Assembly: GCA_021775095.1 (NCBI GenBank)
Contig: JAJFII010000084.1
Location: 1-64,000 of the forward strand
Source of the DNA: Rhodospirillales bacterium
Lineage (GTDB): Bacteria > Pseudomonadota > Alphaproteobacteria > Rhodospirillales > Casp-alpha2
Reading direction: 5' to 3'
Length of the DNA: 64,000 nucleotides
Under the pieces are notes generated by a model. It had not been told where the DNA came from. It saw only the letters and a program-made list of their open reading frames with translations, and made no database searches. Positions within the stretch are counted from its first letter, which is position 1. Each line of letters opens with the position of its first letter. Made by a program: the position numbers and the translations under genes. Shown piece after piece: positions 1-64,000 of the stretch.

Positions 1-1
1 T

Positions 2-223
2 TGGCAAGGCGGCATCACCGGCACCGGCTATTGGGTTCTTGCGCGCGCGTATTTGCCAAAACGCCTGTTTGAGGGCAGGGGTTCCGTCAAAGATGTTCCC
101 TACGAAATCAGGGCTAAGAGCGATTCGCTGATAGCCTTCGAGCGCCGCATGGGTGGAGCAGTGCTTGGATTGGGCGTACTCGACCATTTGTCCGGTGGCC
201 AAATCGAGCGCGCGTTGAAATAA
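2..223 (+). CDS. hypothetical protein, C-terminal part
   Basis: An open frame runs from the left edge to a TAA at 221-223, giving the last 73 residues of a protein whose start lies outside the window. The residues are mixed: an aromatic, glycine-rich start (WQGGITGTGYW), a basic middle and a hydrophobic segment near the end (MGGAVLGLGVLDHL). It faces the recombinase cassette tail-to-tail, and its stop lies only 13 bases from the end of the next gene on the other strand. I do not recognise a family. It could be the last gene of the same mobile element or a host gene at its border. Confidence 0.45.
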   Translation, partial: WQGGITGTGYWVLARAYLPKRLFEGRGSVKDVPYEIRAKSDSLIAFERRMGGAVLGLGVLDHLSGGQIERALK

Positions 224-236
224 TAATTATTCCTTT

Positions 237-1781
237 TCAAGACCTATCCCGTGTTTCAATGCTCGCAAAATCAGGGGAACTTGAAGAGAGTTGGGCTTTT
301 TTCAATCGGGTAAAATACTGCCTCATCCTGCCGGATTCCCAATCTATGCCGTCATAGTATTTTCTGAATACCGTGTCTCCCATTAAGGCGTTAAACCAAG
401 GTTCTTCCTCACTCACTTTATTGGGGGGCGAGGCAAATGTCTTTCCCGAAAGGGATTCGATGATTTTCTGCCTTTGCACAAGGGTCATCACCCCAGTTCT
501 ATTCCAAGCATCATAATTGCCTGTTCCTCGCCCCATCAGGACTTTGAACACGGCCATATTTCGCGACTGTATTTCGTCCGACTCCATGAGCTTGGCGTAA
601 TCCTCGCCGTAATTTTTCTTGTTATAGATCATGAAGAGAAGTTTTTCCTGAAAGGAGAAAGTATCGATATCCAATCTCACATTAGAATTCGCCGGTTTAA
701 TGCGCTCAAAGGTGTCTTGCACCGCAGTGCTCAGTTTTGCGTCCAGTTTGGCAAAAGCTTCGGGTGATTTCGTCTTGAACTTTCCCCAACTCACGGCATC
801 CAGGGCAATCCTTCCTGGAATTCCGGTAATAAAGCTAACACCCGCATCCACAGCCAAAATCATGGACCGAACAGTTATGTAATCACCCCTCGCAAAGGTG
901 TTCGAGTCAGGTTTCATGTCCAATTCCCTTACGAAATCCCTTATAGCCCCCATGTCATACCAATCGGGAATGATAAGTCCCTCATGGCCCATATTTTCGC
1001 GAAGGTAGCGGGACATCACGGGGTTGAGGGAGGCTGGAATTGAGTCGAATGGAACTATGCTAAGTGCTGGATGAAGTGCAGTAGATTGACGAATGACATT
1101 GATGCCGGGAAAATTGGCTTCATTGTAGTCGTGGCTGGCATGGCTCAGCATGACGTCATCAATCATTCCCCGATCAATGACATCTTGGAATTTCAATACA
1201 TCGATCTTTGAGATATGAACAGCCTGATCTTCCGTTGCTTCCAGCGTGCTGGCATGACTTGCCTCTGCCGGGAAGTGCTGCCCTACAATTCGCACTCCCT
1301 CAAGACGCTGGAAAGAGGCAAGCCGCGACATGACAACCAGATCAAGTTCTTCCGAATTTATCCGGGGAAATCCTTTTCCAAGAAGATTTGTGCCGAGCTT
1401 TGCCAACGCTTCGGCTGAAAGGCCGTATCCTACTGTGGAGCCATCCGGACCCAAGCGGAAAAAGCGCGTTTCATCCAAGGGAGCCATGACGCTCGAAAAC
1501 GACTTGGGAAGCCTGTTTGCCCTTGCCGTGAGGTATTTCAGCAGGGCCACGTTTCCTGTCTTCAAGGCCGATTCCATTGTTTCCGGGGTTATCTCCAACT
1601 CACTTCCTGGCTTTAGAAATCCAATGTCAGCCTGAACCTCTTCGGAAAGCGAATGGAGGCTATCGGATACCTCCGCCCTTTCTGCATCCTTTTGTGCAAG
1701 AGCGACCTTAAGGTTTTCGAGGCCTCTTTTCTCTCTATCTTGATCTTCGTGTGTTTTTCCTGTTTCGAATGGTCTTCCCAT
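237..1781 (-). CDS. divergent GH3 (NagZ-like) domain protein, no signal peptide
   Basis: A 514-residue protein. Residues about 160-300 resemble the second half of the NagZ/GH3 catalytic barrel: a GQHFP motif at 167-171 where NagZ has GKHFPGHG, a Ser-His at 175-176 where NagZ carries its catalytic loop His, then the aspartate motif PDWYDM at 272-277 with D273 at the position of the GH3 nucleophile, preceded by PAS and a GHEGLII strand. The substrate-binding Lys of the KH pair is replaced by Gln (Q168), and the usual DQEGGR strand near residue 100 is not recognisable, so normal hydrolase activity is doubtful. There is no signal peptide; residues 10-50 look helical and charged, possibly coiled coil. 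It is the last gene of a minus-strand cassette behind a tyrosine recombinase, 56 bases after the preceding stop. The family call is by eye; a degenerate or repurposed sugar-binding protein is possible. Confidence 0.6.
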   Translation of the reverse strand: MGRPFETGKTHEDQDREKRGLENLKVALAQKDAERAEVSDSLHSLSEEVQADIGFLKPGSELEITPETMESALKTGNVALLKYLTARANRLPKSFSSVMAPLDETRFFRLGPDGSTVGYGLSAEALAKLGTNLLGKGFPRINSEELDLVVMSRLASFQRLEGVRIVGQHFPAEASHASTLEATEDQAVHISKIDVLKFQDVIDRGMIDDVMLSHASHDYNEANFPGINVIRQSTALHPALSIVPFDSIPASLNPVMSRYLRENMGHEGLIIPDWYDMGAIRDFVRELDMKPDSNTFARGDYITVRSMILAVDAGVSFITGIPGRIALDAVSWGKFKTKSPEAFAKLDAKLSTAVQDTFERIKPANSNVRLDIDTFSFQEKLLFMIYNKKNYGEDYAKLMESDEIQSRNMAVFKVLMGRGTGNYDAWNRTGVMTLVQRQKIIESLSGKTFASPPNKVSEEEPWFNALMGDTVFRKYYDGIDWESGRMRQYFTRLKKAQLSSSSPDFASIETRDRS

Positions 1782-1837
1782 TTAAATTGTTATTTTTACA
1801 TTTAATAGTTCCGCTTCATTCGTGCGTATGGTGATCA

Positions 1838-3259
1838 TTATGCAGATGGAGGAGCATGGAGGGAATTTCGCTCCGGAGATTTCTTTGTCAGATATTTCTG
1901 CAAGTCCTCGGCGGTGGCATCCCCAGTGAGATAGGTGGTTTGGGTGTAGTCGCCAAAGGCCTTCAGTGCGTTCGGTTCATCCAGTCCAAACTTCTTGACC
2001 ATCCGTTCGGTCGCCGCCTGATCGTTCTCCCACCCCGTGGCTTCGCCGTCTTCCGATAGCAGGCGCATCTGATATCGGATCAAACCTTTCTTTTCGCGTA
2101 CGTCGAAAATGTCGCCATCATACCCCTCGAGACCGCCGACCAGATAGGTGAGTTTCTGGCGGATTTCGGTGAGTTTTATCGGATCGAAGGCGTCGCTGCT
2201 GAGGATGCTGAAATCGATTTTGTAAACGCTCTCGACGAAGCCGGTTGCGCCGAATTCCTCGGTTCCTGTCCAGAAGCCCAAGGCTTCTGCAAGGAGGCCG
2301 ATGTCTTCGTCGCTCCAGCCGGTCACATCTTTTTTGATTGTAGAACTACCCGCATGGGCTTTCAGGATGATTTCGTCTCCGGTGACGGTGTGGGCCGTGA
2401 CGCCGGGCCGGATGGGGGCCGGGTGTTCTTCCGTATGGGCGGGTTCTGCCTCGCCCGTCTGCGGGTTCACTTGGGTCTTGGTTGCGGCTTCGCGCACGTC
2501 TGAGCCTGTGTCAATGGGTTGAGGGCGGTCCAAACCAAACTCCTGGGCAATGGCGTTTTGGGTTTCTTCTGATATGCCGGTGTCATAGCCGGATGAGGAA
2601 AATATCTCGAAACTGATGAAGGTCGCAGGGTCGGGGAGCGCCGCCAAGTTCTGCTCGTTCAATTTGCCCTCGATGAGGCGGCGGTCTTCCGCTGTACGGG
2701 CTAGGGCAATGATTTTGGATAAGGCTTGAAGTTTGCCCCTCTCACTCTCCGGCGTATCAGGATGCTCTGCCAGTTGTCGGATAATATCGGTGGTCGATTT
2801 TCCATCCTGGCGCAATTTTTCGACCAGGGAGACGTACTTGTTTCGGTTGGTTTCGGTGCTTTCCACTTCCTGCCTTGCCTCGACTTTCTCGGAATGACGA
2901 TCAAGGACACCGACAATAATCGCTACTGGCTTTTTCGTGATGTCATACTCAGGCTTCGTTTGCTGTTTTTTCTTTTCGTAGGCGCGAAGCGTATCGGTTA
3001 CCTGTTCCGGGAATTGGCCGTTGTCTTCATAGGGTTCCAGAAAGGCGCGGCTCGATGGGTCCACGTATAAGTCCATGAGAAAACCCGCAATCTCATTGCG
3101 ACGGCCTTCTTTTTCAATTTCCGTTTGTCTGATTTCGGCTTGCTGTTGCAGGGATTTATCATGCGAGGCTTCTATTGCCTCCATGGAATGCTTCGGGCGT
3201 TCCGCCGTCCGCTTCGGATGGTCTGGGGATTCAAAGGCGGAAGGCAGGATTTCGTTCAT
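1838..3259 (-). CDS. hypothetical protein, 473 aa, in recombinase cassette
   Basis: A soluble protein with no signal peptide or membrane segment that I can see. Residues about 20-60 are rich in Glu, Gln and Lys and likely helical. The middle (about 100-200) is charged and helical, a Pro/Thr/Glu-rich linker lies near 250-290, and the last 180 residues mix hydrophobic and acidic stretches (for example TGWSDEDIGLL). I do not recognise a family. The start is an ATG 9 bases after the stop of the upstream small gene, without a strong ribosome binding site, which suggests translational coupling. Neighbours on the same strand are the recombinase, a small exported protein and the GH3-like protein, so the four probably share one transcript. 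Confidence 0.6.
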   Translation of the reverse strand: MNEILPSAFESPDHPKRTAERPKHSMEAIEASHDKSLQQQAEIRQTEIEKEGRRNEIAGFLMDLYVDPSSRAFLEPYEDNGQFPEQVTDTLRAYEKKKQQTKPEYDITKKPVAIIVGVLDRHSEKVEARQEVESTETNRNKYVSLVEKLRQDGKSTTDIIRQLAEHPDTPESERGKLQALSKIIALARTAEDRRLIEGKLNEQNLAALPDPATFISFEIFSSSGYDTGISEETQNAIAQEFGLDRPQPIDTGSDVREAATKTQVNPQTGEAEPAHTEEHPAPIRPGVTAHTVTGDEIILKAHAGSSTIKKDVTGWSDEDIGLLAEALGFWTGTEEFGATGFVESVYKIDFSILSSDAFDPIKLTEIRQKLTYLVGGLEGYDGDIFDVREKKGLIRYQMRLLSEDGEATGWENDQAATERMVKKFGLDEPNALKAFGDYTQTTYLTGDATAEDLQKYLTKKSPERNSLHAPPSA

Positions 3260-3268
3260 TGATGGGAT

Positions 3269-3571
3269 TTATTTGAGGCCGAGGTCCTTTTTGGCCTCTG
3301 AGATCAAGCGGGCCGTAACCTCGGCCATATCGGCTTTGGCCTTCGCGGTTCGGAGTTTGAGGCGCATGATCTCATCGCAGTGAGCTTGCCCCTCCTCAAG
3401 AAACTCTTGGCGTTCATCATTATCTTTTAGTTGCTTAGCGACCTCGGTCTCTCTGGAAAGGCACTTGCTGTAGGTCTCGGTGATGAATTGGAGTTCGTCG
3501 GCCTCTTGGGCCAGCACATGATCGGAAAGGCTGGCGGCAAACACGACCAAGGATAATCCGAGTACTTTCAT
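3269..3571 (-). CDS. small exported helical protein, 100 aa
   Basis: The N terminus is a typical signal peptide: a short positive start, a hydrophobic core (LGLSLVVFAASL) and an Ala-type cleavage site after LA at about residue 21 (VLA-QEA). The remaining 80 residues are charged and probably one or two helices with a Cys near 37 and another near 64, which could form a disulphide in the periplasm. It starts 9 bases after the recombinase stop and ends 9 bases before the next gene, so it belongs to the cassette. No family is recognised. A small periplasmic partner of the downstream genes is possible but is only inferred from position. Confidence 0.6.
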   Translation of the reverse strand: MKVLGLSLVVFAASLSDHVLAQEADELQFITETYSKCLSRETEVAKQLKDNDERQEFLEEGQAHCDEIMRLKLRTAKAKADMAEVTARLISEAKKDLGLK

Positions 3572-3580
3572 ATTGTCCGC

Positions 3581-4312
3581 CTAACCGCTTTTTCTGTCAA
3601 AAAAATCGACGAGGCGGGAAACCGTCTTGGTGGCAATGCGGTCGATATCCTGCTCACTAAGCCGATTTAATTTTCTGGCGGACTTGTTCGGTGACGCCGC
3701 GAACAAATCATTCCGCCGGGCATCCTCCTGTGCCTGAGCTAAGGTGACGCCCAAATAAACCAGCGTGGTCTGCGTGTCCTTGTGACCAAGCAGCTTGGCG
3801 ATGCGCTCAACGGGGACGCCGCAACGGTAAAGGTGGATAGGTTTTGTGCGGCGGAGAGAATGGGAGCTGTATGGACTTGCATTCAAGCCGATAGCCTCGA
3901 CCCAGGATTTGACTAATCCGCGATAGACGCTTGTTGAAATGGCTCCGGCGGTCGCAGCCTTGTGGCCAGTGAAGAGAAAATCATCCGGCCCTTTGCGGCT
4001 GTCCTTAATCCATTCGAGGGCTGCCTGTTTGGACGTGGGGGTCAGCGCGGGGAAGACACCAAGCTTGGTTTTGCTTTGCTGCCAGCCGAAGGTATCGGAA
4101 ACCGCATTCTGTGGGTCTTCAATATCCGAGACACGCAAGGCTAAAAGGTCTTTTGCGCGGAGCATGGTGTCGATGCCGAGGGTAAACAGACAAAGCTCTT
4201 GGCGTCGATGTTCGGTGAATAGATAAGTAGCGATGACGCGGACTTGATCGGGCTCGAAGGCCTTACGCTGGCCAACGGCGCGGGCCTTGTTCCAGGGTTT
4301 AGTGGTGTTCAT
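3581..4312 (-). CDS. single-domain tyrosine recombinase/integrase
   Basis: A 243-residue DNA strand-exchange enzyme of the lambda integrase superfamily. The catalytic set is visible: Arg52 in GIDTMLRAKDLLAL, a likely beta-strand Lys at 81 or 83, the HxxR box H151-R154, His177 in LLGHKDTQTT and the nucleophile Tyr186. Only about 20 residues precede the catalytic domain, so the usual N-terminal core-binding domain is missing, as in FimB/FimE-type invertases and small cassette integrases. A C-terminal tail of about 50 residues follows the Tyr. It is the first gene of a four-gene minus-strand cassette. Directly upstream (4358-4505) are two quasi-palindromic sequences that could be its sites or its operators. 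Confidence 0.88.
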   Translation of the reverse strand: MNTTKPWNKARAVGQRKAFEPDQVRVIATYLFTEHRRQELCLFTLGIDTMLRAKDLLALRVSDIEDPQNAVSDTFGWQQSKTKLGVFPALTPTSKQAALEWIKDSRKGPDDFLFTGHKAATAGAISTSVYRGLVKSWVEAIGLNASPYSSHSLRRTKPIHLYRCGVPVERIAKLLGHKDTQTTLVYLGVTLAQAQEDARRNDLFAASPNKSARKLNRLSEQDIDRIATKTVSRLVDFFDRKSG

Positions 4313-4357
4313 GGGAATGGGAGGAAAGAGAGAAAAAAAGGAAAAATCGGCCCGCCC

Positions 4358-4505
4358 ATCGCTTCTTAGAAAAGCGATAGTACTTTATGGGGATTAGGCC
4401 TTATTTCATGGGCATGAGGTTATTTGGACTATGCTATGTAGCTTATCAGAAACTGAAATTAACATTAAGAAACCGCCCTTCGCGCCTATCGCTTTTCTAA
4501 AAAGC
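4358..4505. repeat. pair of quasi-palindromes forming a 15-bp inverted repeat
   Basis: The 15 bases at 4366-4380 (TTAGAAAAGCGATAG) occur as an exact reverse complement at 4486-4500. Each copy is itself nearly palindromic. At 4358-4378 a 7-bp stem (ATCGCTT/AAGCGAT) encloses a 7-base loop, and at 4491-4505 a 6-bp stem (GCTTTT/AAAAGC) encloses 3 bases. Both lie between the divergently oriented recombinase gene and the small gene at 4540. They may be recombination core sites, operators for a dimeric repressor or short terminators; sequence alone does not decide. The A+T-rich segment between them could hold promoters. Confidence 0.6.
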
Positions 4506-4539
4506 AAAGCTATATTGAGCATTCCTTAACCAAATCATT

Positions 4540-4731
4540 ATGTTGATTAATAATAATCAAGCCCAATTTCTTGAAGACAATTACGCCGCAATTCACCGAT
4601 GGGTTCACTACAACGATGTTCATCGTCTCATCTATCAGCAATTAGAGCCAGAAACGCCTCTGTATTCACAGGCCATTTCGTTTGGGCAGTTTACCGAACT
4701 TGATACCATGCTCGATGACAGGTGGTTTTGA
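4540..4731 (+). CDS. small hypothetical protein, 63 aa
   Basis: A short open frame that begins with ATG in an A+T-rich stretch and ends with TGA. The product is acidic and rich in Asn, Gln and aromatic residues (LEDNYAAIHRWVHYNDVHRLIY), probably helical, with no signal peptide and no membrane span. There is no clear ribosome binding site. It reads away from the recombinase, across the palindrome pair, which is where small regulators of mobile elements often sit, but it has no recognisable DNA-binding motif. It could be a chance frame. Confidence 0.35.
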   Translation: MLINNNQAQFLEDNYAAIHRWVHYNDVHRLIYQQLEPETPLYSQAISFGQFTELDTMLDDRWF

Positions 4732-5255
4732 AGGCTAAAATTTCGGAAAAGTAGCTCACATTGTAGCTTGAATCATTACCGGAAAACCCCTATTTATCTG
4801 CGTACTTTCCACCTATTGCGTTGATAAGTAAGAGATGGCGGAATATAAACTTGTTTGTGGATAGGAAGACCTCACGACCTCTCCTGGGCACCAAACCTCA
4901 GTCAACGGACCGAGGTCTCCGGCTAACGCAGTGAATCCAATTAGGAGCGGTTCCAATTAAGGACGACTGGCTTTGGCGGACGGTAGAGATTTTCTTCAAT
5001 TAGATAATGCCGAACAGCATCAAATCTATCTTGCTGTTGTATGTGGGCAGGAATAGGCAACGGTCATATAAGTCGAGGACTCTTTTACACTAGAATCGCG
5101 TTCTTTTTCGATATAATCAGGAAAAATGGCATGCGCTTGTTGTGTTTTCAACATTTTATAATGCCGCCTTGCCCTTTCGATAACAAATTGAATTGACCGG
5201 TTTATGTACCCTGTAGTTTGTCCGGTTTTAAGATTTCTCTAAAAGGGGGGATTTG
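4732..5255. other. non-coding stretch with hairpin and IS-like leader
   Basis: No supported gene is seen. The stretch holds one copy of an imperfect 36-bp repeat (4864-4899) overlapping a hairpin at 4895-4916 (ACCTC and GTC pair with GAC and GAGGT around AACG). From about 5195 a stretch containing TTTGTCCGGTTTTAAG resembles the leader upstream of a known type of IS transposase start, consistent with the remnant that follows. The rest shows nothing recognisable. Confidence 0.5.
4864..4899 (+). repeat. imperfect 36-bp direct repeat, left copy
   Basis: This stretch matches 6634-6669 at 28 of 36 positions without gaps, sharing the core GACCTCTCCT and the block CACCA. The two copies bracket the IS remnant, the toxin-antitoxin remnant and the broken serine recombinase. 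The arrangement is that expected of old attachment sites, but the mismatches mean it could also be diverged duplicated sequence. The CACCA end recalls tRNA 3' ends, yet no T-arm sequence precedes it. Confidence 0.45.
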
Positions 5256-5321
5256 ATGAAGCGGACAGAACTGTTGCAAGGGATACGGACATATCACTTG
5301 ATTACTGACAATAACCAATAG
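5256..5321 (+). pseudogene. transposase N-terminal remnant
   Basis: A strong ribosome binding site (AAAGGGGGGA) precedes an ATG followed by MKRTELLQGIRTYH. This resembles the start of a widespread IS transposase group whose proteins begin MKRxELLQEIRKMRFEE, and the leader resembles theirs as well. The frame stops after 21 codons at TAG 5319-5321 and the similarity is lost after about residue 11, so only the start of the element remains. The family assignment is from memory of the motif and is tentative. Confidence 0.4.
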
Positions 5322-5361
5322 GAAATTTGCCGAAATCCTCAATCAACGTTATAAGACCCCT

Positions 5362-5583
5362 ATGACAATACTTCTTGAACAAGCCATCGAAAAAGTCCGC
5401 CTTCTGTCTGAAAACCGACAGGATGAAGCAGCGGAAATATTGCTTAGCGTTGTTGCTCAAACGGATGCCGACGCCCCCCATTTGAGCGATCAGCAAATCG
5501 AAGAAGTCCGCCGCCGTCAAGCTGACCGCACCTATGCCAGCGATGAGGAAACGACAGCCTTCTTTACCTCCGCTGGCGCATGA
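5362..5583 (+). CDS. type II antitoxin, ParE/RelE-partner type
   Basis: A 73-residue acidic protein of the small-antitoxin kind that begins with LLEQAIEKV and carries QDEAAEILL, a helical dimer segment, then a C-terminal toxin-binding tail (EEVRRRQADRTYASDEETTAFF). The stop overlaps the start of the following toxin frame by four bases (ATGA), the usual coupling in toxin-antitoxin operons. The toxin is interrupted by a stop codon, so this antitoxin may be an orphan that could still neutralise related toxins elsewhere in the genome. No promoter was confidently identified upstream. Confidence 0.75.
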   Translation: MTILLEQAIEKVRLLSENRQDEAAEILLSVVAQTDADAPHLSDQQIEEVRRRQADRTYASDEETTAFFTSAGA

Positions 5584-5915
5584 AACTTGTTTTCCGTCGG
5601 GCGGCGCGAACCGATTTTCAAAACATTTACGACTATATTCGGCAAGACAATCCACAAGACAATCAAAAGGTTGCGACAGCAGTCGTTAAACATATCCGCT
5701 CGTCTTTGAACCGCCTGCGACAATTTCCCCGTTCCGGGCGTGTCGGGTCGGTGCCGGGAACGGACGAATAGGTCATCCATGGTCTCCCTTATGTCGCCGT
5801 ATACGAAATCACACCGGATCAAATCGATATCATTGCGATATTTCATACGGCGCAAAACCGGCCTGAGCTGAATTTGATAAACGCCCAGGTCAATACGCCG
5901 AAAAATCGAAAATAG
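5580..5915 (+). pseudogene. ParE-family toxin with internal stop
   Basis: The frame encodes a ParE/RelE-fold toxin (MKLVFRRAARTDFQNIYDYI, then RLRQFPRSGRVGSVPGTDE) but meets TAG at 5769-5771. Past it the same frame continues with a normal toxin C terminus (VIHGLPYVAVYEI to FHTAQNRPE) to a stop at 5913-5915. In intact relatives the residue at the stop is usually Leu (for example PGTRELV), so one base change from TTG to TAG explains it. The truncated 63-residue product would lack the last strands and is probably inactive. ParE toxins act on DNA gyrase and RelE toxins on ribosome-bound mRNA; which applied here cannot be read from the sequence. Confidence 0.8.
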
Positions 5916-5977
5916 GGATAACAATCGGACATCATATCGGTTTTCCATGCGGGATGGTTGCCAACCGCCGATTACGG

Positions 5978-6336
5978 ATGTCTTTCTTCTTCCTCAGAAA
6001 ATCCACCGATGAAGCGGAAGAGCGCCAAACACGCTCCATTGACGACCAACGTCACGATTGTTTGAACCTGACAATCGTTGATGAGTTTGTTGGGGCAAAA
6101 GGCGCCAGCCGCCCGAACAATCGCCCGATCTTCAAATCCGTGCTGTAGGAATTGTTTTACAAAGACTCGAAGCGATGACGGGCGGACAGTATTTTGACCT
6201 GTACTCCGACCGTTTGTCCCGTAATGGCGTGGAAGCCGGGCAGGTAATTCAGATGATCATGACCGTCTTTTTGCCGCAATCAAAACAGGAACCGGGCGCA
6301 ATGTGGCCTGGCGCGGCGCAAAGCAACGAAGCATAA
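5978..6336 (+). pseudogene. serine recombinase (resolvase/invertase) fragment, frameshifted
   Basis: The first frame gives FFFLRKSTDEAEERQTRSIDDQ, the N-terminal signature of large serine recombinases: an RKST catalytic region followed by a conserved RQxxSIxDQ. It stops at 6146-6148. A second frame (codons starting at 6175) resumes with QYFDLYSDRLSRNGVEAGQ, the conserved DRLSRN helix, and stops at 6334-6336. The original gene has therefore lost bases between about 6130 and 6175 and all of its C-terminal DNA-binding domain. The remains mark a decayed mobile element. Confidence 0.75.
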
Positions 6337-6710
6337 AATCAATTCGAAGCATTCCACCAGAATTGACAACCCTTCGACAGTTGGAAACCGGGCTGATCAA
6401 GGGACCATAAAAAATCTGGCTCCGTGCAACCATGCCAAGAACCCGATGAGCACTCCCTTCATTTTTGCAGAAATTGCAACCTTGGGCAGGCATAGTACGG
6501 CTTGCAAAGAATTATCAATAATCGCTTGGTTTGTCGTTATACCCGGTACGGGCATGGCGCTTGTCTGCGCAGACTTTTTAATCTATCTCATTGATAAAGA
6601 TACAATGATGGAGTTATTAGTGATATGTACACGGGAAAACCTTGTGACCTCTCCTCGACACCATATCTCCCTGTCTCGTAGCATTAAAAAAACGGTAAGG
6701 GGGGAGTTTT
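6337..6710. other. intergenic remnant without clear genes
   Basis: I see no supported gene here. Short frames on both strands lack family resemblance and ribosome binding sites. The stretch contains the right copy of the 36-bp imperfect repeat (6634-6669) and ends with the strong ribosome binding site AAGGGGGGAG of the RNase D gene. Confidence 0.5.
6634..6669 (+). repeat. imperfect 36-bp direct repeat, right copy
   Basis: This is the right-hand partner of 4864-4899 (28 of 36 identical). It lies 41 bases upstream of the start of the RNase D gene, at the boundary where intact core genes begin, which fits the right end of an old insertion. Confidence 0.45.
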
Positions 6711-7349
6711 ATGAAATTTGTAGCACGAAAAAAACCAACGGCCATTGAATTACACCAGGGCGACCTGCCGGCCGGATTGAGCTTTGGCGCAAGCGTTGCC
6801 GTTGATACGGAAACCCAGGGTCTGAACCCCAACAGGGATCGCCTCTGTGTCGCCCAGCTGTCTTCCGGTGATGGGGTTTGCCATCTGGTTCAATTTGCCG
6901 CCGGCAGGTATCAGGCACCCAACCTGACGGCCCTGATGGCCGATCCGGGGGTAACGAAAATCTTCCATTTTGCGCGCTTTGATGTGGTGATCCTGAAAAA
7001 ATTCTTAGGCGTTGAGATCAAACCCGTCTATTGCACAAAAATTGCCTCCAGACTGGTTCGAACCTACACGGACTATCACGGTCTTAAACATGTCACCCGA
7101 GAACTCCTGGGGATCGAGCTGTCGAAGGAACAACAATCATCGGACTGGGCGGCGAATAAGTTGTCGGGCGATCAATTAAAATATGCGGCGATGGATGTGG
7201 TCAACCTGCACGCTCTCAAGGAACGCCTGGATATTATGTTGGTCCGGGAAAGCCGAATGGAATTGGCGCAATCGTGTTTTGATTTTTTAAATGTCCGCGG
7301 TGAACTCGATACCGGCGGCTGGGGCGACGTCGACATCTTTGCCCATTAA
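6711..7349 (+). CDS. rnd: ribonuclease D (exonuclease domain only)
   Basis: A 3'-to-5' exoribonuclease of the DEDDy family, acting on tRNA precursors and other RNAs in the cytoplasm. The acidic residues are all present: D32 and E34 in VDTETQ, D91 in HFARFD, and the YxxxD pair Y158-D162 in KYAAMD. At 212 residues it consists of the exonuclease domain alone and lacks the HRDC domains of E. coli RNase D, which is the usual short form in alphaproteobacteria. The start follows a strong site (AAGGGGGGAG, 4 to 5 bases before ATG). The gene stands alone, downstream of the decayed mobile region and upstream of the lipopolysaccharide genes. Confidence 0.9.
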   Translation: MKFVARKKPTAIELHQGDLPAGLSFGASVAVDTETQGLNPNRDRLCVAQLSSGDGVCHLVQFAAGRYQAPNLTALMADPGVTKIFHFARFDVVILKKFLGVEIKPVYCTKIASRLVRTYTDYHGLKHVTRELLGIELSKEQQSSDWAANKLSGDQLKYAAMDVVNLHALKERLDIMLVRESRMELAQSCFDFLNVRGELDTGGWGDVDIFAH

Positions 7350-7502
7350 CCACCGGCGCGCCCGGAAAATTCATGTATCGCCAGGGTTAAGCTCATGCCA
7401 ATGCCGCTAAGGGCCCGGTTTCATTGACCTGTTGCGGCGTCGGGCGCATACTCACTCAGACATCACAACGACCAATAATATCGACAGGGATTATTTCTTA
7501 TA

Positions 7503-8504
7503 ATGACAACCAATGCCGCAGTGGACCTGTCATCGGCGATCGATTTGACGGACAACGATGATTTAACATCGGCGCGTAAAGTCCTGGCCATTGAAGCCCA
7601 GGCGCTGACCGATTTAGCCGCCAGTCTGGCAGCAGAATTTGTCGAAGCTCTGGATATTATTTCGGCGATCGGCGGTCGGGTTGTGATTTCGGGCATGGGC
7701 AAGAGTGGCCATGTGGGCAATAAGATCGCGGCGACATTGGCTTCCACCGGGACGCCCAGTTTTTTTGTTCATCCCGGTGAAGCGTCGCACGGTGATTTGG
7801 GAATGATCACCAAAGAGGACGCGGTTTTGGCCCTGTCAAACTCCGGCGAGACGACGGAGCTTGCCGATTTGGTCGCCTATTGCAAAAGATTTGAAATCCC
7901 CCTGATCGGCATGACGTCGCGCCGTGGCAGTACCTTGCATGCGGCGTCGACGCTATCGCTGATTTTGCCCGATGCGCCGGAAGCCTGTCCGCTCGGATTG
8001 GCCCCGACCACGTCAACAACCCTGATGCTGAGTTTGGGCGACGCCCTGGCCGTCGCCCTGTTGGAGCGCCGGAATTTTTCGCCGACGGATTTTCAAACCT
8101 TTCATCCCGGCGGAAAACTAGGGCTTAAACTTTTAAAAGTCCGGGATCTCATGCATTCCGGTGACCAGTTGCCGACGGCACCGGGTATCATCGACATGGC
8201 CGAGGCCCTGTTGGTGATTACCGAAAAACGATTTGGGTGTCTGGCGGTTGTTGATCAACACGGTGCCGTCGAAGGGGTTATCACCGACGGCGACATCCGA
8301 CGCCATATGGGGCCCGACTTTTTATCACTTCAGGCCAAAGACGTTATGACCGCAGGGGCACAAACGGTTGGCCCCGATACCCTGGCCAGTGAAGTGGTCG
8401 CCCTCATGAACGCCAAATCAATAACCAATATATTTGTCGTCGACGCGGGCCGGGTGGTTGGTATCGTGCATATCCATGATTGCCTGCGGGCCGGCGTGGT
8501 ATAA
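7503..8504 (+). CDS. kdsD: arabinose-5-phosphate isomerase, KpsF/GutQ family
   Basis: Interconverts ribulose 5-phosphate and arabinose 5-phosphate, the first step of Kdo synthesis for lipopolysaccharide. The 333 residues show a SIS sugar-isomerase domain (about 35-190) with the loop SGMGKSGHVGNKIAATLASTG and the SNSGET phosphate-binding motif, followed by two CBS domains (about 205-330; RFGCLAVVD, VEGVITDGDIRRH, SITNIFVVD). It starts the row kdsD-lptC-lptA-lptB-rpoN, which ties Kdo synthesis to lipopolysaccharide export. Its stop is 14 bases before the chosen lptC start. Confidence 0.93.
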   Translation: MTTNAAVDLSSAIDLTDNDDLTSARKVLAIEAQALTDLAASLAAEFVEALDIISAIGGRVVISGMGKSGHVGNKIAATLASTGTPSFFVHPGEASHGDLGMITKEDAVLALSNSGETTELADLVAYCKRFEIPLIGMTSRRGSTLHAASTLSLILPDAPEACPLGLAPTTSTTLMLSLGDALAVALLERRNFSPTDFQTFHPGGKLGLKLLKVRDLMHSGDQLPTAPGIIDMAEALLVITEKRFGCLAVVDQHGAVEGVITDGDIRRHMGPDFLSLQAKDVMTAGAQTVGPDTLASEVVALMNAKSITNIFVVDAGRVVGIVHIHDCLRAGVV

Positions 8505-8518
8505 CGGGAATGGCTGTG

Positions 8519-9223
8519 ATGAATTCCCTGTCTACTGATTTCCAAACCAACGCAGGTGGCCGCGGCGCGGCCCGTAAGATTCGCACCTCGCGTCTGCCGC
8601 GCCGCTTCTCGCAAACCTATAGCCGCTTTGTTTCCATGATGAAGTTTGTGCTGCCGGTGACGGCCCTGGTTTTGATTTCACTGGTTGTCCTGTGGCCGCA
8701 CCTGGCCGCCGATGACCTGCGGTTCCGGATTGGTTTTGCCGCCATTAAGGCCAGCGTCTCAAAAGATCCCAGTATGGTAAACCCGCGTTTTGTCGGTACC
8801 GATTCGGAAAACAAACCCTACTCGATCACCGCCGATCTGGCACGCAGCCTGGGTGATCTTAAATCGAAAGACGACGCGGCATCGATTGAGCTGGAAATGC
8901 CAAAGGCGGACATTACCCTGGACGATGGAACCTGGTTGGTGCTGACGGCGGAAACCGGAACATTGGCCCATCAGGAAAAGGCCTTGAACCTGGAGGGGGC
9001 GGTTAATCTGTTTCACGATTCGGGATACGAATTCCGGACGGAAAAAGCCGCTATTGATCTGGCGACGGGCATTGCAACGGGCAATCTACCGATCCAGGGG
9101 CAGGGGCCTTTTGGCATCCTTAAAGCCCAGGGTTTTAAGCTGGTAGACAAGGGAAAAACCATCTATTTCAGTGGTAAATCAAAGTTGATTTTGCACCCTG
9201 GAGCCGGACAAACAGTAAAATGA
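8519..9223 (+). CDS. lptC: LPS export protein LptC
   Basis: A bitopic inner-membrane protein that passes lipopolysaccharide from the LptB2FG transporter to LptA. About 40 mostly basic N-terminal residues precede one membrane span (FVLPVTALVLISLVVLWP), after which the chain is periplasmic and beta-rich with the OstA-like fold (for example GTDSENKPYSITADLA). I chose the ATG at 8519 because GGGA at 8506-8509 is well placed for it. An ATG at 8510 would add three residues, and a longer frame reaches back into kdsD. The stop overlaps the lptA start by four bases (ATGA), indicating coupling. Confidence 0.85.
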   Translation: MNSLSTDFQTNAGGRGAARKIRTSRLPRRFSQTYSRFVSMMKFVLPVTALVLISLVVLWPHLAADDLRFRIGFAAIKASVSKDPSMVNPRFVGTDSENKPYSITADLARSLGDLKSKDDAASIELEMPKADITLDDGTWLVLTAETGTLAHQEKALNLEGAVNLFHDSGYEFRTEKAAIDLATGIATGNLPIQGQGPFGILKAQGFKLVDKGKTIYFSGKSKLILHPGAGQTVK

Positions 9224-10026
9224 TAAGGTTTTGGCCGATCCTCGTTGGGGCGTCTTTGATCACCCTGGCTGTCGCCCAGGTCAGGGCGCAAAGCCTCAAC
9301 TTCGGTACCGGTGACGCGCCCATCGAAATTGACGCTGACAATGGCATTGAATGGCAACAAGACAGCCTGGTTTTTGTCGCGCGGGGCAATGCGCGGGCGG
9401 TGCGCGGCGACGTTCGGGTGCTGGCCGACGAATTGCGGGCCTATTATCGAAAGTCAAGTAACGGGGCGACGGATATATGGCGTCTTGATGCCATTGGCTC
9501 CGTGCGAATCAAGTCGGCCGAAGGCACGGCATTTGGCGACAAGGCGCTTTACGACGTGGACAATTCCGTCCTCACGATCACCGGCGAAAACCTGAAACTG
9601 GTATCCGGCGAGGATTGGCTGACGGCGCGGGATCAACTGGAGTTTTGGGAAACCAAACAGATGGCCGTCGCCCGCGGTAACGCCGCAGCCATGCGCGAGA
9701 ATAAAAAATTGAATGCCAATGTTCTGGCGGCCTATTTCAGGAAAGACAAAAAAGGCGAAACGGGCATTTATCGGGTAGATGCCTTCGAAGATGTGAAAAT
9801 TACCACTGATAAAGATCAGGCAACTTCAGAGCGCGGTGTTTATAATGTGGAAAGTGGTATCGCGACGCTGAGCGGATCGGTTAAAATTAGGCGCGGCGAT
9901 AACGTGTTGAACGGATGCAGTGCCGAGGTTAACTTGAACACCGGTGTTTCCAAGTTGCACAGTTGCCCATCGGGCATTTCACGTGCCGAGGGTCGTTTCC
10001 AGCCCGTCAAAAAAAAGTCTAAGTGA
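9220..10026 (+). CDS. lptA: LPS transport periplasmic protein LptA (OstA family)
   Basis: Forms the periplasmic bridge that carries lipopolysaccharide to the outer membrane. The N terminus is a signal peptide ending at about QVRAQS (residue 24). Two OstA-type beta-jellyroll halves follow (about 30-130 and 140-250), each with the family pattern of IEIDADNGIEW and ARGNARAVRGDV, then VARGNAAAMRENKKLNANVLAAYF. At 268 residues it is longer than E. coli LptA (185), as is common in alphaproteobacteria. It overlaps lptC by four bases and lies 77 bases before lptB. Confidence 0.88.
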   Translation: MIRFWPILVGASLITLAVAQVRAQSLNFGTGDAPIEIDADNGIEWQQDSLVFVARGNARAVRGDVRVLADELRAYYRKSSNGATDIWRLDAIGSVRIKSAEGTAFGDKALYDVDNSVLTITGENLKLVSGEDWLTARDQLEFWETKQMAVARGNAAAMRENKKLNANVLAAYFRKDKKGETGIYRVDAFEDVKITTDKDQATSERGVYNVESGIATLSGSVKIRRGDNVLNGCSAEVNLNTGVSKLHSCPSGISRAEGRFQPVKKKSK

Positions 10027-10103
10027 ATAGAATATTAAGGGATGATAAGTCCCGCAGATTAGAGAAGTAAATCGCTAATGCAGGCGAAGTTTGGGGAGCA
10101 AAA

Positions 10104-10880
10104 ATGAACGATAACCCGGCGTCTCAGACGAAAAGCGGGCCCGAGCTGGTCGCCGATAATCGGGGCCTGGTGGTGAACAACATCGGCAAACGATTTAAAA
10201 AACGGCCGGTTGTTCGCGGCGTGAGTTTGGAATTGCAACGCGGTGAAGTGGTTGGCCTGTTGGGGCCCAATGGTGCCGGAAAAACCACCTGTTTTTACAT
10301 GATAACCGGATTAATACCGCCCGATCAGGGGTCAATTGTCCTCGATGGCAACGACATTTCGGATTTGCCCATGTATCGCCGTGCCCGCCTTGGGATCGGC
10401 TACCTGCCACAGGAAGCGTCAATTTTCAGGGGCCTTTCTGTTGAGGCGAATATACGGGCGGTGCTTGAAGTCGTGGAAAAATCGCGGGAACGCCGCGAAG
10501 CCATTTTAGACGCTTTGTTGGCTGAATTCTCCATTACTCATTTGCGCCGCACGCCGGCACTTGCCTTATCGGGCGGTGAACGGCGGCGCGTCGAAATCGC
10601 GCGGTCGCTGGCTTCCAACCCGCATTTTGTCCTTTTGGATGAACCGTTTGCCGGTATCGATCCAATCGCCGTCGGTGATATTCGGGATTTGGTTGCCCAT
10701 TTGAAAGACCGCGGAATCGGTGTTTTGATCACGGATCACAATGTCCGCGAAACCTTGGATGTAATTGACCGGGCCTACATCATTCACGACGGAATGATGC
10801 TCATGGAGGGGGCGCCAAACGACATCGTCGGGAACGAAGATGTAAGGCGTGTTTATTTGGGTGATCGGTTTAGTCTTTAA
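10104..10880 (+). CDS. lptB: LPS export ABC transporter ATPase LptB
   Basis: The cytoplasmic ATPase that powers lipopolysaccharide extraction together with LptF and LptG, which are not in this window. Walker A is GPNGAGKTT at 54-62, the signature is LSGGERRRVEIARS, and Walker B is VLLDEPFAGIDP, followed by the switch His in ITDHNVRET. The first 20 residues are a non-conserved extension. A ribosome binding site (TTTGGGGAGC) precedes the ATG. It is followed 21 bases later by rpoN, the usual order in proteobacteria. Confidence 0.94.
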   Translation: MNDNPASQTKSGPELVADNRGLVVNNIGKRFKKRPVVRGVSLELQRGEVVGLLGPNGAGKTTCFYMITGLIPPDQGSIVLDGNDISDLPMYRRARLGIGYLPQEASIFRGLSVEANIRAVLEVVEKSRERREAILDALLAEFSITHLRRTPALALSGGERRRVEIARSLASNPHFVLLDEPFAGIDPIAVGDIRDLVAHLKDRGIGVLITDHNVRETLDVIDRAYIIHDGMMLMEGAPNDIVGNEDVRRVYLGDRFSL

Positions 10881-10901
10881 TCTCAAAATTCGAGCGATCT
10901 G

Positions 10902-12428
10902 ATGGTGTTGAGCCCGCGCCTCGACCAGCGCCAATCACAGTCGCTCGTGATGACGCCGCAATTGCAGCAGGCGATCAAACTTCTGCAAATGTCAAATATC
11001 GAGCTCAGCGAATTCGTCGAGACGGAATTGGAACAAAACCCAATGCTCGAACGCGACGAAGGCGACCGACGGGATGACCGCATCGATGGAGACGACGACC
11101 CGCCGAGCGAAGACAGCGCAGCGACGGAAACTGCGGCGCTCGAGGATATCGACTTTTCCACCGCTGAACCGGCCGAAATTCCCGAATCCAAGGCCCTGGA
11201 TGCGGAGTTGGACAATACCTATACCAATGACAGCGGCAGTGACGTTGATGGGCCGGCCTTTGACGCCGGCCCCTACAAGGAAACCGGTGGCGGCGGCGGC
11301 TTCGATGGCTTGCCGCCGGACCTGGAACAGACGCTCTCGGAGCAGACCTCCCTGCGTGACCACCTGATGGCGCAAATCGGCATGGAAATCGAACATCCCG
11401 TCGACCGCATCATCGGCAGCCATTTGATCGATTTGCTCGACGATGCGGGTTATCTGCGTGGTGAACTGAGCGATGTTTCGGAGATTCTGGGGTGTGATGT
11501 TGCACGGGTTGAAGCGACTCTGAAGGTCATGCAGCGGTTGGATCCGCCGGGAATTTTTGCACGCGATCTCAAACAGTGTCTGAGGTTGCAGCTTGAAGAT
11601 CTGAACCGCTACGATCCCTGCATGCAGGCGTTGCTTGATAATCTCGAGATTCTGGCCAGCCGAAACCTGTCGGAGCTGGCAAGGATTTGCCAGGTCGATG
11701 CCGATGACCTGGCAGAAATGATACAGGAGGTGAAGGCGCTTAACCCGAAACCGGCGACCGCCTTTGACCATACGGTCAGTCAGCCGATAACACCTGATGT
11801 GTTGATGCGGGCCAAACCCGGCGGCGGCTGGTTGATCGAACTGAATTCCGAAACCTTGCCGCGGGTTCTCATCAATAATCACTACCACTCGGAAATCCTC
11901 GGAAAAACCAAGGATCGCCAGGACAAATCCTATATTACGGAACAGTTTCAATCGGCCAACTGGCTGGTCAAATCCTTGCACCAAAGGGCGACAACAATTC
12001 TCAAAGTGGCAACGGAACTGGTCGCGCAACAGGATATGTTCTTCCGCCTGGGCGTTCAGCATCTTAAACCGCTGGTGCTGCGTGATATTGCCGAAGTTAT
12101 CGAGATGCATGAGAGCACGGTCAGCCGGGTGACGTCCAACAAATATATGGCAACACCACGGGGTATTTTTGAATTAAAGTATTTTTTCACATCGTCAATT
12201 GGCTCGACGCACGGTGGTGACGCCCACTCGGCCGAAGCCGTTCGGTATCGAATCAAAGCCCTGATTGACGGCGAACTGCCTAAAAAGATTCTTTCAGACG
12301 ATAAACTGGTTGTGCTTTTGAAATCCGAAGGAATGGATATCGCTCGCCGGACCGTTGCAAAATATCGCGAATCCATGCGGATTCCCTCGTCCGTACAGCG
12401 GCGACGCGACAAAGCGGCTCCTAGGTGA
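10902..12428 (+). CDS. rpoN: RNA polymerase sigma-54 factor
   Basis: The alternative sigma factor for promoters activated by enhancer-binding AAA+ proteins. The 508 residues contain region I (QSLVMTPQLQQAIKLLQMSNIEL, with ELEQNPML), an acidic low-complexity region II (about 45-130), the core-binding domain, the helix-turn-helix (LRDIAEVIEMHESTVSRVTSNK) and the RpoN box near the C terminus (ARRTVAKYRESMRIPSS). The ATG at 10902 has only a weak ribosome binding site. Its place between lptB and hpf-ptsN is conserved across proteobacteria. No sigma-54 promoter was confidently seen in the window. Confidence 0.96.
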   Translation: MVLSPRLDQRQSQSLVMTPQLQQAIKLLQMSNIELSEFVETELEQNPMLERDEGDRRDDRIDGDDDPPSEDSAATETAALEDIDFSTAEPAEIPESKALDAELDNTYTNDSGSDVDGPAFDAGPYKETGGGGGFDGLPPDLEQTLSEQTSLRDHLMAQIGMEIEHPVDRIIGSHLIDLLDDAGYLRGELSDVSEILGCDVARVEATLKVMQRLDPPGIFARDLKQCLRLQLEDLNRYDPCMQALLDNLEILASRNLSELARICQVDADDLAEMIQEVKALNPKPATAFDHTVSQPITPDVLMRAKPGGGWLIELNSETLPRVLINNHYHSEILGKTKDRQDKSYITEQFQSANWLVKSLHQRATTILKVATELVAQQDMFFRLGVQHLKPLVLRDIAEVIEMHESTVSRVTSNKYMATPRGIFELKYFFTSSIGSTHGGDAHSAEAVRYRIKALIDGELPKKILSDDKLVVLLKSEGMDIARRTVAKYRESMRIPSSVQRRRDKAAPR

Positions 12429-12473
12429 TTTTTTTTATTTTTGCAAGGTAGAAAATGTAAAAAAACCGGTGTA

Positions 12474-12508
12474 TTGACAATAGTGAGGCTGGGTTCTAGT
12501 TTCCCGGC
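12474..12508 (+). promoter_or_regulatory. possible sigma-70 promoter upstream of hpf
   Basis: A perfect -35 box TTGACA lies at 12474-12479. After 17 bases comes TAGTTT, a weak -10 match (three of six). It sits about 140 bases upstream of the hpf start, in a 219-base gap with no gene, and could give hpf-ptsN a promoter independent of rpoN. Confidence 0.35.
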
Positions 12509-12647
12509 CTTCCTGACAAAAAACGGCGCAACTCAATTTGTTTCGCCAAATTCGCAGTCAGGGTCGTGAAGCAGCCAATGGGCTCAGGGTTTTCAATCCG
12601 CCAAAGATTGGAAATTCGATGACGTAGAGACGGGACCGCGCGTATTT

Positions 12648-13223
12648 ATGGAAATATCCGTTAAAGGCAAAAATATGGATGTGGGTGATGCTTTAAGCAG
12701 CCACGTTCAGGACCAGTTAACACCAGCTGTTAATAAATATTTTAACCAGGCGATTGACGCGAGCGTGACCTTTTCACGTGAAGCGCACCAGTTGCGTGCC
12801 GATATCTCGGTGCACCCTGGCCCTCGCGGTCTGTTAATTCAGAGCAAAAGTGAAGGGGTCGATGCCTATGGGGCCTTTGAAGGGGCCCTGGAGCGCATCG
12901 CCAAGCAGCTGCGTCGCTATAAACGGCGCTTGTCTGACCACCACAAGGGATTGACGGCGGCTGACGAATATTTGCAGGCACAGCAGTACGTGATTGAACC
13001 CGAGCAGGAAGATTCGGATATTGAGCCCGAGGGTCAGCCAACGATTGTTGCCGAAATGCAAACCCATATTGCAACGCTTACAGTCAGTGAAGCGGTCATG
13101 CGGATGGACCTGGCGGATGCCCCTGTTGTGATGTTCCGAAACAGTGCAAATGGCGGTTTGAACGTTGTTTACAAACGCAATGACGGAAACATAGGCTGGA
13201 TTGATCCGTCAAACATTAAATAG
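12648..13223 (+). CDS. hpf: long-form ribosome hibernation promoting factor
   Basis: Binds the 30S decoding site and promotes 100S dimers when growth stops. The N-terminal domain (about 1-105) has the beta-alpha fold (MEISVKGKNMDVGDALSSHV, a basic AKQLRRYKRRLSDHH). After a linker, the C-terminal dimerisation domain (about 135-191; TVSEAVMRMDLADAPVVMFRNS, VYKRNDGNIGWIDP) identifies the long form. The length of 191 is normal. It is followed 42 bases later by ptsN, and a TTGACA-type promoter may lie upstream. Confidence 0.92.
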   Translation: MEISVKGKNMDVGDALSSHVQDQLTPAVNKYFNQAIDASVTFSREAHQLRADISVHPGPRGLLIQSKSEGVDAYGAFEGALERIAKQLRRYKRRLSDHHKGLTAADEYLQAQQYVIEPEQEDSDIEPEGQPTIVAEMQTHIATLTVSEAVMRMDLADAPVVMFRNSANGGLNVVYKRNDGNIGWIDPSNIK

Positions 13224-13265
13224 AGGTATGGCGATAATCCATACCTGAGATGTTAGGGAAATTCT

Positions 13266-13730
13266 ATGGAGATCAATGATCTTGTATCGACAAGTGGTGT
13301 TGTTTCGAACCTGAAGGTGTCGAGCAAAAAACAAGCGATACAGGAGTTGGCGCGCCGCGTCGCCGAGATTTCCGGGCAGCCGGAACGGGCTGTTTTTGAC
13401 GTTTTGATGGAGCGTGAGCGCCTCGGAACCACCGGTGTCGGCAATGGCATTGCGATCCCCCATGGTAAACTGGAAAACCTCGACAGTTTATATGGTTTAT
13501 TCGCACGGCTTGAAACACCTGTTGATTTTCAGGCCATCGACGACCAACCCGTCGATTTGATCTTTTTGCTTCTGGCACCGGAATCTGCGGGTGCCGATCA
13601 TTTAAAAGCCTTGGCCCGGGTATCGCGTTTGTTGCGCGACAAACCCACCTGTAAAAAACTCAGGGGGACAAATACCGTAGACGGCCTTTATGCGATCCTG
13701 ACGGAGAGCATGGAAAGCCGGGCCGCCTAG
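13266..13730 (+). CDS. ptsN: PTS IIA-like nitrogen regulatory protein PtsN
   Basis: EIIA-Ntr, the final phosphate acceptor of the nitrogen PTS, which regulates potassium and carbon/nitrogen functions rather than moving sugar. The domain fills the 154 residues. The phosphorylated His is in NGIAIPHGKL at about residue 66, preceded by the conserved ERERLGTTGVG. The other members of this PTS (EI-Ntr, NPr) are not in the window. It forms the usual rpoN-hpf-ptsN row. A run of 21-bp repeats follows the stop. Confidence 0.94.
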   Translation: MEINDLVSTSGVVSNLKVSSKKQAIQELARRVAEISGQPERAVFDVLMERERLGTTGVGNGIAIPHGKLENLDSLYGLFARLETPVDFQAIDDQPVDLIFLLLAPESAGADHLKALARVSRLLRDKPTCKKLRGTNTVDGLYAILTESMESRAA

Positions 13731-13790
13731 GCAACTGACACTTCGCTGCGCCGGGTTGGGCGCCGCGCGACAGGGCAGGCCCTGTTTTGC

Positions 13791-13862
13791 AACGAAAGAT
13801 CCCTTTCACGCGACGAAAGATCCCTGTCTCGCGACGAAAGATCCCTGTCTCGCGACAAAAAG
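13791..13862. repeat. 21-bp tandem repeat, about four copies
   Basis: The unit CGAAAGATCCCTGTCTCGCGA repeats with a period of exactly 21 bases, starting at 13793, 13814, 13835 and 13856. The first copy differs slightly and the last is degenerate. CGCGA and TCGCG boundaries let neighbouring units form short stems. It fills the gap between the convergent genes ptsN and the DUF1150 gene. The period is a multiple of three and would read RKIPVSR in one frame, but nothing suggests that the frame is translated. Confidence 0.8.
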
Positions 13863-13903
13863 TCAGAGTCAAAGCGCCTCATAACCCGGCCCTACCGGCG
13901 GCG

Positions 13904-14134
13904 TCAATGCACGTAGACGGGCAACAATTCGTTTTGCATAACCAGGACCTGTGCCGCATCCCGACTGGCGACAAACGCCAAGTGGCGTCCGTCTGCAGCG
14001 TAGATGGCATAACCATTGATCCCGCCGTCCGTTTCCGGTTTGACATAGGCGAATGCCCCGGAACCCCATTCCGCAAAAGCCTGCTGCGACATGGGCAATT
14101 GTTTTCTTGGCGATTGAATTTCTGATTTTTCCAT
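13904..14134 (-). CDS. DUF1150 family protein
   Basis: A 76-residue small protein found mainly in alphaproteobacteria, of unknown function. The family pattern is visible: a helix followed by GSGAFAYVKP, then YAIYAADGRHLAFVASRDAAQVLVMQNELLPVYVH. It lies downstream of the hsp20 gene on the same strand, an arrangement seen in many alphaproteobacteria, which suggests shared heat or stress control. An AGAAAGGTG-like site lies 5' of the start. Its role next to the chaperone has not been established, to my knowledge. Confidence 0.85.
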   Translation of the reverse strand: MEKSEIQSPRKQLPMSQQAFAEWGSGAFAYVKPETDGGINGYAIYAADGRHLAFVASRDAAQVLVMQNELLPVYVH

Positions 14135-14205
14135 ATCTGAACACCTTTCTGTAGGGTCCCCCGGTAACGGGCAGACCCTTATGCTGGTTTCACGGTTGTT
14201 ATCGT

Positions 14206-14664
14206 CTATTCGACGTTAATGGTGGTCGGTCGCTTTTTTTTGCGATCAGGTGCTGCGTTCTCGATCTTAATCGTACGCACATCCGGTTCCGGAACGATGC
14301 GTTCCAAATCCACATGCAACAATCCGTTATCAAGGCCAGCGCCGGTGACTTCAATGCCCTCGGCCAAAACAAAACTTCTTTGAAACTGCCGTGCCGCAAT
14401 GCCGCGATGGATAAATACCCGGTGGGTATCGTCTTCGGCATTTTGTCCCCGCACAACCAATTCGTTATCTTCGACGGTCACATTCAGGTCATTCATGGAA
14501 AAACCGGCCACCGCAAGGGTTATTCGCAGCCCATATTCGCTGGTTTGTTCAATGTTGTAGGGCGGATAACCTTCGGCAGACGCTTTCGACGCCCGATCCA
14601 GAACCCGTTCAAAGTTTTCAAAGCCAAGTAACAGCGGGCTGTTAAAAGCAGACATTCGAGACAT
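14206..14664 (-). CDS. Hsp20/alpha-crystallin small heat-shock protein
   Basis: An ATP-independent holdase that binds unfolding proteins in the cytoplasm. The 152 residues contain the alpha-crystallin domain (about 38-130) with the YNIEQTSEYGLRITLAVAGF strand pair, ELVVRGQ, and the conserved C-terminal GLLHVDLERIVPE. The N terminus (SPLLLGFENFERVLD) is that of the IbpA class. A strong ribosome binding site (GAGGAGG) sits 9 to 10 bases before the ATG. A perfect TTGACA box lies upstream at 14791-14786. The gene is followed by the DUF1150 gene. I saw no clear ROSE-type thermometer in the leader. Confidence 0.92.
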   Translation of the reverse strand: MSRMSAFNSPLLLGFENFERVLDRASKASAEGYPPYNIEQTSEYGLRITLAVAGFSMNDLNVTVEDNELVVRGQNAEDDTHRVFIHRGIAARQFQRSFVLAEGIEVTGAGLDNGLLHVDLERIVPEPDVRTIKIENAAPDRKKKRPTTINVE

Positions 14665-14762
14665 TACGCGTGCTCCTCCTCAGTTTGAGCGAGTACGAAT
14701 TGCGGGCCCACACGATTGGCACCCAAAACAGGCCTTCCCATCAAAAGCCTCTTTTCATGGCT

Positions 14763-14791
14763 AAATTTGGCGTAAAAAATCGGCCTGTCAA
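14763..14791 (-). promoter_or_regulatory. possible promoter of hsp20
   Basis: Reading the minus strand, TTGACA at 14791-14786 is followed after 17 bases by AAATTT at 14768-14763, a weak -10. The promoter would give a leader of roughly 90 bases before the Hsp20 start. The rest of the 331-base gap between hsp20 and the kinase gene shows no gene. Confidence 0.3.
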
Positions 14792-14995
14792 TAGGCCTGC
14801 CGCGATAGCGCTGAACAACGCTTGTTTGTGTTCTTTTTAGGGGTGCCGGCGATTGATCTCCTTGGCCAGACGGGAGCAAAGATCCACAGGGGCCGCTAAC
14901 GACCTATTAACCGGTTTCATGGCAAAAAGGTGAGGGTGACGCGGTCCGTCGATTACCGAAGAAACCGTCGCGTCCATTAGGATTTAAATAAAAAG

Positions 14996-16498
14996 ATGAC
15001 TGAAAATAAACGCGTTTTCCTGGTTACCGGATCGATTGCCGTTTTGGCCGTTGGCCTGACGATCCTGGCAACGGTTGTCTTGTATGACAGATCCCTGGAT
15101 CGACAGCGGACCCGTTTGACGGACCTGGCGATGGGCCAGGCCCGGTTGATTGAAGGTACCGCCGGGTTGGCAACTGCGTCCGTCAACGACAGTCGGCAAT
15201 CCCCCCCTGGAACCGTTCTTTCCCGCTTGCAAGAAACCTATGGCCAAATACCGGGTTTTGGCCAGAGCGGAGAGGTGGGGCTCGCCCAGGCGGCCAATGA
15301 TCAGATCAATTGGATCTCACGCCGGCGGTTTGACGCGGGCAATCCGCCGAAATCCGAACCCCTGTCCGGGAAGGAGAGATCGCCCATGGCTGCGGCCCTA
15401 AGCGGTCGTTCAGGGACCCTGGTCGATCTGGATTACCGGGGCGTCAAAGTCCTGACAGCGCATCAGCCCATCGGACTTCTCAACCTGGGCCTGATAACCA
15501 AAATCGATTTGGCAGAAATCCAGAGCCCCTTTATTTTGGCCGGATGGGTGTATTCGATGATTGCCCTGTTGGCGACATTTGGCGGCGTTTATTTTGCTCA
15601 ACGGGGGGCCAATCGGGTACTCAAACGAACAACGGAAACCGTCAATCAACTGAAAAAGTCCTCCGATCAACAAAAAGCACGGGTCGAAGAACAGACAGCC
15701 GAACTTACCAGCGAATTAACGATGCGTGAAATGATCCAAAAATCCCTGGTCGAGGCCAAACGCGAAGCCGACGCCGCCAACCACAGCAAATCGGAATTTT
15801 TGGCAAACATGAGCCATGAGCTGAGAACCCCGCTCAATTCGATCATCGGATTTTCTGAAGTTCTCAAAGAGGAAATGTTCGGGACGCTGGGTAATCCGAA
15901 ATACAAGGATTATGCCGGTGATATTAACCGTTCCGGCAGCCATTTGCTGCAACTCATAAACGAAGTTCTGGATGTCGCAAAAATTGAGGCCGGTGCCTTG
16001 TCCCTAAATGAGGAAACCTTTGATCTCCGTCTGATTGTCGAAGAAAGTGTAGCCATGGTCGCCGAACGGGCACGTCAGCAGGAGTTGCAAATCACCAGCG
16101 CAGTGCCCGATCACCTGCCTTATCTGATCGCCGACCCATTGCGGGTCAAGCAGATGGTCATAAATTTGCTGACCAACAGCATTAAATTCACAGCGCCCGG
16201 CGGACACCTGCATATCGCCGTTAACGGGCACCTGGACGCCGGTATGGAAGTGGAGGTTGTGGATAACGGCGTTGGAATTGCTGAGGAAGACTTGCAGAAG
16301 GTCCTTGAACCCTTCTGCCAGGGCGGTCGGCAGTCGACTCCGAGGGTCGACGAAGGGACCGGACTGGGCCTTCCTTTGATTAATATGTTGATCGAACTCC
16401 ACGGCGGAACGATGAAATTGACAAGCACCAAAGGAACGGGCACCCAGGTTTTGCTGCGATTCCCGAAAAATCGCGTGGTCAGGCGACCGAACGCCTGA
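14996..16498 (+). CDS. membrane sensor histidine kinase
   Basis: A two-component sensor with two membrane spans (about 8-29 and 180-201) enclosing a periplasmic region of about 150 residues. The inner part has a helical segment (about 215-265) and no obvious HAMP domain, then HisKA with the phosphorylated His274 in [13 protein letters not shown] and an HATPase domain with N box ([11 protein letters not shown]), G1 (VVDNGVGIA) and G2 (GTGLGLPL). No response regulator gene is next to it, so the partner must be elsewhere. It converges with the DUF4340 gene, with 11 bases between the stops. Confidence 0.9.
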
Positions 16499-16509
16499 AG
16501 ATAGCGGGC

Positions 16510-17574
16510 CTAGGACCCGGCTTTTTTGTCTTCAATGATTGCCAGCAGTCGTTTATTCAGGCGTGAGGCTTTGTAACCGGGAATCCGATAGGCCCAGCCG
16601 CGCGTATGGCCGTTAATGTCCTTTGCCGACTGAGCCGCGTTTGCCGCATCCGCGACCGCCGACAGGCGGATCCAGGATTCAACCCCGATTTCATCTTCAC
16701 CAGCATCGGCAATTTTCTTTTCGATCATTTGCACTTCTATGGAAAGGCCGTCAAAGGTTTTGAATTCGGCAGTCAGGCTGGTGGCCGTTGCGAAATCGAA
16801 TTTCGACGCCTTGCGGACATCTTCCAGATCCAGGCTTTCAAGCACGGTTGCCATATTCTGCGGGTCGGTCTTAAATTTTAGTTGTTTCCCTTCGGGGAGA
16901 TTATGCAGAACGAAGGTCTCGGCATTTTCAGAGGTCTTTTCGACCCGCAGGACTTCGCCGTCAGAGTGTTTGAAGGTCGCGCTTTTAATGCGGTTGCCGT
17001 CAATGTTGGTGATCGGTGTTTTTAACCAGTCGCTGGGCGATTTGCTGGCCTCCAACTGGCCAATGGCCAGCCAGGACTGGGTTTCGTCGGGAAACCTCAG
17101 ATAGATCCCGTCGCGGGTCGTGCCCGGCATGTTATATCGGGTTTTGCCCAGGATAACATCAGCCAGGGTTTTTCCGTAGGTACCGGTTACCTGGATGTGG
17201 CGGCTACGCGATTCCTTGTCGGATGGGTCTCTGAGGTCAAGTTTGGCGTATAACTCAGGTTTTTTTGTTTTTGCTTCCATATAAACCAGGTCAGCCAACC
17301 CGATCAGGGCCTTTTCAATGCTTTTAACCTCTGCCTCGTACCCATCGCTTTCCTTCACCGACCAACCGTCGGTATCGCGAACCAGGGTTATTTGCCGTTC
17401 GTTGGTGACAATCGACAATTGGGTAATGTCATTTAATTGATCCCGCAGTTCCGGAAACACCTTGGTATTTGCTGATAGGGTTTCAAAACCGCGCTCCGTG
17501 CTGACGGCGTAAGCTGCAGCAGCAATAGCGACTACCGATGCCACGGCAAGAACGGAAAGAAGACGTGGGGACAT
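16510..17574 (-). CDS. DUF4340 domain-containing protein
   Basis: A 354-residue protein with one N-terminal membrane anchor or signal (LLSVLAVASVVAIAAAAYAVS), then a periplasmic beta-rich region carrying the DUF4340 pattern (ITLVRDTDGWSVKESDGYEA and TFKHSDGEVLRVEK). Proteins of this family usually sit directly after GldG-like subunits, and it does so here, 28 bases after that stop. It is probably the last gene of the four-gene exporter operon. The biochemical role is unknown; an extracytoplasmic part of the ABC complex is inferred from context. Confidence 0.85.
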   Translation of the reverse strand: MSPRLLSVLAVASVVAIAAAAYAVSTERGFETLSANTKVFPELRDQLNDITQLSIVTNERQITLVRDTDGWSVKESDGYEAEVKSIEKALIGLADLVYMEAKTKKPELYAKLDLRDPSDKESRSRHIQVTGTYGKTLADVILGKTRYNMPGTTRDGIYLRFPDETQSWLAIGQLEASKSPSDWLKTPITNIDGNRIKSATFKHSDGEVLRVEKTSENAETFVLHNLPEGKQLKFKTDPQNMATVLESLDLEDVRKASKFDFATATSLTAEFKTFDGLSIEVQMIEKKIADAGEDEIGVESWIRLSAVADAANAAQSAKDINGHTRGWAYRIPGYKASRLNKRLLAIIEDKKAGS

Positions 17575-17602
17575 TTGGATTTCCTTAACCCGAAAACGGG
17601 AC

Positions 17603-19489
17603 CTATTGGTTTACGCTTGCGGTGCGCCGACGGGTTTGTCGTATCCGACCGGTGACCATAGCGATAATGAGTAATACCAGCGGGATGGCTGCGATGTTGA
17701 TAAACTTCAGCCAGGAATCGAGTTTATCGATGTCCTGACGGAGCGCCAGTTGGACATTTCTCAGCTCCTTGCGAATGGTTGTCATTTCTTTCCGAAACTG
17801 GTCAACGGAGGCTTTTTCGTCGGCGTTCATAATGACTTCACCCGTGCTGTCTTCGCGCCGGAGGACCTTGTTTAACTTGCCGCGCAGATCGACCAGTTTG
17901 TCCTGCAATTCCTTTTCTTTATTTCGGTACTGCATTTCGGCGTCGCGCTGGATGTTTTGCACCAGATGGAAGGGCCGTTGGGTGCGTGTACGCCCGCGCA
18001 AATCAATCAAATCACTGCTGCCACCAAGATTGTCTATGGCGTTGATGACAAAGTCACCGTTGTTGGCATGGGGAACCAGGGTCATGTTGCCAAAGACATC
18101 CTGACGATCCACCCATAAGCGGTCCTGCAAAAAATCCGTATCAGCGACGACAATCACATTGATTCCCGTGGTCGATTGGCTGAGGTGAGGGGCGACATCG
18201 TCCGCCAGTTTGAGTTCCTTCGCCGGCCCGTCGGGATAAGCCGACTTGGCCGGGCCGGATATGCGGGTCGCCAGGGTGAGTTTTTTATCCTGCGGAACGA
18301 AGCTTCGGAAAAGTTCGACCACATCGGGCCGAAGCATCACTTTGTCGCGGTCAATGGCCATCGACTGGGCGCTGGTTTGCATTAACGGCGACACCGTGGT
18401 TGTCGCCCCTTCGATGGTTTCCAGGATCCCGGAGGTGCCGAAATTGACCAACTGCAGTTCGCCGGTTATGACGTCATCCCTGGCCATGTTTTCAGCCGTC
18501 AGGGACAACCAGGCGACATAACTGGTAACGGCCAGTTTTCCGCCCTGTTGCACATTGACCCGCCGCGCTGTCAGGATATCACCGGCGACTTTATCCATAA
18601 CCAGTTTTATTCCCCAAGCCCCTAACTCCGCATCAAAATCCGATACCGTATCCTCCTGGTTTGGGCTTCCCGGTCGGGCTGCCAGTTCCGCATTGGTATC
18701 GACAAAGACAAGCGCCCGCCCGCCCCGAAGAACAAATTGGTCAATGCTGTATTTCATTTCAGGAAGCAGGCCCTTGGGGTGGACCAGCATAAGAATATCA
18801 ACGTCCTTGGGGACGTTTGGCATTTCACGAGGAATTGGCAGGACTTCAAAAAATTCACTCAACTGATCGACGATCGCCCAACGGGGCTGGCGGGCGGCCT
18901 GGGGGCCGAGGCCGCCATTGATCGGCAGCGGGCTGAGAATTCCGATCACAAGTTTCTTGGGATTGGCGATCGCATGGATCAATTTGGTGATGTCATATTC
19001 CAGAAATGTCTCTCGATCCGGCGATAGAAAACCAATCAGGCCTTCGTCATCGGTGCTGTTGTAGGCGGACAAACCAAAATAGCCCAAATCACCCGCCTGA
19101 TTGATCGGCACACCTTTTATTCCCGAACCGACGGCCAGATCTTCGGCATCGGAAAAGGGTTCCGGGTTGAATATTTTCAACTCGACCTTGCCGTTTGAGA
19201 TTTTAACATATTGCCCGAGCAACTCGCGTACCCGTTTAAAATAGGTGGCGTGTTGGGGGCTTTCTTCGCCCAGGCTTTTGCTGAAAAACAGACGTATTTT
19301 AATCGGTTCGTCAATTTTCGCCAGGACATTGCGGGTGCCGTCCGACAAGGTGAACAACTGGCCTTCCGTCAAATCCAGTTGCAGCGCCTGGAACGTGGCA
19401 TTGGAAAAAACGTTGACGGCCAGCAAAAGCACGACGCCCAGGAACAATCCGGCGATGGCGAAAATACGGGGTTTGGATTTAAAAATCAC
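17603..19489 (-). CDS. GldG-like ABC transporter auxiliary protein
   Basis: A large periplasmic subunit anchored by membrane spans at both ends: AIAGLFLGVVLLLAVNVFS near the start and INIAAIPLVLLIIAMVTG near the end. The middle is the GldG/IFT52-type ABC-2 associated domain (LDLTEGQLFTLSDGT, IKIRLFFSKSL, LVHPKGLLPEMKYSIDQFVLRGG). A coiled coil (about 520-590) precedes the last span. I chose the GTG at 19489: GGAG follows directly after the stop of the permease gene and is 7 bases from this GTG. A longer frame from 19549 would overlap the permease by 49 bases. Confidence 0.85.
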   Translation of the reverse strand: MIFKSKPRIFAIAGLFLGVVLLLAVNVFSNATFQALQLDLTEGQLFTLSDGTRNVLAKIDEPIKIRLFFSKSLGEESPQHATYFKRVRELLGQYVKISNGKVELKIFNPEPFSDAEDLAVGSGIKGVPINQAGDLGYFGLSAYNSTDDEGLIGFLSPDRETFLEYDITKLIHAIANPKKLVIGILSPLPINGGLGPQAARQPRWAIVDQLSEFFEVLPIPREMPNVPKDVDILMLVHPKGLLPEMKYSIDQFVLRGGRALVFVDTNAELAARPGSPNQEDTVSDFDAELGAWGIKLVMDKVAGDILTARRVNVQQGGKLAVTSYVAWLSLTAENMARDDVITGELQLVNFGTSGILETIEGATTTVSPLMQTSAQSMAIDRDKVMLRPDVVELFRSFVPQDKKLTLATRISGPAKSAYPDGPAKELKLADDVAPHLSQSTTGINVIVVADTDFLQDRLWVDRQDVFGNMTLVPHANNGDFVINAIDNLGGSSDLIDLRGRTRTQRPFHLVQNIQRDAEMQYRNKEKELQDKLVDLRGKLNKVLRREDSTGEVIMNADEKASVDQFRKEMTTIRKELRNVQLALRQDIDKLDSWLKFINIAAIPLVLLIIAMVTGRIRQTRRRTASVNQ

Positions 19490-19500
19490 AACAGGGCTCC

Positions 19501-20235
19501 TCAAGCCGATTTTTTCAGGTCGACAACGATCACGTTGGCAAACAGCCAAAACGCAATCAACGAGAAAAAGTAAATGAAATCACGCAGATCAATGACGCCG
19601 TTGGTCACCGCCTGAAAATGCGTGAGAAAGCTAAAAGAGGCGATGGTATCGACCAGGATTTCCGGGGTCCAGCCGCGGAAAAAATTGAGCACCAGATCAA
19701 GCCCGCTCATGGTGAACAAAAAACAAACCGTCGCCGCGACAATAAACGCGATGACCTGATTTTTTGTCAGCGCAGATACACACGATCCTATTGCCAAAAA
19801 AGCGCCGGCCATTAACAAGCTGCCCACATAACTGGCAAGAATGACGCCGTTATCCGGTGTACCCAGAACATTCACCGTGATCCACATGGGGAAGGTCAAC
19901 GACAGGGCGATGGCGGTAAAAGCCCAGGCCGCAAAAAACTTGCCGAGGACGGCTTCGGTCGTCGACAGGGGCAGGGTCATCAATAGCTCGATGGTCCCAG
20001 ATCTTCGTTCCTCCGCCCACAACCGCATGGAAATTGCTGGAATCAACGCAAGATAAAGCCACGGATGGTAACTGAAAAAGGCCAGCAGGTCGGCCTGGCC
20101 GCGGCTAAAAAAACCGCCGATAAAAAAAGCGAAAGCGCCCGTCATGGCCAGGAAAATGACAAGAAATACGTAGGCCACGGGGGTCGAGAAATAGGCACCA
20201 ATTTCCCGCTTGGCGATGGTTATGACGTTACGCAT
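19501..20235 (-). CDS. ABC-2 type permease, GldF-like
   Basis: A 244-residue inner-membrane permease with about six spans, starting MRNVITIAKREIGAYFSTPVAYVFLVIFLAMTGAF, the usual N-terminal interface helix and first span of ABC-2 exporters. It includes the GldF-type motif MRLWAEERRSGTIELLMTLPLS that contacts the ATPase. It overlaps the ATPase gene by eight bases and is followed by the GldG-like gene. The substrate is not known. In Bacteroidetes such proteins are linked to gliding, but in proteobacteria the role is open and gliding should not be assumed. Confidence 0.88.
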   Translation of the reverse strand: MRNVITIAKREIGAYFSTPVAYVFLVIFLAMTGAFAFFIGGFFSRGQADLLAFFSYHPWLYLALIPAISMRLWAEERRSGTIELLMTLPLSTTEAVLGKFFAAWAFTAIALSLTFPMWITVNVLGTPDNGVILASYVGSLLMAGAFLAIGSCVSALTKNQVIAFIVAATVCFLFTMSGLDLVLNFFRGWTPEILVDTIASFSFLTHFQAVTNGVIDLRDFIYFFSLIAFWLFANVIVVDLKKSA

Positions 20236-21160
20236 GGTTCAGGCCCTCCGGGTCGGTGATTTGGCGGAATACGTCGTCCAAAGCGCCGCGGTCAACATAC
20301 AGGCCCTCAATTGATAACTTTGCATCGCGAATGGCCGCAGAGACAGCCTGATTGGTCGCCCCGCTCAGGCGCAGTTGGGTATCGTGGCCAGCAACGGAAT
20401 CCAACACCCCCAGAGGGGCAAGGGCTTTGCGGACCCGGTCTTCGGTACCAGCCTGCGGGGTGATGAGATGGGTGTTGTGATGGGGGTCGCGGGCTAACAG
20501 TTCTTCCGGTGTGCCGTCAGCCAGTAACTTTCCGTGGGCGATAATGACGGCCCGAGAACAGACGGCTTCGACTTCTTCGAGAATATGGGTTGAGATGATA
20601 ATTGCCTTGTCCGCTGCCATTTCCTTGATCAGACCACGCACATGGTGTTTTTGATTGGGGTCAAGTCCGTCCGTCGGTTCGTCGAGAATAAGAATCTGTG
20701 GATCGTGCAGCATGGCCTGGGCCAGGCCGACACGCCGTTTAAACCCTTTCGACAAGGTTTCAATCGGTTGATTAAAGACTTCCGTGAGACGAACTCGTTC
20801 GACGGTTTGATCAATCAACCGGTTTTTTTCGGCACCATTAAAGCCTCTGATTTCAGCAACAAACCGCAAAAACCCGGCGGTTGTCATGTCGCCATAACTG
20901 GGCGCACCCTCGGGCATGTATCCGATATGGCGCTTAACTTCTACAGGCGATTGTGTCACATCCAATCCGGCTATTTTGGCACTACCTGACGACGGCTCGA
21001 GAAACCCGGAAATCATTTTCATGGTTGTCGATTTTCCGGCACCATTTGGACCCAAAAAACCCAGTACCTGACCTTTTGGTACGGATAGATTTATGGAGTC
21101 GACTGCGGTAAAGGCACCAAAAGATTTGGATAATTTATCGAGAACTATCATTTGTGACAT
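20228..21160 (-). CDS. ABC exporter ATPase, GldA-like
   Basis: A 310-residue ATPase: Walker A GPNGAGKST at about 38-46, signature LSKGFKRRVGLAQAMLHDP, Walker B ILILDEPTDGLDPNQ and the switch His in ISTHILEEV. The C-terminal 80 residues are a family-specific extension typical of multidrug-type and Gld-type ABC-2 ATPases. It is the first gene of a minus-strand operon ATPase, permease, GldG-like, DUF4340, which together form one export machine at the inner membrane. Confidence 0.9.
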   Translation of the reverse strand: MSQMIVLDKLSKSFGAFTAVDSINLSVPKGQVLGFLGPNGAGKSTTMKMISGFLEPSSGSAKIAGLDVTQSPVEVKRHIGYMPEGAPSYGDMTTAGFLRFVAEIRGFNGAEKNRLIDQTVERVRLTEVFNQPIETLSKGFKRRVGLAQAMLHDPQILILDEPTDGLDPNQKHHVRGLIKEMAADKAIIISTHILEEVEAVCSRAVIIAHGKLLADGTPEELLARDPHHNTHLITPQAGTEDRVRKALAPLGVLDSVAGHDTQLRLSGATNQAVSAAIRDAKLSIEGLYVDRGALDDVFRQITDPEGLNHA

Positions 21161-21878
21161 ACAGGCATCCCGTTTTTATGCGTTGGCAAATGTTGGCGTC
21201 ATTGTCGTAAGTCATCACAGATGCTGCAGCATTATTTGATTATTTTATGGTGCCGACGTAAAACGCGTACTGTACGCTGGCGGGTGAAAATATAGGCGGT
21301 GAAAAAGACGGATCAAGTCTTTGCGTAGGAAAATAGGTAATATTTTCATAATCTTCCGGCAAAGGGCCGGTTATACCCGATCGATGGCCCTGTACCTTTA
21401 TCAGATGGCGGCATTGTCTTCGGTGCCAGCGTCTACGGTGCCAGCGTCTTCGGTGCCAACCTCTTCGGTGCCAACGTCGTGCCTGTCGGCCGATACCCCG
21501 CCCGGTGACGACATAAAAGGTCGGGGCCAGAGGGCGTCCGATGAGCCTGCAAACGCACCAATTCCTTACACGGTAGTTGGCGTGCGGGCGGCGGCCCGGC
21601 GCTTCACTGTTCATAGCGGTAAAAAACAAAAACTGCCGATCTATGACGGTTGGTGGTTGTGGCATTATGCGGCCGGTGGACAAGCCCTCGATTGCCTGTT
21701 TGTGGTGACCGGCCAATCCGTTATTTGCGGCAACCGACACCAATGATTTCGGTCGCAGATTGCCAATTGACGTGTTAAGCCTACCTGTTCAGCAGAGTCG
21801 CGTGGCGCTTTAGGCCTCTGCCCGCCCTCTGGGAACGGGTTGCAGACAGATCATGGTATTGGATTTTACACCACAGCG
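21161..21878. other. long intergenic region with 15-bp tandem repeats
   Basis: About 700 bases with no gene I can support. Frames of 140 to 167 codons exist on both strands, but each is low-complexity across the repeat block at 21417-21476 and has no known domain and no ribosome binding site. The region separates the divergent exporter operon and the dioxygenase gene, so promoters for both should lie here. I could not identify them with confidence. Confidence 0.5.
21417..21476. repeat. 15-bp tandem repeat, four copies
   Basis: Four adjacent copies of TCTTCGGTGCCAGCG-like units (21417-21431, 21432-21446, 21447-21461, 21462-21476), each differing by one or two bases. In one forward frame they read FGASV, YGASV, FGANL, FGANV, which looks like pentapeptide-repeat protein. 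That frame is only about 56 codons between stops and has no start codon. Confidence 0.75.
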
Positions 21879-22769
21879 ATGGACCCGCGTGGTTCAAACG
21901 GGGTGATGATGTTTAAAAATCGTGAATTCACCAGAATTGAATTTTGGCGGGAACTGGCACCGCAGATGAGTGTGCAATCACCGGTCATCGCCGACGACAC
22001 CATAAAACTCAGCCGGAAAACCCTGGATTCCCTATCGGCCAGCATGGGAAAAGACGGGTTTCTTCAACTGGCTCCGGTTTTGGATATGGTAGAAATCGCG
22101 CTGGTTCGCGGCGCCATACTTGCCCTGCAAAAGGCCGGCCTGCCACCGGTCTTTATCTATATGTTTGACCAACCTTGGGCCCTTTTTCACCGTCTGCGGC
22201 CATTGGTTAGCCACTTCCTGGGCGTCAATTATGCGCTGCTTCCGAATTTTTGGGCGTGGCATATTCCGACGGTGGAAAAAAGCTCAGGTTGGCCTATTCA
22301 CTGCGATTGCAATGGACAAACGCGGTTCGAAAACCCGACCTTGGGACAGACTCTGATGAGCCTGTCCGTGTGGATAGCCCTGACCGATGCGACCCTGGAC
22401 AACGGTTGCATGTATGTCCTGCCAAGGACGAATGAGCGGTTCTATCCTGCTCCAATAGACACTTCAACGGGCATAGACAGCGCTCATAGGCTGGCCTTGC
22501 CGGTGGCGGCCGGCTCGGTCCTGGCGTGGACCCAGGACCTTTATCACTGGAGCGGACAGGTCACAGCGAGAGCTGAGTGTCCGCGAATAAGCCTGTCGCT
22601 GGAATTTCAAAACCCGGCGTTTGAACCGCTGGCTCACCCCCTCCTTGATCTCTCGGCTCCGCCTGCCTTTTTAAATCGATTGTCCCTCGTTCTTCGGCAA
22701 TTTGAAAAATATAAGCACATGGAGACCGCTCTCCCGGTAAGGGAGGGTCGGTTGCCGGGGCGGCGTTGA
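21879..22769 (+). CDS. phytanoyl-CoA dioxygenase (PhyH) family protein
   Basis: A probable Fe(II)/2-oxoglutarate-dependent oxygenase. The metal ligands appear as H141-x-D143 in WPIHCDCNG and H223 in LYHWSG, with Arg236 (CPRISLSL) positioned to bind 2-oxoglutarate. The strand SLSVWIALTDATLDNGCMYVLPRTNE is the typical PhyH core. Hydroxylation of a small molecule or lipid is likely; the substrate cannot be told. The start is uncertain: TTG at 21840, ATG at 21879 and ATG at 21906 are all in frame, none with a strong ribosome binding site. It stands upstream of a hybrid kinase on the same strand. Confidence 0.82.
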   Translation: MDPRGSNGVMMFKNREFTRIEFWRELAPQMSVQSPVIADDTIKLSRKTLDSLSASMGKDGFLQLAPVLDMVEIALVRGAILALQKAGLPPVFIYMFDQPWALFHRLRPLVSHFLGVNYALLPNFWAWHIPTVEKSSGWPIHCDCNGQTRFENPTLGQTLMSLSVWIALTDATLDNGCMYVLPRTNERFYPAPIDTSTGIDSAHRLALPVAAGSVLAWTQDLYHWSGQVTARAECPRISLSLEFQNPAFEPLAHPLLDLSAPPAFLNRLSLVLRQFEKYKHMETALPVREGRLPGRR

Positions 22770-22834
22770 CCCGTTGAATGAGGATGGCATTGACCGCTGT
22801 GTCATGCAATTCTAGTCAAGGTAGGGATGATGAA

Positions 22835-25156
22835 ATGACAACGCGCGTCCTTTATATAGAAGATTCGATCGGCCTCGGGCAACTTTTTCAACGGGTCATA
22901 GAAGCCCGCTGCCAGTTCCAGGTAGACTTGGCGGCGACCGGGCGCGAGGGAATCGACATGTGGCGGACCGGCACCTATGATGCTCTGGCCGTCGACTATC
23001 AACTCCCAGACATAAACGGCCTGGAAATATGCGCGGAACTGCTCCGGGAAAACCCGAATGCTCCGATCGTTATGGTCACTGGTTTTGGTGACGAGGAAAT
23101 TGCCGCAACGGCCCTTAATCTGGGGGTGTCCAATTATGTCGTGAAAGGTGCTGGTTCCGTTTACCGCGATATTTTACCGAGCATCATTGAACAACTGGTT
23201 AAACGATCTCAGGAATTTCGCCGGGCACTTGCAACCGAACAGGCATTGAATAAAAGCGAAGAAGTTTTGCGCGTGGCTGTCGAAAGTTTGGACGAGGGTT
23301 TTGCCCTGTTTGATGCCGATGACAAGCTGGTCATTGCCAATCGGACCTACATCGAAAAAATCCCGAAGATCAGCACCTATGCAACGGAAGATTTCTATTT
23401 TGAAGACGTCGTGCGAGACCACTTTCGCAACCATATTGTTTTAAGTCCGTCGATATCAGAAGACGAATTTGTCCGCCGGCGGATGCAACAGCATCGAAAT
23501 CCCAAAGGACCGATTATCCGACAGGTTAGAGATGGGGGCTGGCTCTTGGTGAAAGAAACACGGACGACGGACGGCGGCACCGCGCTGATGTTTTACGATA
23601 TTTCAAAACTGAAAAATGCCGAACAGGCTGCACGAGATGGCGAAAAACGGTATCGGGCGTCGTTCGAAAATACCACTGTCGGCAGCATCGTAATTGATGA
23701 ATTTGGGTCTATTGAAGTTTTTAATTCAGCCGCGGAACAGATATTTGGCCACCGGTCCGAACAGGTCGTTGGCAAGAGCCTGAACCTGCTGATGCCGGCT
23801 GCAGTAAGCCAAAATCACGATCAATACCTGCAGAATTATCTGGCTGGCGGCCCATCAACCGTGATTGGAGTTAATCGCGAAGTGATCGGTCGCCGAAAAA
23901 ATGGTGAAGAGTTTCCCATGCAATTGGGCGTTGGCGAAGTGCGGTTGGGCGACCGTCGGCTGTTTATCGGGTCGGTCCATGATCTGAGTGAAACAAAGGC
24001 CCTGGAAGCAAAGTTTCGGCAATCTCAAAAAATGGAAGCGGTTGGCCAGCTTACCGGTGGTGTTGCCCATGACTTTAACAATCTGCTGGCGATCATCACC
24101 GGCAATATAGAACTTCTTTCTGACGCGGTGATCGATAATGCGGAAAATCAGGACTTGATCGACCGTGCATTGAGGGCGGTTGACCGCGGTGCCGTTTTGA
24201 CCCAACAGTTGTTGGCGTTTTCCCGTCGCCAGTCACTGAGCCCCGAAGTCATTAACATTAATACGCTGATCGAAAATACCGTTGAAATTTTGAGCCGTAC
24301 ACTGGGCGAAAACATAACCATAAAGACGAAATTGGCCAAGCCGCTTCCGGCGGTGGAGATCGACCCGCATATTCTGGAAAACGCCCTATTAAATCTGGCG
24401 ATAAACAGCCGTGACGCCATGCCAGACGGCGGTGTCCTGTCGATCGAGACTTCGGCGAAAGATATGACCGGAGAACTGCTGGGGCCTGATTTGGTGGCGG
24501 CGTTTGGGGAGCATATTATCTTGAGTGTCAGCGATAATGGGAGTGGAATATCGCCGGACGACTTAGAACATGTGTTCGAACCTTTTTTCACCAGAAAACC
24601 GATAGGCCACGGAAGTGGTTTGGGACTGAGCATGGTCTACGGATTTGTTGTCCAGTCGCACGGCCATGTGAACCTGGAGAGCGAAATTGGCAAGGGCACC
24701 CGTATCCAAATCTATTTGCCGACGACTGACGTAGAATCGTCGGATAAACCGGCCCCCGTCTTGCAGACAGATAACCAGTTTGCTGTGGGTAAAACCGTTT
24801 TACTCGTCGAAGATGACGTCAATGTGCGTGAGACGACGGCTTCGGCACTTACAAATTCCGGACTTCACGTGGTTGAAGCAGAAGATGGTCAAAAGGCGGT
24901 TCAAATATTGCAGGGTGCCCGGGTTGACGTCGACCTGGTGTTTAGTGACATCGTCATGCCGTCTGGTATGAGCGGACTGGATCTCGCCCGCTGGGTTCGC
25001 GATCATCGTCCGAACATCCATGTGCTTTTGACGTCCGGATACCCGGAAAAGGTCAACGAAGATCCCGATGGCCAGCAGTTTTCAATTATCGCCAAACCCT
25101 ACCGGCGTAAGGAACTGATCGATCAGTTGCGCCATATTCTAGAGGGCGACCGTTAA
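22835..25156 (+). CDS. hybrid sensor histidine kinase (REC-PAS-PAS-HisKA-HATPase-REC)
   Basis: A soluble 773-residue phosphorelay protein with no membrane span. The N-terminal receiver (1-120) has D54 in AVDYQLPD. Two PAS domains follow (about 145-260, with NRTYIEKIP, and 270-390, with NSAAEQIFGHRSEQVVGKSL). HisKA has H412 in GGVAHDFNNLL, and HATPase has NLAINSRDAMPDGG and GSGLGLSMVYG. The C-terminal receiver has D705 in FSDIVMP. A receiver at both ends suggests input from another kinase as well as output. The ATG at 22835 is preceded by AAGGTAGGG; an upstream in-frame start is less likely. Confidence 0.9.
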   Translation: MTTRVLYIEDSIGLGQLFQRVIEARCQFQVDLAATGREGIDMWRTGTYDALAVDYQLPDINGLEICAELLRENPNAPIVMVTGFGDEEIAATALNLGVSNYVVKGAGSVYRDILPSIIEQLVKRSQEFRRALATEQALNKSEEVLRVAVESLDEGFALFDADDKLVIANRTYIEKIPKISTYATEDFYFEDVVRDHFRNHIVLSPSISEDEFVRRRMQQHRNPKGPIIRQVRDGGWLLVKETRTTDGGTALMFYDISKLKNAEQAARDGEKRYRASFENTTVGSIVIDEFGSIEVFNSAAEQIFGHRSEQVVGKSLNLLMPAAVSQNHDQYLQNYLAGGPSTVIGVNREVIGRRKNGEEFPMQLGVGEVRLGDRRLFIGSVHDLSETKALEAKFRQSQKMEAVGQLTGGVAHDFNNLLAIITGNIELLSDAVIDNAENQDLIDRALRAVDRGAVLTQQLLAFSRRQSLSPEVININTLIENTVEILSRTLGENITIKTKLAKPLPAVEIDPHILENALLNLAINSRDAMPDGGVLSIETSAKDMTGELLGPDLVAAFGEHIILSVSDNGSGISPDDLEHVFEPFFTRKPIGHGSGLGLSMVYGFVVQSHGHVNLESEIGKGTRIQIYLPTTDVESSDKPAPVLQTDNQFAVGKTVLLVEDDVNVRETTASALTNSGLHVVEAEDGQKAVQILQGARVDVDLVFSDIVMPSGMSGLDLARWVRDHRPNIHVLLTSGYPEKVNEDPDGQQFSIIAKPYRRKELIDQLRHILEGDR

Positions 25157-25252
25157 CCGAAGAATTGCCGCCGCCCTGGTGCGAAGCCTTGCGTCGGGCT
25201 AGCCCTGCCATTAGGTTATGACAACAGAATTTAACGAGGTTTGGTTGAGATT

Positions 25253-25552
25253 ATGAGCGTTCTTTTAGGCCCTTTACTGCAGGTTCTCATTATTATTGTT
25301 GATCTCTATATGTGGATCATCATCATCGGCGTCGTTTTGAGCTGGCTGGTTGCATTCAATGTCATCAATACACAAAATCGATTTGTATATATGGTTGGCG
25401 ATTTTGTCCATCGGGCAACGGAGCCTGCGCAGGGGCGCATTCGTAACTTCTTGCCAAATTTGGGCGGCCTGGATTTGTCTCCCATGGTCCTCATTTTGGG
25501 TCTGATCTTCCTGAAAGGTGTGCTTCAGAACATCTTTCGACAGGTCGTTTAA
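25253..25552 (+). CDS. YggT family membrane protein
   Basis: A small integral membrane protein of about 99 residues with two long hydrophobic segments (LLQVLIIIVDLYMWIIIIGVVLSWL and [18 protein letters not shown]) and the family motif between them (VHRATEPAQGRIRNFLPNLGGLDLSP). YggT proteins have been linked to osmotic and cell-division-site functions, but the role is not settled. It overlaps the next gene (DUF167) by 35 bases, and both precede folD, a common alphaproteobacterial order. The frame can begin at TTG 25241 or ATG 25253; ATG is preferred. Confidence 0.88.
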   Translation: MSVLLGPLLQVLIIIVDLYMWIIIIGVVLSWLVAFNVINTQNRFVYMVGDFVHRATEPAQGRIRNFLPNLGGLDLSPMVLILGLIFLKGVLQNIFRQVV

Positions 25553-25892
25553 CGTTCTGTCACCCTTTTCCTTGCGCCATGACGGCATTTGCGTTCGCGT
25601 TCGATTGACCCCGAACGCGCAAAAGGACCACGTGGTCGGAATTGTTGCCGATGCCCAGGGAAACGGAATCCTGCGGGTTGCCGTAAATGCCCGCGCCGAA
25701 CACGGTCGTGCCAATTTGGCTTTGCTGAGTTATTTGGCCCGGCAATGGCGATTGCCAAAATCACACCTTATTTTGCGGTCAGGGTCGAAAAATCGCAACA
25801 AAACGCTGTTGATTGAAGGCGGTGATGAAGATGTGTTAAAGGACTTTGTGGTTTGGGCGGACCGGCTCGACCCTCTACTTGCAAAACAATAA
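25518..25892 (+). CDS. DUF167 (YggU) family protein
   Basis: A 124-residue protein with the DUF167 fold: [17 protein letters not shown] at the start, [23 protein letters not shown] in the middle and [14 protein letters not shown] near the end. Function is unknown. It likely starts at GTG 25518 with GAAAGG just upstream, inside the end of the YggT gene, which would couple the two; a shorter start near 25572 is possible. It lies 10 bases before folD. Confidence 0.82.
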
Positions 25893-25902
25893 GGACAATG
25901 AA

Positions 25903-26799
25903 ATGTCAGCAGCCAAAATTATTGACGGCAAATCCTTTGCAGCGGACCTGCGCGGGCGTGTCGCCCATGTGGTCGGCGGCCTGAAAGACGACCCTGGTCT
26001 GACGCCGGGCCTGGCGGTCGTGCTGGTTGGTGACGACCCGGCAAGTCGGGTTTATGTGAAAAACAAAGGGCTGCAAACGGTCGAAGTCGGCATGGCCTCC
26101 TTTGAACATCGTCTGGCTGCAGATACCCCGGAATCGGACCTGCTGGCAGTTATAAAAAACCTCAACACAGACGCGACGGTTCACGGCATTCTGGTGCAAT
26201 TGCCGCTGCCGGATCACATTAACGAAAATAAAGTTCTGAGTGCAATAAACCCCGACAAAGATGTCGACGGATTTCATTTGCTGAATGTTGGCCGGTTGTG
26301 GACCGGTGGTGAGTCGCTGGTGCCCTGCACCCCGTATGGATGTTTGATGATGTTAAAAAACCAACTGGGCGACTTGACCGGCAAACGGGCCTTGATCCTG
26401 GGCCGGTCCAACATCGTTGGCAAACCGATGGCGGCTTTGTTGTTGCAGGAAAGTTGCACGGTATCGATCGCCCATTCGCGGACGGTTGATTTGCCAGACC
26501 GATGCCGGGAAGCGGATATTCTGGTCGCCGCCGTTGGCCGTCCCCTGATGGTTCAGGGTGACTGGATTAAACCGGGTGCGACGGTTATTGATGTGGGGAT
26601 AAATCGAATTGCCGCGCCTGAGCGCGGTGCCGGTAAAACCCGCCTTGTTGGGGACGTTGACTTTGCGAGCGCCGCCGAAGTTGCCGGTGCAATAACGCCG
26701 GTTCCCGGTGGTGTCGGACCGATGACCATCGCCTGTCTGTTGCGCAATACGGTGGTCGCTGCCTGCCGACAGGCCGGTGTCGATCAGCCGGGGCTATGA
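25903..26799 (+). CDS. folD: methylenetetrahydrofolate dehydrogenase/cyclohydrolase
   Basis: A bifunctional cytoplasmic enzyme that converts 5,10-methylene-THF to 5,10-methenyl-THF and then to 10-formyl-THF using NADP. The 298 residues contain the substrate motif with the active Lys in SRVYVKNKG, the [10 protein letters not shown] strand, [15 protein letters not shown] at the nucleotide site and the C-terminal signature [16 protein letters not shown]. The ATG at 25903 follows AAGGAC. It is last in the YggT-DUF167-folD row and is followed by a strong hairpin shared with the convergent gene. Confidence 0.96.
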
Positions 26800-26866
26800 C
26801 GCCGGGCCGATGACGCCGGACCTAGAAATATGTGCCCGGAAATACCCTAACCGATTGAAACCGTTC

Positions 26867-26905
26867 CTTTTGCTGCACTTTTTTGGGCGCAGCAAAAGTG
26901 CAGCA
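26867..26905. terminator. bidirectional terminator with two competing stems
   Basis: Between the convergent folD and GGDEF-EAL genes. Bases 26871-26882 (TGCTGCACTTTT) pair perfectly with 26894-26905, a 12-bp stem. An alternative 10-bp stem joins 26867-26876 (CTTTTGCTGC) with 26889-26898. T-runs flank it in the folD direction, and the stop codon of the minus-strand gene abuts the hairpin. Confidence 0.8.
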
Positions 26906-28951
26906 TTATTGAGCGGCAGCGACAATTGTTTCAGGCGGAGCGGCGATGTTTTCGGTCTGCAAAAATTGTCTGTATTGGTTTGCCGCCAGGGGTTTGCTAT
27001 GCAAATATCCCTGTATTTCGTCGCATCCGATATTCGACAAAAAGGTCAGTTGTTCCGATGTTTCCACCCCTTCTGCTGTTACTTCCATGCCAAAACTATG
27101 GCCCAGCGTGACCACCGCTTGAACCAGGGCATCAGCGCTTTCATCGACAACGACATCATCGACAAATGCTTTGTCGATCTTGATTCTCTGGACCGGAAAT
27201 TGTTTTAAGTAACTGAGGCTTGAATATCCGGTACCAAAAACATCGATGGCCAGGGAAACCCCAAGTTTGGACAGTTTTCGGAAGACACTGGCGGCGTCTT
27301 CCGCGTTGTCCATGGCAACGGTTTCCGTAATCTCCAGTTCCAGGAACTCTGGCGGGGTAGTGGTTTCGACCAGGGCGTCGCGCACCAGTTCCACCAGGTT
27401 TTTTTCCCGAAATTGTACGGCAGATAAGTTGACGGCGACTTTTGTTGGTGAGGGGCTGGCGTTGACTTGCTTTAGGGCTTCGTGAAGGACCCAGGAACCG
27501 ATAGGAACGATGAGTTTTGTTTTTTCGGCGATCGGAATAAATTCCGCCGGTGACAGGAAACCCTGCTGCGGTTGATTCCAACGAATCAGGGCTTCAGAAC
27601 TTCTGGACCGCCCGGACTGCACATCAAGTTTGGGTTGGTAATGGAGAATAAACTCCTGGCGGTCAATGGCGAGGCGCAAATCCCTGGCAATGGCGTTGTG
27701 TCTTTTAATGGCTTTGTGCATATCCGGCTCAAAGAAGCTGTAGGTCGCACGGCCCTTGCCCTTTGCCCGGTATAGGGCGGTATCGGCGTCACGCAAAACC
27801 TGTTCGGAATCGGTTGAATTTCCTGGCAATACGGCAATTCCGATGCTGGCAGCGGGATGCACCAAATGACCATCAATTTCCACAGCCTTTGAAATGTTTT
27901 GCAAAATGGAATGGGTCAGAGAGCCAATGCCATCCAAGTCCCTCGCTTCCGTTTGAATGACCGCAAACTCGTCGCCGCCAAGGCGGGCGACCGTATCGGA
28001 TTCGCGAACCGTTCGGTGTAAACGATCACTTATGGTTTTTAACAAGAGATCGCCCGCCGCATGGCCCTGAGAATTGTTCAAATCCTTAAAGTGATCCAAA
28101 TCGATTAGGTGGACGGCTCCGGTACCGCCGTATCGCCGCAGGTGGTTAAGGGTGTTCTCTAGACGGTCATTGAACAAAATGCGGTTTGGCAATCCTGTCA
28201 ATTCATCATGATTGGCCTGATAAAAAAGCCGCTGTTCAACTTCAAACCGATCTTCAATTTCACTGCGCAATGCGGATTGTTGATGATGCAGGCGCTTGAA
28301 CAAAGGATTAAAAACAAAAACAGCAACGGCAGCCAAGGTGCTAAGAATCAAAGCCAAAGTTCCCATCATGGCTATTTTCAGCTGGTCGATCCTTTTGGCG
28401 CCAATATCCTCCATTTCCTCGATGAGCAGGTTCAAGGGTTCGGTAAGCGAGGCGTCAATGGTGGTCTTTCGGGTATCTATTTTCAGGTCTTTTCCAATAT
28501 CCGGCCCCCAGGGGCGGTTGAGAATGGATCGGTTGACGGCAATAAATTGGCGCATTTTGGTATCCAGCGTGTAGGGTTGCGCGGTCAGGATCTGATGAAT
28601 TTTCGGCGACGAATGAACAAGCGTATCGGCACCCGTTGCCGTATCGGCCAAAATGTCATGCGCCGCCTCCATGCGATCAATAATTTCAAGCGCCAATGAA
28701 CGGGTTTCTTGGCGCCGTTGAGAATTGCTTTCGGTCACATAAGCATTGACCAGCCGGTTTACCCGACTGGGGGTCAGGCGTTGCTGATCAGCCATCGTCG
28801 CATATTCCGACATGACTTCCTGATCGGAAATCATATAATCTGTGACCACGTGGGCAACCACCGCCATGGCGGCGATAAAAATGAGGGCCCCCATCCATAA
28901 GGCCTGGTCCCGGGTGCCTGAGGTATAAAGACTGGATTGAGTTAACGCCAT
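26906..28951 (-). CDS. GGDEF-EAL cyclic-di-GMP protein, membrane bound
   Basis: A 681-residue protein with two membrane spans (about 17-37 and 195-215) around a periplasmic sensor of about 150 residues, then GGDEF and EAL domains. The cyclase site is intact (LGGDEF at 324-329), with an RxxD inhibitory site (R316-D319) five residues before it. The EAL domain keeps EAL at 453-455, NLS at 508-510, ELEITET, K591 and AEGVE at 626-630. However, the usual DDFGTG motif reads D570-V571-FGTG, so one metal-linked Asp is Val; phosphodiesterase activity may be reduced or lost. I chose the ATG at 28951, since the longer frame has no ribosome binding site. Confidence 0.9.
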   Translation of the reverse strand: MALTQSSLYTSGTRDQALWMGALIFIAAMAVVAHVVTDYMISDQEVMSEYATMADQQRLTPSRVNRLVNAYVTESNSQRRQETRSLALEIIDRMEAAHDILADTATGADTLVHSSPKIHQILTAQPYTLDTKMRQFIAVNRSILNRPWGPDIGKDLKIDTRKTTIDASLTEPLNLLIEEMEDIGAKRIDQLKIAMMGTLALILSTLAAVAVFVFNPLFKRLHHQQSALRSEIEDRFEVEQRLFYQANHDELTGLPNRILFNDRLENTLNHLRRYGGTGAVHLIDLDHFKDLNNSQGHAAGDLLLKTISDRLHRTVRESDTVARLGGDEFAVIQTEARDLDGIGSLTHSILQNISKAVEIDGHLVHPAASIGIAVLPGNSTDSEQVLRDADTALYRAKGKGRATYSFFEPDMHKAIKRHNAIARDLRLAIDRQEFILHYQPKLDVQSGRSRSSEALIRWNQPQQGFLSPAEFIPIAEKTKLIVPIGSWVLHEALKQVNASPSPTKVAVNLSAVQFREKNLVELVRDALVETTTPPEFLELEITETVAMDNAEDAASVFRKLSKLGVSLAIDVFGTGYSSLSYLKQFPVQRIKIDKAFVDDVVVDESADALVQAVVTLGHSFGMEVTAEGVETSEQLTFLSNIGCDEIQGYLHSKPLAANQYRQFLQTENIAAPPETIVAAAQ

Positions 28952-29165
28952 TTTTTGGGTTCCAATCCTCAAAGGGCTCAGTTGCGGGTGCGAAGTGTAT
29001 CGATCAGAGAGGTCAACATCACCTGTGCAAATTGTAGATCCATAGACGCCAGGCGTTAAATCAATGCACATCAACTTTATGTCAAACCGCCGTGATGCAA
29101 TTGGCCCATGACATTCCCAGACCAGTCTTTTAAACTGCAGCTGACGATAAAAAGGACCTCTCTAA

Positions 29166-29369
29166 ATGGATCAGATCTATCCCGTAGCCTGTCCAATTTG
29201 TGGCGAATGCCAGAATATCCTGCCTGGGGGTTTTGAACCCTTTTCAGAACCCTTTGGTAAGGTCAATTGCATGGTTTGCAACCATCAGTTCTCAAAGATC
29301 GAATATCTTGCCGGATTGGATGCCCGGGCCCGGGCCCTGGCCGCCTTGCCGGGACCCCAGGCCCTATAG
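29166..29369 (+). CDS. small zinc-ribbon-like protein
   Basis: A 67-residue protein with Cys at 9, 12 and 15 (CPICGEC) and Cys at 35 and 38 with a nearby His (CMVCNH), fit for a zinc ribbon. The remainder is a short acidic and alanine-rich tail. AAGGAC lies 8 to 10 bases before the ATG. It ends 10 bases before the NnrU-like gene on the same strand and may be co-transcribed with it. The function is unknown. Confidence 0.6.
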   Translation: MDQIYPVACPICGECQNILPGGFEPFSEPFGKVNCMVCNHQFSKIEYLAGLDARARALAALPGPQAL

Positions 29370-29379
29370 GGCCATCCCC

Positions 29380-30042
29380 ATGGCCGTGCTGATCCTGGCG
29401 TCGTTGGTGTTTGTTGCGAGCCATTTGCTGCCGTCCATCGGACCCCTGCGCCAGTCCCTGATAAATCGATGGGGCCGCTCCTTATACCTGGGGGTTTATT
29501 CGCTTGTCAGCATGACCACCTTGGTATTTGTCGGTTGGGCCTATGCAAATGCACCCTATCAGGCACTTTGGCCACCGGTTGACGGGATCCCTTGGGTCGC
29601 AGTACTTGCAATGTTGCCGGCCTGTGTATTAAGCGTTGCCGGATTAACCTCCGCAAATGTTTTTTCCATGACCGTCAGCAGCCGCTCCTTTGATCCGGTC
29701 CGGCCGGGGATCGTCCGCTTATGCAAACATCCCGTACCCTGGGGGTTGGGGCTCTGGGCGGTTTCCCACTGCGTCGTAAACGGTGACCTGGCCAGCCTCA
29801 TTGTCTTTGGCCTGTTTGCCGGCCTGAGCGCGCTCGGTCCGGTTTTGCTGAATAGAAAATCAAAAAGATCCCTGGGTCAGGACAACTGGCGGCGGCTTGC
29901 CCAGGAGGTCGATCAGACTTCGGTTTTATCGGCATTCACTCAGATCGGCGCGGCCCGTTACCTGTCCGGGTTGCTGTTATATGGTCTTTTGCTGTTCGGC
30001 CACGGTCCTGTTATCGGTATTTCGCCCCTGGACGGGTTGTAA
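29380..30042 (+). CDS. NnrU family membrane protein
   Basis: A 220-residue protein with about five to six membrane spans. The family signature is SHLLPSIGPLRQSLINRWG near the start, HPVPWGLGLWAVSH in the middle and a hydrophobic C terminus. NnrU proteins are named from nitric-oxide metabolism loci; a related member acts in carotenoid isomerisation (Z-ISO type) in other lineages. No denitrification genes are near, so the role is open. The start ATG 29380 is preferred over an upstream frame that overlaps the zinc-ribbon gene. Confidence 0.8.
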   Translation: MAVLILASLVFVASHLLPSIGPLRQSLINRWGRSLYLGVYSLVSMTTLVFVGWAYANAPYQALWPPVDGIPWVAVLAMLPACVLSVAGLTSANVFSMTVSSRSFDPVRPGIVRLCKHPVPWGLGLWAVSHCVVNGDLASLIVFGLFAGLSALGPVLLNRKSKRSLGQDNWRRLAQEVDQTSVLSAFTQIGAARYLSGLLLYGLLLFGHGPVIGISPLDGL

Positions 30043-30108
30043 TTATAACGCACAAACGGGCAATCTGGGGATTGAGCCTTCCGCCCGTGAATGATAGATA
30101 GCCGGGCT

Positions 30109-31914
30109 ATGACCACAGACCTCGATAAAATCCGCAATTTTTCCATTGTTGCCCACATTGACCACGGCAAATCGACCCTGGCCGACCGGCTGATCCAAAT
30201 GTGTGACGGCCTGAGTCTGCGGGAAATGAAAGAGCAGGTCCTCGATTCCATGGAGATCGAGCGTGAGCGCGGCATTACCATCAAAGCGCAGACCGTTCGT
30301 TTGGATTACAAGGCGAAAAATGGCGAAACCTATATCCTCAACCTGATGGATACCCCGGGTCACGTGGATTTCACCTACGAGGTCAGCCGATGTCTGGCCG
30401 CCTGCGAAGGGTCATTGTTGGTTGTTGATGCCAGTCAGGGGGTCGAAGCGCAAACCCTGGCCAATGTCTATCTGGCCATGGAAAACGACCACGAAATTAT
30501 CCCCATTTTAAATAAAATCGATTTGCCGGCGGCGGAACCGGAGCGGGTCAAGGAGCAGATCGAGGAAGTCATTGGCATCGATACGGCCGACGCTTACATG
30601 ATTTCCGCCAAAACCGGGCTCGGCATGGACGCGGTCCTCGAAGGCATCGTCCATCGGTTGCCGGCACCGACCGGCGACGTCTCTGCCCCTCTGAAAGCGC
30701 TGCTGGTCGACAGCTGGTATGACCCCTATTTGGGGGTGATGATCCTGGTGCGGATCAAGGACGGCATTTTAAAACGCGGCATGAAAATCGAGATGATGGC
30801 CTCTGGCGGCACCTATCAAATCGAACAGGTCGGATATTTTCGCCCCAAACCGGAAAAAGTCGACAGTCTCGGACCGGGCGAAGTCGGATATTTTACGGCG
30901 GCCATCAAAACCGTCGCCGATACCTCCGTCGGTGATACGATTACCGAAGAAAAGCGCAAGGCATCGGCACCCCTGAAGGGATTTAAACCCTCCGTGCCCG
31001 TGGTGTTTTGTGGCATGTTCCCGACCGATACGGGCCAGTATGACGAATTGCGCGACTCCCTCGAAAAACTCCACCTCAACGACGCCAGTTTTCACCACGA
31101 AGCGGAAAGTTCGGCGGCCCTCGGGCTCGGTTTTCGCTGTGGATTTTTGGGCCTGTTGCACCTGGAAATCGTACAGGAACGCCTCGAGCGGGAATTTGAT
31201 CTGGATTTGATCACCACGGCACCCAGCGTGGTTTACCGCCTGCATCTGCGCAAGGGCGAGATTATGGAAATGCATAATCCGGTCGATATGCCCGATGTCA
31301 CCCAGATCGAATATATTGAAGAACCGTGGATCAAAGCGACGATCATGGTGCCCGATGAATATTTGGGGCCAATTTTAAAGTTATGCCAGGAACGGCGCGG
31401 TGAACAAACGGAACTGACCTACGTGGGGTCCCGCGCCATGGTGGTTTACAAACTGCCGCTCAACGAAGTGGTCATCGATTTTTATGACCGCCTGAAATCG
31501 ATTTCACGCGGTTATGCCAGTTTCGACTACGATCTTGACGGTTATATGGAAAGCGATTTGGTCAAAGTGTCGATTCTGGTCAATGCGGAACCCGTGGACG
31601 CTTTGTCGTTTATGGTTCATGCCAGCCATGCGGAATCCCGCGGCCGGGCCATTTGTGACCGTCTCAAGGAACTGATCCCGCGTCAGTTGTTTAAAATTGC
31701 CGTGCAGGCGGCGATTGGCGGCAAAGTCATCGCCCGGGCGACCGTCAATGCCATGCGCAAGGACGTCACATCAAAATGTTACGGCGGCGATATCACCCGC
31801 AAAAAGAAACTTCTGGAAAAACAGAAGAAGGGCAAAAAACGCATGCGTCAGTTCGGCAATGTGGACATTCCCCAATCGGCCTTTCTCGCCGCCCTCAAAA
31901 CCGGCGAAGACTGA
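30109..31914 (+). CDS. lepA: elongation factor 4 (LepA)
   Basis: A ribosome-associated translational GTPase that affects initiation and elongation under stress. The 601 residues have the G domain with [15 protein letters not shown], the switch region RGITIKAQ and [13 protein letters not shown] in LNKIDLP, then domains II, III and V and the LepA-specific C-terminal domain ([29 protein letters not shown]). The ATG at 30109 fits the family start ([18 protein letters not shown]); a GTG/ATG six codons earlier is possible. It is a single gene. Confidence 0.96.
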
Positions 31915-31943
31915 CCCGGGCCTGTATCGGGCCCTGCAAAGGC

Positions 31944-32522
31944 CTACGGCTGGCCGTCGCCATGGCGGTCCTTGAAGGTGCCATCACGGGGGTCGAGTTT
32001 GACCTCGATGGTTTGCGGGTCGGATATGGCAATATCGATTTCGCTGACCATTTCCTCATCCGTCGGTACGGCAAGGTCTTCCATGGCCACCAGGGTCTCG
32101 TGGCCGTCGTGGTCGGGTGACATGTCATCATCTTCGTCGGCGTAGCCCTGGCGTTTGGCGTCGGCCGCCAGTTCATCATAAAGAAACAGGTTCTCCACAT
32201 GTTTCCTGTGGTCTTCCTCCTCCGCCGGGGTCAGGCGCCGACCGGGTCGGAAACGCCAGGAAAGCCAGGTTCCGGGGACGGCAAATATCAACCAGGCGGG
32301 AACCGACAAAAAAGTCGTCAGAAGCGGATTCCAAAGGACCAGGGAGATCCGTTCCACCCGGATCTGGGTAATGGTGAAATGTTTGGCCGACAGGGCATAC
32401 CACAGGTCGTGGGCCGACATAAACAGCCCGGGACCCGAGATCACCGCTTCTGCGGACGCCGCCGCAAAGGCCAGAACCAAAAACAACCAACCGAAATAAA
32501 AAAGACCAATCATAGGCCCCAT
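31944..32522 (-). CDS. two-TM membrane protein, unknown function
   Basis: 192 residues: a first hydrophobic segment (IGLFYFGWLFLVLAFAAASAEA), a polar stretch of about 45 residues, a second segment (LLTTFLSVPAWLIFAVPGTWLSW) followed by RFRPGRR, then an acidic cytoplasmic tail rich in Asp and Glu. No family that I can name. It converges with lepA and is separated from it by 29 bases; a GC-rich repeat (CGGGCC, GGGCCC) in between may act as a terminator. Confidence 0.65.
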   Translation of the reverse strand: MGPMIGLFYFGWLFLVLAFAAASAEAVISGPGLFMSAHDLWYALSAKHFTITQIRVERISLVLWNPLLTTFLSVPAWLIFAVPGTWLSWRFRPGRRLTPAEEEDHRKHVENLFLYDELAADAKRQGYADEDDDMSPDHDGHETLVAMEDLAVPTDEEMVSEIDIAISDPQTIEVKLDPRDGTFKDRHGDGQP

Positions 32523-32669
32523 ATTAGCCGAACCAGCGGCAATCGCGAGGGCGATTTTTTAATTTGCGCAAAATAGCAAAAACCCGCGCCTAAATGGTTG
32601 ATGTTCGGGGGTCCGTCGGCTACGTTGCCGCCCGCACCGCCAGGATTGGGCGGTTGCCGACGATTTTAC

Positions 32670-32759
32670 GGAGGGGTGGCCGAGTGGCTGAAGGCGCACG
32701 CTTGGAAAGCGTGTATGCGGGAAACCGTATCGCGGGTTCGAATCCCGCTCCCTCCGCCA
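32670..32759 (+). tRNA. tRNA-Ser (anticodon GGA)
   Basis: A 90-base class II tRNA with encoded CCA. The acceptor GGAGGGG (32670-32676) pairs with TCCCTCC before G-CCA. The anticodon stem CACGC/GCGTG encloses TTGGAAA with anticodon GGA, a long variable arm follows, and the T arm carries GGTTCGAATCC. It reads UCC and UCU codons. An IS481-like scar begins a few bases after the 3' end, which makes this tRNA end a possible insertion hot spot. Confidence 0.96.
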
Positions 32760-32763
32760 ACAT

Positions 32764-33080
32764 CGCTTGGGTCCGTTCTGGACACATGGGTTACCGTTTA
32801 TACCGGAGACATGGGTAACACTTTTATGCCGAAAGGCCTATCAAGCGGCTCTAATCTGCATGTCTGGTGATCAAAGTATCCCAAGTCGCATTACCTAAAG
32901 GGTACGAGCCAGATTTTATCCGCCACTTCCTTTACGCCGATATTTTTTCGCAGCGCGCCCCTGCCGCTCATCTTTTTCTCCTTTTGTCAGATCGATTGCT
33001 TTATGTTTTGGCAAAAAACTGATCAGGCCTTCGCTGGCATCGCTAACGCCGTTAACACAAAGGTCGGGTCGCACCTAAGC
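32764..33080. mobile_element. IS481-like end remnant and gap
   Basis: Two 11-base motifs, ACATGGGTTAC at 32784-32794 and ACATGGGTAAC at 32809-32819, lie 25 bases apart and differ at one base. Such doubled ACATGGGTAAC blocks are typical of the ends of IS481-family elements. No transposase frame follows. The remaining bases to the ribosome binding site (AGGAGG, about 33083) show nothing recognisable. Confidence 0.4.
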
Positions 33081-33096
33081 CGCAGGAGGCCGTCGC

Positions 33097-34152
33097 ATGG
33101 GAATTCGTTTCATATTTATGCTTACACGCAACGACAAAACCGTCGAAAGTGCTGAGGTTCATCTGGAAACAGCCCTTGCAGAGGGAGTGCATCACATCGG
33201 TTTCAAGGACATCGGTTTGCCCTTCGCGCGGTTGAAAAAACTCAATGACGCGATCAAGGCGGGCGGCGCAACCAGTTATCTGGAAGTTGTATCCCTCGAC
33301 AAAGAAAGTGAAATCGCGTCGGCAAAGGCGGCTGTCGACATCGGTGTCGATGTCCTGCTCGGTGGGACCCATGTGGATGCGGTGCTGCCGATCCTCAGGG
33401 CAACCGGAATTGAATATTTCCCGTTTCCCGGCAAAATATCGGGCCATCCCAGTGTGCTTGATGGATCGGTTGAAGAGATCGTCTCAAGTGCAAAAGACCT
33501 GACGTCTCGCGATGGCGTGCACGGACTTGATCTGTTGGCCTACCGCTCTCCGGGCGATGTCGAAGCCCTGATGGCGGCGGTTTGTGCGGCCACCGACAAA
33601 CCGGTAATCATGGCCGGATCGATCGACAACCGGGACCGGGTTGCCGACGTGCAAAAATCCGGCGCTGCGGGTTTCACGGTCGGCACGGCGGCGCTGGACG
33701 GCGACTATCCGGCCCAGGCCGGTGATTTGAGTTTCCAACTGCAAGCGATTATGAAAGATGTGGCCGAGGTTAATAACCATGTCTCTAATGTTGTGGTTAA
33801 GAACCTTGATGCCGCCTTCGCTAAGTTTGACGAACCCTGGAGCCCGAGAGTGGCCGGGCGCATCAACACCATGTTGCTCAAGCTGGTGAAGCTGGAAGGG
33901 GCCTTTACCTGGCATTATCACACCATCGAGGATGAGTTGTTTCTCGTCCATCGCGGCAAAATGCTGATGAAGTTTCGCGACCGTGACGAAGTGCTGAACC
34001 CGGGCGAATTTATCATTGTGCCCCATGGTGTCGAACATTGCCCGGTTGCCCTCAGCGATATCTGCGAAGTGCTGTTGCTGGAGCCCGAGACAACGCTCAA
34101 TACGGGCAACGCCACGGATCAGCGCACGGTAAGGGAACTAAAACAGGTCTGA
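33097..34152 (+). CDS. TIM-barrel/cupin fusion protein
   Basis: A 351-residue protein of two parts. Residues 1 to about 230 read as an alternating alpha/beta barrel (HHIGFKDIGLPF, DVLLGGTHVDAVLPI, PVIMAGSIDNRDRV, GAAGFTVGTAALDG), resembling phosphate-binding TIM barrels. Residues about 240-340 form a cupin (HYHTIEDELFLVHRGKMLMKF, GEFIIVPHGVEHCPVA, LLLEPETTLNTGN), whose close relatives occur as stand-alone proteins of about 110 residues. A perfect AGGAGG lies 8 bases before the ATG. The barrel reaction is unknown. No internal ribosome binding site was seen at the junction, so one fused product is likely. Confidence 0.75.
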   Translation: MGIRFIFMLTRNDKTVESAEVHLETALAEGVHHIGFKDIGLPFARLKKLNDAIKAGGATSYLEVVSLDKESEIASAKAAVDIGVDVLLGGTHVDAVLPILRATGIEYFPFPGKISGHPSVLDGSVEEIVSSAKDLTSRDGVHGLDLLAYRSPGDVEALMAAVCAATDKPVIMAGSIDNRDRVADVQKSGAAGFTVGTAALDGDYPAQAGDLSFQLQAIMKDVAEVNNHVSNVVVKNLDAAFAKFDEPWSPRVAGRINTMLLKLVKLEGAFTWHYHTIEDELFLVHRGKMLMKFRDRDEVLNPGEFIIVPHGVEHCPVALSDICEVLLLEPETTLNTGNATDQRTVRELKQV

Positions 34153-34206
34153 GAACGGACTTGTGACGGGCCAGAATTTTTGAAGGTGCCGGCACCGGCC
34201 CGAAAC

Positions 34207-34229
34207 TTCGAATTACAGGAGAATTCGAA
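34207..34229. repeat. perfect 8-bp hairpin with AGGAG in the loop
   Basis: TTCGAATT at 34207-34214 pairs with AATTCGAA at 34222-34229 around the loop ACAGGAG. It lies 55 bases after the TIM-barrel/cupin stop. It lacks a T-run, so it is a poor classic terminator, and no start codon follows closely. Confidence 0.55.
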
Positions 34230-34449
34230 ACCTAAATCTCTCTGCGACCCTCAATCCGCATTTGCATTAACAGCTTTAATTTTACCCTGGCAACGGCGCA
34301 GGTGCCATTGAGTGCTTTACATCATCACTTTCGACTCTGGCCACGAGAGCACCGCGAATGGAGTGAAAACCGTCTTGTCAGGTGCGGGGGTTGAATGTAA
34401 TGATCTCACGAAAATAGCCAACGAGGCCATCGAACGCGGAAGACTTACA

Positions 34450-36018
34450 ATGGCAACAACGAGTTACGACGCGGTTCCTTATGAGAGTGTTCCCTTCGCT
34501 AAAACACGCCCGGAAAATCTATATACAATTGGTCGATTGTTTGGCGTCGATGCGCCCGATTTTCGTAGCGCCCGGGTCCTCGAACTTGGCTGTGCCAGTG
34601 GCGGTAATCTTATTCCCATGGCCCTGGAATACCCCGACGCGACCTGTGTCGGGATCGATTTGTCGTCCGTGCAGATCGAAGAGGGGCGCATTCACAGTCA
34701 GGCCCTGGGCCTTAAAAACCTGAAACTGAAAAGCCTGTCGATATTGGATATCAAACAAGATCTGGGCATCTTCGACTATATCATTTGCCATGGAATTCTG
34801 TCCTGGGTCCCGGCCCTCGTACAGGATAAAATTTTTCATGTCGTCAAAGACCATTTGTCGGCCAACGGTATTGCTTATATCAGTTACAATACGCTGCCCG
34901 GTTGGAATATGGTGAAAAGCCTGAGAGAAATGATGTTTTATCACACCGATCGGTTTGATGATCCGGCGACCAAAGCCGTTCAGGCACGGGCTCTTTTGTC
35001 GTTTATCGATGGAGCGTTAACGGATACGCAGTCGGCCCATCGTGAAGCGATAAAATATGAAATAAACCTTATTTCCAAACAACCTGATTCCTATCTTCTG
35101 CATGATCATATGGAAGAAACAAATGTACCTTTTTATTTTCACGAATTTATGGCACGCGCCAGCGAAGTTGGTTTGCAATACCTGGCAGAAGATATGCTGC
35201 CGTCCATGTACTCTGGAAATTTACCCGTCAAAACGCAGGAAGTACTGAAAACCAGCGAAGACCTCATACGTACAGAACAGTATATGGATTTTATTTCAAA
35301 CCGGCGGTTTCGTTCGACCCTATTGTGTCATGAGGGTATTCAGCTCAATCGGCTGCTTGATGGACCCAAAATTGAAGAGTTCCACCTGTCGACAGTAATG
35401 GCGCGCGACGACGAGAAGGAAAGTGACGACGCCAAACCCGACGGTTCTGCGACTTTCAAGGACCCCGTCGGAGGAGCAATGTTTTCGGCACCGACGCCGA
35501 TCCCGACAATATTGGCCCAAACTCTTGTCGACGCGCGGCAAAAACCGATCGATGCCGGCGCGTTGATCGAAAAAGTGCGGGACGATCTCGAACTCGCCGA
35601 CGGTGAGCCTGTTCGACAGGTTTTGCATAAAATTGGCATGCAGTTGGTTTTGGCAGGAGCTGTCCAGCTTCACTCATGTTCGGGAAACTATATCCTGGAC
35701 GTTTCGCGCCGGCCAATCGCGTCGCGCCTTGCTCGATATCAGGCGACTTACGCCTCGTGGGTAACCAATCAGAAACACGAAAGAATTAACGTCGATATAT
35801 TTGATGCGGCCCTGCTACAGCAATTGGATGGCAAAAAGGATCTGGACGCCCTAAGCGCAAATATCCTCCGGCAAATCGAAGAGGGTAAACTTTCGATCCA
35901 GCAACATGGCAAGCAGGTAGAAGACAAAGATGTTATGCGCCCTCTGGCCAGAGAAGTCATTGAGGCAACGCTCCAGTCATTCGCCTTGAAAGCGCTGCTT
36001 TTGCCGTCTGCTGATTGA
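34450..36018 (+). CDS. SAM-dependent methyltransferase with regulatory domain
   Basis: A 522-residue protein. The N-terminal class I methyltransferase fold has motif I VLELGCASGG (about residue 42), the acidic end of strand 2 in GIDLSS, and FDYIICHGILSW. The middle matches the pattern of the methyltransferase regulatory domain found in such proteins (YEINLISKQPDSYLLHDHMEETNVPFYFHEF), followed by a C-terminal region that is probably winged helix. The target is unknown. The ATG at 34450 is preferred (GGAAG upstream); an in-frame TTG at 34312 would add 46 residues without family support. It is a lone gene. Confidence 0.85.
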   Translation: MATTSYDAVPYESVPFAKTRPENLYTIGRLFGVDAPDFRSARVLELGCASGGNLIPMALEYPDATCVGIDLSSVQIEEGRIHSQALGLKNLKLKSLSILDIKQDLGIFDYIICHGILSWVPALVQDKIFHVVKDHLSANGIAYISYNTLPGWNMVKSLREMMFYHTDRFDDPATKAVQARALLSFIDGALTDTQSAHREAIKYEINLISKQPDSYLLHDHMEETNVPFYFHEFMARASEVGLQYLAEDMLPSMYSGNLPVKTQEVLKTSEDLIRTEQYMDFISNRRFRSTLLCHEGIQLNRLLDGPKIEEFHLSTVMARDDEKESDDAKPDGSATFKDPVGGAMFSAPTPIPTILAQTLVDARQKPIDAGALIEKVRDDLELADGEPVRQVLHKIGMQLVLAGAVQLHSCSGNYILDVSRRPIASRLARYQATYASWVTNQKHERINVDIFDAALLQQLDGKKDLDALSANILRQIEEGKLSIQQHGKQVEDKDVMRPLAREVIEATLQSFALKALLLPSAD

Positions 36019-36187
36019 AGCGGCCTCGGTCGCCAATTGCCCACCAGATAACTGCCGCGACACGGCACGATTAAGCGGTTTCCCAGGAGCTTAGATCCCC
36101 TTCAGAATATCGGATTTGCGATATAGCCAAGGAAACACATTGCGCCTAGGATACCGGTGAGGTCAAAACCACATAGGACATCCGATA

Positions 36188-37345
36188 ATGCTTGAACAGG
36201 CGCGCCAGCGTACCGTGGAATTTCAGGACCGGCTGCGGGCGGCTGGTCTGGAGATCGCTGTCATAACCGACGAAAGTTCGATCGCTTATCTGGCGGGTTT
36301 TTGGGGTTATTTGTCGGTTGAGTTTGGCCGTCCGACCTTTCTCATCATTCGGCCGGACGAACCGCCGGTTGTGATTACCCCGGCCATGGAAAGTGAAATG
36401 GTTTCGGCAATGACCTGGGTTGACGCCATTTTGACCTGGGAAGATGCCGGCGAAAACCGTTGGCAACAGGTGTTGGCGCGCGCCCTTGGCCCGGTTGGCG
36501 GCCCCGTTGGCGTTGAGGCCGGAGCCCTGCCGGCGGTTGTTCGCAACTGGTTTGATGAGGCCTTGCCGAGCACACATTTGAGCGATGTGTCGCCGCTGCT
36601 GGGTACTATGCGTATGGTGAAATCGCATGAGGAGATCGAGGTCATGCGTCAAGCCGGCGAAATTGCTGCGGCCATGATGGGCGCGGCCGAAGGTGCCTTG
36701 GCGGCAGGTGCGGCGGAATTTGAGGCGGCGCTCGCGGTTATCAATGCGGGCACCCGCAAAGCGGCGGGATTTCTGACGGATCGGGGCTGGGAAGCGTTTA
36801 TATCGCCGATGATCCATAATCTGCAGATCATGCAATCGGGCACAGACACCTCAATGGTGCACCGCCGGGCCAGCGTAAAACGATTGGAAAAAGGCGATCC
36901 GGTGTATTTTTGTTTTTGTAATATGGCGCAGTTCAAATTGTACAAACTGGGGTTCGACCGTATGTTTTTTGTGCAACACATAACCGACGAGGCGGCCCGC
37001 GTGCAGCAGGCAGCGATCGATGCGCAACAGGCGGCGATCGCCGCCATTCGACCCGGCGTCACCGCCCAGTCCGTAGCCGCAGCGGCCGATGCGGTCTATG
37101 CAGAACGCGGTTATACAACCGGTTATCGCACCGGCCGATCCATCGGTATGTCCTATCTGGAGGCACCGGAACTCAAGCCCGGCGATACAACGGTGCTTCA
37201 GCCCGGCATGACTTTCGCCGTTGATGGCGGTATTTCCGTCGATGGAAAACTCGGCGGCCGGATCGGTGATTCCATTGTCGTGACAGATAGCGGCTGCGCC
37301 TATTTAACCAACTACCGCCGTGACATCCTGACCGTTGGCACCTGA
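36188..37345 (+). CDS. M24 (creatinase/prolidase-fold) protein lacking metal ligands
   Basis: A 385-residue pita-bread fold protein: an N-terminal creatinase domain (1-140; IAYLAGFWGY) and a C-terminal M24 domain (145-380). In metallopeptidases of this fold five residues bind two metals. Here the first Asp region reads VYFCFCN, the HGIG His is Arg317 (GRSIG), the EPG Glu is Asp346, and the RIED Glu is Gly360. His225 (MVHRRAS), at the place of the catalytic His of creatinase, is kept. This suggests a metal-independent C-N hydrolase such as creatinase or ectoine hydrolase, not a peptidase. The next gene, a nitrilase-family hydrolase, starts 2 bases after its stop, so they likely act in sequence. 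Confidence 0.82.
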   Translation: MLEQARQRTVEFQDRLRAAGLEIAVITDESSIAYLAGFWGYLSVEFGRPTFLIIRPDEPPVVITPAMESEMVSAMTWVDAILTWEDAGENRWQQVLARALGPVGGPVGVEAGALPAVVRNWFDEALPSTHLSDVSPLLGTMRMVKSHEEIEVMRQAGEIAAAMMGAAEGALAAGAAEFEAALAVINAGTRKAAGFLTDRGWEAFISPMIHNLQIMQSGTDTSMVHRRASVKRLEKGDPVYFCFCNMAQFKLYKLGFDRMFFVQHITDEAARVQQAAIDAQQAAIAAIRPGVTAQSVAAAADAVYAERGYTTGYRTGRSIGMSYLEAPELKPGDTTVLQPGMTFAVDGGISVDGKLGGRIGDSIVVTDSGCAYLTNYRRDILTVGT

Positions 37346-37347
37346 CC

Positions 37348-38139
37348 ATGCGGCTTGGCGTTTTTCAATGTGCGGGCGGCGGATGGAACCAGGATCAACG
37401 TCTGGCGCACCTCGATCAGGCCCTTTCCGACAAAACCCTGGACCTGATCCTGTGCCCCGAACTGTTCGCGTCCGGGTACAACGTGGGGCAACAACTGGCT
37501 GAATATGCCGAACCTTCGGGGGGTGGGTTTTCGGCCCGGGTATCCGAAATTGCCGTCAAATACGCGGTTGCCATTGTTTATGGATATCCGGAGCGCGATG
37601 ACAACCGGTTATACAATTCGGCGGTTTGCATCGGCAGTCGGGGTCAAGTGGTCGCCAATCAACGCAAATTATCTCTGCCGCCGGGCCGGGAATCAGACTT
37701 TTTTACCTGCGGTGACAAACTGACGTTGTTTGATGTGCAGGGCATCCGCTGCTGTCTGTTGATTTGTTACGACGCGGAGCACCCGGAATCCGTTCGAGCT
37801 GCGGCTGAAGCGGGGGTACAATTGATCCTTGTGCCGACGGCCCTTGCCGATATTTGGCCGACCGTTGCCTTGCAGATGATGCCGACGCGGGCCTTTGAGA
37901 ACGGTGTCTGGCTGGCCTATGCCAATCAAGCGGGGCTGGAAAACGGCCTGGCTTATTTGGGCGGCAGTTGCATCATTGCGCCGGATGGCCGTGATGCGGC
38001 ACGTGCCGGGACCGGACAACAGGTGATCAGGGCTGATATTGATCTCGACAGCGTAACCCGGGCACAAATCCGCTTGCCCTACTTGGACAGTGTCCGGCAA
38101 TTGCGTCCGTTATTGAAAAATTCAATTGACCAGACCTGA
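37348..38139 (+). CDS. carbon-nitrogen hydrolase (nitrilase superfamily)
   Basis: A 263-residue amidase-type enzyme. The Glu-Lys-Cys triad is E38 (LILCPELFASGYN), K107 (ANQRKLSLP) and C140 (CCLLICYDAEHPE), with the family C-terminal strand at WLAYANQAGLEN and GGSCIIAPDG. Substrate classes in the superfamily include omega-amides, carbamoyl-amines and nitriles; here a small amide is most likely. It begins 2 bases after the M24 gene, so the two form one transcript and probably one pathway that breaks C-N bonds of a small nitrogen compound. Confidence 0.9.
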   Translation: MRLGVFQCAGGGWNQDQRLAHLDQALSDKTLDLILCPELFASGYNVGQQLAEYAEPSGGGFSARVSEIAVKYAVAIVYGYPERDDNRLYNSAVCIGSRGQVVANQRKLSLPPGRESDFFTCGDKLTLFDVQGIRCCLLICYDAEHPESVRAAAEAGVQLILVPTALADIWPTVALQMMPTRAFENGVWLAYANQAGLENGLAYLGGSCIIAPDGRDAARAGTGQQVIRADIDLDSVTRAQIRLPYLDSVRQLRPLLKNSIDQT

Positions 38140-38498
38140 CGTCTCCGGACGTTGCGCCTTTTATCGCGGAAAAGTTCTGGACGGATCGATTGCCGCACTG
38201 GTCCCGTCCAACCCATAGGAACCTGACCCTTCCCGGCGGCGCGACGGCCCAAAATAATGGTGTATTTTGGCCGTCCAACCCATTCCCTGCTTGGTTCGAG
38301 GTGGTCCCCCGTGTTACATAAACCGCGGTTTCAAGGGGGCGTGGCCCGTTGTCGGACGTCTGACGGCAACGCCGACCAATACCAATAGGGGTTCACCCGA
38401 CCAGGTCCCGGAACCCGATGGCAGTTTTTCTTTTGCAGGCAAACAGCGTTTGCCGCGAGCAGTTATTTTGATCTATCCCACGACGGAGTTTTCCCAGC
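38140..38498. other. icd leader region with direct repeat and hairpin
   Basis: No gene is supported here. The 13 bases CCGTCCAACCCAT occur at 38204-38216 and again at 38271-38283. Between them a hairpin forms at 38245-38273 (CGGCC and AAAATA pair with TATTTT and GGCCG, one bulged base). A second inverted element near 38310-38340 has CCCCC and GGGGG arms with AACCGCGGTT inside. They may terminate the hydrolase transcript or regulate icd. I do not recognise a riboswitch. Confidence 0.5.
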
Positions 38499-40715
38499 AT
38501 GCCCGATATCATTTATACCAAAGTTGACGAAGCGCCGGAATTGGCCAGCGGTTCCTTTTTGCCAATTATCAAAGCGTTTACCGGGGTCGCCGGTGTCACC
38601 ATCGGAACCCGCGATTTATCCCTGGCGGGCCGTATTCTGGCGAATTTCTCCGAGCGGTTGCCGGCCGATCAAAAACAGTCCGACGATCTCGCTTATCTGG
38701 GGGAACTGGTGCAAAAACCCGACGCCAATGTCATTAAACTGCCGAACATCAGTGCTTCAATCCCGCAGCTCAAAGGCGCAATATCGGAATTGCAATCCCA
38801 GGGTTATGCCGTTCCCGACTACCCGGAAGACCCACAGACGGACGATGAACGGGCGGTGCAGGCGACCTATGACAAAGTCAAGGGCAGTGCCGTAAACCCG
38901 GTTCTGCGCGAAGGCAATTCAGACCGACGGGCACCAAAAGCGATCAAGGAGTTCGCCAAAAAGCACCCGCATCGCATGGGCGTTTGGAGCCGTGCATCGA
39001 AAACCCACGTCTCGACCATGGAAACCGGCGATTTTTTTTCCAACGAAAAATCCGTGGTCATTACCGAGGCCCAGGCCGGCGATGCAATCATCCAGTTTGT
39101 TGCTGAAAATGGCGATGTGACGGAACTTAAAGGGGCGACCCCGCTCGGCGTTGGCGATATCGTTGACGCATCGAAGTTGAGCGCAAAGGCGCTCCGCCGG
39201 TTTTATCAAGAGCAGGTCAAAGACGCCAAATCCCAGGGTGTGCTTTTTTCTCTGCACCTAAAAGCAACCATGATGAAAGTCTCTGATCCGGTCATTTTCG
39301 GCCATGCGGTATCGGTGTTTTTAAACGACGTTTTTACCAAACACGCAGATGTCCTGGCGCAAATTGGTGTCGATCCGGATAACGGCATTGGCGACTTGAT
39401 GGCCAAGGTTGGTACCTTGCCGACCGATCAGAAAACCCAGATTGAAGCAGATATCAAATCCTGTATGGCTGCCCAGCCCGATTTGTTCATGGTTAATTCC
39501 GACCGGGGCCTGAGCAATTTACACGTGCCGAGCGACGTCATCATTGACGCTTCCCTGCCGGTAATTATCCGCTCCGGCGGTAAGGCCTGGGGACCGGACG
39601 GCGCAGAAGCCGACACCAAATGTGTGATCCCTGACCATGCCTATGCCGGCGTCTATTCGGAGGCCATTCGGTTCTGCAAGGAAAACGGTGCCCTTGATCC
39701 ATCGACCATGGGCAGTGTCTCGAATGTCGGATTGATGGCCCGCAAGGCCGAAGAATACGGCTCGCACCCGCAAACCTTTATCGCCTCGGGCGCCGGTACG
39801 ATCCAGGCAGTGGATGCGGCGGGTCAGGTCATTCACGCCCATACGGTCGAGGCCGGCGATATCTGGCGGATGTGTATGACCCGCGATATTCCCATTCGCA
39901 ACTGGGTTGAACTGGCCGTTAAACGGGCCCGGGCAACCGCTGTACCCACTGTGTTCTGGTTGAACGAAGAACGCCCGCACGATGCCCACATCATCGCCAA
40001 GGTCGAGCGTTATCTGTCCGACCATAATACCGATGGTCTGGATATTTCCATCAAAGCGCCGGCCGAGGCGACCTGGTTTTCCATGGAACGCATGAGCCGG
40101 GGACTGGATACGGTTTCCGTTACCGGCAATGTTTTGCGGGATTATCTGACAGATTTGTTCCCGATTCTTGAAGTCGGGACCAGCGCCAAAATGTTGTCGA
40201 TCGTGCCGCTCTTGAACGGCGGTGGATTGTTCGAAACCGGGGCCGGTGGATCGGCCCCCAAACATGTTCAGCAATTGGTCGAAGAAGGCCATTTGCGCTG
40301 GGATTCCCTGGGCGAATTTTGCGCCTTGGGAGCCTCACTCGAACATCTGAGTGAAACCAAAAACAATAAAAAAATCGCCGTCATCGCTGCCGCCCTGGAT
40401 CAGGCGACGGAACAACTGCTCGATAACAACAAGTCGCCGAGCCGCAAAGTCAATGAACTGGACAACCGGGGCAGTCACTTTTTCATCGCCAAATACTGGG
40501 CTCAGGCCCTGGCGGCGCAACAGGACGACGCCGAATTAAAAGCCCATTTCACCCCCATGGCCGAGGCCCTTGCCAAAAACGAACAAAAAATCCTCGGTGA
40601 GTTGCTAAAGGCACAAGGCGCTCCGGTCGATCTTGGCGGTTATTACCACCAGGATGCGGCGAAATCACAAGCTGTGATGCGCCCGAGCGCGACCTTTAAC
40701 GGGATTATTGGATAA
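38499..40715 (+). CDS. monomeric NADP-dependent isocitrate dehydrogenase
   Basis: A 738-residue TCA-cycle enzyme converting isocitrate to 2-oxoglutarate with NADP. It belongs to the monomeric type (about 740 residues), which is unlike the dimeric Icd in sequence. Recognisable stretches are the start [51 protein letters not shown]-like [15 protein letters not shown], and [20 protein letters not shown] near the end. The ATG is preceded by ACGGAG. A structured leader lies upstream. It is a single gene on its own. Confidence 0.95.
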
Positions 40716-40755
40716 TCCAACTGACGCGCAGCTTCGATCTAAATAGGGCGCTGTT

Positions 40756-41751
40756 TCAACTGCCCAAATAGGCTTGAAAACGTTTCGCATCGTCCGGGTT
40801 GAGGGCGTTGTGGGGCATTTGTTTTTGACTGACGGCGCGCACTTGGGCGACCGTCTCCAGGGCCTGGAATTCGGTCGCCGGCGCAGTCTGGCCGCCGATG
40901 TGCGGTGTCGCGATGACGTTCGGCAATGCGGCCAGGGCAAGGGACGGTTTTTGGTCGGCGGCCCGGCCGACGTCGAGGGCCGCGCCGGCGAGCGGGCCAT
41001 TGTTCAGGGCATTGGCGAGGGCCGCTTCGTCGACCAGATTGCCGCGCGACACATTGATGAAATAACTGCCGGGTTTCATCGCTGCAAAAGCCCGGTGGTC
41101 CATGAGGTTTTCCGTTTCTTCCGTGGCGACAGCCAGACAGGCGACGAATTCACTGGTCGCCAGCAGCCCCGGCCAGTCGATCTGAGTGACATGGTTATCG
41201 CTGATCGTCTGATGGGGATCGAAGACAACCACCTCCATCCCCATAAAAGCCCCTATGGCGGCCAGGCGTTTGCCAATACTGCCGTAACCGATAATGCCCA
41301 GGCGACTGCCGGACAGTTGTTTCCCCTGGTGCGCCTGGGGTTCCTGATGGCTCTGGTAAATCGCCGTATAAGCGGCCGTGGAACGGGCCAGATCGACCAT
41401 CATGCCAACGATCAGTTCGACAACCGAGTCAACAAATCCGGGGCTTGCGTGGGTCACCAGTACACCGTTTCGCGATGCCGCATCCAGATCGATGTTGCGC
41501 CGGTCAACGGCACACCGGTGGACGGCGATGACCTGCCGACTGTGGTCGAAAAAAGCCGCCTCAATGGGGGTATTTCTGTCCACCACCAGGACCTCGCAGC
41601 CCGCTGCCTGTTCGAGCAGGCCGGTGGTATCCAGAACCTTGCCCATCTGATTGAGATGGACCCGGGCAAGGGCCCTGAGACCCGCCAGAGCTTTGGTTCC
41701 GTAATAATTTTCAAGGGCGTCCGGCGTGTGGGTTAAAAATACATTCAGCAA
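40756..41751 (-). CDS. D-isomer-specific 2-hydroxyacid dehydrogenase
   Basis: An NAD(P)-dependent oxidoreductase interconverting 2-oxo and 2-hydroxy acids. The 331 residues have the Rossmann motif LGIIGYGSIGKRLA, the catalytic Arg in INVSRGNLVDEAAL and the His in IATPHIGGQ. The Glu partner region reads LDVGRAADQKPSLAL, shorter than the usual LDVFxxEP, so the Glu is not obvious. I chose TTG 41751 because GGAGA lies 6 bases upstream and the family start (LNVFLTHTPDAL) follows; a longer frame adds 45 unconserved residues. It is divergent from the GMC gene, 150 bases away. Confidence 0.85.
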   Translation of the reverse strand: MLNVFLTHTPDALENYYGTKALAGLRALARVHLNQMGKVLDTTGLLEQAAGCEVLVVDRNTPIEAAFFDHSRQVIAVHRCAVDRRNIDLDAASRNGVLVTHASPGFVDSVVELIVGMMVDLARSTAAYTAIYQSHQEPQAHQGKQLSGSRLGIIGYGSIGKRLAAIGAFMGMEVVVFDPHQTISDNHVTQIDWPGLLATSEFVACLAVATEETENLMDHRAFAAMKPGSYFINVSRGNLVDEAALANALNNGPLAGAALDVGRAADQKPSLALAALPNVIATPHIGGQTAPATEFQALETVAQVRAVSQKQMPHNALNPDDAKRFQAYLGS

Positions 41752-41901
41752 AACAATTCTCCAGTTTTCAAAACCACGGTAATGGCGAGGCAAAATATTG
41801 CAACGTCTATTTCTACCCAAAGGGCGGATTAGCCTTTGACCTGCCGCCAGCCTTTCTATAGTCGTAATTGGCGTGGTTTTTTGCAAATTGTGGAGAAAAA
41901 A

Positions 41902-43512
41902 ATGTCTGAAGATCTGACATTTGATTATATCGTCGTCGGTTCGGGCTCGTCCGGTGCCGTCGTTGCCGCCCGGCTTACGGAAAACCCCAAAAATCGCGTA
42001 TTGTTATTGGAGGCAGGAGGGCGGGATCGCAATCCGTGGATCCACGTGCCCATCGGCTATTACAAAACCATGTTCAATCCCAACACCTCGTGGAATTACG
42101 AGACAGAACCGGAAGAGGCGCTGGGTGGCCGTTCCGTCCCCTGGCCCCGGGGTAAAGTCCTGGGCGGCTCCAGTTCGATCAACGGGTTGTTGTACGTGCG
42201 CGGGCAACAGGGCGACTATGACCACTGGCGCCAGCTTGGCAACGCCGGATGGAGTTGGGAACATGTCCTGCCCTATTTCCGCAAGGCCGAACATCAGGAG
42301 CGTGGCGAGGATGAATTTCATGGCAAGGGCGGACCCTTGAGTGTTTCCAACATTCGGTTGAACCATGAACTCTGTGAAGCCTTTATCGCCGCCGGCCAGG
42401 AAGCTGGCATCAAACGCAACGACGATTTTAATGGTGCCGACCAGGAAGGTGTTGGTTATTATCAAATGACTGAACGCAATGGATTGCGCTGTTCTACCGC
42501 TGTTGCCTACCTGCGCGATGCGGAAAAACGCGCCAATTTAAAACTCGAAACCAAAGCCCTGGTGAGCCGGGTTCTGATTGAAAATAACAGGGCCGTTGGC
42601 ATCGAATACAGCCAGAATGGAAACCAGCATCGGGCCAAATGTTTAGGCGAAGTGATCCTCTCGGCCGGCGCCATCGGTTCTCCGCAAATCCTCCAGTTAT
42701 CGGGCGTTGCCGATGGTCAGTTCCTGAAATCCAAAGGCATCGACGTCAAACATGATCTGTCCGGGGTTGGCCGCAACTTGCAGGACCATTTGCAGGTGCG
42801 CATGGTCTACAAAGCCAATCGACCCGTATCGATCAATGATACGGTGCAAAACCCCCTTAAAAAAGTAATGATGGGCCTGGAGTTTTTATTTAACCGGACG
42901 GGCATCTTGACCATTGGTGCCGGACAGGCCGGTGGATTTGTCAAAGTCATGCCCGATGCGGCGACACCCGACATGCAGTTCCATTTTATGACCATGAGCG
43001 CCGACAAACCGGGGACCGGATTACACAAATTTTCCGGTTTCATGTCGACAGTCTGCCAATTGCGACCGGAAAGCCGGGGGCATCTGCAGATCAAGTCGAC
43101 GGACCCGGCTGAAAAACCGGCCCTGCATCCCAATTATCTGTCAACGGATCTGGACCGTCGGTTTTTTGTCGAGGCGCTTAAGTACGGCCGTCGGGTCGCC
43201 GAGCAACCGTCCTTAAAAGCCTATATTTCCGAAGAGTTTGAACCGGGCCCGTCGGTGCAGACCGATGACCAGTTGCTGGCCCATACCCGGAAAAAAGCGA
43301 CCACGGTTTTTCATCCCGTTGGCACCTGTAAAATGGCACCGGAAAGCGATGCCGGATCGGTTGTCGACGAACGGCTTCGGGTCCGCGGTATCGAAGGCTT
43401 ACGGGTCGCCGACGGATCGATCATGCCAACCCTGATTTCCGGCAACACCAATGCACCCTGCATCATGATCGGCGAGAAGGTTTCCGATTGTATCAAGGAA
43501 GATGCCCGTTAA
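41902..43512 (+). CDS. GMC-family FAD oxidoreductase (choline dehydrogenase-like)
   Basis: Oxidises an alcohol using FAD. The 536 residues show the dinucleotide motif VVGSGSSGAVVAARL, the GMC signature (PRGKVLGGSSSINGLLYVRG), the second signature (GAIGSPQILQLSGV) and the active-site His in FHPVGTCKM with Asn in GNTNAPCIMIGEK. GGAG lies 7 to 8 bases before the ATG at 41902. The substrate is unknown; 'choline dehydrogenase' is only the closest named class. A paralogue lies next to it in convergent orientation (43609-45213). Confidence 0.9.
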   Translation: MSEDLTFDYIVVGSGSSGAVVAARLTENPKNRVLLLEAGGRDRNPWIHVPIGYYKTMFNPNTSWNYETEPEEALGGRSVPWPRGKVLGGSSSINGLLYVRGQQGDYDHWRQLGNAGWSWEHVLPYFRKAEHQERGEDEFHGKGGPLSVSNIRLNHELCEAFIAAGQEAGIKRNDDFNGADQEGVGYYQMTERNGLRCSTAVAYLRDAEKRANLKLETKALVSRVLIENNRAVGIEYSQNGNQHRAKCLGEVILSAGAIGSPQILQLSGVADGQFLKSKGIDVKHDLSGVGRNLQDHLQVRMVYKANRPVSINDTVQNPLKKVMMGLEFLFNRTGILTIGAGQAGGFVKVMPDAATPDMQFHFMTMSADKPGTGLHKFSGFMSTVCQLRPESRGHLQIKSTDPAEKPALHPNYLSTDLDRRFFVEALKYGRRVAEQPSLKAYISEEFEPGPSVQTDDQLLAHTRKKATTVFHPVGTCKMAPESDAGSVVDERLRVRGIEGLRVADGSIMPTLISGNTNAPCIMIGEKVSDCIKEDAR

Positions 43513-43608
43513 CCCCTAAGCGGGCCCGAGCCGAAATCAACCCCTCAGGGTCCCGGTCCGTAGGGGGCCTGCGGCGAATACGGTTGACCGTTGGCGGGTT
43601 GATACCTC

Positions 43609-45213
43609 TTATCTCTTGGCATCCTGCAAGATCATGTCAGCGGCTTTTTCGCCGATCATGATGGTCGGGGCATTTGTATTGCCCGATGTCAGGCGCGGCA
43701 TGATCGATGCGTCGGCGACCCGCAAACCCTGCAGGCCATGAACCCGCAGCCGGGGGTCAACAACCGCGCCGCGTTTCGGGTCGGGACCCATGGTGCAGGT
43801 GCTGACCGGGTGATACATGGTCGCGCCGGTTTTCAGCGCGTGGTCTAAAAGCGCCGCGTCAGTTGCCACATCCGGGCCCGGCAGGGTTTCCGTGTCGACA
43901 TATTTGGCCGCCGCCGGCGATGCCATAATCGTACGGGCGATGCGCATGCCGGCCACGTGAATTTCCTGATCCAGGGGGTTTTGCAAAAAATTCGGGCGAA
44001 TTTTTGGTGCTGCCAGGGGGTCGGCGGAGGCGATATGTATGGTGCCCCGGCTTTCCGGGCGCAATTGACAGGGCGCGAAGGTCAGGCCGGGAAATTTGTC
44101 GAAAATGCGTTTTTTAGGGTCCTTGAAACTGGCGTGGGCCACATGGAACTGCACATCGGCGACTTCCAAGCCTTCGCGTGATTTGACGAAACCACCCAGA
44201 ATGCCGGCCGACATGGTCAGCGCGCCGCGGCGGAACAGGGCAAACTTTACCGCTTCGCCCATCAAACCCAGGCCACGAACTTTTTCGTTGAGGGTGATCT
44301 TTTGGTTGATCCGCCACTGCAGCCGGGAGACATAATGGTCCTGATAATTTTCTCCGACACCGGCGAGCGCGTGCCGGGTCTCAATTCCGCAGGAACGCAA
44401 CAGGCCCGGTTGACCGATACCGGATAACTCCAGCAATTGCGGCGATTGAACGGCGCCTGCTGAGAGAATAACTTCACCGTCGGCGCGGGCTTCTTTTAAG
44501 CTGCCCCGGTGCTGGTATACCACCCCGACCGCGCGTTTTCCATCGAGCAGAATTTTCGTTGTTTGCGCATGGGTGAGGATCGTTAAGTTGGTCCGATCTT
44601 TTGCCGGATCGAGGAAGGCCCGTTTGCTGCTGTGGCGAACGCCGCGCAACTGGGTCAACTGAAAATATCCAAATCCTTCCTGAGACTTGCCATTGTAATC
44701 GGGATTGTCCGGGTATCCGGCCTCGGTTGCGGCTTTAATAATGGCGTCGAGCAATTCATAGCGTTCCGTCAGATCGGCAACATTTAACAGGCCGCCCGAT
44801 CCCCGGTAGGTGTTGCCGCCGGTTTCCCGGTTTTCCGACTTCTTAAAAAACGGCAGAACATCGTCATAGGCCCATCCCGAACAGCCGAGTTGGGCCCAGC
44901 CGTCATAGTCTCTGGCGTTGCCACGCACATACAACATGCCGTTGATCGAACTGGAGCCACCCAACACCTTGCCGCGCGGCACCGGTATGGGTCGGTTGTG
45001 GGTATGGGCTTCGGGTTCCGTATCAAACATCCAGTTGAGTTTGGGATTGACCATGGTTTTGACGTAACCGACGGGAATGTGGATCCACGGGTTTGTATCC
45101 TTGCCTCCGGCTTCCAGCAGCAACACCCGGTTTTTCGGGTTATCGCTCAACCGGTTTGCCAGCACGCAGCCGGCGGAACCGGCACCGACGATGATGTAAT
45201 CAAAAGAATCCAT
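43609..45213 (-). CDS. GMC-family FAD oxidoreductase, second copy
   Basis: A 534-residue flavoprotein with IIVGAGSAGCVLANRL, PRGKVLGGSSSINGMLYVRG, GAVQSPQLLELSGIG, and the catalytic YHPVSTCTMG and GNTNAPTIMIGEK motifs. It shares many stretches with the neighbouring 41902-43512 protein (for example NPWIHIPVGYVKTM versus NPWIHVPIGYYKTM), so the two are paralogues of different age rather than a recent duplication. The stops are 96 bases apart and a CCCCT/AGGGG pair lies between them. The substrate is unknown. It follows the FkbM gene on the same strand. Confidence 0.9.
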   Translation of the reverse strand: MDSFDYIIVGAGSAGCVLANRLSDNPKNRVLLLEAGGKDTNPWIHIPVGYVKTMVNPKLNWMFDTEPEAHTHNRPIPVPRGKVLGGSSSINGMLYVRGNARDYDGWAQLGCSGWAYDDVLPFFKKSENRETGGNTYRGSGGLLNVADLTERYELLDAIIKAATEAGYPDNPDYNGKSQEGFGYFQLTQLRGVRHSSKRAFLDPAKDRTNLTILTHAQTTKILLDGKRAVGVVYQHRGSLKEARADGEVILSAGAVQSPQLLELSGIGQPGLLRSCGIETRHALAGVGENYQDHYVSRLQWRINQKITLNEKVRGLGLMGEAVKFALFRRGALTMSAGILGGFVKSREGLEVADVQFHVAHASFKDPKKRIFDKFPGLTFAPCQLRPESRGTIHIASADPLAAPKIRPNFLQNPLDQEIHVAGMRIARTIMASPAAAKYVDTETLPGPDVATDAALLDHALKTGATMYHPVSTCTMGPDPKRGAVVDPRLRVHGLQGLRVADASIMPRLTSGNTNAPTIMIGEKAADMILQDAKR

Positions 45214-45324
45214 TTAGTTGTTCGCCCACTATTGCCATCGGCGGAGTTAAGACAAGGCGTTAACCTATCGACTTCGATTACCAAAGCCCACAGATAATTA
45301 CCGGGGCACGAATTCCGACCGGGG

Positions 45325-46176
45325 CTACAGGCTATCGGGCTGCGCGGCGACATGAACGAAGGGATAATCGTCCACCGTATTAATGGCCGTCATGCCGGTT
45401 TCCGTAGGCAGGGATTCATGCACGCAGACCATATTAATGCTGCGGATGTCGCCGAAAATATCCTCGGCATGACCGAAGTAGTTGTCCGGATTAAACAGCG
45501 CCGGCTGATGCCACCACAATTTGTAACCGGCATCGAACAGCCACTGGATGAGGGCCGGCGAACTTTCCCGCCGGTCATTCTCCAGGTATATATTGGGGTG
45601 GTGTTTTTCGATGCTTTTTGCCGCCCCCTTTAAAACATCCAGTTCCATGCCTTCGACGTCAATTTTTATCAGGTTCAACTGTTCGTAAAAATAAATGTCG
45701 TCAAATCGGTGTTTCGGCACGGCGATCGATCCGGGCGGTAAATCGATCATGGAAATACCGCCGAAATTATTCAGTTTGGCATAGTCGAACGACGGCAGGG
45801 CAAGCATGCCCGGTTCCGCCGACAGGGCGTAGGGCAGACAATCGACATTCATCAGGCTGTTTACGGACATGGTTGCGGCCATGGCCTGGAACAGCACCGG
45901 TTGCGGTTCAACGGCAACAAGGCGACCGCTTTGGGTGATGTGTTTGGCCAGGCGAACCGCGTGCGCTCCGGAGTTGGCGCCGATTTCAGCGACATAATTA
46001 CCGACCGTTGACAGGTGTTTGAGAATTTCAATTTCCTGCTCACAATATTCGCCGTAGGTCAGCAGGGATCTGCCCACATAATAATCCGTCTCAAGGGCAA
46101 CATAAGTGGCATCGCGGCCATGGACGATGTGAGTAAACCCGTCGAGGGTGATGATTTTGTCTGCGGGATGGCTCAT
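45325..46176 (-). CDS. FkbM family methyltransferase
   Basis: A SAM-dependent O-methyltransferase of 283 residues. Motif I is VAEIGANSGAHAVRLA (about 62-77), an acidic residue ends the next strand (AVEPQPV), and the FkbM motif IKIDVEGMELDVLKGA (about 170-185) is clear. Members methylate sugars or other hydroxyl groups and often act in surface glycan or natural-product synthesis. No glycan cluster is around it, so the target is open. It is transcribed in the same direction as the GMC gene but 111 bases upstream, and probably independently. Confidence 0.88.
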   Translation of the reverse strand: MSHPADKIITLDGFTHIVHGRDATYVALETDYYVGRSLLTYGEYCEQEIEILKHLSTVGNYVAEIGANSGAHAVRLAKHITQSGRLVAVEPQPVLFQAMAATMSVNSLMNVDCLPYALSAEPGMLALPSFDYAKLNNFGGISMIDLPPGSIAVPKHRFDDIYFYEQLNLIKIDVEGMELDVLKGAAKSIEKHHPNIYLENDRRESSPALIQWLFDAGYKLWWHQPALFNPDNYFGHAEDIFGDIRSINMVCVHESLPTETGMTAINTVDDYPFVHVAAQPDSL

Positions 46177-46258
46177 CGGTCAATTAAACACTATCCGTGG
46201 CGCAAAAAAAAGCGCGGCACTGGGGCCGCCCTCTTTTAATGTCAAAGTGAGCTCCGGG

Positions 46259-47701
46259 TTAGCGCGGCAGGTGGGTTGAACCGGTCAGATAGGTGTCAAT
46301 GGAACTGGCGCACTGGCGGCCTTCGCGGATTGCCCAGACGACCAGGGATTGCCCTCGCCGCATATCGCCGGCGACAAAAACTTTTTCGACCGACGACTTA
46401 TAGTCGACTTCCGTCGCCAGCACGTTACCACGTCCGTCCAAATCGACGCCTAAGGATTTTAACAGACCCTCGGCAACGGGGTGGACAAATCCCATGGCCA
46501 GCAGGACCAGGTCGGCTTTCATTTGAAACTCCGATCCGGCAACGGGGACCATCTGCATGCGTCCATCGTCACTTTGTTTCCATTCCACTTCGCCACCGTT
46601 CAGTGTGGTGACGGTGCCGTCGGTGCCGGTGAAGGTGTTGGTGGTCACCGCAAACTGGCGCTCACATCCCTCAAGATGGGAACTCGAGGTGCGCATTTTC
46701 ATGGGCCAGTTGGGCCAGGTCATGGCTTTGTTTTCTTGTTCCGGCGGTTGCGGCATCAGCTCCAACTGGGTAATTGACAGCGCCCCCTGGCGCCGCGAAG
46801 TGCCGACACAGTCGGACCCGGTGTCGCCACCACCGATGACCACAACATGTTTGCCGCTGGCGGTAATCGCCACATCATCGGCAACACGGACACCGGCATT
46901 GCGGTCATTTTGCTGTGACAAAAATTCCATGGCAAAATGAACACCCTTCAACTGCCGTCCGGGAACCGGTAAATCGCGGGGCTGTTCAGACCCGCCAGTC
47001 AGGGCAATGGCGTCAAACTCCTGCAACAACATTTCCGTCGGAACATTTCCGCCGACATGGCTGTTGGGCCGAAATTCCACACCTTCGGCCTGCATTTGTG
47101 CCATCCGTCGGTTGATGTGAATTTTTTCCATTTTAAAATCTGGAATACCAATGCGTAACAATCCGCCGATGCGGGCACTTTTTTCAAACACCACAACTTT
47201 GTGCCCGGCCCGTGCCAATTGCTGGGCGCAGGCCAGACCGGCCGGCCCGGAACCGACGACGGCAACTGATTTTCCGGTGCGGTGGGCGGGAATGTCGGGT
47301 CTGATCCAACCTTCTTCCCAGCCCCGATCGACGATCGCACATTCAATGGTTTTGATGGTTACCGGCTCGTCGGTGATATTTAGGGTGCATGCGGCTTCAC
47401 AGGGCGCCGGACAAATGCGACCGGTGAACTCCGGGAAGTTATTGGTGCTGTGCAGGACTTCCAGGGCTTCGCGCCAGTTCTGCTGATAGACAAGATCGTT
47501 CCATTCGGGAATGATGTTGTTGACCGGGCAGCCGTTGTGGCAGTAGGGAATACCACAATCCATACAGCGGGCGCCTTGCTTGGCAACTTCGTCGTCACTG
47601 AGGGGAACAAAAAATTCTTTGTAATCCTTGATCCGCTCCTTGGCATCCGTGTAGCCGCGCTCGTTGCGCTCAAATTCCATAAATCCGGTTGTTTTTCCCA
47701 T
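46259..47701 (-). CDS. gltD: glutamate synthase small subunit
   Basis: The beta subunit of NADPH-dependent glutamate synthase; it takes electrons from NADPH and passes them to GltB. The 480 residues have the N-terminal iron-sulphur domain ([17 protein letters not shown], then [11 protein letters not shown]), an FAD site ([22 protein letters not shown]) and an NADPH site ([15 protein letters not shown]). The start lies 4 bases after the gltB stop, so the two genes form an operon on the minus strand. Confidence 0.95.
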
Positions 47702-47705
47702 TTTC

Positions 47706-50700
47706 TTATTCCCCTGCCGCAGCGCTAATGAGTTCCGCCGCGTCGGTTTCAGCCGCCGCCCGCATATCCAACAGGGCGCGGCGGTAATCAGTCGGCATTA
47801 TCTTTTTGAATTTAGGCAAATAGCTGCCCCAGTCATCGAGGAGTTTTTTCGCCTGGGCGCTTTTCGTGTAGCGGTAATGGTTTTCAATCACGCCGCGCAA
47901 ACGTTGGGCGTCATGACCCAACATGTTTTTTGCCAGTGACGTGCTGTCCTTGGTGAACGGTTCGTTGATATCGATGGTTTCGATGGCAACCATACTGGTG
48001 TTGCATAACTTTTCGAAATCACCGTCCTCATCGAGCACATAGGCGATGCCGCCGGACATGCCGGCCGCAAAATTCCGACCGGTTTTGCCAAGAACCGTAA
48101 CAATACCACCAGTCATATATTCACATCCATGATCGCCACAGCCTTCGACAACCGTTGTCGCACCCGAATTACGAACCGCAAACCGTTCGCCGGCAACACC
48201 CTGGAAATAACTTTCGCCGGCGATGGCCCCGTACAGGACCGTGTTGCCAACGATGATGTTTTCGTGCGGCACAAGCGGGCTGTCGGCTGCCGGATATACA
48301 ATAATTCGTCCGCCCGACAGGCCTTTGCCGACATAATCATTGGCGTCGCCGGCCAGCTCCAGGGTCACCCCACGGGCCAGCCAGCCGCCAAAACTCTGTC
48401 CCGCATTGCCGGTGAATTTGATATGGATACTGTCATCGGCCAGTCCGCTATGGCCATGCACCTTGGCAACTTCGCCCGATAACATGGCACCGACCGTGCG
48501 GTTGATGTTTTTGATGGTCGCAGAAATTTTAACCGTTTGGCCGGCATCAATCGCCGGTCGGGCCTGTCTGATGAGCTCGTGGTCGAGGGCTTTTTCCAGG
48601 CCGTGATCCTGAGTTTCACAGTTGTAACGGGCCACCTTGTCGGAAACCGCCGGCATATGCAGAAGGTTCGAGAGATCGATGTTGTGGGCTTTCCAGTGGT
48701 CAATGGCCGGTCGCATGTTTAAGGCATCGGTTCGTCCAACCATTTCATTGACGGTTCTGAAACCCAGTTCTGCCATGATTTCGCGCACGTCTTCAGCCAG
48801 GAAAGTGAAAAAGTTAACAACATGCTCCGGTTCACCGGTAAACCGTTTGCGCAATTCCTCATCCTGGGTCGCGACCCCGACGGGGCAGGTGTTCAAATGA
48901 CACTTGCGCATCATTATACAGCCTTCGGATATGAGGGCCGCCGTGGCAAAACCAAATTCGTCGGCCCCCAACAGGGCCCCGACGACGACGTCGCGACCGG
49001 TTCTCAGGCCACCGTCAACCTGCACCGCAATGCGACCGCGCAATTCATTGAGGACCAGGGTTTGTTGGGTCTCCGCCAGCCCCATTTCCCATGGCGCCCC
49101 GGCATTGAGCAGCGAGGTGATCGGACTGGCACCGGTGCCGCCATCGTGGCCGGAAATTGTGACGTGATCGGCATGGGCCTTGCTGACACCCGCTGCAACG
49201 GTTCCGACGCCGCCTTCTGAAACCAGTTTGACGGAAATACGGGCCTTTGGATTGACGTTTTTCAGGTCATGAATGAGTTGTGACAGATCTTCGATTGAAT
49301 AGATATCGTGATGCGGTGGCGGTGAGATCAACCCCACACCTGGGGTCGAATGGCGGACCGCAGCAATGCGCTGGTCAACCTTGTGGCCGGGCAACTGGCC
49401 GCCCTCGCCGGGTTTCGCACCCTGCGCCATTTTAATTTGGATATCATCGGCATTGGTCAAATATTCGGTCGTCACGCCAAACCGCCCCGACGCCACCTGT
49501 TTGATGGCGGAACGTTTGGAATCGCCATTGGCCATGGCCTTGAACCGTGAGGCTTCTTCACCCCCTTCTCCGGTGTTGGACTTACCGCCCAGGCGGTTCA
49601 TGGCAACTGCCAGAGTGGTGTGGGCTTCCCAGGAGATCGAGCCAAAGGACATGGCCCCGGTGGCAAAACGTTTGACGATCTCCGACGCCGGTTCAACCGC
49701 GTCCAGTGGCACCGCATCGCCAACCGGTTTCAGCTCAAACAAACCGCGCAGGTTCTTTAATTTGGCCGATTGATCGTTGACCTTTTGGGTATATGTTTTG
49801 AACAGTCGGTAATTGGCCGAGCGCACGGCATGTTGCAAGGTACCAATGGTTTCCGGCGTCCAAACGTGCTCTTCGCCACGAATGCGGTAGGCCAGATCGC
49901 CGCCCACATCCAGGGTGTTGCGATAGATCGGTGCATCACTATAGGCCAAGCGGTGCCGGGTTTCCGTTTCCCGGGCAATTTCCGCCAGCCCAATACCTTC
50001 AACCTTTGTCGAGGTCCCGGTGAAATAGGTTTCGACAAATTCACTGGACAGGCCGACCGCGTCAAATATCTGGCCACCGCAATAGGATTGATAGGTCGAA
50101 ATGCCCATTTTAGACATGACCTTCAATATCCCTTTGCCCAAGGCCTTTATATATCGATTATGAACCTCCTGCTCACTGACTTCGTCAATGCCTCCGGCGA
50201 TGTTGGACAGCACATCAAAGGCCAGATAGGGATTGATCGCTTCCGCCCCATAACCGGCGAGCAGACAAAAATCATGGACACGGCGGGCTTCGCCGGTTTC
50301 CATCACCAGTCCGACCTCGGTCCGCAATCCTTTGCGGATCAGGTGGAAATGAACCGCACCCATAGCCAGTAGGGCGGGGATCGCCGCCTGATCGGCATTC
50401 ATCGCCCGATCCGACAGGATCAGGATGTTAAAACCCTTGCGGCCGACTTTTTTCTCGGCCTTCAGACAGAGCGTCGCTAAAGCCTCGGCCATGGCCGTGC
50501 CGTCATCACCGGCAACGGAATAACAGATGCTCAGGGTCGAGGTGCGGAAGGATCCGTCGACGTGGTTTTCAATGCGCCGGATTTTTTCCAAATCCGCATT
50601 GGTCAGGATCGGCTGGTTAATTTCCAGGCGTTTTGACGACCCGCCGGAATCCAAATCCAGGAGGTTGGGGCGCGGGCCAATCAAACTGACCAGCGACATC

Positions 50701-52370
50701 ACCAGTTCCTCACGAATGGGGTCAATCGGCGGGTTGGTAACCTGGGCAAATTTCTGGAAAAAATAGTCGGATAACATCCGTGACTTGTCGGACAGGGGGG
50801 CAATGGGAATATCGCGCCCCATGGAGCCGATGGGGTCCTGACCCTCCGTCGCCATGGGGATAAAGAAGGCTTTGACGTCCTCCTGGGTATATCCGAAGGC
50901 CTGTTGCTGGTTGAGCAAGGTCACCGGGTCCGGCGTCATCGGCCCCACTTCTTCGGGCAGGTCATCGAGAATGATCTGGTTTTTATCCAGCCATTCCTGG
51001 TAGGGCCGCGCCGTCGACAGTTCGGATTTTAATTCTTCGTCGGAAATAATACGGTGCTGTTCCAAATCGACGAGCAGCATCTTGCCGGGTTGCAACCGCC
51101 ATTTTTTAATGATTTTGCTTTCCGGGATCGGCAATACGCCGACTTCCGACGCCATGATGACCATGCCGTCATCGGTCTCGATATAGCGGGCCGGACGCAA
51201 CCCGTTGCGATCCAGGGTCGCGGCAATCTGTTTGCCGTCGGTAAAGGCCATGGCAGCCGGACCATCCCAGGGTTCCATGACGGCGGAATGGTATTCGTAA
51301 AACGCCCTGCGGTCGGCATCCATGAGCGGGTTGTCGGCCCAGGCTTCGGGGATCATCAACATCATGGCATGGGGCAGTGAGTAACCGCCCATGACCAGCA
51401 GTTCCAGGGCATTGTCAAAGGTTGAAGAATCCGACGATCCGTCGCCGATCAGCGGCCACAGTTTCTCCAGGTCTTCGCCCAGCACTGTCGAGCTCATATT
51501 ATGGCGCCGTGCATTCATCCAGTTGATGTTGCCGCGCAAGGTGTTGATTTCGCCATTGTGGCTGAGGAACCGGAACGGTTGTGCCAACCGCCACGACGGG
51601 AAGGTGTTGGTGGAAAACCGCTGGTGGAACAGGCCAATCGCCGATTGAAAATCGGGATCCTGGAAATCCAGGTAATATTTTGCCAGGTTGGGGGCCAGAA
51701 CCATACCCTTATAGATAATCGTCCGGGTCGACAGGGAGGGCACGTAAAAGTCCTGCCAGGCATTTTGGTCATAGTCCCAAATGGCGTGATGGGCCTGCTT
51801 GCGGATCACATAGAGTTTGCGCTGGAAGGAGGCTTCATCGGGCGTGTCCGGGCCGCGACCGATCAGAATTTGCCGGATAACCGGCTCGTTGGGTTTAACG
51901 GTCTCGCCCAATACGGAATTATCGCAGGGCACATCGCGCCATCCCAATACGGCCTGGCCTTCGACGGCGGTTACCCGGTTGATGGCTGCCACACATTTAG
52001 CCCTGAGGGTTTGGTCGCGCGGCAAAAAGATCATGCCGACGGCGTAATCGCCAATTTCAGGCAAGGCGATGCCTTTTTTGCCAAACACCTTGCGGTGGAA
52101 TTTGTCCGGTTGCTGGATTAACAATCCGGCCCCGTCACCGGCCAGGGGATCGGCACCAATGGCACCGCGATGGTCCAGGTTTTGGACGATTTTTAAGGCA
52201 TGTTCGATGATATCGTGGCTCGGTTTGTTGTGGATATTGGCAATAAAACCAAAACCGCAGGCATCGTGTTCATCGGCCGGGTCATACATACCTTGGGCTT
52301 GCGCCTCACCAGCACGATTTTTAGCAGGTGTCTGTTGGTTTTTTTCCATCGTTCTAATCAACTCGTTCAT
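47706..52370 (-). CDS. gltB: glutamate synthase large subunit
   Basis: The alpha subunit, making two glutamates from glutamine and 2-oxoglutarate. The N terminus carries a propeptide before the catalytic Cys of the amidotransferase ([11 protein letters not shown]; Cys at about residue 38). Then come the central domain, the FMN-binding synthase domain ([19 protein letters not shown]) with 3Fe-4S cysteines ([13 protein letters not shown]), and the C-terminal GXGXG beta-helix domain. Its length of 1554 is a little above the usual 1500 because of about 30 non-conserved N-terminal residues, so the start may be the internal Met at residue 8. It is followed by gltD. Confidence 0.95.
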
Positions 52371-52608
52371 GCGTTACCTCAGGAGCGGTGGCAAAAGTCC
52401 GCCTTGATAGCAAGACTGCCCGGTTCATCCAATCAGAAAATGCGAGAAAAAGACTCGCGAAGCCTTATATGCGCTGGGTTTTGAGCCGTTCCGCCGCCTA
52501 TTACCCTGCCTAAATACAGAAATAGGACGTTTTTTTTGGGTGAAATCCGGCTATACCCCCAATCTAAGCACTATATAACACTGAATCCAGATTGGACAGT
52601 AGCAAACG

Positions 52609-53622
52609 ATGATCAAACTTTCCGTTCTCGACCAATCCGTAGCCATTCACGGCCAACCCCAGGACCAATCGATCCGCGATACAGTGGCTTTCGCCAAGGT
52701 TTGTGAAGATTTGGGTTATGCGCGTTTTTGGGTTTCCGAACACCACAACCACCCAACCATTGTCGGATCGGCACCGGAAGTGATGATGGCGGCCATTGCC
52801 GCGATCACCCAGCGCATTCGGATCGGCAGCGCCGGTGTCATGCTGCCGCATTATTCACCTCTCAAGGTGGCTGAACAATTCCGGATTTTGGACGCCCTGG
52901 CACCGGGACGCATCGATATGGGCCTGGGTCGCGCACCGGGCTCCGACGGCAAAACGGCCTACGCCCTCAACCCAAACGCCGGTACGGCGGCGGACCAGTT
53001 CCCGGCGGCTGTTCGTGATCTGATGGCCTGGGTATCCGGCGCACCGCTCGCCGATGGCCACCCGTTTGCCGGTATCCGCGCCTTCCCCGAAGGCGCCACC
53101 AGCCCGCAACCCTGGATGCTCGGCACCTCGGACTATGGGGCCCAGGTTGCGGCGCATTTTGGCATTCCCTACAGTTTCGCTCACTTTATTACCGACGGAC
53201 GCGGCGTTGCCCGGGCGTTGCAGATTTACCGGGAAAATTATCAGCCGAGCGCGGCCTTCCCGCAGCCCTTGGCATCGATTTGTGTCTGGGCTTTGACGGC
53301 GGAATCCGAAGACCAGGCGAAATACCTTTACGCGTCGAGGGCTCATAACAAGGTAATGCGCGATCATGGCCAGTTGTCAGCTCTGATATCGCCAGATGAG
53401 GCTCTGGCTTACTCCTATACCAGGGAACAGAAACTGCGCTTCGAGCAACTTACGGCCGAGGCCGTGATAGGTGACGTCGCGCAGGTCTCCGATCAGCTAA
53501 AATCCCTGGCCACGCAATATGAAATCGATGAAATTGTCGTCCTCAGCTGGACCTTCGATCAACCGGCCCGCCACCGTTCCTACGAGCTGCTGGCCGAGGC
53601 ATTGCACCTGTCGGCTGGCTAA
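52609..53622 (+). CDS. LLM class flavin-dependent oxidoreductase
   Basis: A luciferase-like monooxygenase of 337 residues, probably FMN- or F420-dependent, acting on a small organic substrate. The fold is seen in KLSVLDQSVAIHGQ, YARFWVSEHHNHPTIVGSAPEVM, RIRIGSAGVMLPHYSPLKVAEQF and GRIDMGLGRAPGSDG, the pattern of the YhbW-type group, which lacks the bacterial-luciferase heterodimer partner. It is divergent from gltB (238 bases between starts) and converges with the enolase-superfamily gene. No flavin reductase gene is adjacent. Confidence 0.88.
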   Translation: MIKLSVLDQSVAIHGQPQDQSIRDTVAFAKVCEDLGYARFWVSEHHNHPTIVGSAPEVMMAAIAAITQRIRIGSAGVMLPHYSPLKVAEQFRILDALAPGRIDMGLGRAPGSDGKTAYALNPNAGTAADQFPAAVRDLMAWVSGAPLADGHPFAGIRAFPEGATSPQPWMLGTSDYGAQVAAHFGIPYSFAHFITDGRGVARALQIYRENYQPSAAFPQPLASICVWALTAESEDQAKYLYASRAHNKVMRDHGQLSALISPDEALAYSYTREQKLRFEQLTAEAVIGDVAQVSDQLKSLATQYEIDEIVVLSWTFDQPARHRSYELLAEALHLSAG

Positions 53623-53704
53623 ACTCCAGAAGCGCCCGGCTGTCTGTTTGTGCCGTTTTATATAAAAAGTGGGCGGTCGGCCTGCGCCGAATAGGGAACT
53701 CGTT

Positions 53705-54907
53705 TTATTCCTGCCAATAGCTGTCTGCTGGTGGGCCCCAATCGGTTAACATGCAGGAATAAACAGCGGTTTCGTCAAACGGATATCTGGCTTCCATTTC
53801 CGGCGTTAAGGTAACCCCCAAACCAGCAGCCGTCGGGCGCAGCAGGCGTCCGCCTTCGATCCGCCCCTGGTCGCCGATCATTTCCGCCGCCAAGGGAAAA
53901 GCCAGCATGGGGTATTCCACCAGGGTACCGCCGGCGGCCGCGAAGGCGGCCTGGTAACTGGCCATGATGGCAGCGGCACCGCCCCAGGCATGGACCACCA
54001 CGCCGATCTGTTTTTCCCGGGCCGCCCGGTAAATATCCATCACCGCACCAATACCACCAATGACGGAAGCATCGGGTTGAACAAAATCGTAGACCCCGTC
54101 ATTGAGGCGGTCGATCATTTCCTTCGGTGTGGTAATCACCTCGCCGCCGCAGACCTGGACGTCCGTGCGCCTCCGCAGTTCCTTAAAGCCCTCCGGACAA
54201 TCGGGGCCAATGGCTTCTTCGACAAAGACCATCCGGTGATCGGTTTTTTCATGAACGGCATCAATAAAGGCGACGACGTCGTCAACGGCCTGCGGCGGAT
54301 CGGCCAGGTTCTGGCACATATCAACGCCAACTTGAATGCCCCGCGCCGCCGCTTGTTGCAAAGCCCATACGGTCCGCCATATATCGGTTTTAATGGAGCG
54401 AATCTTGTAAAGGGTAATGCCCAGGGAACTCAGCAGGTCCAGTTCTTTCTCGAACTGCCCCTTTGCATCGCAACAGCCACCGCTGCCGTAGACCTGGATG
54501 GTATCGGTTTTGGCACCACCCAGCAGTTCAAAAATCGGTACCCCCTGGCTTTTTGCCTTGGCATCCTGCAGGGCAATTTCGAAGGCGCTGATCACGTGCC
54601 GCGCGGCACCCTGCAGGGACCAATAATCGCAGACACTGCGCAAATCACGCACCCGTCGTTCAATAGCGAACCCGTCTTTGCCCTGCACGTAGGGTTGGCA
54701 GAGCTCAACAATGGATTTAAAAACCAGGGGTGCAAACACCGCAAGATAACCTTCTCCCAGGCCCGTCACACCATTTTCTAGAGTGATTTCGACCATGCCG
54801 ACGGTCCGTTTTGGGCCGTTGGGGAAACACTCCTTTATCTCAGGATCGTCCGCATCGGCATAGGGCGAACTGAGTAAAATACAACGTATATTTTTAATGT
54901 TAGACAT
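53705..54907 (-). CDS. enolase-superfamily dehydratase/racemase (MR/MLE type)
   Basis: A Mg-dependent enzyme that removes a proton alpha to a carboxylate, usually in sugar-acid dehydration or epimerisation. The 400 residues show likely metal ligands D196 (VGVDMC), E230 (VFVEEAIG) and E256 (CGGEVI), K168 in YKIRS on the base side, and the mandelate-racemase His-Asp dyad D279 (QPDAS) and H306 (VVHAWGG). The second base position is Arg170 where many relatives have Lys. The ATG overlaps the stop of the 2-hydroxyacid dehydrogenase gene by one base (TGATG), so the two are coupled. It is last in the catabolic cluster. Confidence 0.88.
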   Translation of the reverse strand: MSNIKNIRCILLSSPYADADDPEIKECFPNGPKRTVGMVEITLENGVTGLGEGYLAVFAPLVFKSIVELCQPYVQGKDGFAIERRVRDLRSVCDYWSLQGAARHVISAFEIALQDAKAKSQGVPIFELLGGAKTDTIQVYGSGGCCDAKGQFEKELDLLSSLGITLYKIRSIKTDIWRTVWALQQAAARGIQVGVDMCQNLADPPQAVDDVVAFIDAVHEKTDHRMVFVEEAIGPDCPEGFKELRRRTDVQVCGGEVITTPKEMIDRLNDGVYDFVQPDASVIGGIGAVMDIYRAAREKQIGVVVHAWGGAAAIMASYQAAFAAAGGTLVEYPMLAFPLAAEMIGDQGRIEGGRLLRPTAAGLGVTLTPEMEARYPFDETAVYSCMLTDWGPPADSYWQE

Positions 54908-55818
54908 CAATATCCCCTGGTGAAACTTACAATGCCATTGAGTTGGTGTTGGCCGCGGTAGCGTTTCAAGTTGTCGATAAATACATCGACCTTGAGATCC
55001 ATTTCGTCACCGGTTCCGCCGCCGCTGTGTTGGGTTAATATCAGATTTGGGCAGGTCCAGAACGGGTGCCCGGTTGGCAGAGGTTCGTCCCGGGTTACGT
55101 CAATCACCGCACCACCGAGGTCGCCTGAAGTTAAGGCACCGGCAAGCGCCGCCTCATCAACAACCGAACCGCGACCAAAATTAATGAACAATGCCTGTTG
55201 CGGCAACAGGGCCAGGCGGCGCTTTGAAAACACATCCCGGGTCAGAGGGGTGTCCGGTACGGTGCTGACGACAACATCTGCCGTTGCCAGGGCCCGGTCC
55301 AAATCTTTTTCCTGCCATTGGCTGTTAAAGCTTTGGGTATCGCATCGGAAAGGGTTCAGCAGTTCGGCCAGTCGTTTGTTGATGGCACCATATCCAAACA
55401 AAACCACTTTGGCGTCGTTGAGGGTTCGGAAGGATTTACGCAAATCTTCGCCAAGCCATCGCTCCTGGTGGCGCAACTCAGTTACCTGATCGATGCCGCG
55501 GTAAAGACCAAGGATGCCTGCCAAAATGGATTGGGCGACGGGCTCGGCGAAAAACCCCGACAGATTGGTTACGGTGATCTGGTTACCCAGAGCCGGCCAT
55601 TGGCTATTGTCGTATTCACCAAATCCCACGGACTCCAATTGGATCCATTTGAGGTCGGGACATTCGGCCAGCCAGTCCGTTGGCGGGTTGCCAAAAACCA
55701 CTTCGGATTTTTCAAACTGGGCGCGATTTGTTCGCGCGTGAACTGTTGCGTCACCGGCACTGGCGTTCAGTCGTTGCAGCTGTTCAGGGGTAAGATCGGC
55801 GCAGACATAAATTTCCAT
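54907..55818 (-). CDS. D-2-hydroxyacid dehydrogenase
   Basis: An NAD(P)-dependent enzyme of 303 residues. The nucleotide fold is VVLFGYGAINKRLAELL, the catalytic Arg lies in INFGRGSVVDEAALAG, the Glu in VTRDEPLPTGHPFW, and the His in LILTQHSGGG (usually TPH). It differs in sequence from the other family member at 40756. Position between the ABC permease gene and the enolase-superfamily gene suggests that it handles a 2-oxo or 2-hydroxy acid made in the same pathway. The gene is coupled to the following one by a TGATG overlap. Confidence 0.88.
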   Translation of the reverse strand: MEIYVCADLTPEQLQRLNASAGDATVHARTNRAQFEKSEVVFGNPPTDWLAECPDLKWIQLESVGFGEYDNSQWPALGNQITVTNLSGFFAEPVAQSILAGILGLYRGIDQVTELRHQERWLGEDLRKSFRTLNDAKVVLFGYGAINKRLAELLNPFRCDTQSFNSQWQEKDLDRALATADVVVSTVPDTPLTRDVFSKRRLALLPQQALFINFGRGSVVDEAALAGALTSGDLGGAVIDVTRDEPLPTGHPFWTCPNLILTQHSGGGTGDEMDLKVDVFIDNLKRYRGQHQLNGIVSFTRGY

Positions 55819-55897
55819 AATCGGCGTTTCCTTCAGGCGGTTTGCGAACGTCGCCGGGTATCAAAAGTGAGTTGCTACGCGGCCATACATGGCTTGT

Positions 55898-56704
55898 TTA
55901 GGTTTTGTTGCGGCGTACGGATATGTGCCAGGGAATCAGCATCCGTTCGGCCAGGGTGACAATACCAAACAGCGCCAACCCCAGCAAAGTTAAGAAAAAG
56001 ATGCCGGCAAAGGCCAGGTCGGGTCGCATATTGCCCGTTACGATTTGGATGTAAAACCCCAGTCCCTGGTCGGATCCGATAAACTCGGCAATGGCCGCGC
56101 CAACCGTTGCGTTGATGGCGCCATATTTAAACCCGACAAAACATTGCGGCATTGCTGCGGGCAGGCGGACTTTTATAAAGGACAGGACCGGACCGGCGCC
56201 CGTCGACCGGCAGAACCGGGTCAGTTCTTCGCTTAAGGAGTTGAAGGCCAATATGGCGTTGAGAACAATCGGAAAAAAACAGACCAGAAAGACAATAATG
56301 ACCTTGGGCAGCAAGCCGAACCCGAGCCAGGAAATGAACAGCGGCGCAAAGGCAATTTTTGGCACCATTTCGATGCAGACAAAAAACGGATATACGGTCC
56401 GCCGCAGGATCGATGAAAAGGCGATGGCCAGACCCAGGGGCAAACCGATGACAACGGCGGCGACATATCCGATCACGGTTTCTGAGCCGGTAATATAGGT
56501 ATAATAGAGCAGGCGATCGAGATCGGCCCAACCCTTTTCGACCACCAGAGACGGGGGCGTCAAAATATAACGCGGGATATCAAACAGGGTAACCGACCAT
56601 TCCCAGACCAGGAAAAACCCGATAAAAAAAACAATGAACATCCAGGACCTTTCGATCCAGGTAAGGACGCGCACGCCAAAAGAAGTTTTTTTAGATGACG
56701 CCAT
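55898..56704 (-). CDS. ABC permease, NitT/TauT family
   Basis: An inner-membrane permease of 268 residues with six spans and the cytoplasmic EAA-type loop (FCRSTGAGPVLSFIKVRLPAAMP). The start is ATG 56704, which overlaps the end of the ATPase gene by 14 bases; a longer frame exists but is not conserved in character. It works with the ATPase at 56691 and the periplasmic binding protein at 57535. This transporter class moves nitrate, sulphonates, thiamine precursors, aromatic acids and other small compounds, so the substrate must be inferred from the neighbouring enzymes. Confidence 0.9.
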   Translation of the reverse strand: MASSKKTSFGVRVLTWIERSWMFIVFFIGFFLVWEWSVTLFDIPRYILTPPSLVVEKGWADLDRLLYYTYITGSETVIGYVAAVVIGLPLGLAIAFSSILRRTVYPFFVCIEMVPKIAFAPLFISWLGFGLLPKVIIVFLVCFFPIVLNAILAFNSLSEELTRFCRSTGAGPVLSFIKVRLPAAMPQCFVGFKYGAINATVGAAIAEFIGSDQGLGFYIQIVTGNMRPDLAFAGIFFLTLLGLALFGIVTLAERMLIPWHISVRRNKT

Positions 56705-57458
56705 AGCCGCGGAATATCTCCTGAATGTCACGTACATAAGAAGCAAACTCCGGAGAATTTTTAACTTCAAAGTCGCGTGGGAAGGGAAGGTCTATGGGGA
56801 TGATTTTTTCGACCCGACCGGGCCGTGGGGTGATGATCGCAACCCTGCTGGAGAGCTGCACCGCTTCTTCTATGGAGTGGGTGACAAAAATCACCGTCGG
56901 TTTCTGTTGCATCCACAGAGTTTGCAAATCCGTTCGAATTTGTTCGCGGGTCATGGCGTCCAACTTGCCCAGGGGTTCGTCCAAAAGCATGATTTGCGGA
57001 TCATGGACCATCGCCTGACAAAAGGCGGCGCGTTGCTGCATGCCGCCGGACAGTTCATAGGGAAATCGGTCGGCGAAGTCCTGCAAATGGACCGATTGCA
57101 AAAGCACGGTAATGCGGTCAGCGGCCGACGTCGGGTCGATCCCGCGCATCTCCAGTTGCAGTTCAATATTGCCCCGGACAGTGCGCCAGGGGACAAGGGT
57201 ATTGTCTTGAAACATGATGCCGATGTCGGTCCTGGGACCATCGACCGGTTGGCCGCCCAATACAATCTGCCCGGAGGTTCTTTCCAGCAGGCCGGCGACC
57301 ATCAGCATCAACGTCGACTTGCCACACCCGGACGGGCCAAGAAAAGAAATAAAATCACCGTCATCAATGGTCAGGTCGACCGGGCCGAAAGCATGGACGG
57401 CGTCGGCACCTTGGCCGAAGGTCTTCGCGACATCGGTGAGTTCAATAAGAGGGTTCAT
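56691..57458 (-). CDS. ABC ATPase, NitT/TauT family
   Basis: A 255-residue ATPase: Walker A GPSGCGKST, signature LSGGMQQRAAFCQAMVHDP, Walker B IMLLDEPLGKLDAMTR and the switch His in VTHSIEEAV, all typical of the SsuB/TauB/NitD class. I chose ATG 57458 (family start NPLIELTDVAKTFG); the longer frame from 57500 adds unconserved residues. It is followed with overlap by the permease gene and preceded by the binding-protein gene 76 bases upstream. Confidence 0.92.
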   Translation of the reverse strand: MNPLIELTDVAKTFGQGADAVHAFGPVDLTIDDGDFISFLGPSGCGKSTLMLMVAGLLERTSGQIVLGGQPVDGPRTDIGIMFQDNTLVPWRTVRGNIELQLEMRGIDPTSAADRITVLLQSVHLQDFADRFPYELSGGMQQRAAFCQAMVHDPQIMLLDEPLGKLDAMTREQIRTDLQTLWMQQKPTVIFVTHSIEEAVQLSSRVAIITPRPGRVEKIIPIDLPFPRDFEVKNSPEFASYVRDIQEIFRGYGVI

Positions 57459-57534
57459 GACGGATCCGGACGGCGTGTTCTCCCGAGAGTCGAGGGCCAA
57501 ACGGCGACCCTCGACCCGACCAGGGAGCTATCGA

Positions 57535-58536
57535 TTAGTTGATGAACTGGTTGGTGTAAAATGACTTCGGATCGGCTTTCGGATCAAGGTCATTATACTT
57601 TTTCATGAGATCGACCATGCTTTTCCAATCGGCAGGAACATTGAGGCCCAGTTTTTTGTCGGTATTTGCGCCCGAATACAAGATCCCCAAGGTGACGTCC
57701 AGGACCGCCCTGGACTGGGCTTTGCCCTGTTCTTCGGCCATCGTGCCACCAACAATGTCGGCCATGGCGTTGACGGCAGAATCCGGGTTTTTCGCGGCCT
57801 CCGTATAGGATTGGACGGTCGCCGCGACAAATCGTTTCACCAGATCCGGTTTGTTTTTGACCGTATCCTTATGGGTCGACAGGCAATATCCCACTTGATT
57901 GACGCCAAAATCCGAATAGGGGAAAGTGACCGGTGTGTCGCCGCCATTGGCTTTGATTTCAGCCGGTTTATCATCGAGCCCGCCCAAAATTCCAACGGCC
58001 CCGCCGGCGCCCTGCAGATAACTGGAAACAAGTGCGCCGTCGGGAACATTGGTAATGTTCACGTCGGCGGCCGACAGGCCGGCGTTTTTAAGGACGATGG
58101 GAAAGAAAGTGTTTACGCCGGCGTTGGCCGTGGTCAGCAGTTTTTTGCCTTTCAGGTCCATAATGGATTTTACGCCGGCATCGGGGCGCACGATGACCGC
58201 TTCCGTGCCCATGGCATCGATAACGCCGACCGAGATCAGGGGTGCGCCCTGGGAAATCAGGTTGACCAGGGCCCCACACGAGCCATAGGCAAAATCACTG
58301 TCGCCGTTGGCAACCAGACGGTGGGCCGAACTGGACCCGTTGCCCGAGCGGATATCAAGATTGATGCCCGCATTCTTGTAGGCACCGTTGTCCTTGCCCA
58401 AGGCGAATCCGGCATGGGACCCGTAATACATCCAGTTGAGGCGAAGCCGGACATCATCTTGCGCCAGTGCGGCGGTTGAAATTCCTGCAAGCGCAATTGC
58501 GACGATGCCGGAATATACTTTATTTAAGCAAACCAT
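57535..58536 (-). CDS. ABC substrate-binding protein, NMT1/SsuA-like
   Basis: A periplasmic solute receptor of 333 residues. The signal peptide (about 1-25) ends after ALA in GISTAALAQDD. The mature protein has the NMT1/THI5-like pattern: LNWMYYGSHAGFALGKDNGAYKNAGINLDI, then GSSSAHRLVANGDSDFAYGS. It is the first transporter gene, followed by ATPase and permease. The binding-site residues are not diagnostic, and the neighbouring lyase and dehydratase suggest a small carboxylic acid. The Met start is preceded by AGGGAG. Confidence 0.9.
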   Translation of the reverse strand: MVCLNKVYSGIVAIALAGISTAALAQDDVRLRLNWMYYGSHAGFALGKDNGAYKNAGINLDIRSGNGSSSAHRLVANGDSDFAYGSCGALVNLISQGAPLISVGVIDAMGTEAVIVRPDAGVKSIMDLKGKKLLTTANAGVNTFFPIVLKNAGLSAADVNITNVPDGALVSSYLQGAGGAVGILGGLDDKPAEIKANGGDTPVTFPYSDFGVNQVGYCLSTHKDTVKNKPDLVKRFVAATVQSYTEAAKNPDSAVNAMADIVGGTMAEEQGKAQSRAVLDVTLGILYSGANTDKKLGLNVPADWKSMVDLMKKYNDLDPKADPKSFYTNQFIN

Positions 58537-58696
58537 TTGTTAACTCCCTTCTCTTTTTTGATGGCGCAGCACCATGCTTACGCCGGATTTTGCCCTGTTA
58601 GTTTGGCCAGGTGATGTTTTTTTAGGCGCAACATTTGTCTGGCTGTTATTGGGCAGTATTGAATTTCTGCTTTAGCGATTGAGCGCGTTATGGGGT

Positions 58697-59680
58697 TCAT
58701 CCGCCGCCTCCGTCTGAGCCCGCACCAACGATGTTGGGGGCACCAATCTGGTGCAGCATGGCCCGGGTCTGGGCCCGGTAGATTTCGCGAATATCACGGG
58801 TTGGCGGGCGGCAACGGCTCGATGGTAAGCCAACCAGCTCCATACACAATTTGTCGAGATAACCGTCGCCACTGGTATAGGTGTTTTCAATGTCGACCCA
58901 CAATTTGTAAAAGGGCATGGCTTCGTCGACCAGCATGCGGGCCACTTCCTTGAAATTCTCCCCGTCAATTTCGTCGATCAGTTTGACACCCCATTCCGGC
59001 CAGAAATTGCAATTGTGAACTTCGAAGGCGCGCGCACCCAATGCCGGCATGGCGCTGTAAGCGAAAAACAGGTTGTTGTCGATGATCGTGAACCGCTCAG
59101 AAAAATGCGAGGTAACGTCTTCGAACTCCATGGCGTCGGTGCGTGGCGTTGCCCATTTCAGGCCGACAACATTTTTAATTTCGGCCAGCCGTTCGACCAG
59201 GGCAAAGGAGATATTGGTGGTGTTCCAAAAGGTGTTGTAGATGATGATGCCGGTATTTGGCGCGGCCTGTGCCGCGCTGCGGACGAACTCTTCGAAGTCA
59301 CCTTCCGTGTGGGCAAAATAATAGGGACACGATACCTGAATGAAATCCACACCGAGGCGCTCCGCCGCCCTGGCCAACTCTATGAGCTCCAGAGTTGATG
59401 TGGTTTGAGCACCCATGGCAACGGGAACCTGTCCACCCACTTCGTCGACGACAATTCCGGCGACAGAGACACGTTCTTCAAGGGTCAGGGTCGAAAAATC
59501 ACCGGCCGCACCTGCCGCCAGCAAGGTCGCATATTTTTCGTTCAATCCGCGGCCGAGAAGAAACCGCACGTAGGTGCGCAGGGTTTCCTCGTCGACCGGA
59601 AAACCGGCTTCGTCCTTAAAGGGGGTCGGGATCGTAACGTAACAGCCCTGGAGACGTTTTTTATGGGTTTCAAAGGTCAA
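58697..59680 (-). CDS. DapA-family (NAL/DHDPS) aldolase or dehydratase
   Basis: A class I Schiff-base lyase or dehydratase of 327 residues with a TIM barrel. The Schiff-base Lys is K175 (VVGLKWATP) and the proton-shuttling Tyr is Y148 (IIIYNTF). The usual GTTGE loop reads GAAGD (57-61), which argues against plain dihydrodipicolinate synthase. In this family such changes go with 2-keto-3-deoxy sugar acid aldolases, 5-dehydro-4-deoxyglucarate dehydratases or trans-o-hydroxybenzylidenepyruvate hydratase-aldolases. It is the first gene of the minus-strand cluster, divergent from the AraC-type regulator, and 160 bases before the binding-protein gene. Confidence 0.85.
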   Translation of the reverse strand: MTFETHKKRLQGCYVTIPTPFKDEAGFPVDEETLRTYVRFLLGRGLNEKYATLLAAGAAGDFSTLTLEERVSVAGIVVDEVGGQVPVAMGAQTTSTLELIELARAAERLGVDFIQVSCPYYFAHTEGDFEEFVRSAAQAAPNTGIIIYNTFWNTTNISFALVERLAEIKNVVGLKWATPRTDAMEFEDVTSHFSERFTIIDNNLFFAYSAMPALGARAFEVHNCNFWPEWGVKLIDEIDGENFKEVARMLVDEAMPFYKLWVDIENTYTSGDGYLDKLCMELVGLPSSRCRPPTRDIREIYRAQTRAMLHQIGAPNIVGAGSDGGGG

Positions 59681-59865
59681 TTTTTTTCTGCCCGATGTTT
59701 AATCCTGGATCGCGGTGTCTTTCCGCAACTGATTATTGTGTTCGAATTTGGAAAAATAATTGATCATAAATGCCATTTAATTTACTTTGAACGACAAAAT
59801 TGACGAAAATTACACCTTTTTTGACCTAATAGGCGTTTGTTGGGTTTACTGGTCAGAGGAAGTCG
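59681..59865. promoter_or_regulatory. divergent promoter region of regulator and lyase cluster
   Basis: A 185-base A+T-rich gap between the divergent lyase and AraC-type regulator genes. It should contain both promoters and the regulator binding site. I see runs such as AATTGATCATAAAT and TTTAATTTACTTTG but no convincing boxes or paired repeats. Confidence 0.35.
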
Positions 59866-60846
59866 ATGAGCGCAGAGTGTCCGGTTTTTGAATTTATCCT
59901 GCAGCCCGAGTTTCCCATGAATGCTTTTATTTTGGGGATCGAAACCCTTCGAATAGCCAACCAGCACGACGGAGTTACCTACTGCAATTGGCAAATCACG
60001 GCGATCGATCGGGCCCCCGTGCGGGCAACCAACGGGATGACACTGATACCCGATTTTACCTTCGATCGGGCACCGCCGGCGGATTATTATCTGGTATTTG
60101 GCGGCAACCTGCCGACCCAGGTGTTGTCGGAAAAATTGCTTTCCCATTTGCGCCATGCGGCACGATTTGGCAGGTATGTGGGGAGCGTCGATACGGGATT
60201 GTTTGCCCTGGCACAGGCCGGTCTGCTGTCGTCAGATAAAGACAATCAGGCGGTCATTCACTGGGAAGCGGCGCCGAGTTTTTCGGAACGTTATCCGCAA
60301 ATCGAATTGCTCGATCTGACCTATTTGATCCGCAACCGATTGTTGTTTTGCGCGGGTGGTGTGGCCATTCTCGATTTGATGCTGGCGCTGCTTGAACAGA
60401 TGGTTTCTCCGGTCGTCGCAGACGGCGTTGCCCATGCCCTTATTTTTCACCGACCCCATGCCAATGCACCCCAAAAAAGTGATCTTGACCGGGTGAGTTC
60501 GGACCGCAATATTTCCGACCGCCTGACCGACCTGATGGAAAATAATATCGAAAGCCCACTTTGTTTAACGGAAATTGCCGGCATTCTAAACCTGTCCGTG
60601 CGGACCCTGGAGCGAAAGACTTTTAAGTTTTTTAACCTGTCGCCCATGCGGCTTTACCTGGAGATTCGATTGCGCGCGGCACGTAATCTTTTGTTCTACG
60701 AGGAACATCCGGTAAATGTTGTCGGATTGTTGTGTGGTTTTTCCTCATCATCGGTTTTTACCCGAAGTTTTAAAAAGCGTTTTAACATGAGCCCCAATCA
60801 GTTTCGTAAAAGTTATCGGCGCGTGCAAATGAAAGGGGTGGGGTAA
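59866..60846 (+). CDS. GlxA-type AraC-family transcriptional regulator
   Basis: A 326-residue regulator. The N-terminal DJ-1/PfpI-like sensor domain (1-190) has PEFPMNAFILGIETLRIAN, the strand YYLVFGGNLP and the conserved VGSVDTGLFALAQAGLL, where a Cys is often found in related enzymes but Asp-Thr is present here. The C-terminal AraC DNA-binding domain (about 220-320) has two helix-turn-helix units (LTEIAGILNLSVRTLERKTF and VVGLLCGFSSSSVFTRSFKKRF). It is divergent from the lyase-transport-dehydratase cluster and very likely controls it, probably as an activator responding to a pathway metabolite. Confidence 0.9.
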   Translation: MSAECPVFEFILQPEFPMNAFILGIETLRIANQHDGVTYCNWQITAIDRAPVRATNGMTLIPDFTFDRAPPADYYLVFGGNLPTQVLSEKLLSHLRHAARFGRYVGSVDTGLFALAQAGLLSSDKDNQAVIHWEAAPSFSERYPQIELLDLTYLIRNRLLFCAGGVAILDLMLALLEQMVSPVVADGVAHALIFHRPHANAPQKSDLDRVSSDRNISDRLTDLMENNIESPLCLTEIAGILNLSVRTLERKTFKFFNLSPMRLYLEIRLRAARNLLFYEEHPVNVVGLLCGFSSSSVFTRSFKKRFNMSPNQFRKSYRRVQMKGVG

Positions 60847-61004
60847 TCACCATCCGCTGTCGGGTGCGGCCAGATCGATAGGATCCGGGCGACGCCACTT
60901 TCGACCGCCTTGATGTCGAAGACGTTCTTAGTTGGCAGGTCGATACATCTTTTTATTGACCAGTCTCCCTATTCCGCCACCTGTCATTTATCGTTATTAT
61001 CGCC

Positions 61005-62162
61005 TTAGGCAATCCCCTTATTGACGGCCTGCTGAAAGTCGGTCCACAGCAGTTCTCTGTTTTCCAGGCCAAGACTGAGCCGTACAAGACCCGGCGAAAT
61101 GCCGAAATCGAGCATGGAATGGGGTGATTTTGCCTGCGCCAGGGCGGCCCGCGCCGGCAGAATTAAACTCTCAAACCCGCCCCAACTGACACCGATTTTA
61201 AAATGTTTCAAGGCGTCGCAGAACCGAGGTATATCAACGGCGCTATCGAACTCGACCGACAATAACCCGGACCGACCAGACAAAGGCGAGGTGCTGTCTA
61301 GGCTTGGAAAATGCAGCTGCCTGACGGCAACCAGATCGGCCAGGCGTTCAACGAAATAATCGGCCGTTGTTTGATGGTGGTGCATGCGGGCATCGAGGGT
61401 GCGCAGGCCGCGGACCAGCAGCCATGCTTCGAAGGGCGCCAATTTTCCACCCAGCAGGGACAGGCTTAAATTGCGGATCTGGTCAATCAGTTGACACCGC
61501 GATATGGCCACACCAGCCACCGTATCCGAGTGACCGGAGATGTATTTGGATGCGGAATGGACAACAATATCAATGCCCAGGTCCAGGGGTCGCTGGAAGA
61601 CCGGCGTTGCCCAGGAATTGTCGATCATCGTCAAAATACCAAGCCGGCGGGCCCGTTCGGCGACTTTTCTCAGGTTCAGGGTTTGAAAAACCAGCGAATT
61701 TGGACTTTCCAAATAAATCAGGCGGGCACCCCGGATGACCTCTTCGTCCGCCTCAATTTCCGCCATACTGTGGTAGGTCGTATCAATGCCGAGAGGCCGC
61801 AGCATGCGTTCAAACAACCGGTAGGCGTCGCCGTAGACATGTTCGACGCAGGCTATTCGATCACCCGGGCGGACAAAGGCCAGCAGGGACGACGAGATCG
61901 CCGCCATACCCGAGGCAAACCCAACCGCCGCCTCGCCGTTTTCGGCTTGCGCCATTAAAGTTTCGAAGGCGGCGACGGTGGGGTTTTGTACCCGCGTGTA
62001 GATCGCCGTGTCGGTGTGGCCGCTCAAGCGGTCTTCAAAGGCCTGGTAATCCTTAAAAGCAAACAACGATGATTGCACGATGGGTGGCGAGATCGCGCCG
62101 TTTGCATCACCGGTGACCCCGGCCAGCAGGGTCGCCATGTCGAACTCGGGATTCTCAGCCAT
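61005..62162 (-). CDS. Cys/Met metabolism PLP-dependent enzyme
   Basis: A 385-residue type I fold PLP enzyme of the cystathionine gamma-synthase/beta-lyase group. PLP contacts are D181 in MIDNSWATP and the Schiff-base K206 in HSASKYISGHSD, with YTRVQNPT near 55-62 and SGMAAIS near 84-90. The C terminus has the family pattern SWGGFESLI and RLSLGLEN. Likely a C-S lyase or gamma-synthase; exact reaction not decidable. It is a single gene, convergent with the AraC-type gene, 158 bases between stops, with no strong hairpin. Confidence 0.9.
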   Translation of the reverse strand: MAENPEFDMATLLAGVTGDANGAISPPIVQSSLFAFKDYQAFEDRLSGHTDTAIYTRVQNPTVAAFETLMAQAENGEAAVGFASGMAAISSSLLAFVRPGDRIACVEHVYGDAYRLFERMLRPLGIDTTYHSMAEIEADEEVIRGARLIYLESPNSLVFQTLNLRKVAERARRLGILTMIDNSWATPVFQRPLDLGIDIVVHSASKYISGHSDTVAGVAISRCQLIDQIRNLSLSLLGGKLAPFEAWLLVRGLRTLDARMHHHQTTADYFVERLADLVAVRQLHFPSLDSTSPLSGRSGLLSVEFDSAVDIPRFCDALKHFKIGVSWGGFESLILPARAALAQAKSPHSMLDFGISPGLVRLSLGLENRELLWTDFQQAVNKGIA

Positions 62163-62508
62163 TGCCCACCCGCCGGTTCCTGGCAGCAGAGCCCAGGCTC
62201 CGCCGTCCTATGACAAAATCACTCAGCGATGTTGCGGGTGGTGTCTTTGATATTTCCGTTGTCGCGGCAGGCGGCATGGTCGAGTTCTTTTCTGTTTATA
62301 GACGTGTACGGGTATAACCCACTCGGTGCCATATCATAAAAACTATTTTCTGCATTTTAGAAAATGAGGAACCTTAGGGGGACGACGATTGGAGCCGATT
62401 GATAGATCACCCAGCCTTCGGAGTTGCCCCGACAATAGGCTTGAAACCAGAAACCTACCTTGGTACCAATCTACCAATAACTGACAAAACAATGTGAGGA
62501 GTTTTGTC
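62163..62508. other. intergenic region, no gene seen
   Basis: A 346-base gap upstream of the RHH-like frame. It holds a palindrome-like element (CATTTTAGAAAATG, near 62353) and a ribosome binding site TGAGGAG at about 62495-62501. No supported gene is visible. Confidence 0.4.
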
Positions 62509-62767
62509 GTGGCGGCACTAAAAAAAGGTTGAACGGGTTCAAACCGGCGTTCGCATTGAAAAACGTATTCTGAAGGTACTGAAAGCCATCGCGGCGCGCA
62601 ATGAAATGCGCTTAGGCGATCTGATTGAAGGCATTGTCCTGCACAGCTTTGCGGGGATGTCGGCTTTTGGTGCGGAGAATCTGGCATTTATCGAACAAAT
62701 GCAGTCGGCCTATGGCCTCGATTTAAACGCAGCCGACAGCCACAAATTGACGGGAGAATATACCGCT
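62509..62767 (+). pseudogene. ribbon-helix-helix-like protein, frameshifted at an A7 tract
   Basis: TGAGGAG stands 7 bases before GTG 62509. The frame from this GTG meets TGA after eight codons, at 62530-62532. If one A of the seven-A run at 62520-62526 is skipped, the frame continues as MAALKKVERVQTGVRIEKR, then ILKVLKAIAARNEMRLGDLIEGIVLHSF and YGLDLNAADSHKLTG. This is the pattern of a small alphaproteobacterial protein of about 80 residues resembling ribbon-helix-helix DNA-binding proteins. No stop separates it from the LysE gene, so the corrected frame would be one fused protein. A true mutation, a sequencing error or slippage at the A-tract are all possible. Confidence 0.6.
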
Positions 62768-63385
62768 ATGGCATTCGATGGGAATTTCTGGGTTTTTGTT
62801 GCGGCGATGGCCATGATGGCGTTTTCGCCGGGCCCCGGTCTGGCGGCGATTGTTGCCACGGTTTTTGCCGGCGGTGCACGACGGGCCCTGTGGTTTTGTC
62901 TTGGTGTCATTGCCGGCGACCTGGTGTGGTTGACCTTGTCGTTAGGTGGTCTGGCGCTGATTGCCCAGCAAATACCGGCGGTGTTTGATACGATCAAAGG
63001 CGTTGGTGTGTTATACCTCCTGTATTTGGCGGTCAAAACCTGGAAGTCCTCTGACGCCGGCGGCGGTAACCGGGGCGGTGCACCCGCGAAATCCGTATTC
63101 GCTACCGGTGTTGCGGGGTTTTGTCTGACCATGGGCAACCCAAAGGTCATGCTGTTTTATCTGGCCTTGCTGCCAAATCTTGTCGGCGCTGATCCCCTGT
63201 CAGTGTCTCAGGCCCTGGTGCTTTGTTTGGTGGTAATCACCACTTTGGCGACGGCCTTCACTTTTTATGTGGTGGCCGCCGCAAAAACCCGCACCGCCTT
63301 GACCAACAACTGGTCCGGTAAAATATTCAAACGCATGAGCGCCTTTGTATTGGGTGGGGTGGCGGTTTGGATCGCCGCCAAATAA
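62768..63385 (+). CDS. LysE/RhtB family exporter
   Basis: An inner-membrane amino-acid or small-metabolite exporter of 205 residues with five to six spans. The signature FSPGPGLAAIVATVFAGGARRALWF near the start and GFCLTMGNPKVMLFYLALLPN in the middle are typical. ATG 62768 is preceded by GGGAGAATA and matches the usual family start. The upstream RHH-like frame runs into it without a stop. It converges with the aldehyde dehydrogenase gene across a strong bidirectional hairpin. Confidence 0.9.
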   Translation: MAFDGNFWVFVAAMAMMAFSPGPGLAAIVATVFAGGARRALWFCLGVIAGDLVWLTLSLGGLALIAQQIPAVFDTIKGVGVLYLLYLAVKTWKSSDAGGGNRGGAPAKSVFATGVAGFCLTMGNPKVMLFYLALLPNLVGADPLSVSQALVLCLVVITTLATAFTFYVVAAAKTRTALTNNWSGKIFKRMSAFVLGGVAVWIAAK

Positions 63386-63418
63386 CCGGCAGATGGTTAC
63401 CTTGGTCGCCTAAAGAAA

Positions 63419-63444
63419 GGGGGGCCTGCGAACCAGGCACCCCC
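63419..63444. terminator. bidirectional terminator between lysE-type and aldehyde dehydrogenase genes
   Basis: GGGGG at 63419-63423 and GCCTG at 63424-63428 pair with CAGGC at 63434-63438 and CCCCC at 63440-63444 around a five-base loop, with one bulged A. It lies in the short gap between two convergent genes. T-runs are short, but the stem is very stable. Confidence 0.75.
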
Positions 63445-63470
63445 TTGATGTATCGGTCGCCTACAAGATC

Positions 63471-64000
63471 TTAGAGGGGCAGGGTATAAGCCGTTTTGAC
63501 CGTCGTATAAAACTCGGCGGCGTAACTGCCCTGCTCACGCGCACCGTAGCTGGAACCCTTGGTGCCGCCAAAGGGCACGTGATAATCGACGCCGGCAGTC
63601 GGCAGGTTGACCATCACCATCCCGGCCTGGGATTTGCGTTTAAAATCCGACGCGTATTTTAACGACGTTGTACAAATGCCGGCGGACAAACCAAATTCCG
63701 TATCATTGGCAACGGCCAGGGCCTGGTCGTAGTCCTTGACCTTGATCACCGTGGCGACCGGTCCGAAAATCTCTTCGCGATTGATCCGCATGTCGTTGCG
63801 GGTCTCCGTAAACAGGGCGGGGGTCATGAAAAAACCGTCCGTATCGCGGCTTACCTGATCGCCGCCACAAACCAGCGTGGCCCCTTCCTTTTTACCAATT
63901 TCGATATAGCTGAGGTTCTGATCCAATTGGCTTTGGTCGACAACCGGGCCGATGTGGGTTCCGGCTTTCAGGGCGTCGTCGATGACCAGGCCGGCAAGCC
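63471..64000 (-). CDS. aldehyde dehydrogenase, C-terminal part (alpha-ketoglutaric semialdehyde type)
   Basis: The frame continues to the right edge, so the N terminus with the active-site Cys is missing. The last 176 residues show IGPVVDQSQLDQ, the EEIFGPVATVIKV motif and FGLSAGI, then the end FGGTKGSSYGAREQGSYAAEFYTTVKTAY. That C terminus is characteristic of alpha-ketoglutaric semialdehyde (2,5-dioxopentanoate) dehydrogenases of sugar-acid pathways in Azospirillum-like bacteria. It could serve the dehydratase/lyase cluster 4 kb to the left. The family is sure; the substrate is probable. Confidence 0.85.
   Translation of the reverse strand, partial: LAGLVIDDALKAGTHIGPVVDQSQLDQNLSYIEIGKKEGATLVCGGDQVSRDTDGFFMTPALFTETRNDMRINREEIFGPVATVIKVKDYDQALAVANDTEFGLSAGICTTSLKYASDFKRKSQAGMVMVNLPTAGVDYHVPFGGTKGSSYGAREQGSYAAEFYTTVKTAYTLPL

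Follow-up and report, generated by a model that had tools for sequence, protein, structure and literature searches.

Among the described systems closest to this locus are invertible promoter switches. Those of the E. coli FimB/FimE, HyxS and IpuA type adjoin their recombinases and have repeats of 7, 9 and 16 bp, and the ipuS segment spans 260 bp (PMC6083910); for fimS, a segment of 314 bp is given in another report (PMC9993118). In C. difficile, the cmr switch is described as a segment bracketed by inverted repeats ahead of an operon, the expression of which flips (PMC8844915), and the flagellar switch, inverted by RecV, is placed upstream of the flgB operon (PMC7446863). TerY-P is described as a triad of VWA, PP2C and zinc-ribbon kinase genes linked to restriction systems (PMC11090510). 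The locus described here lies in a 64,000-nucleotide stretch of the genome of a Rhodospirillales bacterium (the window), whose first base is also the first of a contig of 98,995 bp. Sequence comparison puts four of its genes near one end of a genomic island that has integrated into tRNA-Leu(CAG), and upstream of them lies an inverted pair that resembles a FimB-type invertible promoter, inversion and promoter both being putative. A recount of the open reading frames confirmed the four genes called by the first-pass annotation and the gaps of 9, 9 and 56 bp between them; the tRNA-integrated island, the inverted pair and the start at a contig end had escaped that annotation. The features, in window coordinates, are as follows.

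237..1781, minus strand: gene for a 514-aa GH3-like protein (ORF list, PF00933, alignments)
1838..3259, minus strand: gene for a 473-aa protein without detectable relatives (ORF list, homologue searches)
3269..3571, minus strand: gene for a small 100-aa protein with a signal-peptide-like N-terminus, judged by eye (ORF list)
3581..4312, minus strand: gene for a 243-aa tyrosine recombinase (ORF list, Pfam, catalytic residues)
4361..4380, plus strand: inverted-repeat arm 1 (proximal), GCTTCTTAGAAAAGCGATAG
4381..4485, no strand: 105-bp segment between the arms, candidate invertible
4486..4505, minus strand: inverted-repeat arm 2 (distal), which matches arm 1 at 19 of 20 bases
4540..4731, plus strand: divergent 63-aa ORF beyond the two inverted arms, perhaps not a gene
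4864..4935, plus strand: 72-bp junction repeat, the 3' end of tRNA-Leu(CAG) (28 nt) plus about 42 bp beyond
5323..6263, plus strand: decayed antitoxin-ParE-serine recombinase stretch (ORFs, Pfam, comparison with contig C54)
6711..7349, plus strand: RNase D-like gene of the chromosome that flanks the insertion

The insertion lies between an NDUFA9-like gene on one side and the RNase D-like gene on the other. In five of the seven relatives read, tRNA-Leu(CAG) stands between these two genes as an empty site, and the related genome G001 shows a break at this tRNA too, where a perfect tRNA end of 23 nt is present. The junction repeat at 4864-4935 scored 77, against a best of 30 among 2000 random pieces of the window, and contig C54 of the host carries an intact tRNA-Leu with the gene for a 430-aa integrase beside it. 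Insertion at a tRNA 3' end, a direct repeat, an integrase by the tRNA and an empty site in relatives, by which tRNA-integrated islands are recognised, are thus all present. From its place beside the tRNA, this separate integrase would most likely be the one that moves the island, and contigs C54 and C96 are presumably joined across a gap. On the window side, the decayed stretch at 5323-6263 shares 67% identity with a copy on contig C54 and, judged by its sequence, is the remnant of a sibling element; nucleotide homology with the nearest relatives returns at about 6700. Another possible tRNA-end remnant, near 6650-6668, was weighed as a candidate far junction and discarded, its score of 22 lying inside the chance range (best random 30, n = 2000). 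The 63-aa ORF had no match in the plasmid collection.

The recombinase matches PF00589 with an E value of 8.4e-20, its frame is intact and its catalytic set of R, K, H-x-x-R, H and Y is complete. The catalytic domain extends from residue 19 onward and no extra domain is recognisable, in agreement with the single-domain enzyme originally proposed; in build the protein is FimB-like, with little beyond the catalytic domain. Its Phage_integrase domain, PWN motif and catalytic R-K-HxxR-H-Y assign it to what we term the PWNKGK family, a name coined in this analysis for widespread tyrosine recombinases of roughly 200-250 residues whose neighbours vary. At 1e-5, with distant relatives counted in, it matched 922 plasmid records, of which 343 align to 80% or more of the query, and a pattern scan of viral contigs gave no match. 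In a literature search not aimed specifically at that question, we came across no stated function for the family. The two nearest members among the family loci compared, L080 (41.6% identity) and L039 (39%), each have a same-strand gene after the recombinase, 95 and 36 bp away respectively, and the proteins encoded are of differing membrane-anchored or exported types (judged by eye).

Just upstream of the recombinase gene, the inverted 20-nt pair is identical at 19 of 20 positions, a level reached by none of 400 shuffles (best shuffle 18), and arm 1 overlaps a near-palindrome, ATCGCTT-7 nt-AAGCGAT, at 4358-4378. In the 5.9-Mb genome these are the only two copies of the site at 0 mismatches, with one further site at 3. 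As in FimB-type switches, inverted sites surround a short segment that adjoins a recombinase gene. Since the two private sites face each other in inverted orientation, a crossover between them would turn the 105-bp segment around. The segment precedes the genes for the recombinase, the exported protein and the 473-residue protein, and its inversion would be expected to switch this operon on or off; if the recombinase is transcribed solely via the segment, a flip would silence the recombinase gene itself. The segment was read in one orientation, from a single assembly, and a search for a second copy of the locus found none. A consensus scan of both strands of 4381-4485 gave no sigma-70-like promoter of at least 9 of 12 matches. 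A promoter over 3572-3600 (10 of 12) was rejected, as transcription from it would start within the next gene. The inverted pair is not a family trait, since other family loci seldom show a similar one: among 20 others examined, L038 alone carries one of comparable length (19 nt, 89%), and there it overlaps an annotated gene. Pairs of 13 nt lie upstream in L036 and L085, and pairs of 13-17 nt lie downstream in three further loci. Palindromes upstream of the L006 and L008 recombinases were considered as family recombination sites and set aside; only these two showed them, and the script used picked up the PWN motif in no more than 9 of its 20 sequences, that of the window counted in.

The proteins encoded downstream have few or no relatives. 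For the 473-aa protein, Pfam gave no match, and no relatives were detected in 149 further genomes close to the host, in 316 others from the host's order (a set that overlaps the 149), in plasmid and phage collections or in two pattern scans, which find close relatives only. Homologue searches with the 100-aa protein found no relatives, and its two weak Pfam matches both fell below the cut-off. Defence-protein models run on all four proteins gave no match. Searches with the 514-aa protein returned only weak generic GH3 matches and one phage record at E 0.7, and pattern scans for it were empty. The notion that the GH3-like gene is the latter part of a split gene was dismissed on visual inspection, and no Pfam match was found in the 473-aa frame.

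The GH3 resemblance of the 514-aa protein, previously suggested from the letters alone, was upheld. PF00933 matches residues 161-285 (E 2.7e-7; 30.8 bits against a cut-off of 27), spanning only profile positions 160-263 of 316, and two GH3 profiles of our own (6 and 21 proteins) score it at 27.0 and 19.6 bits, against best scores of 5.1 and 5.3 bits over 1000 shuffled copies. The match falls in the latter half of the GH3 barrel. The protein is laid out as an N-terminal helical stretch (low-confidence model), an eroded barrel within about residues 75-335 and a C-terminal extension, about 175 residues long, that matches no family; by eye it has no signal peptide, as had been stated. AlphaFold2 returned no usable model for the protein alone (pLDDT 36.6) or together with three viral-contig GH3 proteins (pLDDT 35.1). 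In NagZ-type GH3 enzymes, the Asp of the (S/T)DD motif is the nucleophile, and the KH(F/I)PGHG motif and an Asp-His dyad have catalytic roles. Here the nucleophile Asp273 is kept, in an invariant column, with Pro in place of the preceding S/T, and Arg261 is conserved. KH is replaced by QH at residues 168-169, in a motif that reads QHFPAEA; the dyad position holds no Asp in any of four alignments and Glu in one, the catalytic His is absent in three of the four and could be H176 in one, and DQEGGR was not found, with a possible eroded counterpart at 77-93. The first-pass annotation had reported both the QH substitution and the missing DQEGGR strand and had taken them to hint at binding rather than hydrolysis; with neither the KH lysine nor an Asp at the dyad position nor a recognisable DQEGGR, a loss of ordinary catalysis is likely. 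The 514-aa protein is probably no standard NagZ, and a motif-complete NagZ (175 bits) is encoded elsewhere in the host genome. Its eroded barrel would most likely lack ordinary N-acetylglucosaminidase activity, a loss that would make binding or a changed activity likelier than muropeptide cleavage. It might instead still hydrolyse glycosides, as a member of some atypical GH3 branch that uses another acid/base residue, which the conserved Asp273, Arg261 and second barrel half and the possible role of H176 in one alignment would allow; with Gln at residue 168, no dyad-position Asp in all four alignments and no recognisable DQEGGR, we regard this as unlikely.

Our findings are best accounted for, at roughly even chances, by the combination of island cargo, a FimB-like inversion switch and a separately gained, eroded NagZ-type barrel. 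The GC3 of the GH3-like gene is 0.51, against 0.62-0.64 in the other three genes, a contrast that is weak evidence of separate origin since other island genes vary too (0.40-0.69); the GH3-like gene was probably acquired separately from the recombinase, 100-aa and 473-aa genes. The earlier proposal of a single mobile cassette, whose recombinase would carry along the genes for the exported, 473-aa and GH3-like proteins as a unit and whose GH3-like protein would sense or alter muropeptides, could draw on the tight spacing of the first three genes on one strand and on L080 and L039, whose recombinases likewise precede a same-strand gene for a membrane-anchored or exported protein. Against it stand the differing GC3, the varied neighbours of the recombinase's relatives, and the other integrase and tRNA site, which already explain the mobility of the island. 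Moreover, co-travel of the four genes cannot be shown, because the 473-residue protein is without detectable relatives; the genes were not found together elsewhere in the collections searched, and that their homologues never occur side by side holds only trivially, as searches with two of the four gave nothing more than generic GH3 matches to look beside. The two close copies of the site are both on the same side and are mutually inverted, which predicts inversion and not excision. The recombinase-led cassette is thus weakly supported, and we consider it quite improbable as a travelling unit. A literature search found no account of this four-gene order, which does not prove its absence.

Somewhat less probable than the main reading is that the genes are chance neighbours at a decaying island end, where a passenger recombinase keeps the repeats as its regulatory or binding sites beside otherwise unrelated orphans. 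The varied genes adjoining family members, the decayed antitoxin, ParE and serine recombinase remnants on the window side, the segment without a strong promoter and the lack, by eye, of a clear ribosome-binding site before the recombinase or GH3-like gene all agree with such an origin. The intact frame and catalytic residues of the recombinase, an inverted pair far above chance and three genes with 9-bp gaps and like GC3 speak against it. Returning to the combination of island cargo, switch and separately gained barrel, its most elaborate form would be a self-latching inversion memory switch in a defence-like island, in which the promoter of the recombinase's operon sits inside the segment that the enzyme inverts, one flip silences the recombinase and its cargo of exported and 473-aa proteins, transcription turns the other way and the adjacent pseudo-NagZ binds muropeptides without cutting them; this we hold to be very improbable.

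If the segment inverts, the locus would be a phase switch that controls its own recombinase as first gene and is carried by an island in a genome whose core genes look alphaproteobacterial. It offers a concrete candidate substrate for the large PWNKGK recombinase family, and an eroded NagZ-type protein beside a motif-complete NagZ in the same genome would be a candidate muropeptide-binding protein.

Compared with the described systems, the island shares VWA, PP2C and kinase genes with TerY-P triads and differs in that its VWA gene is divergent from the PP2C and kinase genes; no McrBC/CoCoNuT-type gene was recognised among ten proteins scanned within the 14 kb of island read. The 514-aa protein has in common with NagZ/GH3 beta-N-acetylglucosaminidases the second barrel half, the Asp nucleophile and an LRE...G motif, and departs from NagZ in lacking the KH lysine, dyad Asp and DQEGGR named above, in about 22-24 extra residues within 222-248, and in its terminal additions, the helical stretch and the long C-terminal extension. 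In the C. difficile switches, too, the segment between the inverted repeats precedes an operon; unlike the flagellar one, where RecV acts upstream of the flgB operon, the segment here is adjoined by the recombinase gene. There is also a likeness to FimB/FimE, HyxS and IpuA, as these are described in PMC6083910, in which a recombinase gene likewise lies by short inverted repeats around a short segment. The NCBIfam invertase model PRK09870 scores the window recombinase at 12.3 bits against a cut-off of 221. Unlike those switches, the candidate inversion here has 20-bp arms around a 105-bp segment, whose first downstream gene is that of the recombinase itself.

Comparison with related genomes places the four genes at one end of an island in tRNA-Leu(CAG), because of the empty sites in relatives, a tRNA with an adjoining integrase on another contig, a repeat of the tRNA end and a decayed sibling stretch. 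ORF calls bore out the four reading frames and the gaps of 9, 9 and 56 bp described in the first-pass annotation, whose observation was real and whose interpretation was right in part. The genes and two inverted sites upstream of the recombinase are:

237-1781, minus strand: GH3-like protein, 514 aa (ORF and Pfam)
1838-3259, minus strand: 473-aa protein (ORF)
3269-3571, minus strand: 100-aa protein (ORF)
3581-4312, minus strand: tyrosine recombinase, 243 aa (ORF and Pfam)
4361-4380: near inverted arm, 48 bp from the recombinase start codon
4486-4505: far inverted arm, 19/20 match to the near arm

Pfam assigned the recombinase to Phage_integrase (E 8.4e-20) and the 514-aa protein, over the curated cut-off, to Glyco_hydro_3 (E 2.7e-7, residues 161-285); the 100-aa protein had two weak matches, both under cut-off, and the 473-aa protein none. 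In NCBIfam the recombinase matched 11 models, nearly all tyrosine recombinases and all under cut-off, and the other three proteins matched no model. In PHROGs the recombinase matched integrase families and the other three nothing but weak families of unassigned function, and the PADLOC defence models matched none of the four.

The window starts at base 1 of C96, a 98,995-bp contig of the 5.9-Mb host genome (113 contigs), and its chromosomal genes run from 6711 onward, beginning with an RNase D-like gene followed by kdsD, lptC, lptA, lptB and rpoN (the five names after RNase D assigned by eye). The RNase D-like gene was present in 21/21 relatives' genomes searched, and homology of the host to its nearest relatives ends at about 6700. 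Upstream of this gene, read in seven of these relatives, five (G002, G006, G007, G009 and G010) have an empty site in which tRNA-Leu(CAG) lies directly between an NDUFA9-like epimerase gene (named by eye) and the RNase D-like gene, and in two (G001 and G003) the contig breaks within this stretch. The host epimerase gene lies on a different contig (C54:14372-15367), as does tRNA-Leu(CAG) (C54 14051-14137), which is adjoined, on the side expected to face C96, by a 430-aa integrase (DUF6538 and Phage_integrase). Window positions 4864-4935 copy the last 28 nt of this tRNA and about 42 nt past it (alignment score 77, against at most 30 for 2000 random window pieces). From the empty sites, we infer that C54 and C96 would be adjacent across a gap. 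Positions 5323-6263 share 67% identity with the antitoxin-ParE-serine recombinase part of C54 and are decayed, the ParE frame having 63 aa versus 91 aa on C54; remains of a related element lie past the island junction. A truncated ParE toxin gene and a decayed serine recombinase remnant, siblings of the C54 set, occupy 5362-6170. Since G001, of the same genus, also breaks at tRNA-Leu, where one contig end carries the whole tRNA and the other an exact 23-nt tRNA end (the two being L068 end and L077 start), the comparison suggests that the site is an insertion hot spot in the genus.

Inward of its integrase, C54 encodes HNH-like, CHAT-TPR, kinase, PP2C, VWA, 362-aa and ParE proteins, a 592-aa serine recombinase and a HATPase whose gene runs past the contig end. 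This rest of the island (C54 1-14050), with a TerY-P-like set (VWA, PP2C, kinase), CHAT-TPR, ParE toxin, large serine recombinase and HATPase, looks like a defence island by its gene content, and the HNH-like protein matches defence-effector models.

The proposal that the four genes form a travelling cassette was not supported, the neighbourhood check having found no relatives of the 473-aa protein to compare. In 150 genomes close to the host, and in 317 genomes of the host order (a set overlapping the 150), the sole match to this protein was the protein itself; it matched nothing in plasmid or phage collections or in pattern scans of viral and GTDB contigs, which detect close relatives only. 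The 100-aa protein had no match in searches for relatives. Beyond self-matches, the 514-aa protein hit a single 89-residue GH3-like stretch among 289 class genomes, 23 Lactobacillus / Lacticaseibacillus plasmid records (the 20 listed all annotated GH3) and one phage record (E 0.7). Because two of the proteins had no relatives in these searches and the third had only GH3-like matches, joint travel is without support, though neither demonstrated nor strictly refuted.

Two built GH3 profiles (6 and 21 proteins) gave the 514-aa protein 27.0 and 19.6 bits, against 5.1 and 5.3 for the best of 1000 shuffled copies; profile comparison gave probabilities of 95.7% and 89.1%, and a PDB search three weak matches (E 0.21-1.8), all beta-N-acetylglucosaminidase or GH3 entries. 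Together with Pfam, these results support homology to GH3. Aligned with nine GH3 proteins from these searches, the protein keeps the invariant columns H169, P171, R261, G268, D273, M277 and G314, and has Q168 where they have K, so that the QH reported in place of KH is confirmed. S178 and L180 occupy the Asp and His positions of the dyad, and a second alignment agrees; a third puts E181 and T183 there, and a further one would retain a His, H176. The roles of these residues (K, Asp-His dyad and others) are general background on GH3 enzymes. DQEGGR, reported as missing, is indeed unrecognisable, but the strand may be eroded instead of absent, since one alignment sets residues 77-93 opposite it. 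The alignments show a GH3 homologue with eroded motifs, in which ordinary catalysis would have been lost. A separate NagZ-like gene in the host (C113:4221-5048, 175 bits) keeps DQEGGR, KHIPGHG, DSH and SDD. GC3 is 0.51 in the GH3-like gene versus 0.62-0.64 in the three upstream genes, and the gene was probably acquired separately, although GC3 also varied among nine island genes on C54 (0.40-0.69). Two AlphaFold2 runs with the protein gave uninformative models.

The recombinase belongs to a family that we name PWNKGK after its N-terminal motif, matched at E <=1e-20 in 9/240 genomes of a class-wide sample (host counted); 922 plasmid records matched at 1e-5, many of them distant. In an alignment of 21 loci (the window and 20 others), 18/20 others encode 200-251 aa (L039, 263; L086, 43), and the window recombinase and 18/20 others have kept R, K, HxxR, H and Y at their positions, the exceptions being L086, represented by a 43-aa fragment, and L011, in which the match stops at residue 163. 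Gene neighbours differ among members (chaperone, RNA-repair, urea transport, WGR gene, transposases). In the two nearest of these loci, L080 (41.6% identity) and L039 (39%), the recombinase gene is followed on the same strand by one for a different protein that is membrane-anchored or exported (type by eye), which hints, with three cases including the window, at recombinase-led gene runs in this branch. Similar palindromes (ATGTC-GCTTT...AAAGC-GACAT), possibly recombination or operator sites, precede the PWNK codons by 118 and 128 bp in L006 and L008, and in L005, L007, L009 and L085 terminator-like GC-rich hairpins of similar sequence directly follow the recombinase stop.

The inverted arms, 105 bp apart, are private to the recombinase locus: at <=3 mismatches, the 20-bp site occurs in the whole genome as the two arms and one 3-mismatch site on contig C42. 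When the 450-bp upstream region was shuffled 400 times with dinucleotides preserved, no pair exceeded 18/20, a value reached once. In an empirical control at gaps of 30-300 bp, a 19/20 pair occurs at one other place in the window (43402-43710), made up of the ends at which two convergent GMC-oxidoreductase-like paralogues (family by eye) face each other, and C54:1-17000 has no such pair at >=18/20. The pair is no family hallmark, because among the 20 other loci, scanned over 450 bp upstream (144 in L080), only L038 has a comparable one (19 nt, 89%, gap 137), there overlapping a gene with an annotation; L036 and L085 have upstream 13-nt pairs, L080, L034 and L087 downstream pairs of 13-17 nt, and the remaining loci no inverted pair.

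Where two such sites lie inverted on a single molecule, site-specific recombination is expected to invert the segment between them. The segment, read in one orientation only, could therefore act as an inversion switch at the recombinase, but no promoter of >=9/12 matches lies within its 105 bp, which counts against a switch. The inverted-repeat layout is the same as in FimB-type recombinase promoter switches, whose repeats are given as 7, 9 and 16 bp in PMC6083910, whereas the arms here are 20 bp long.
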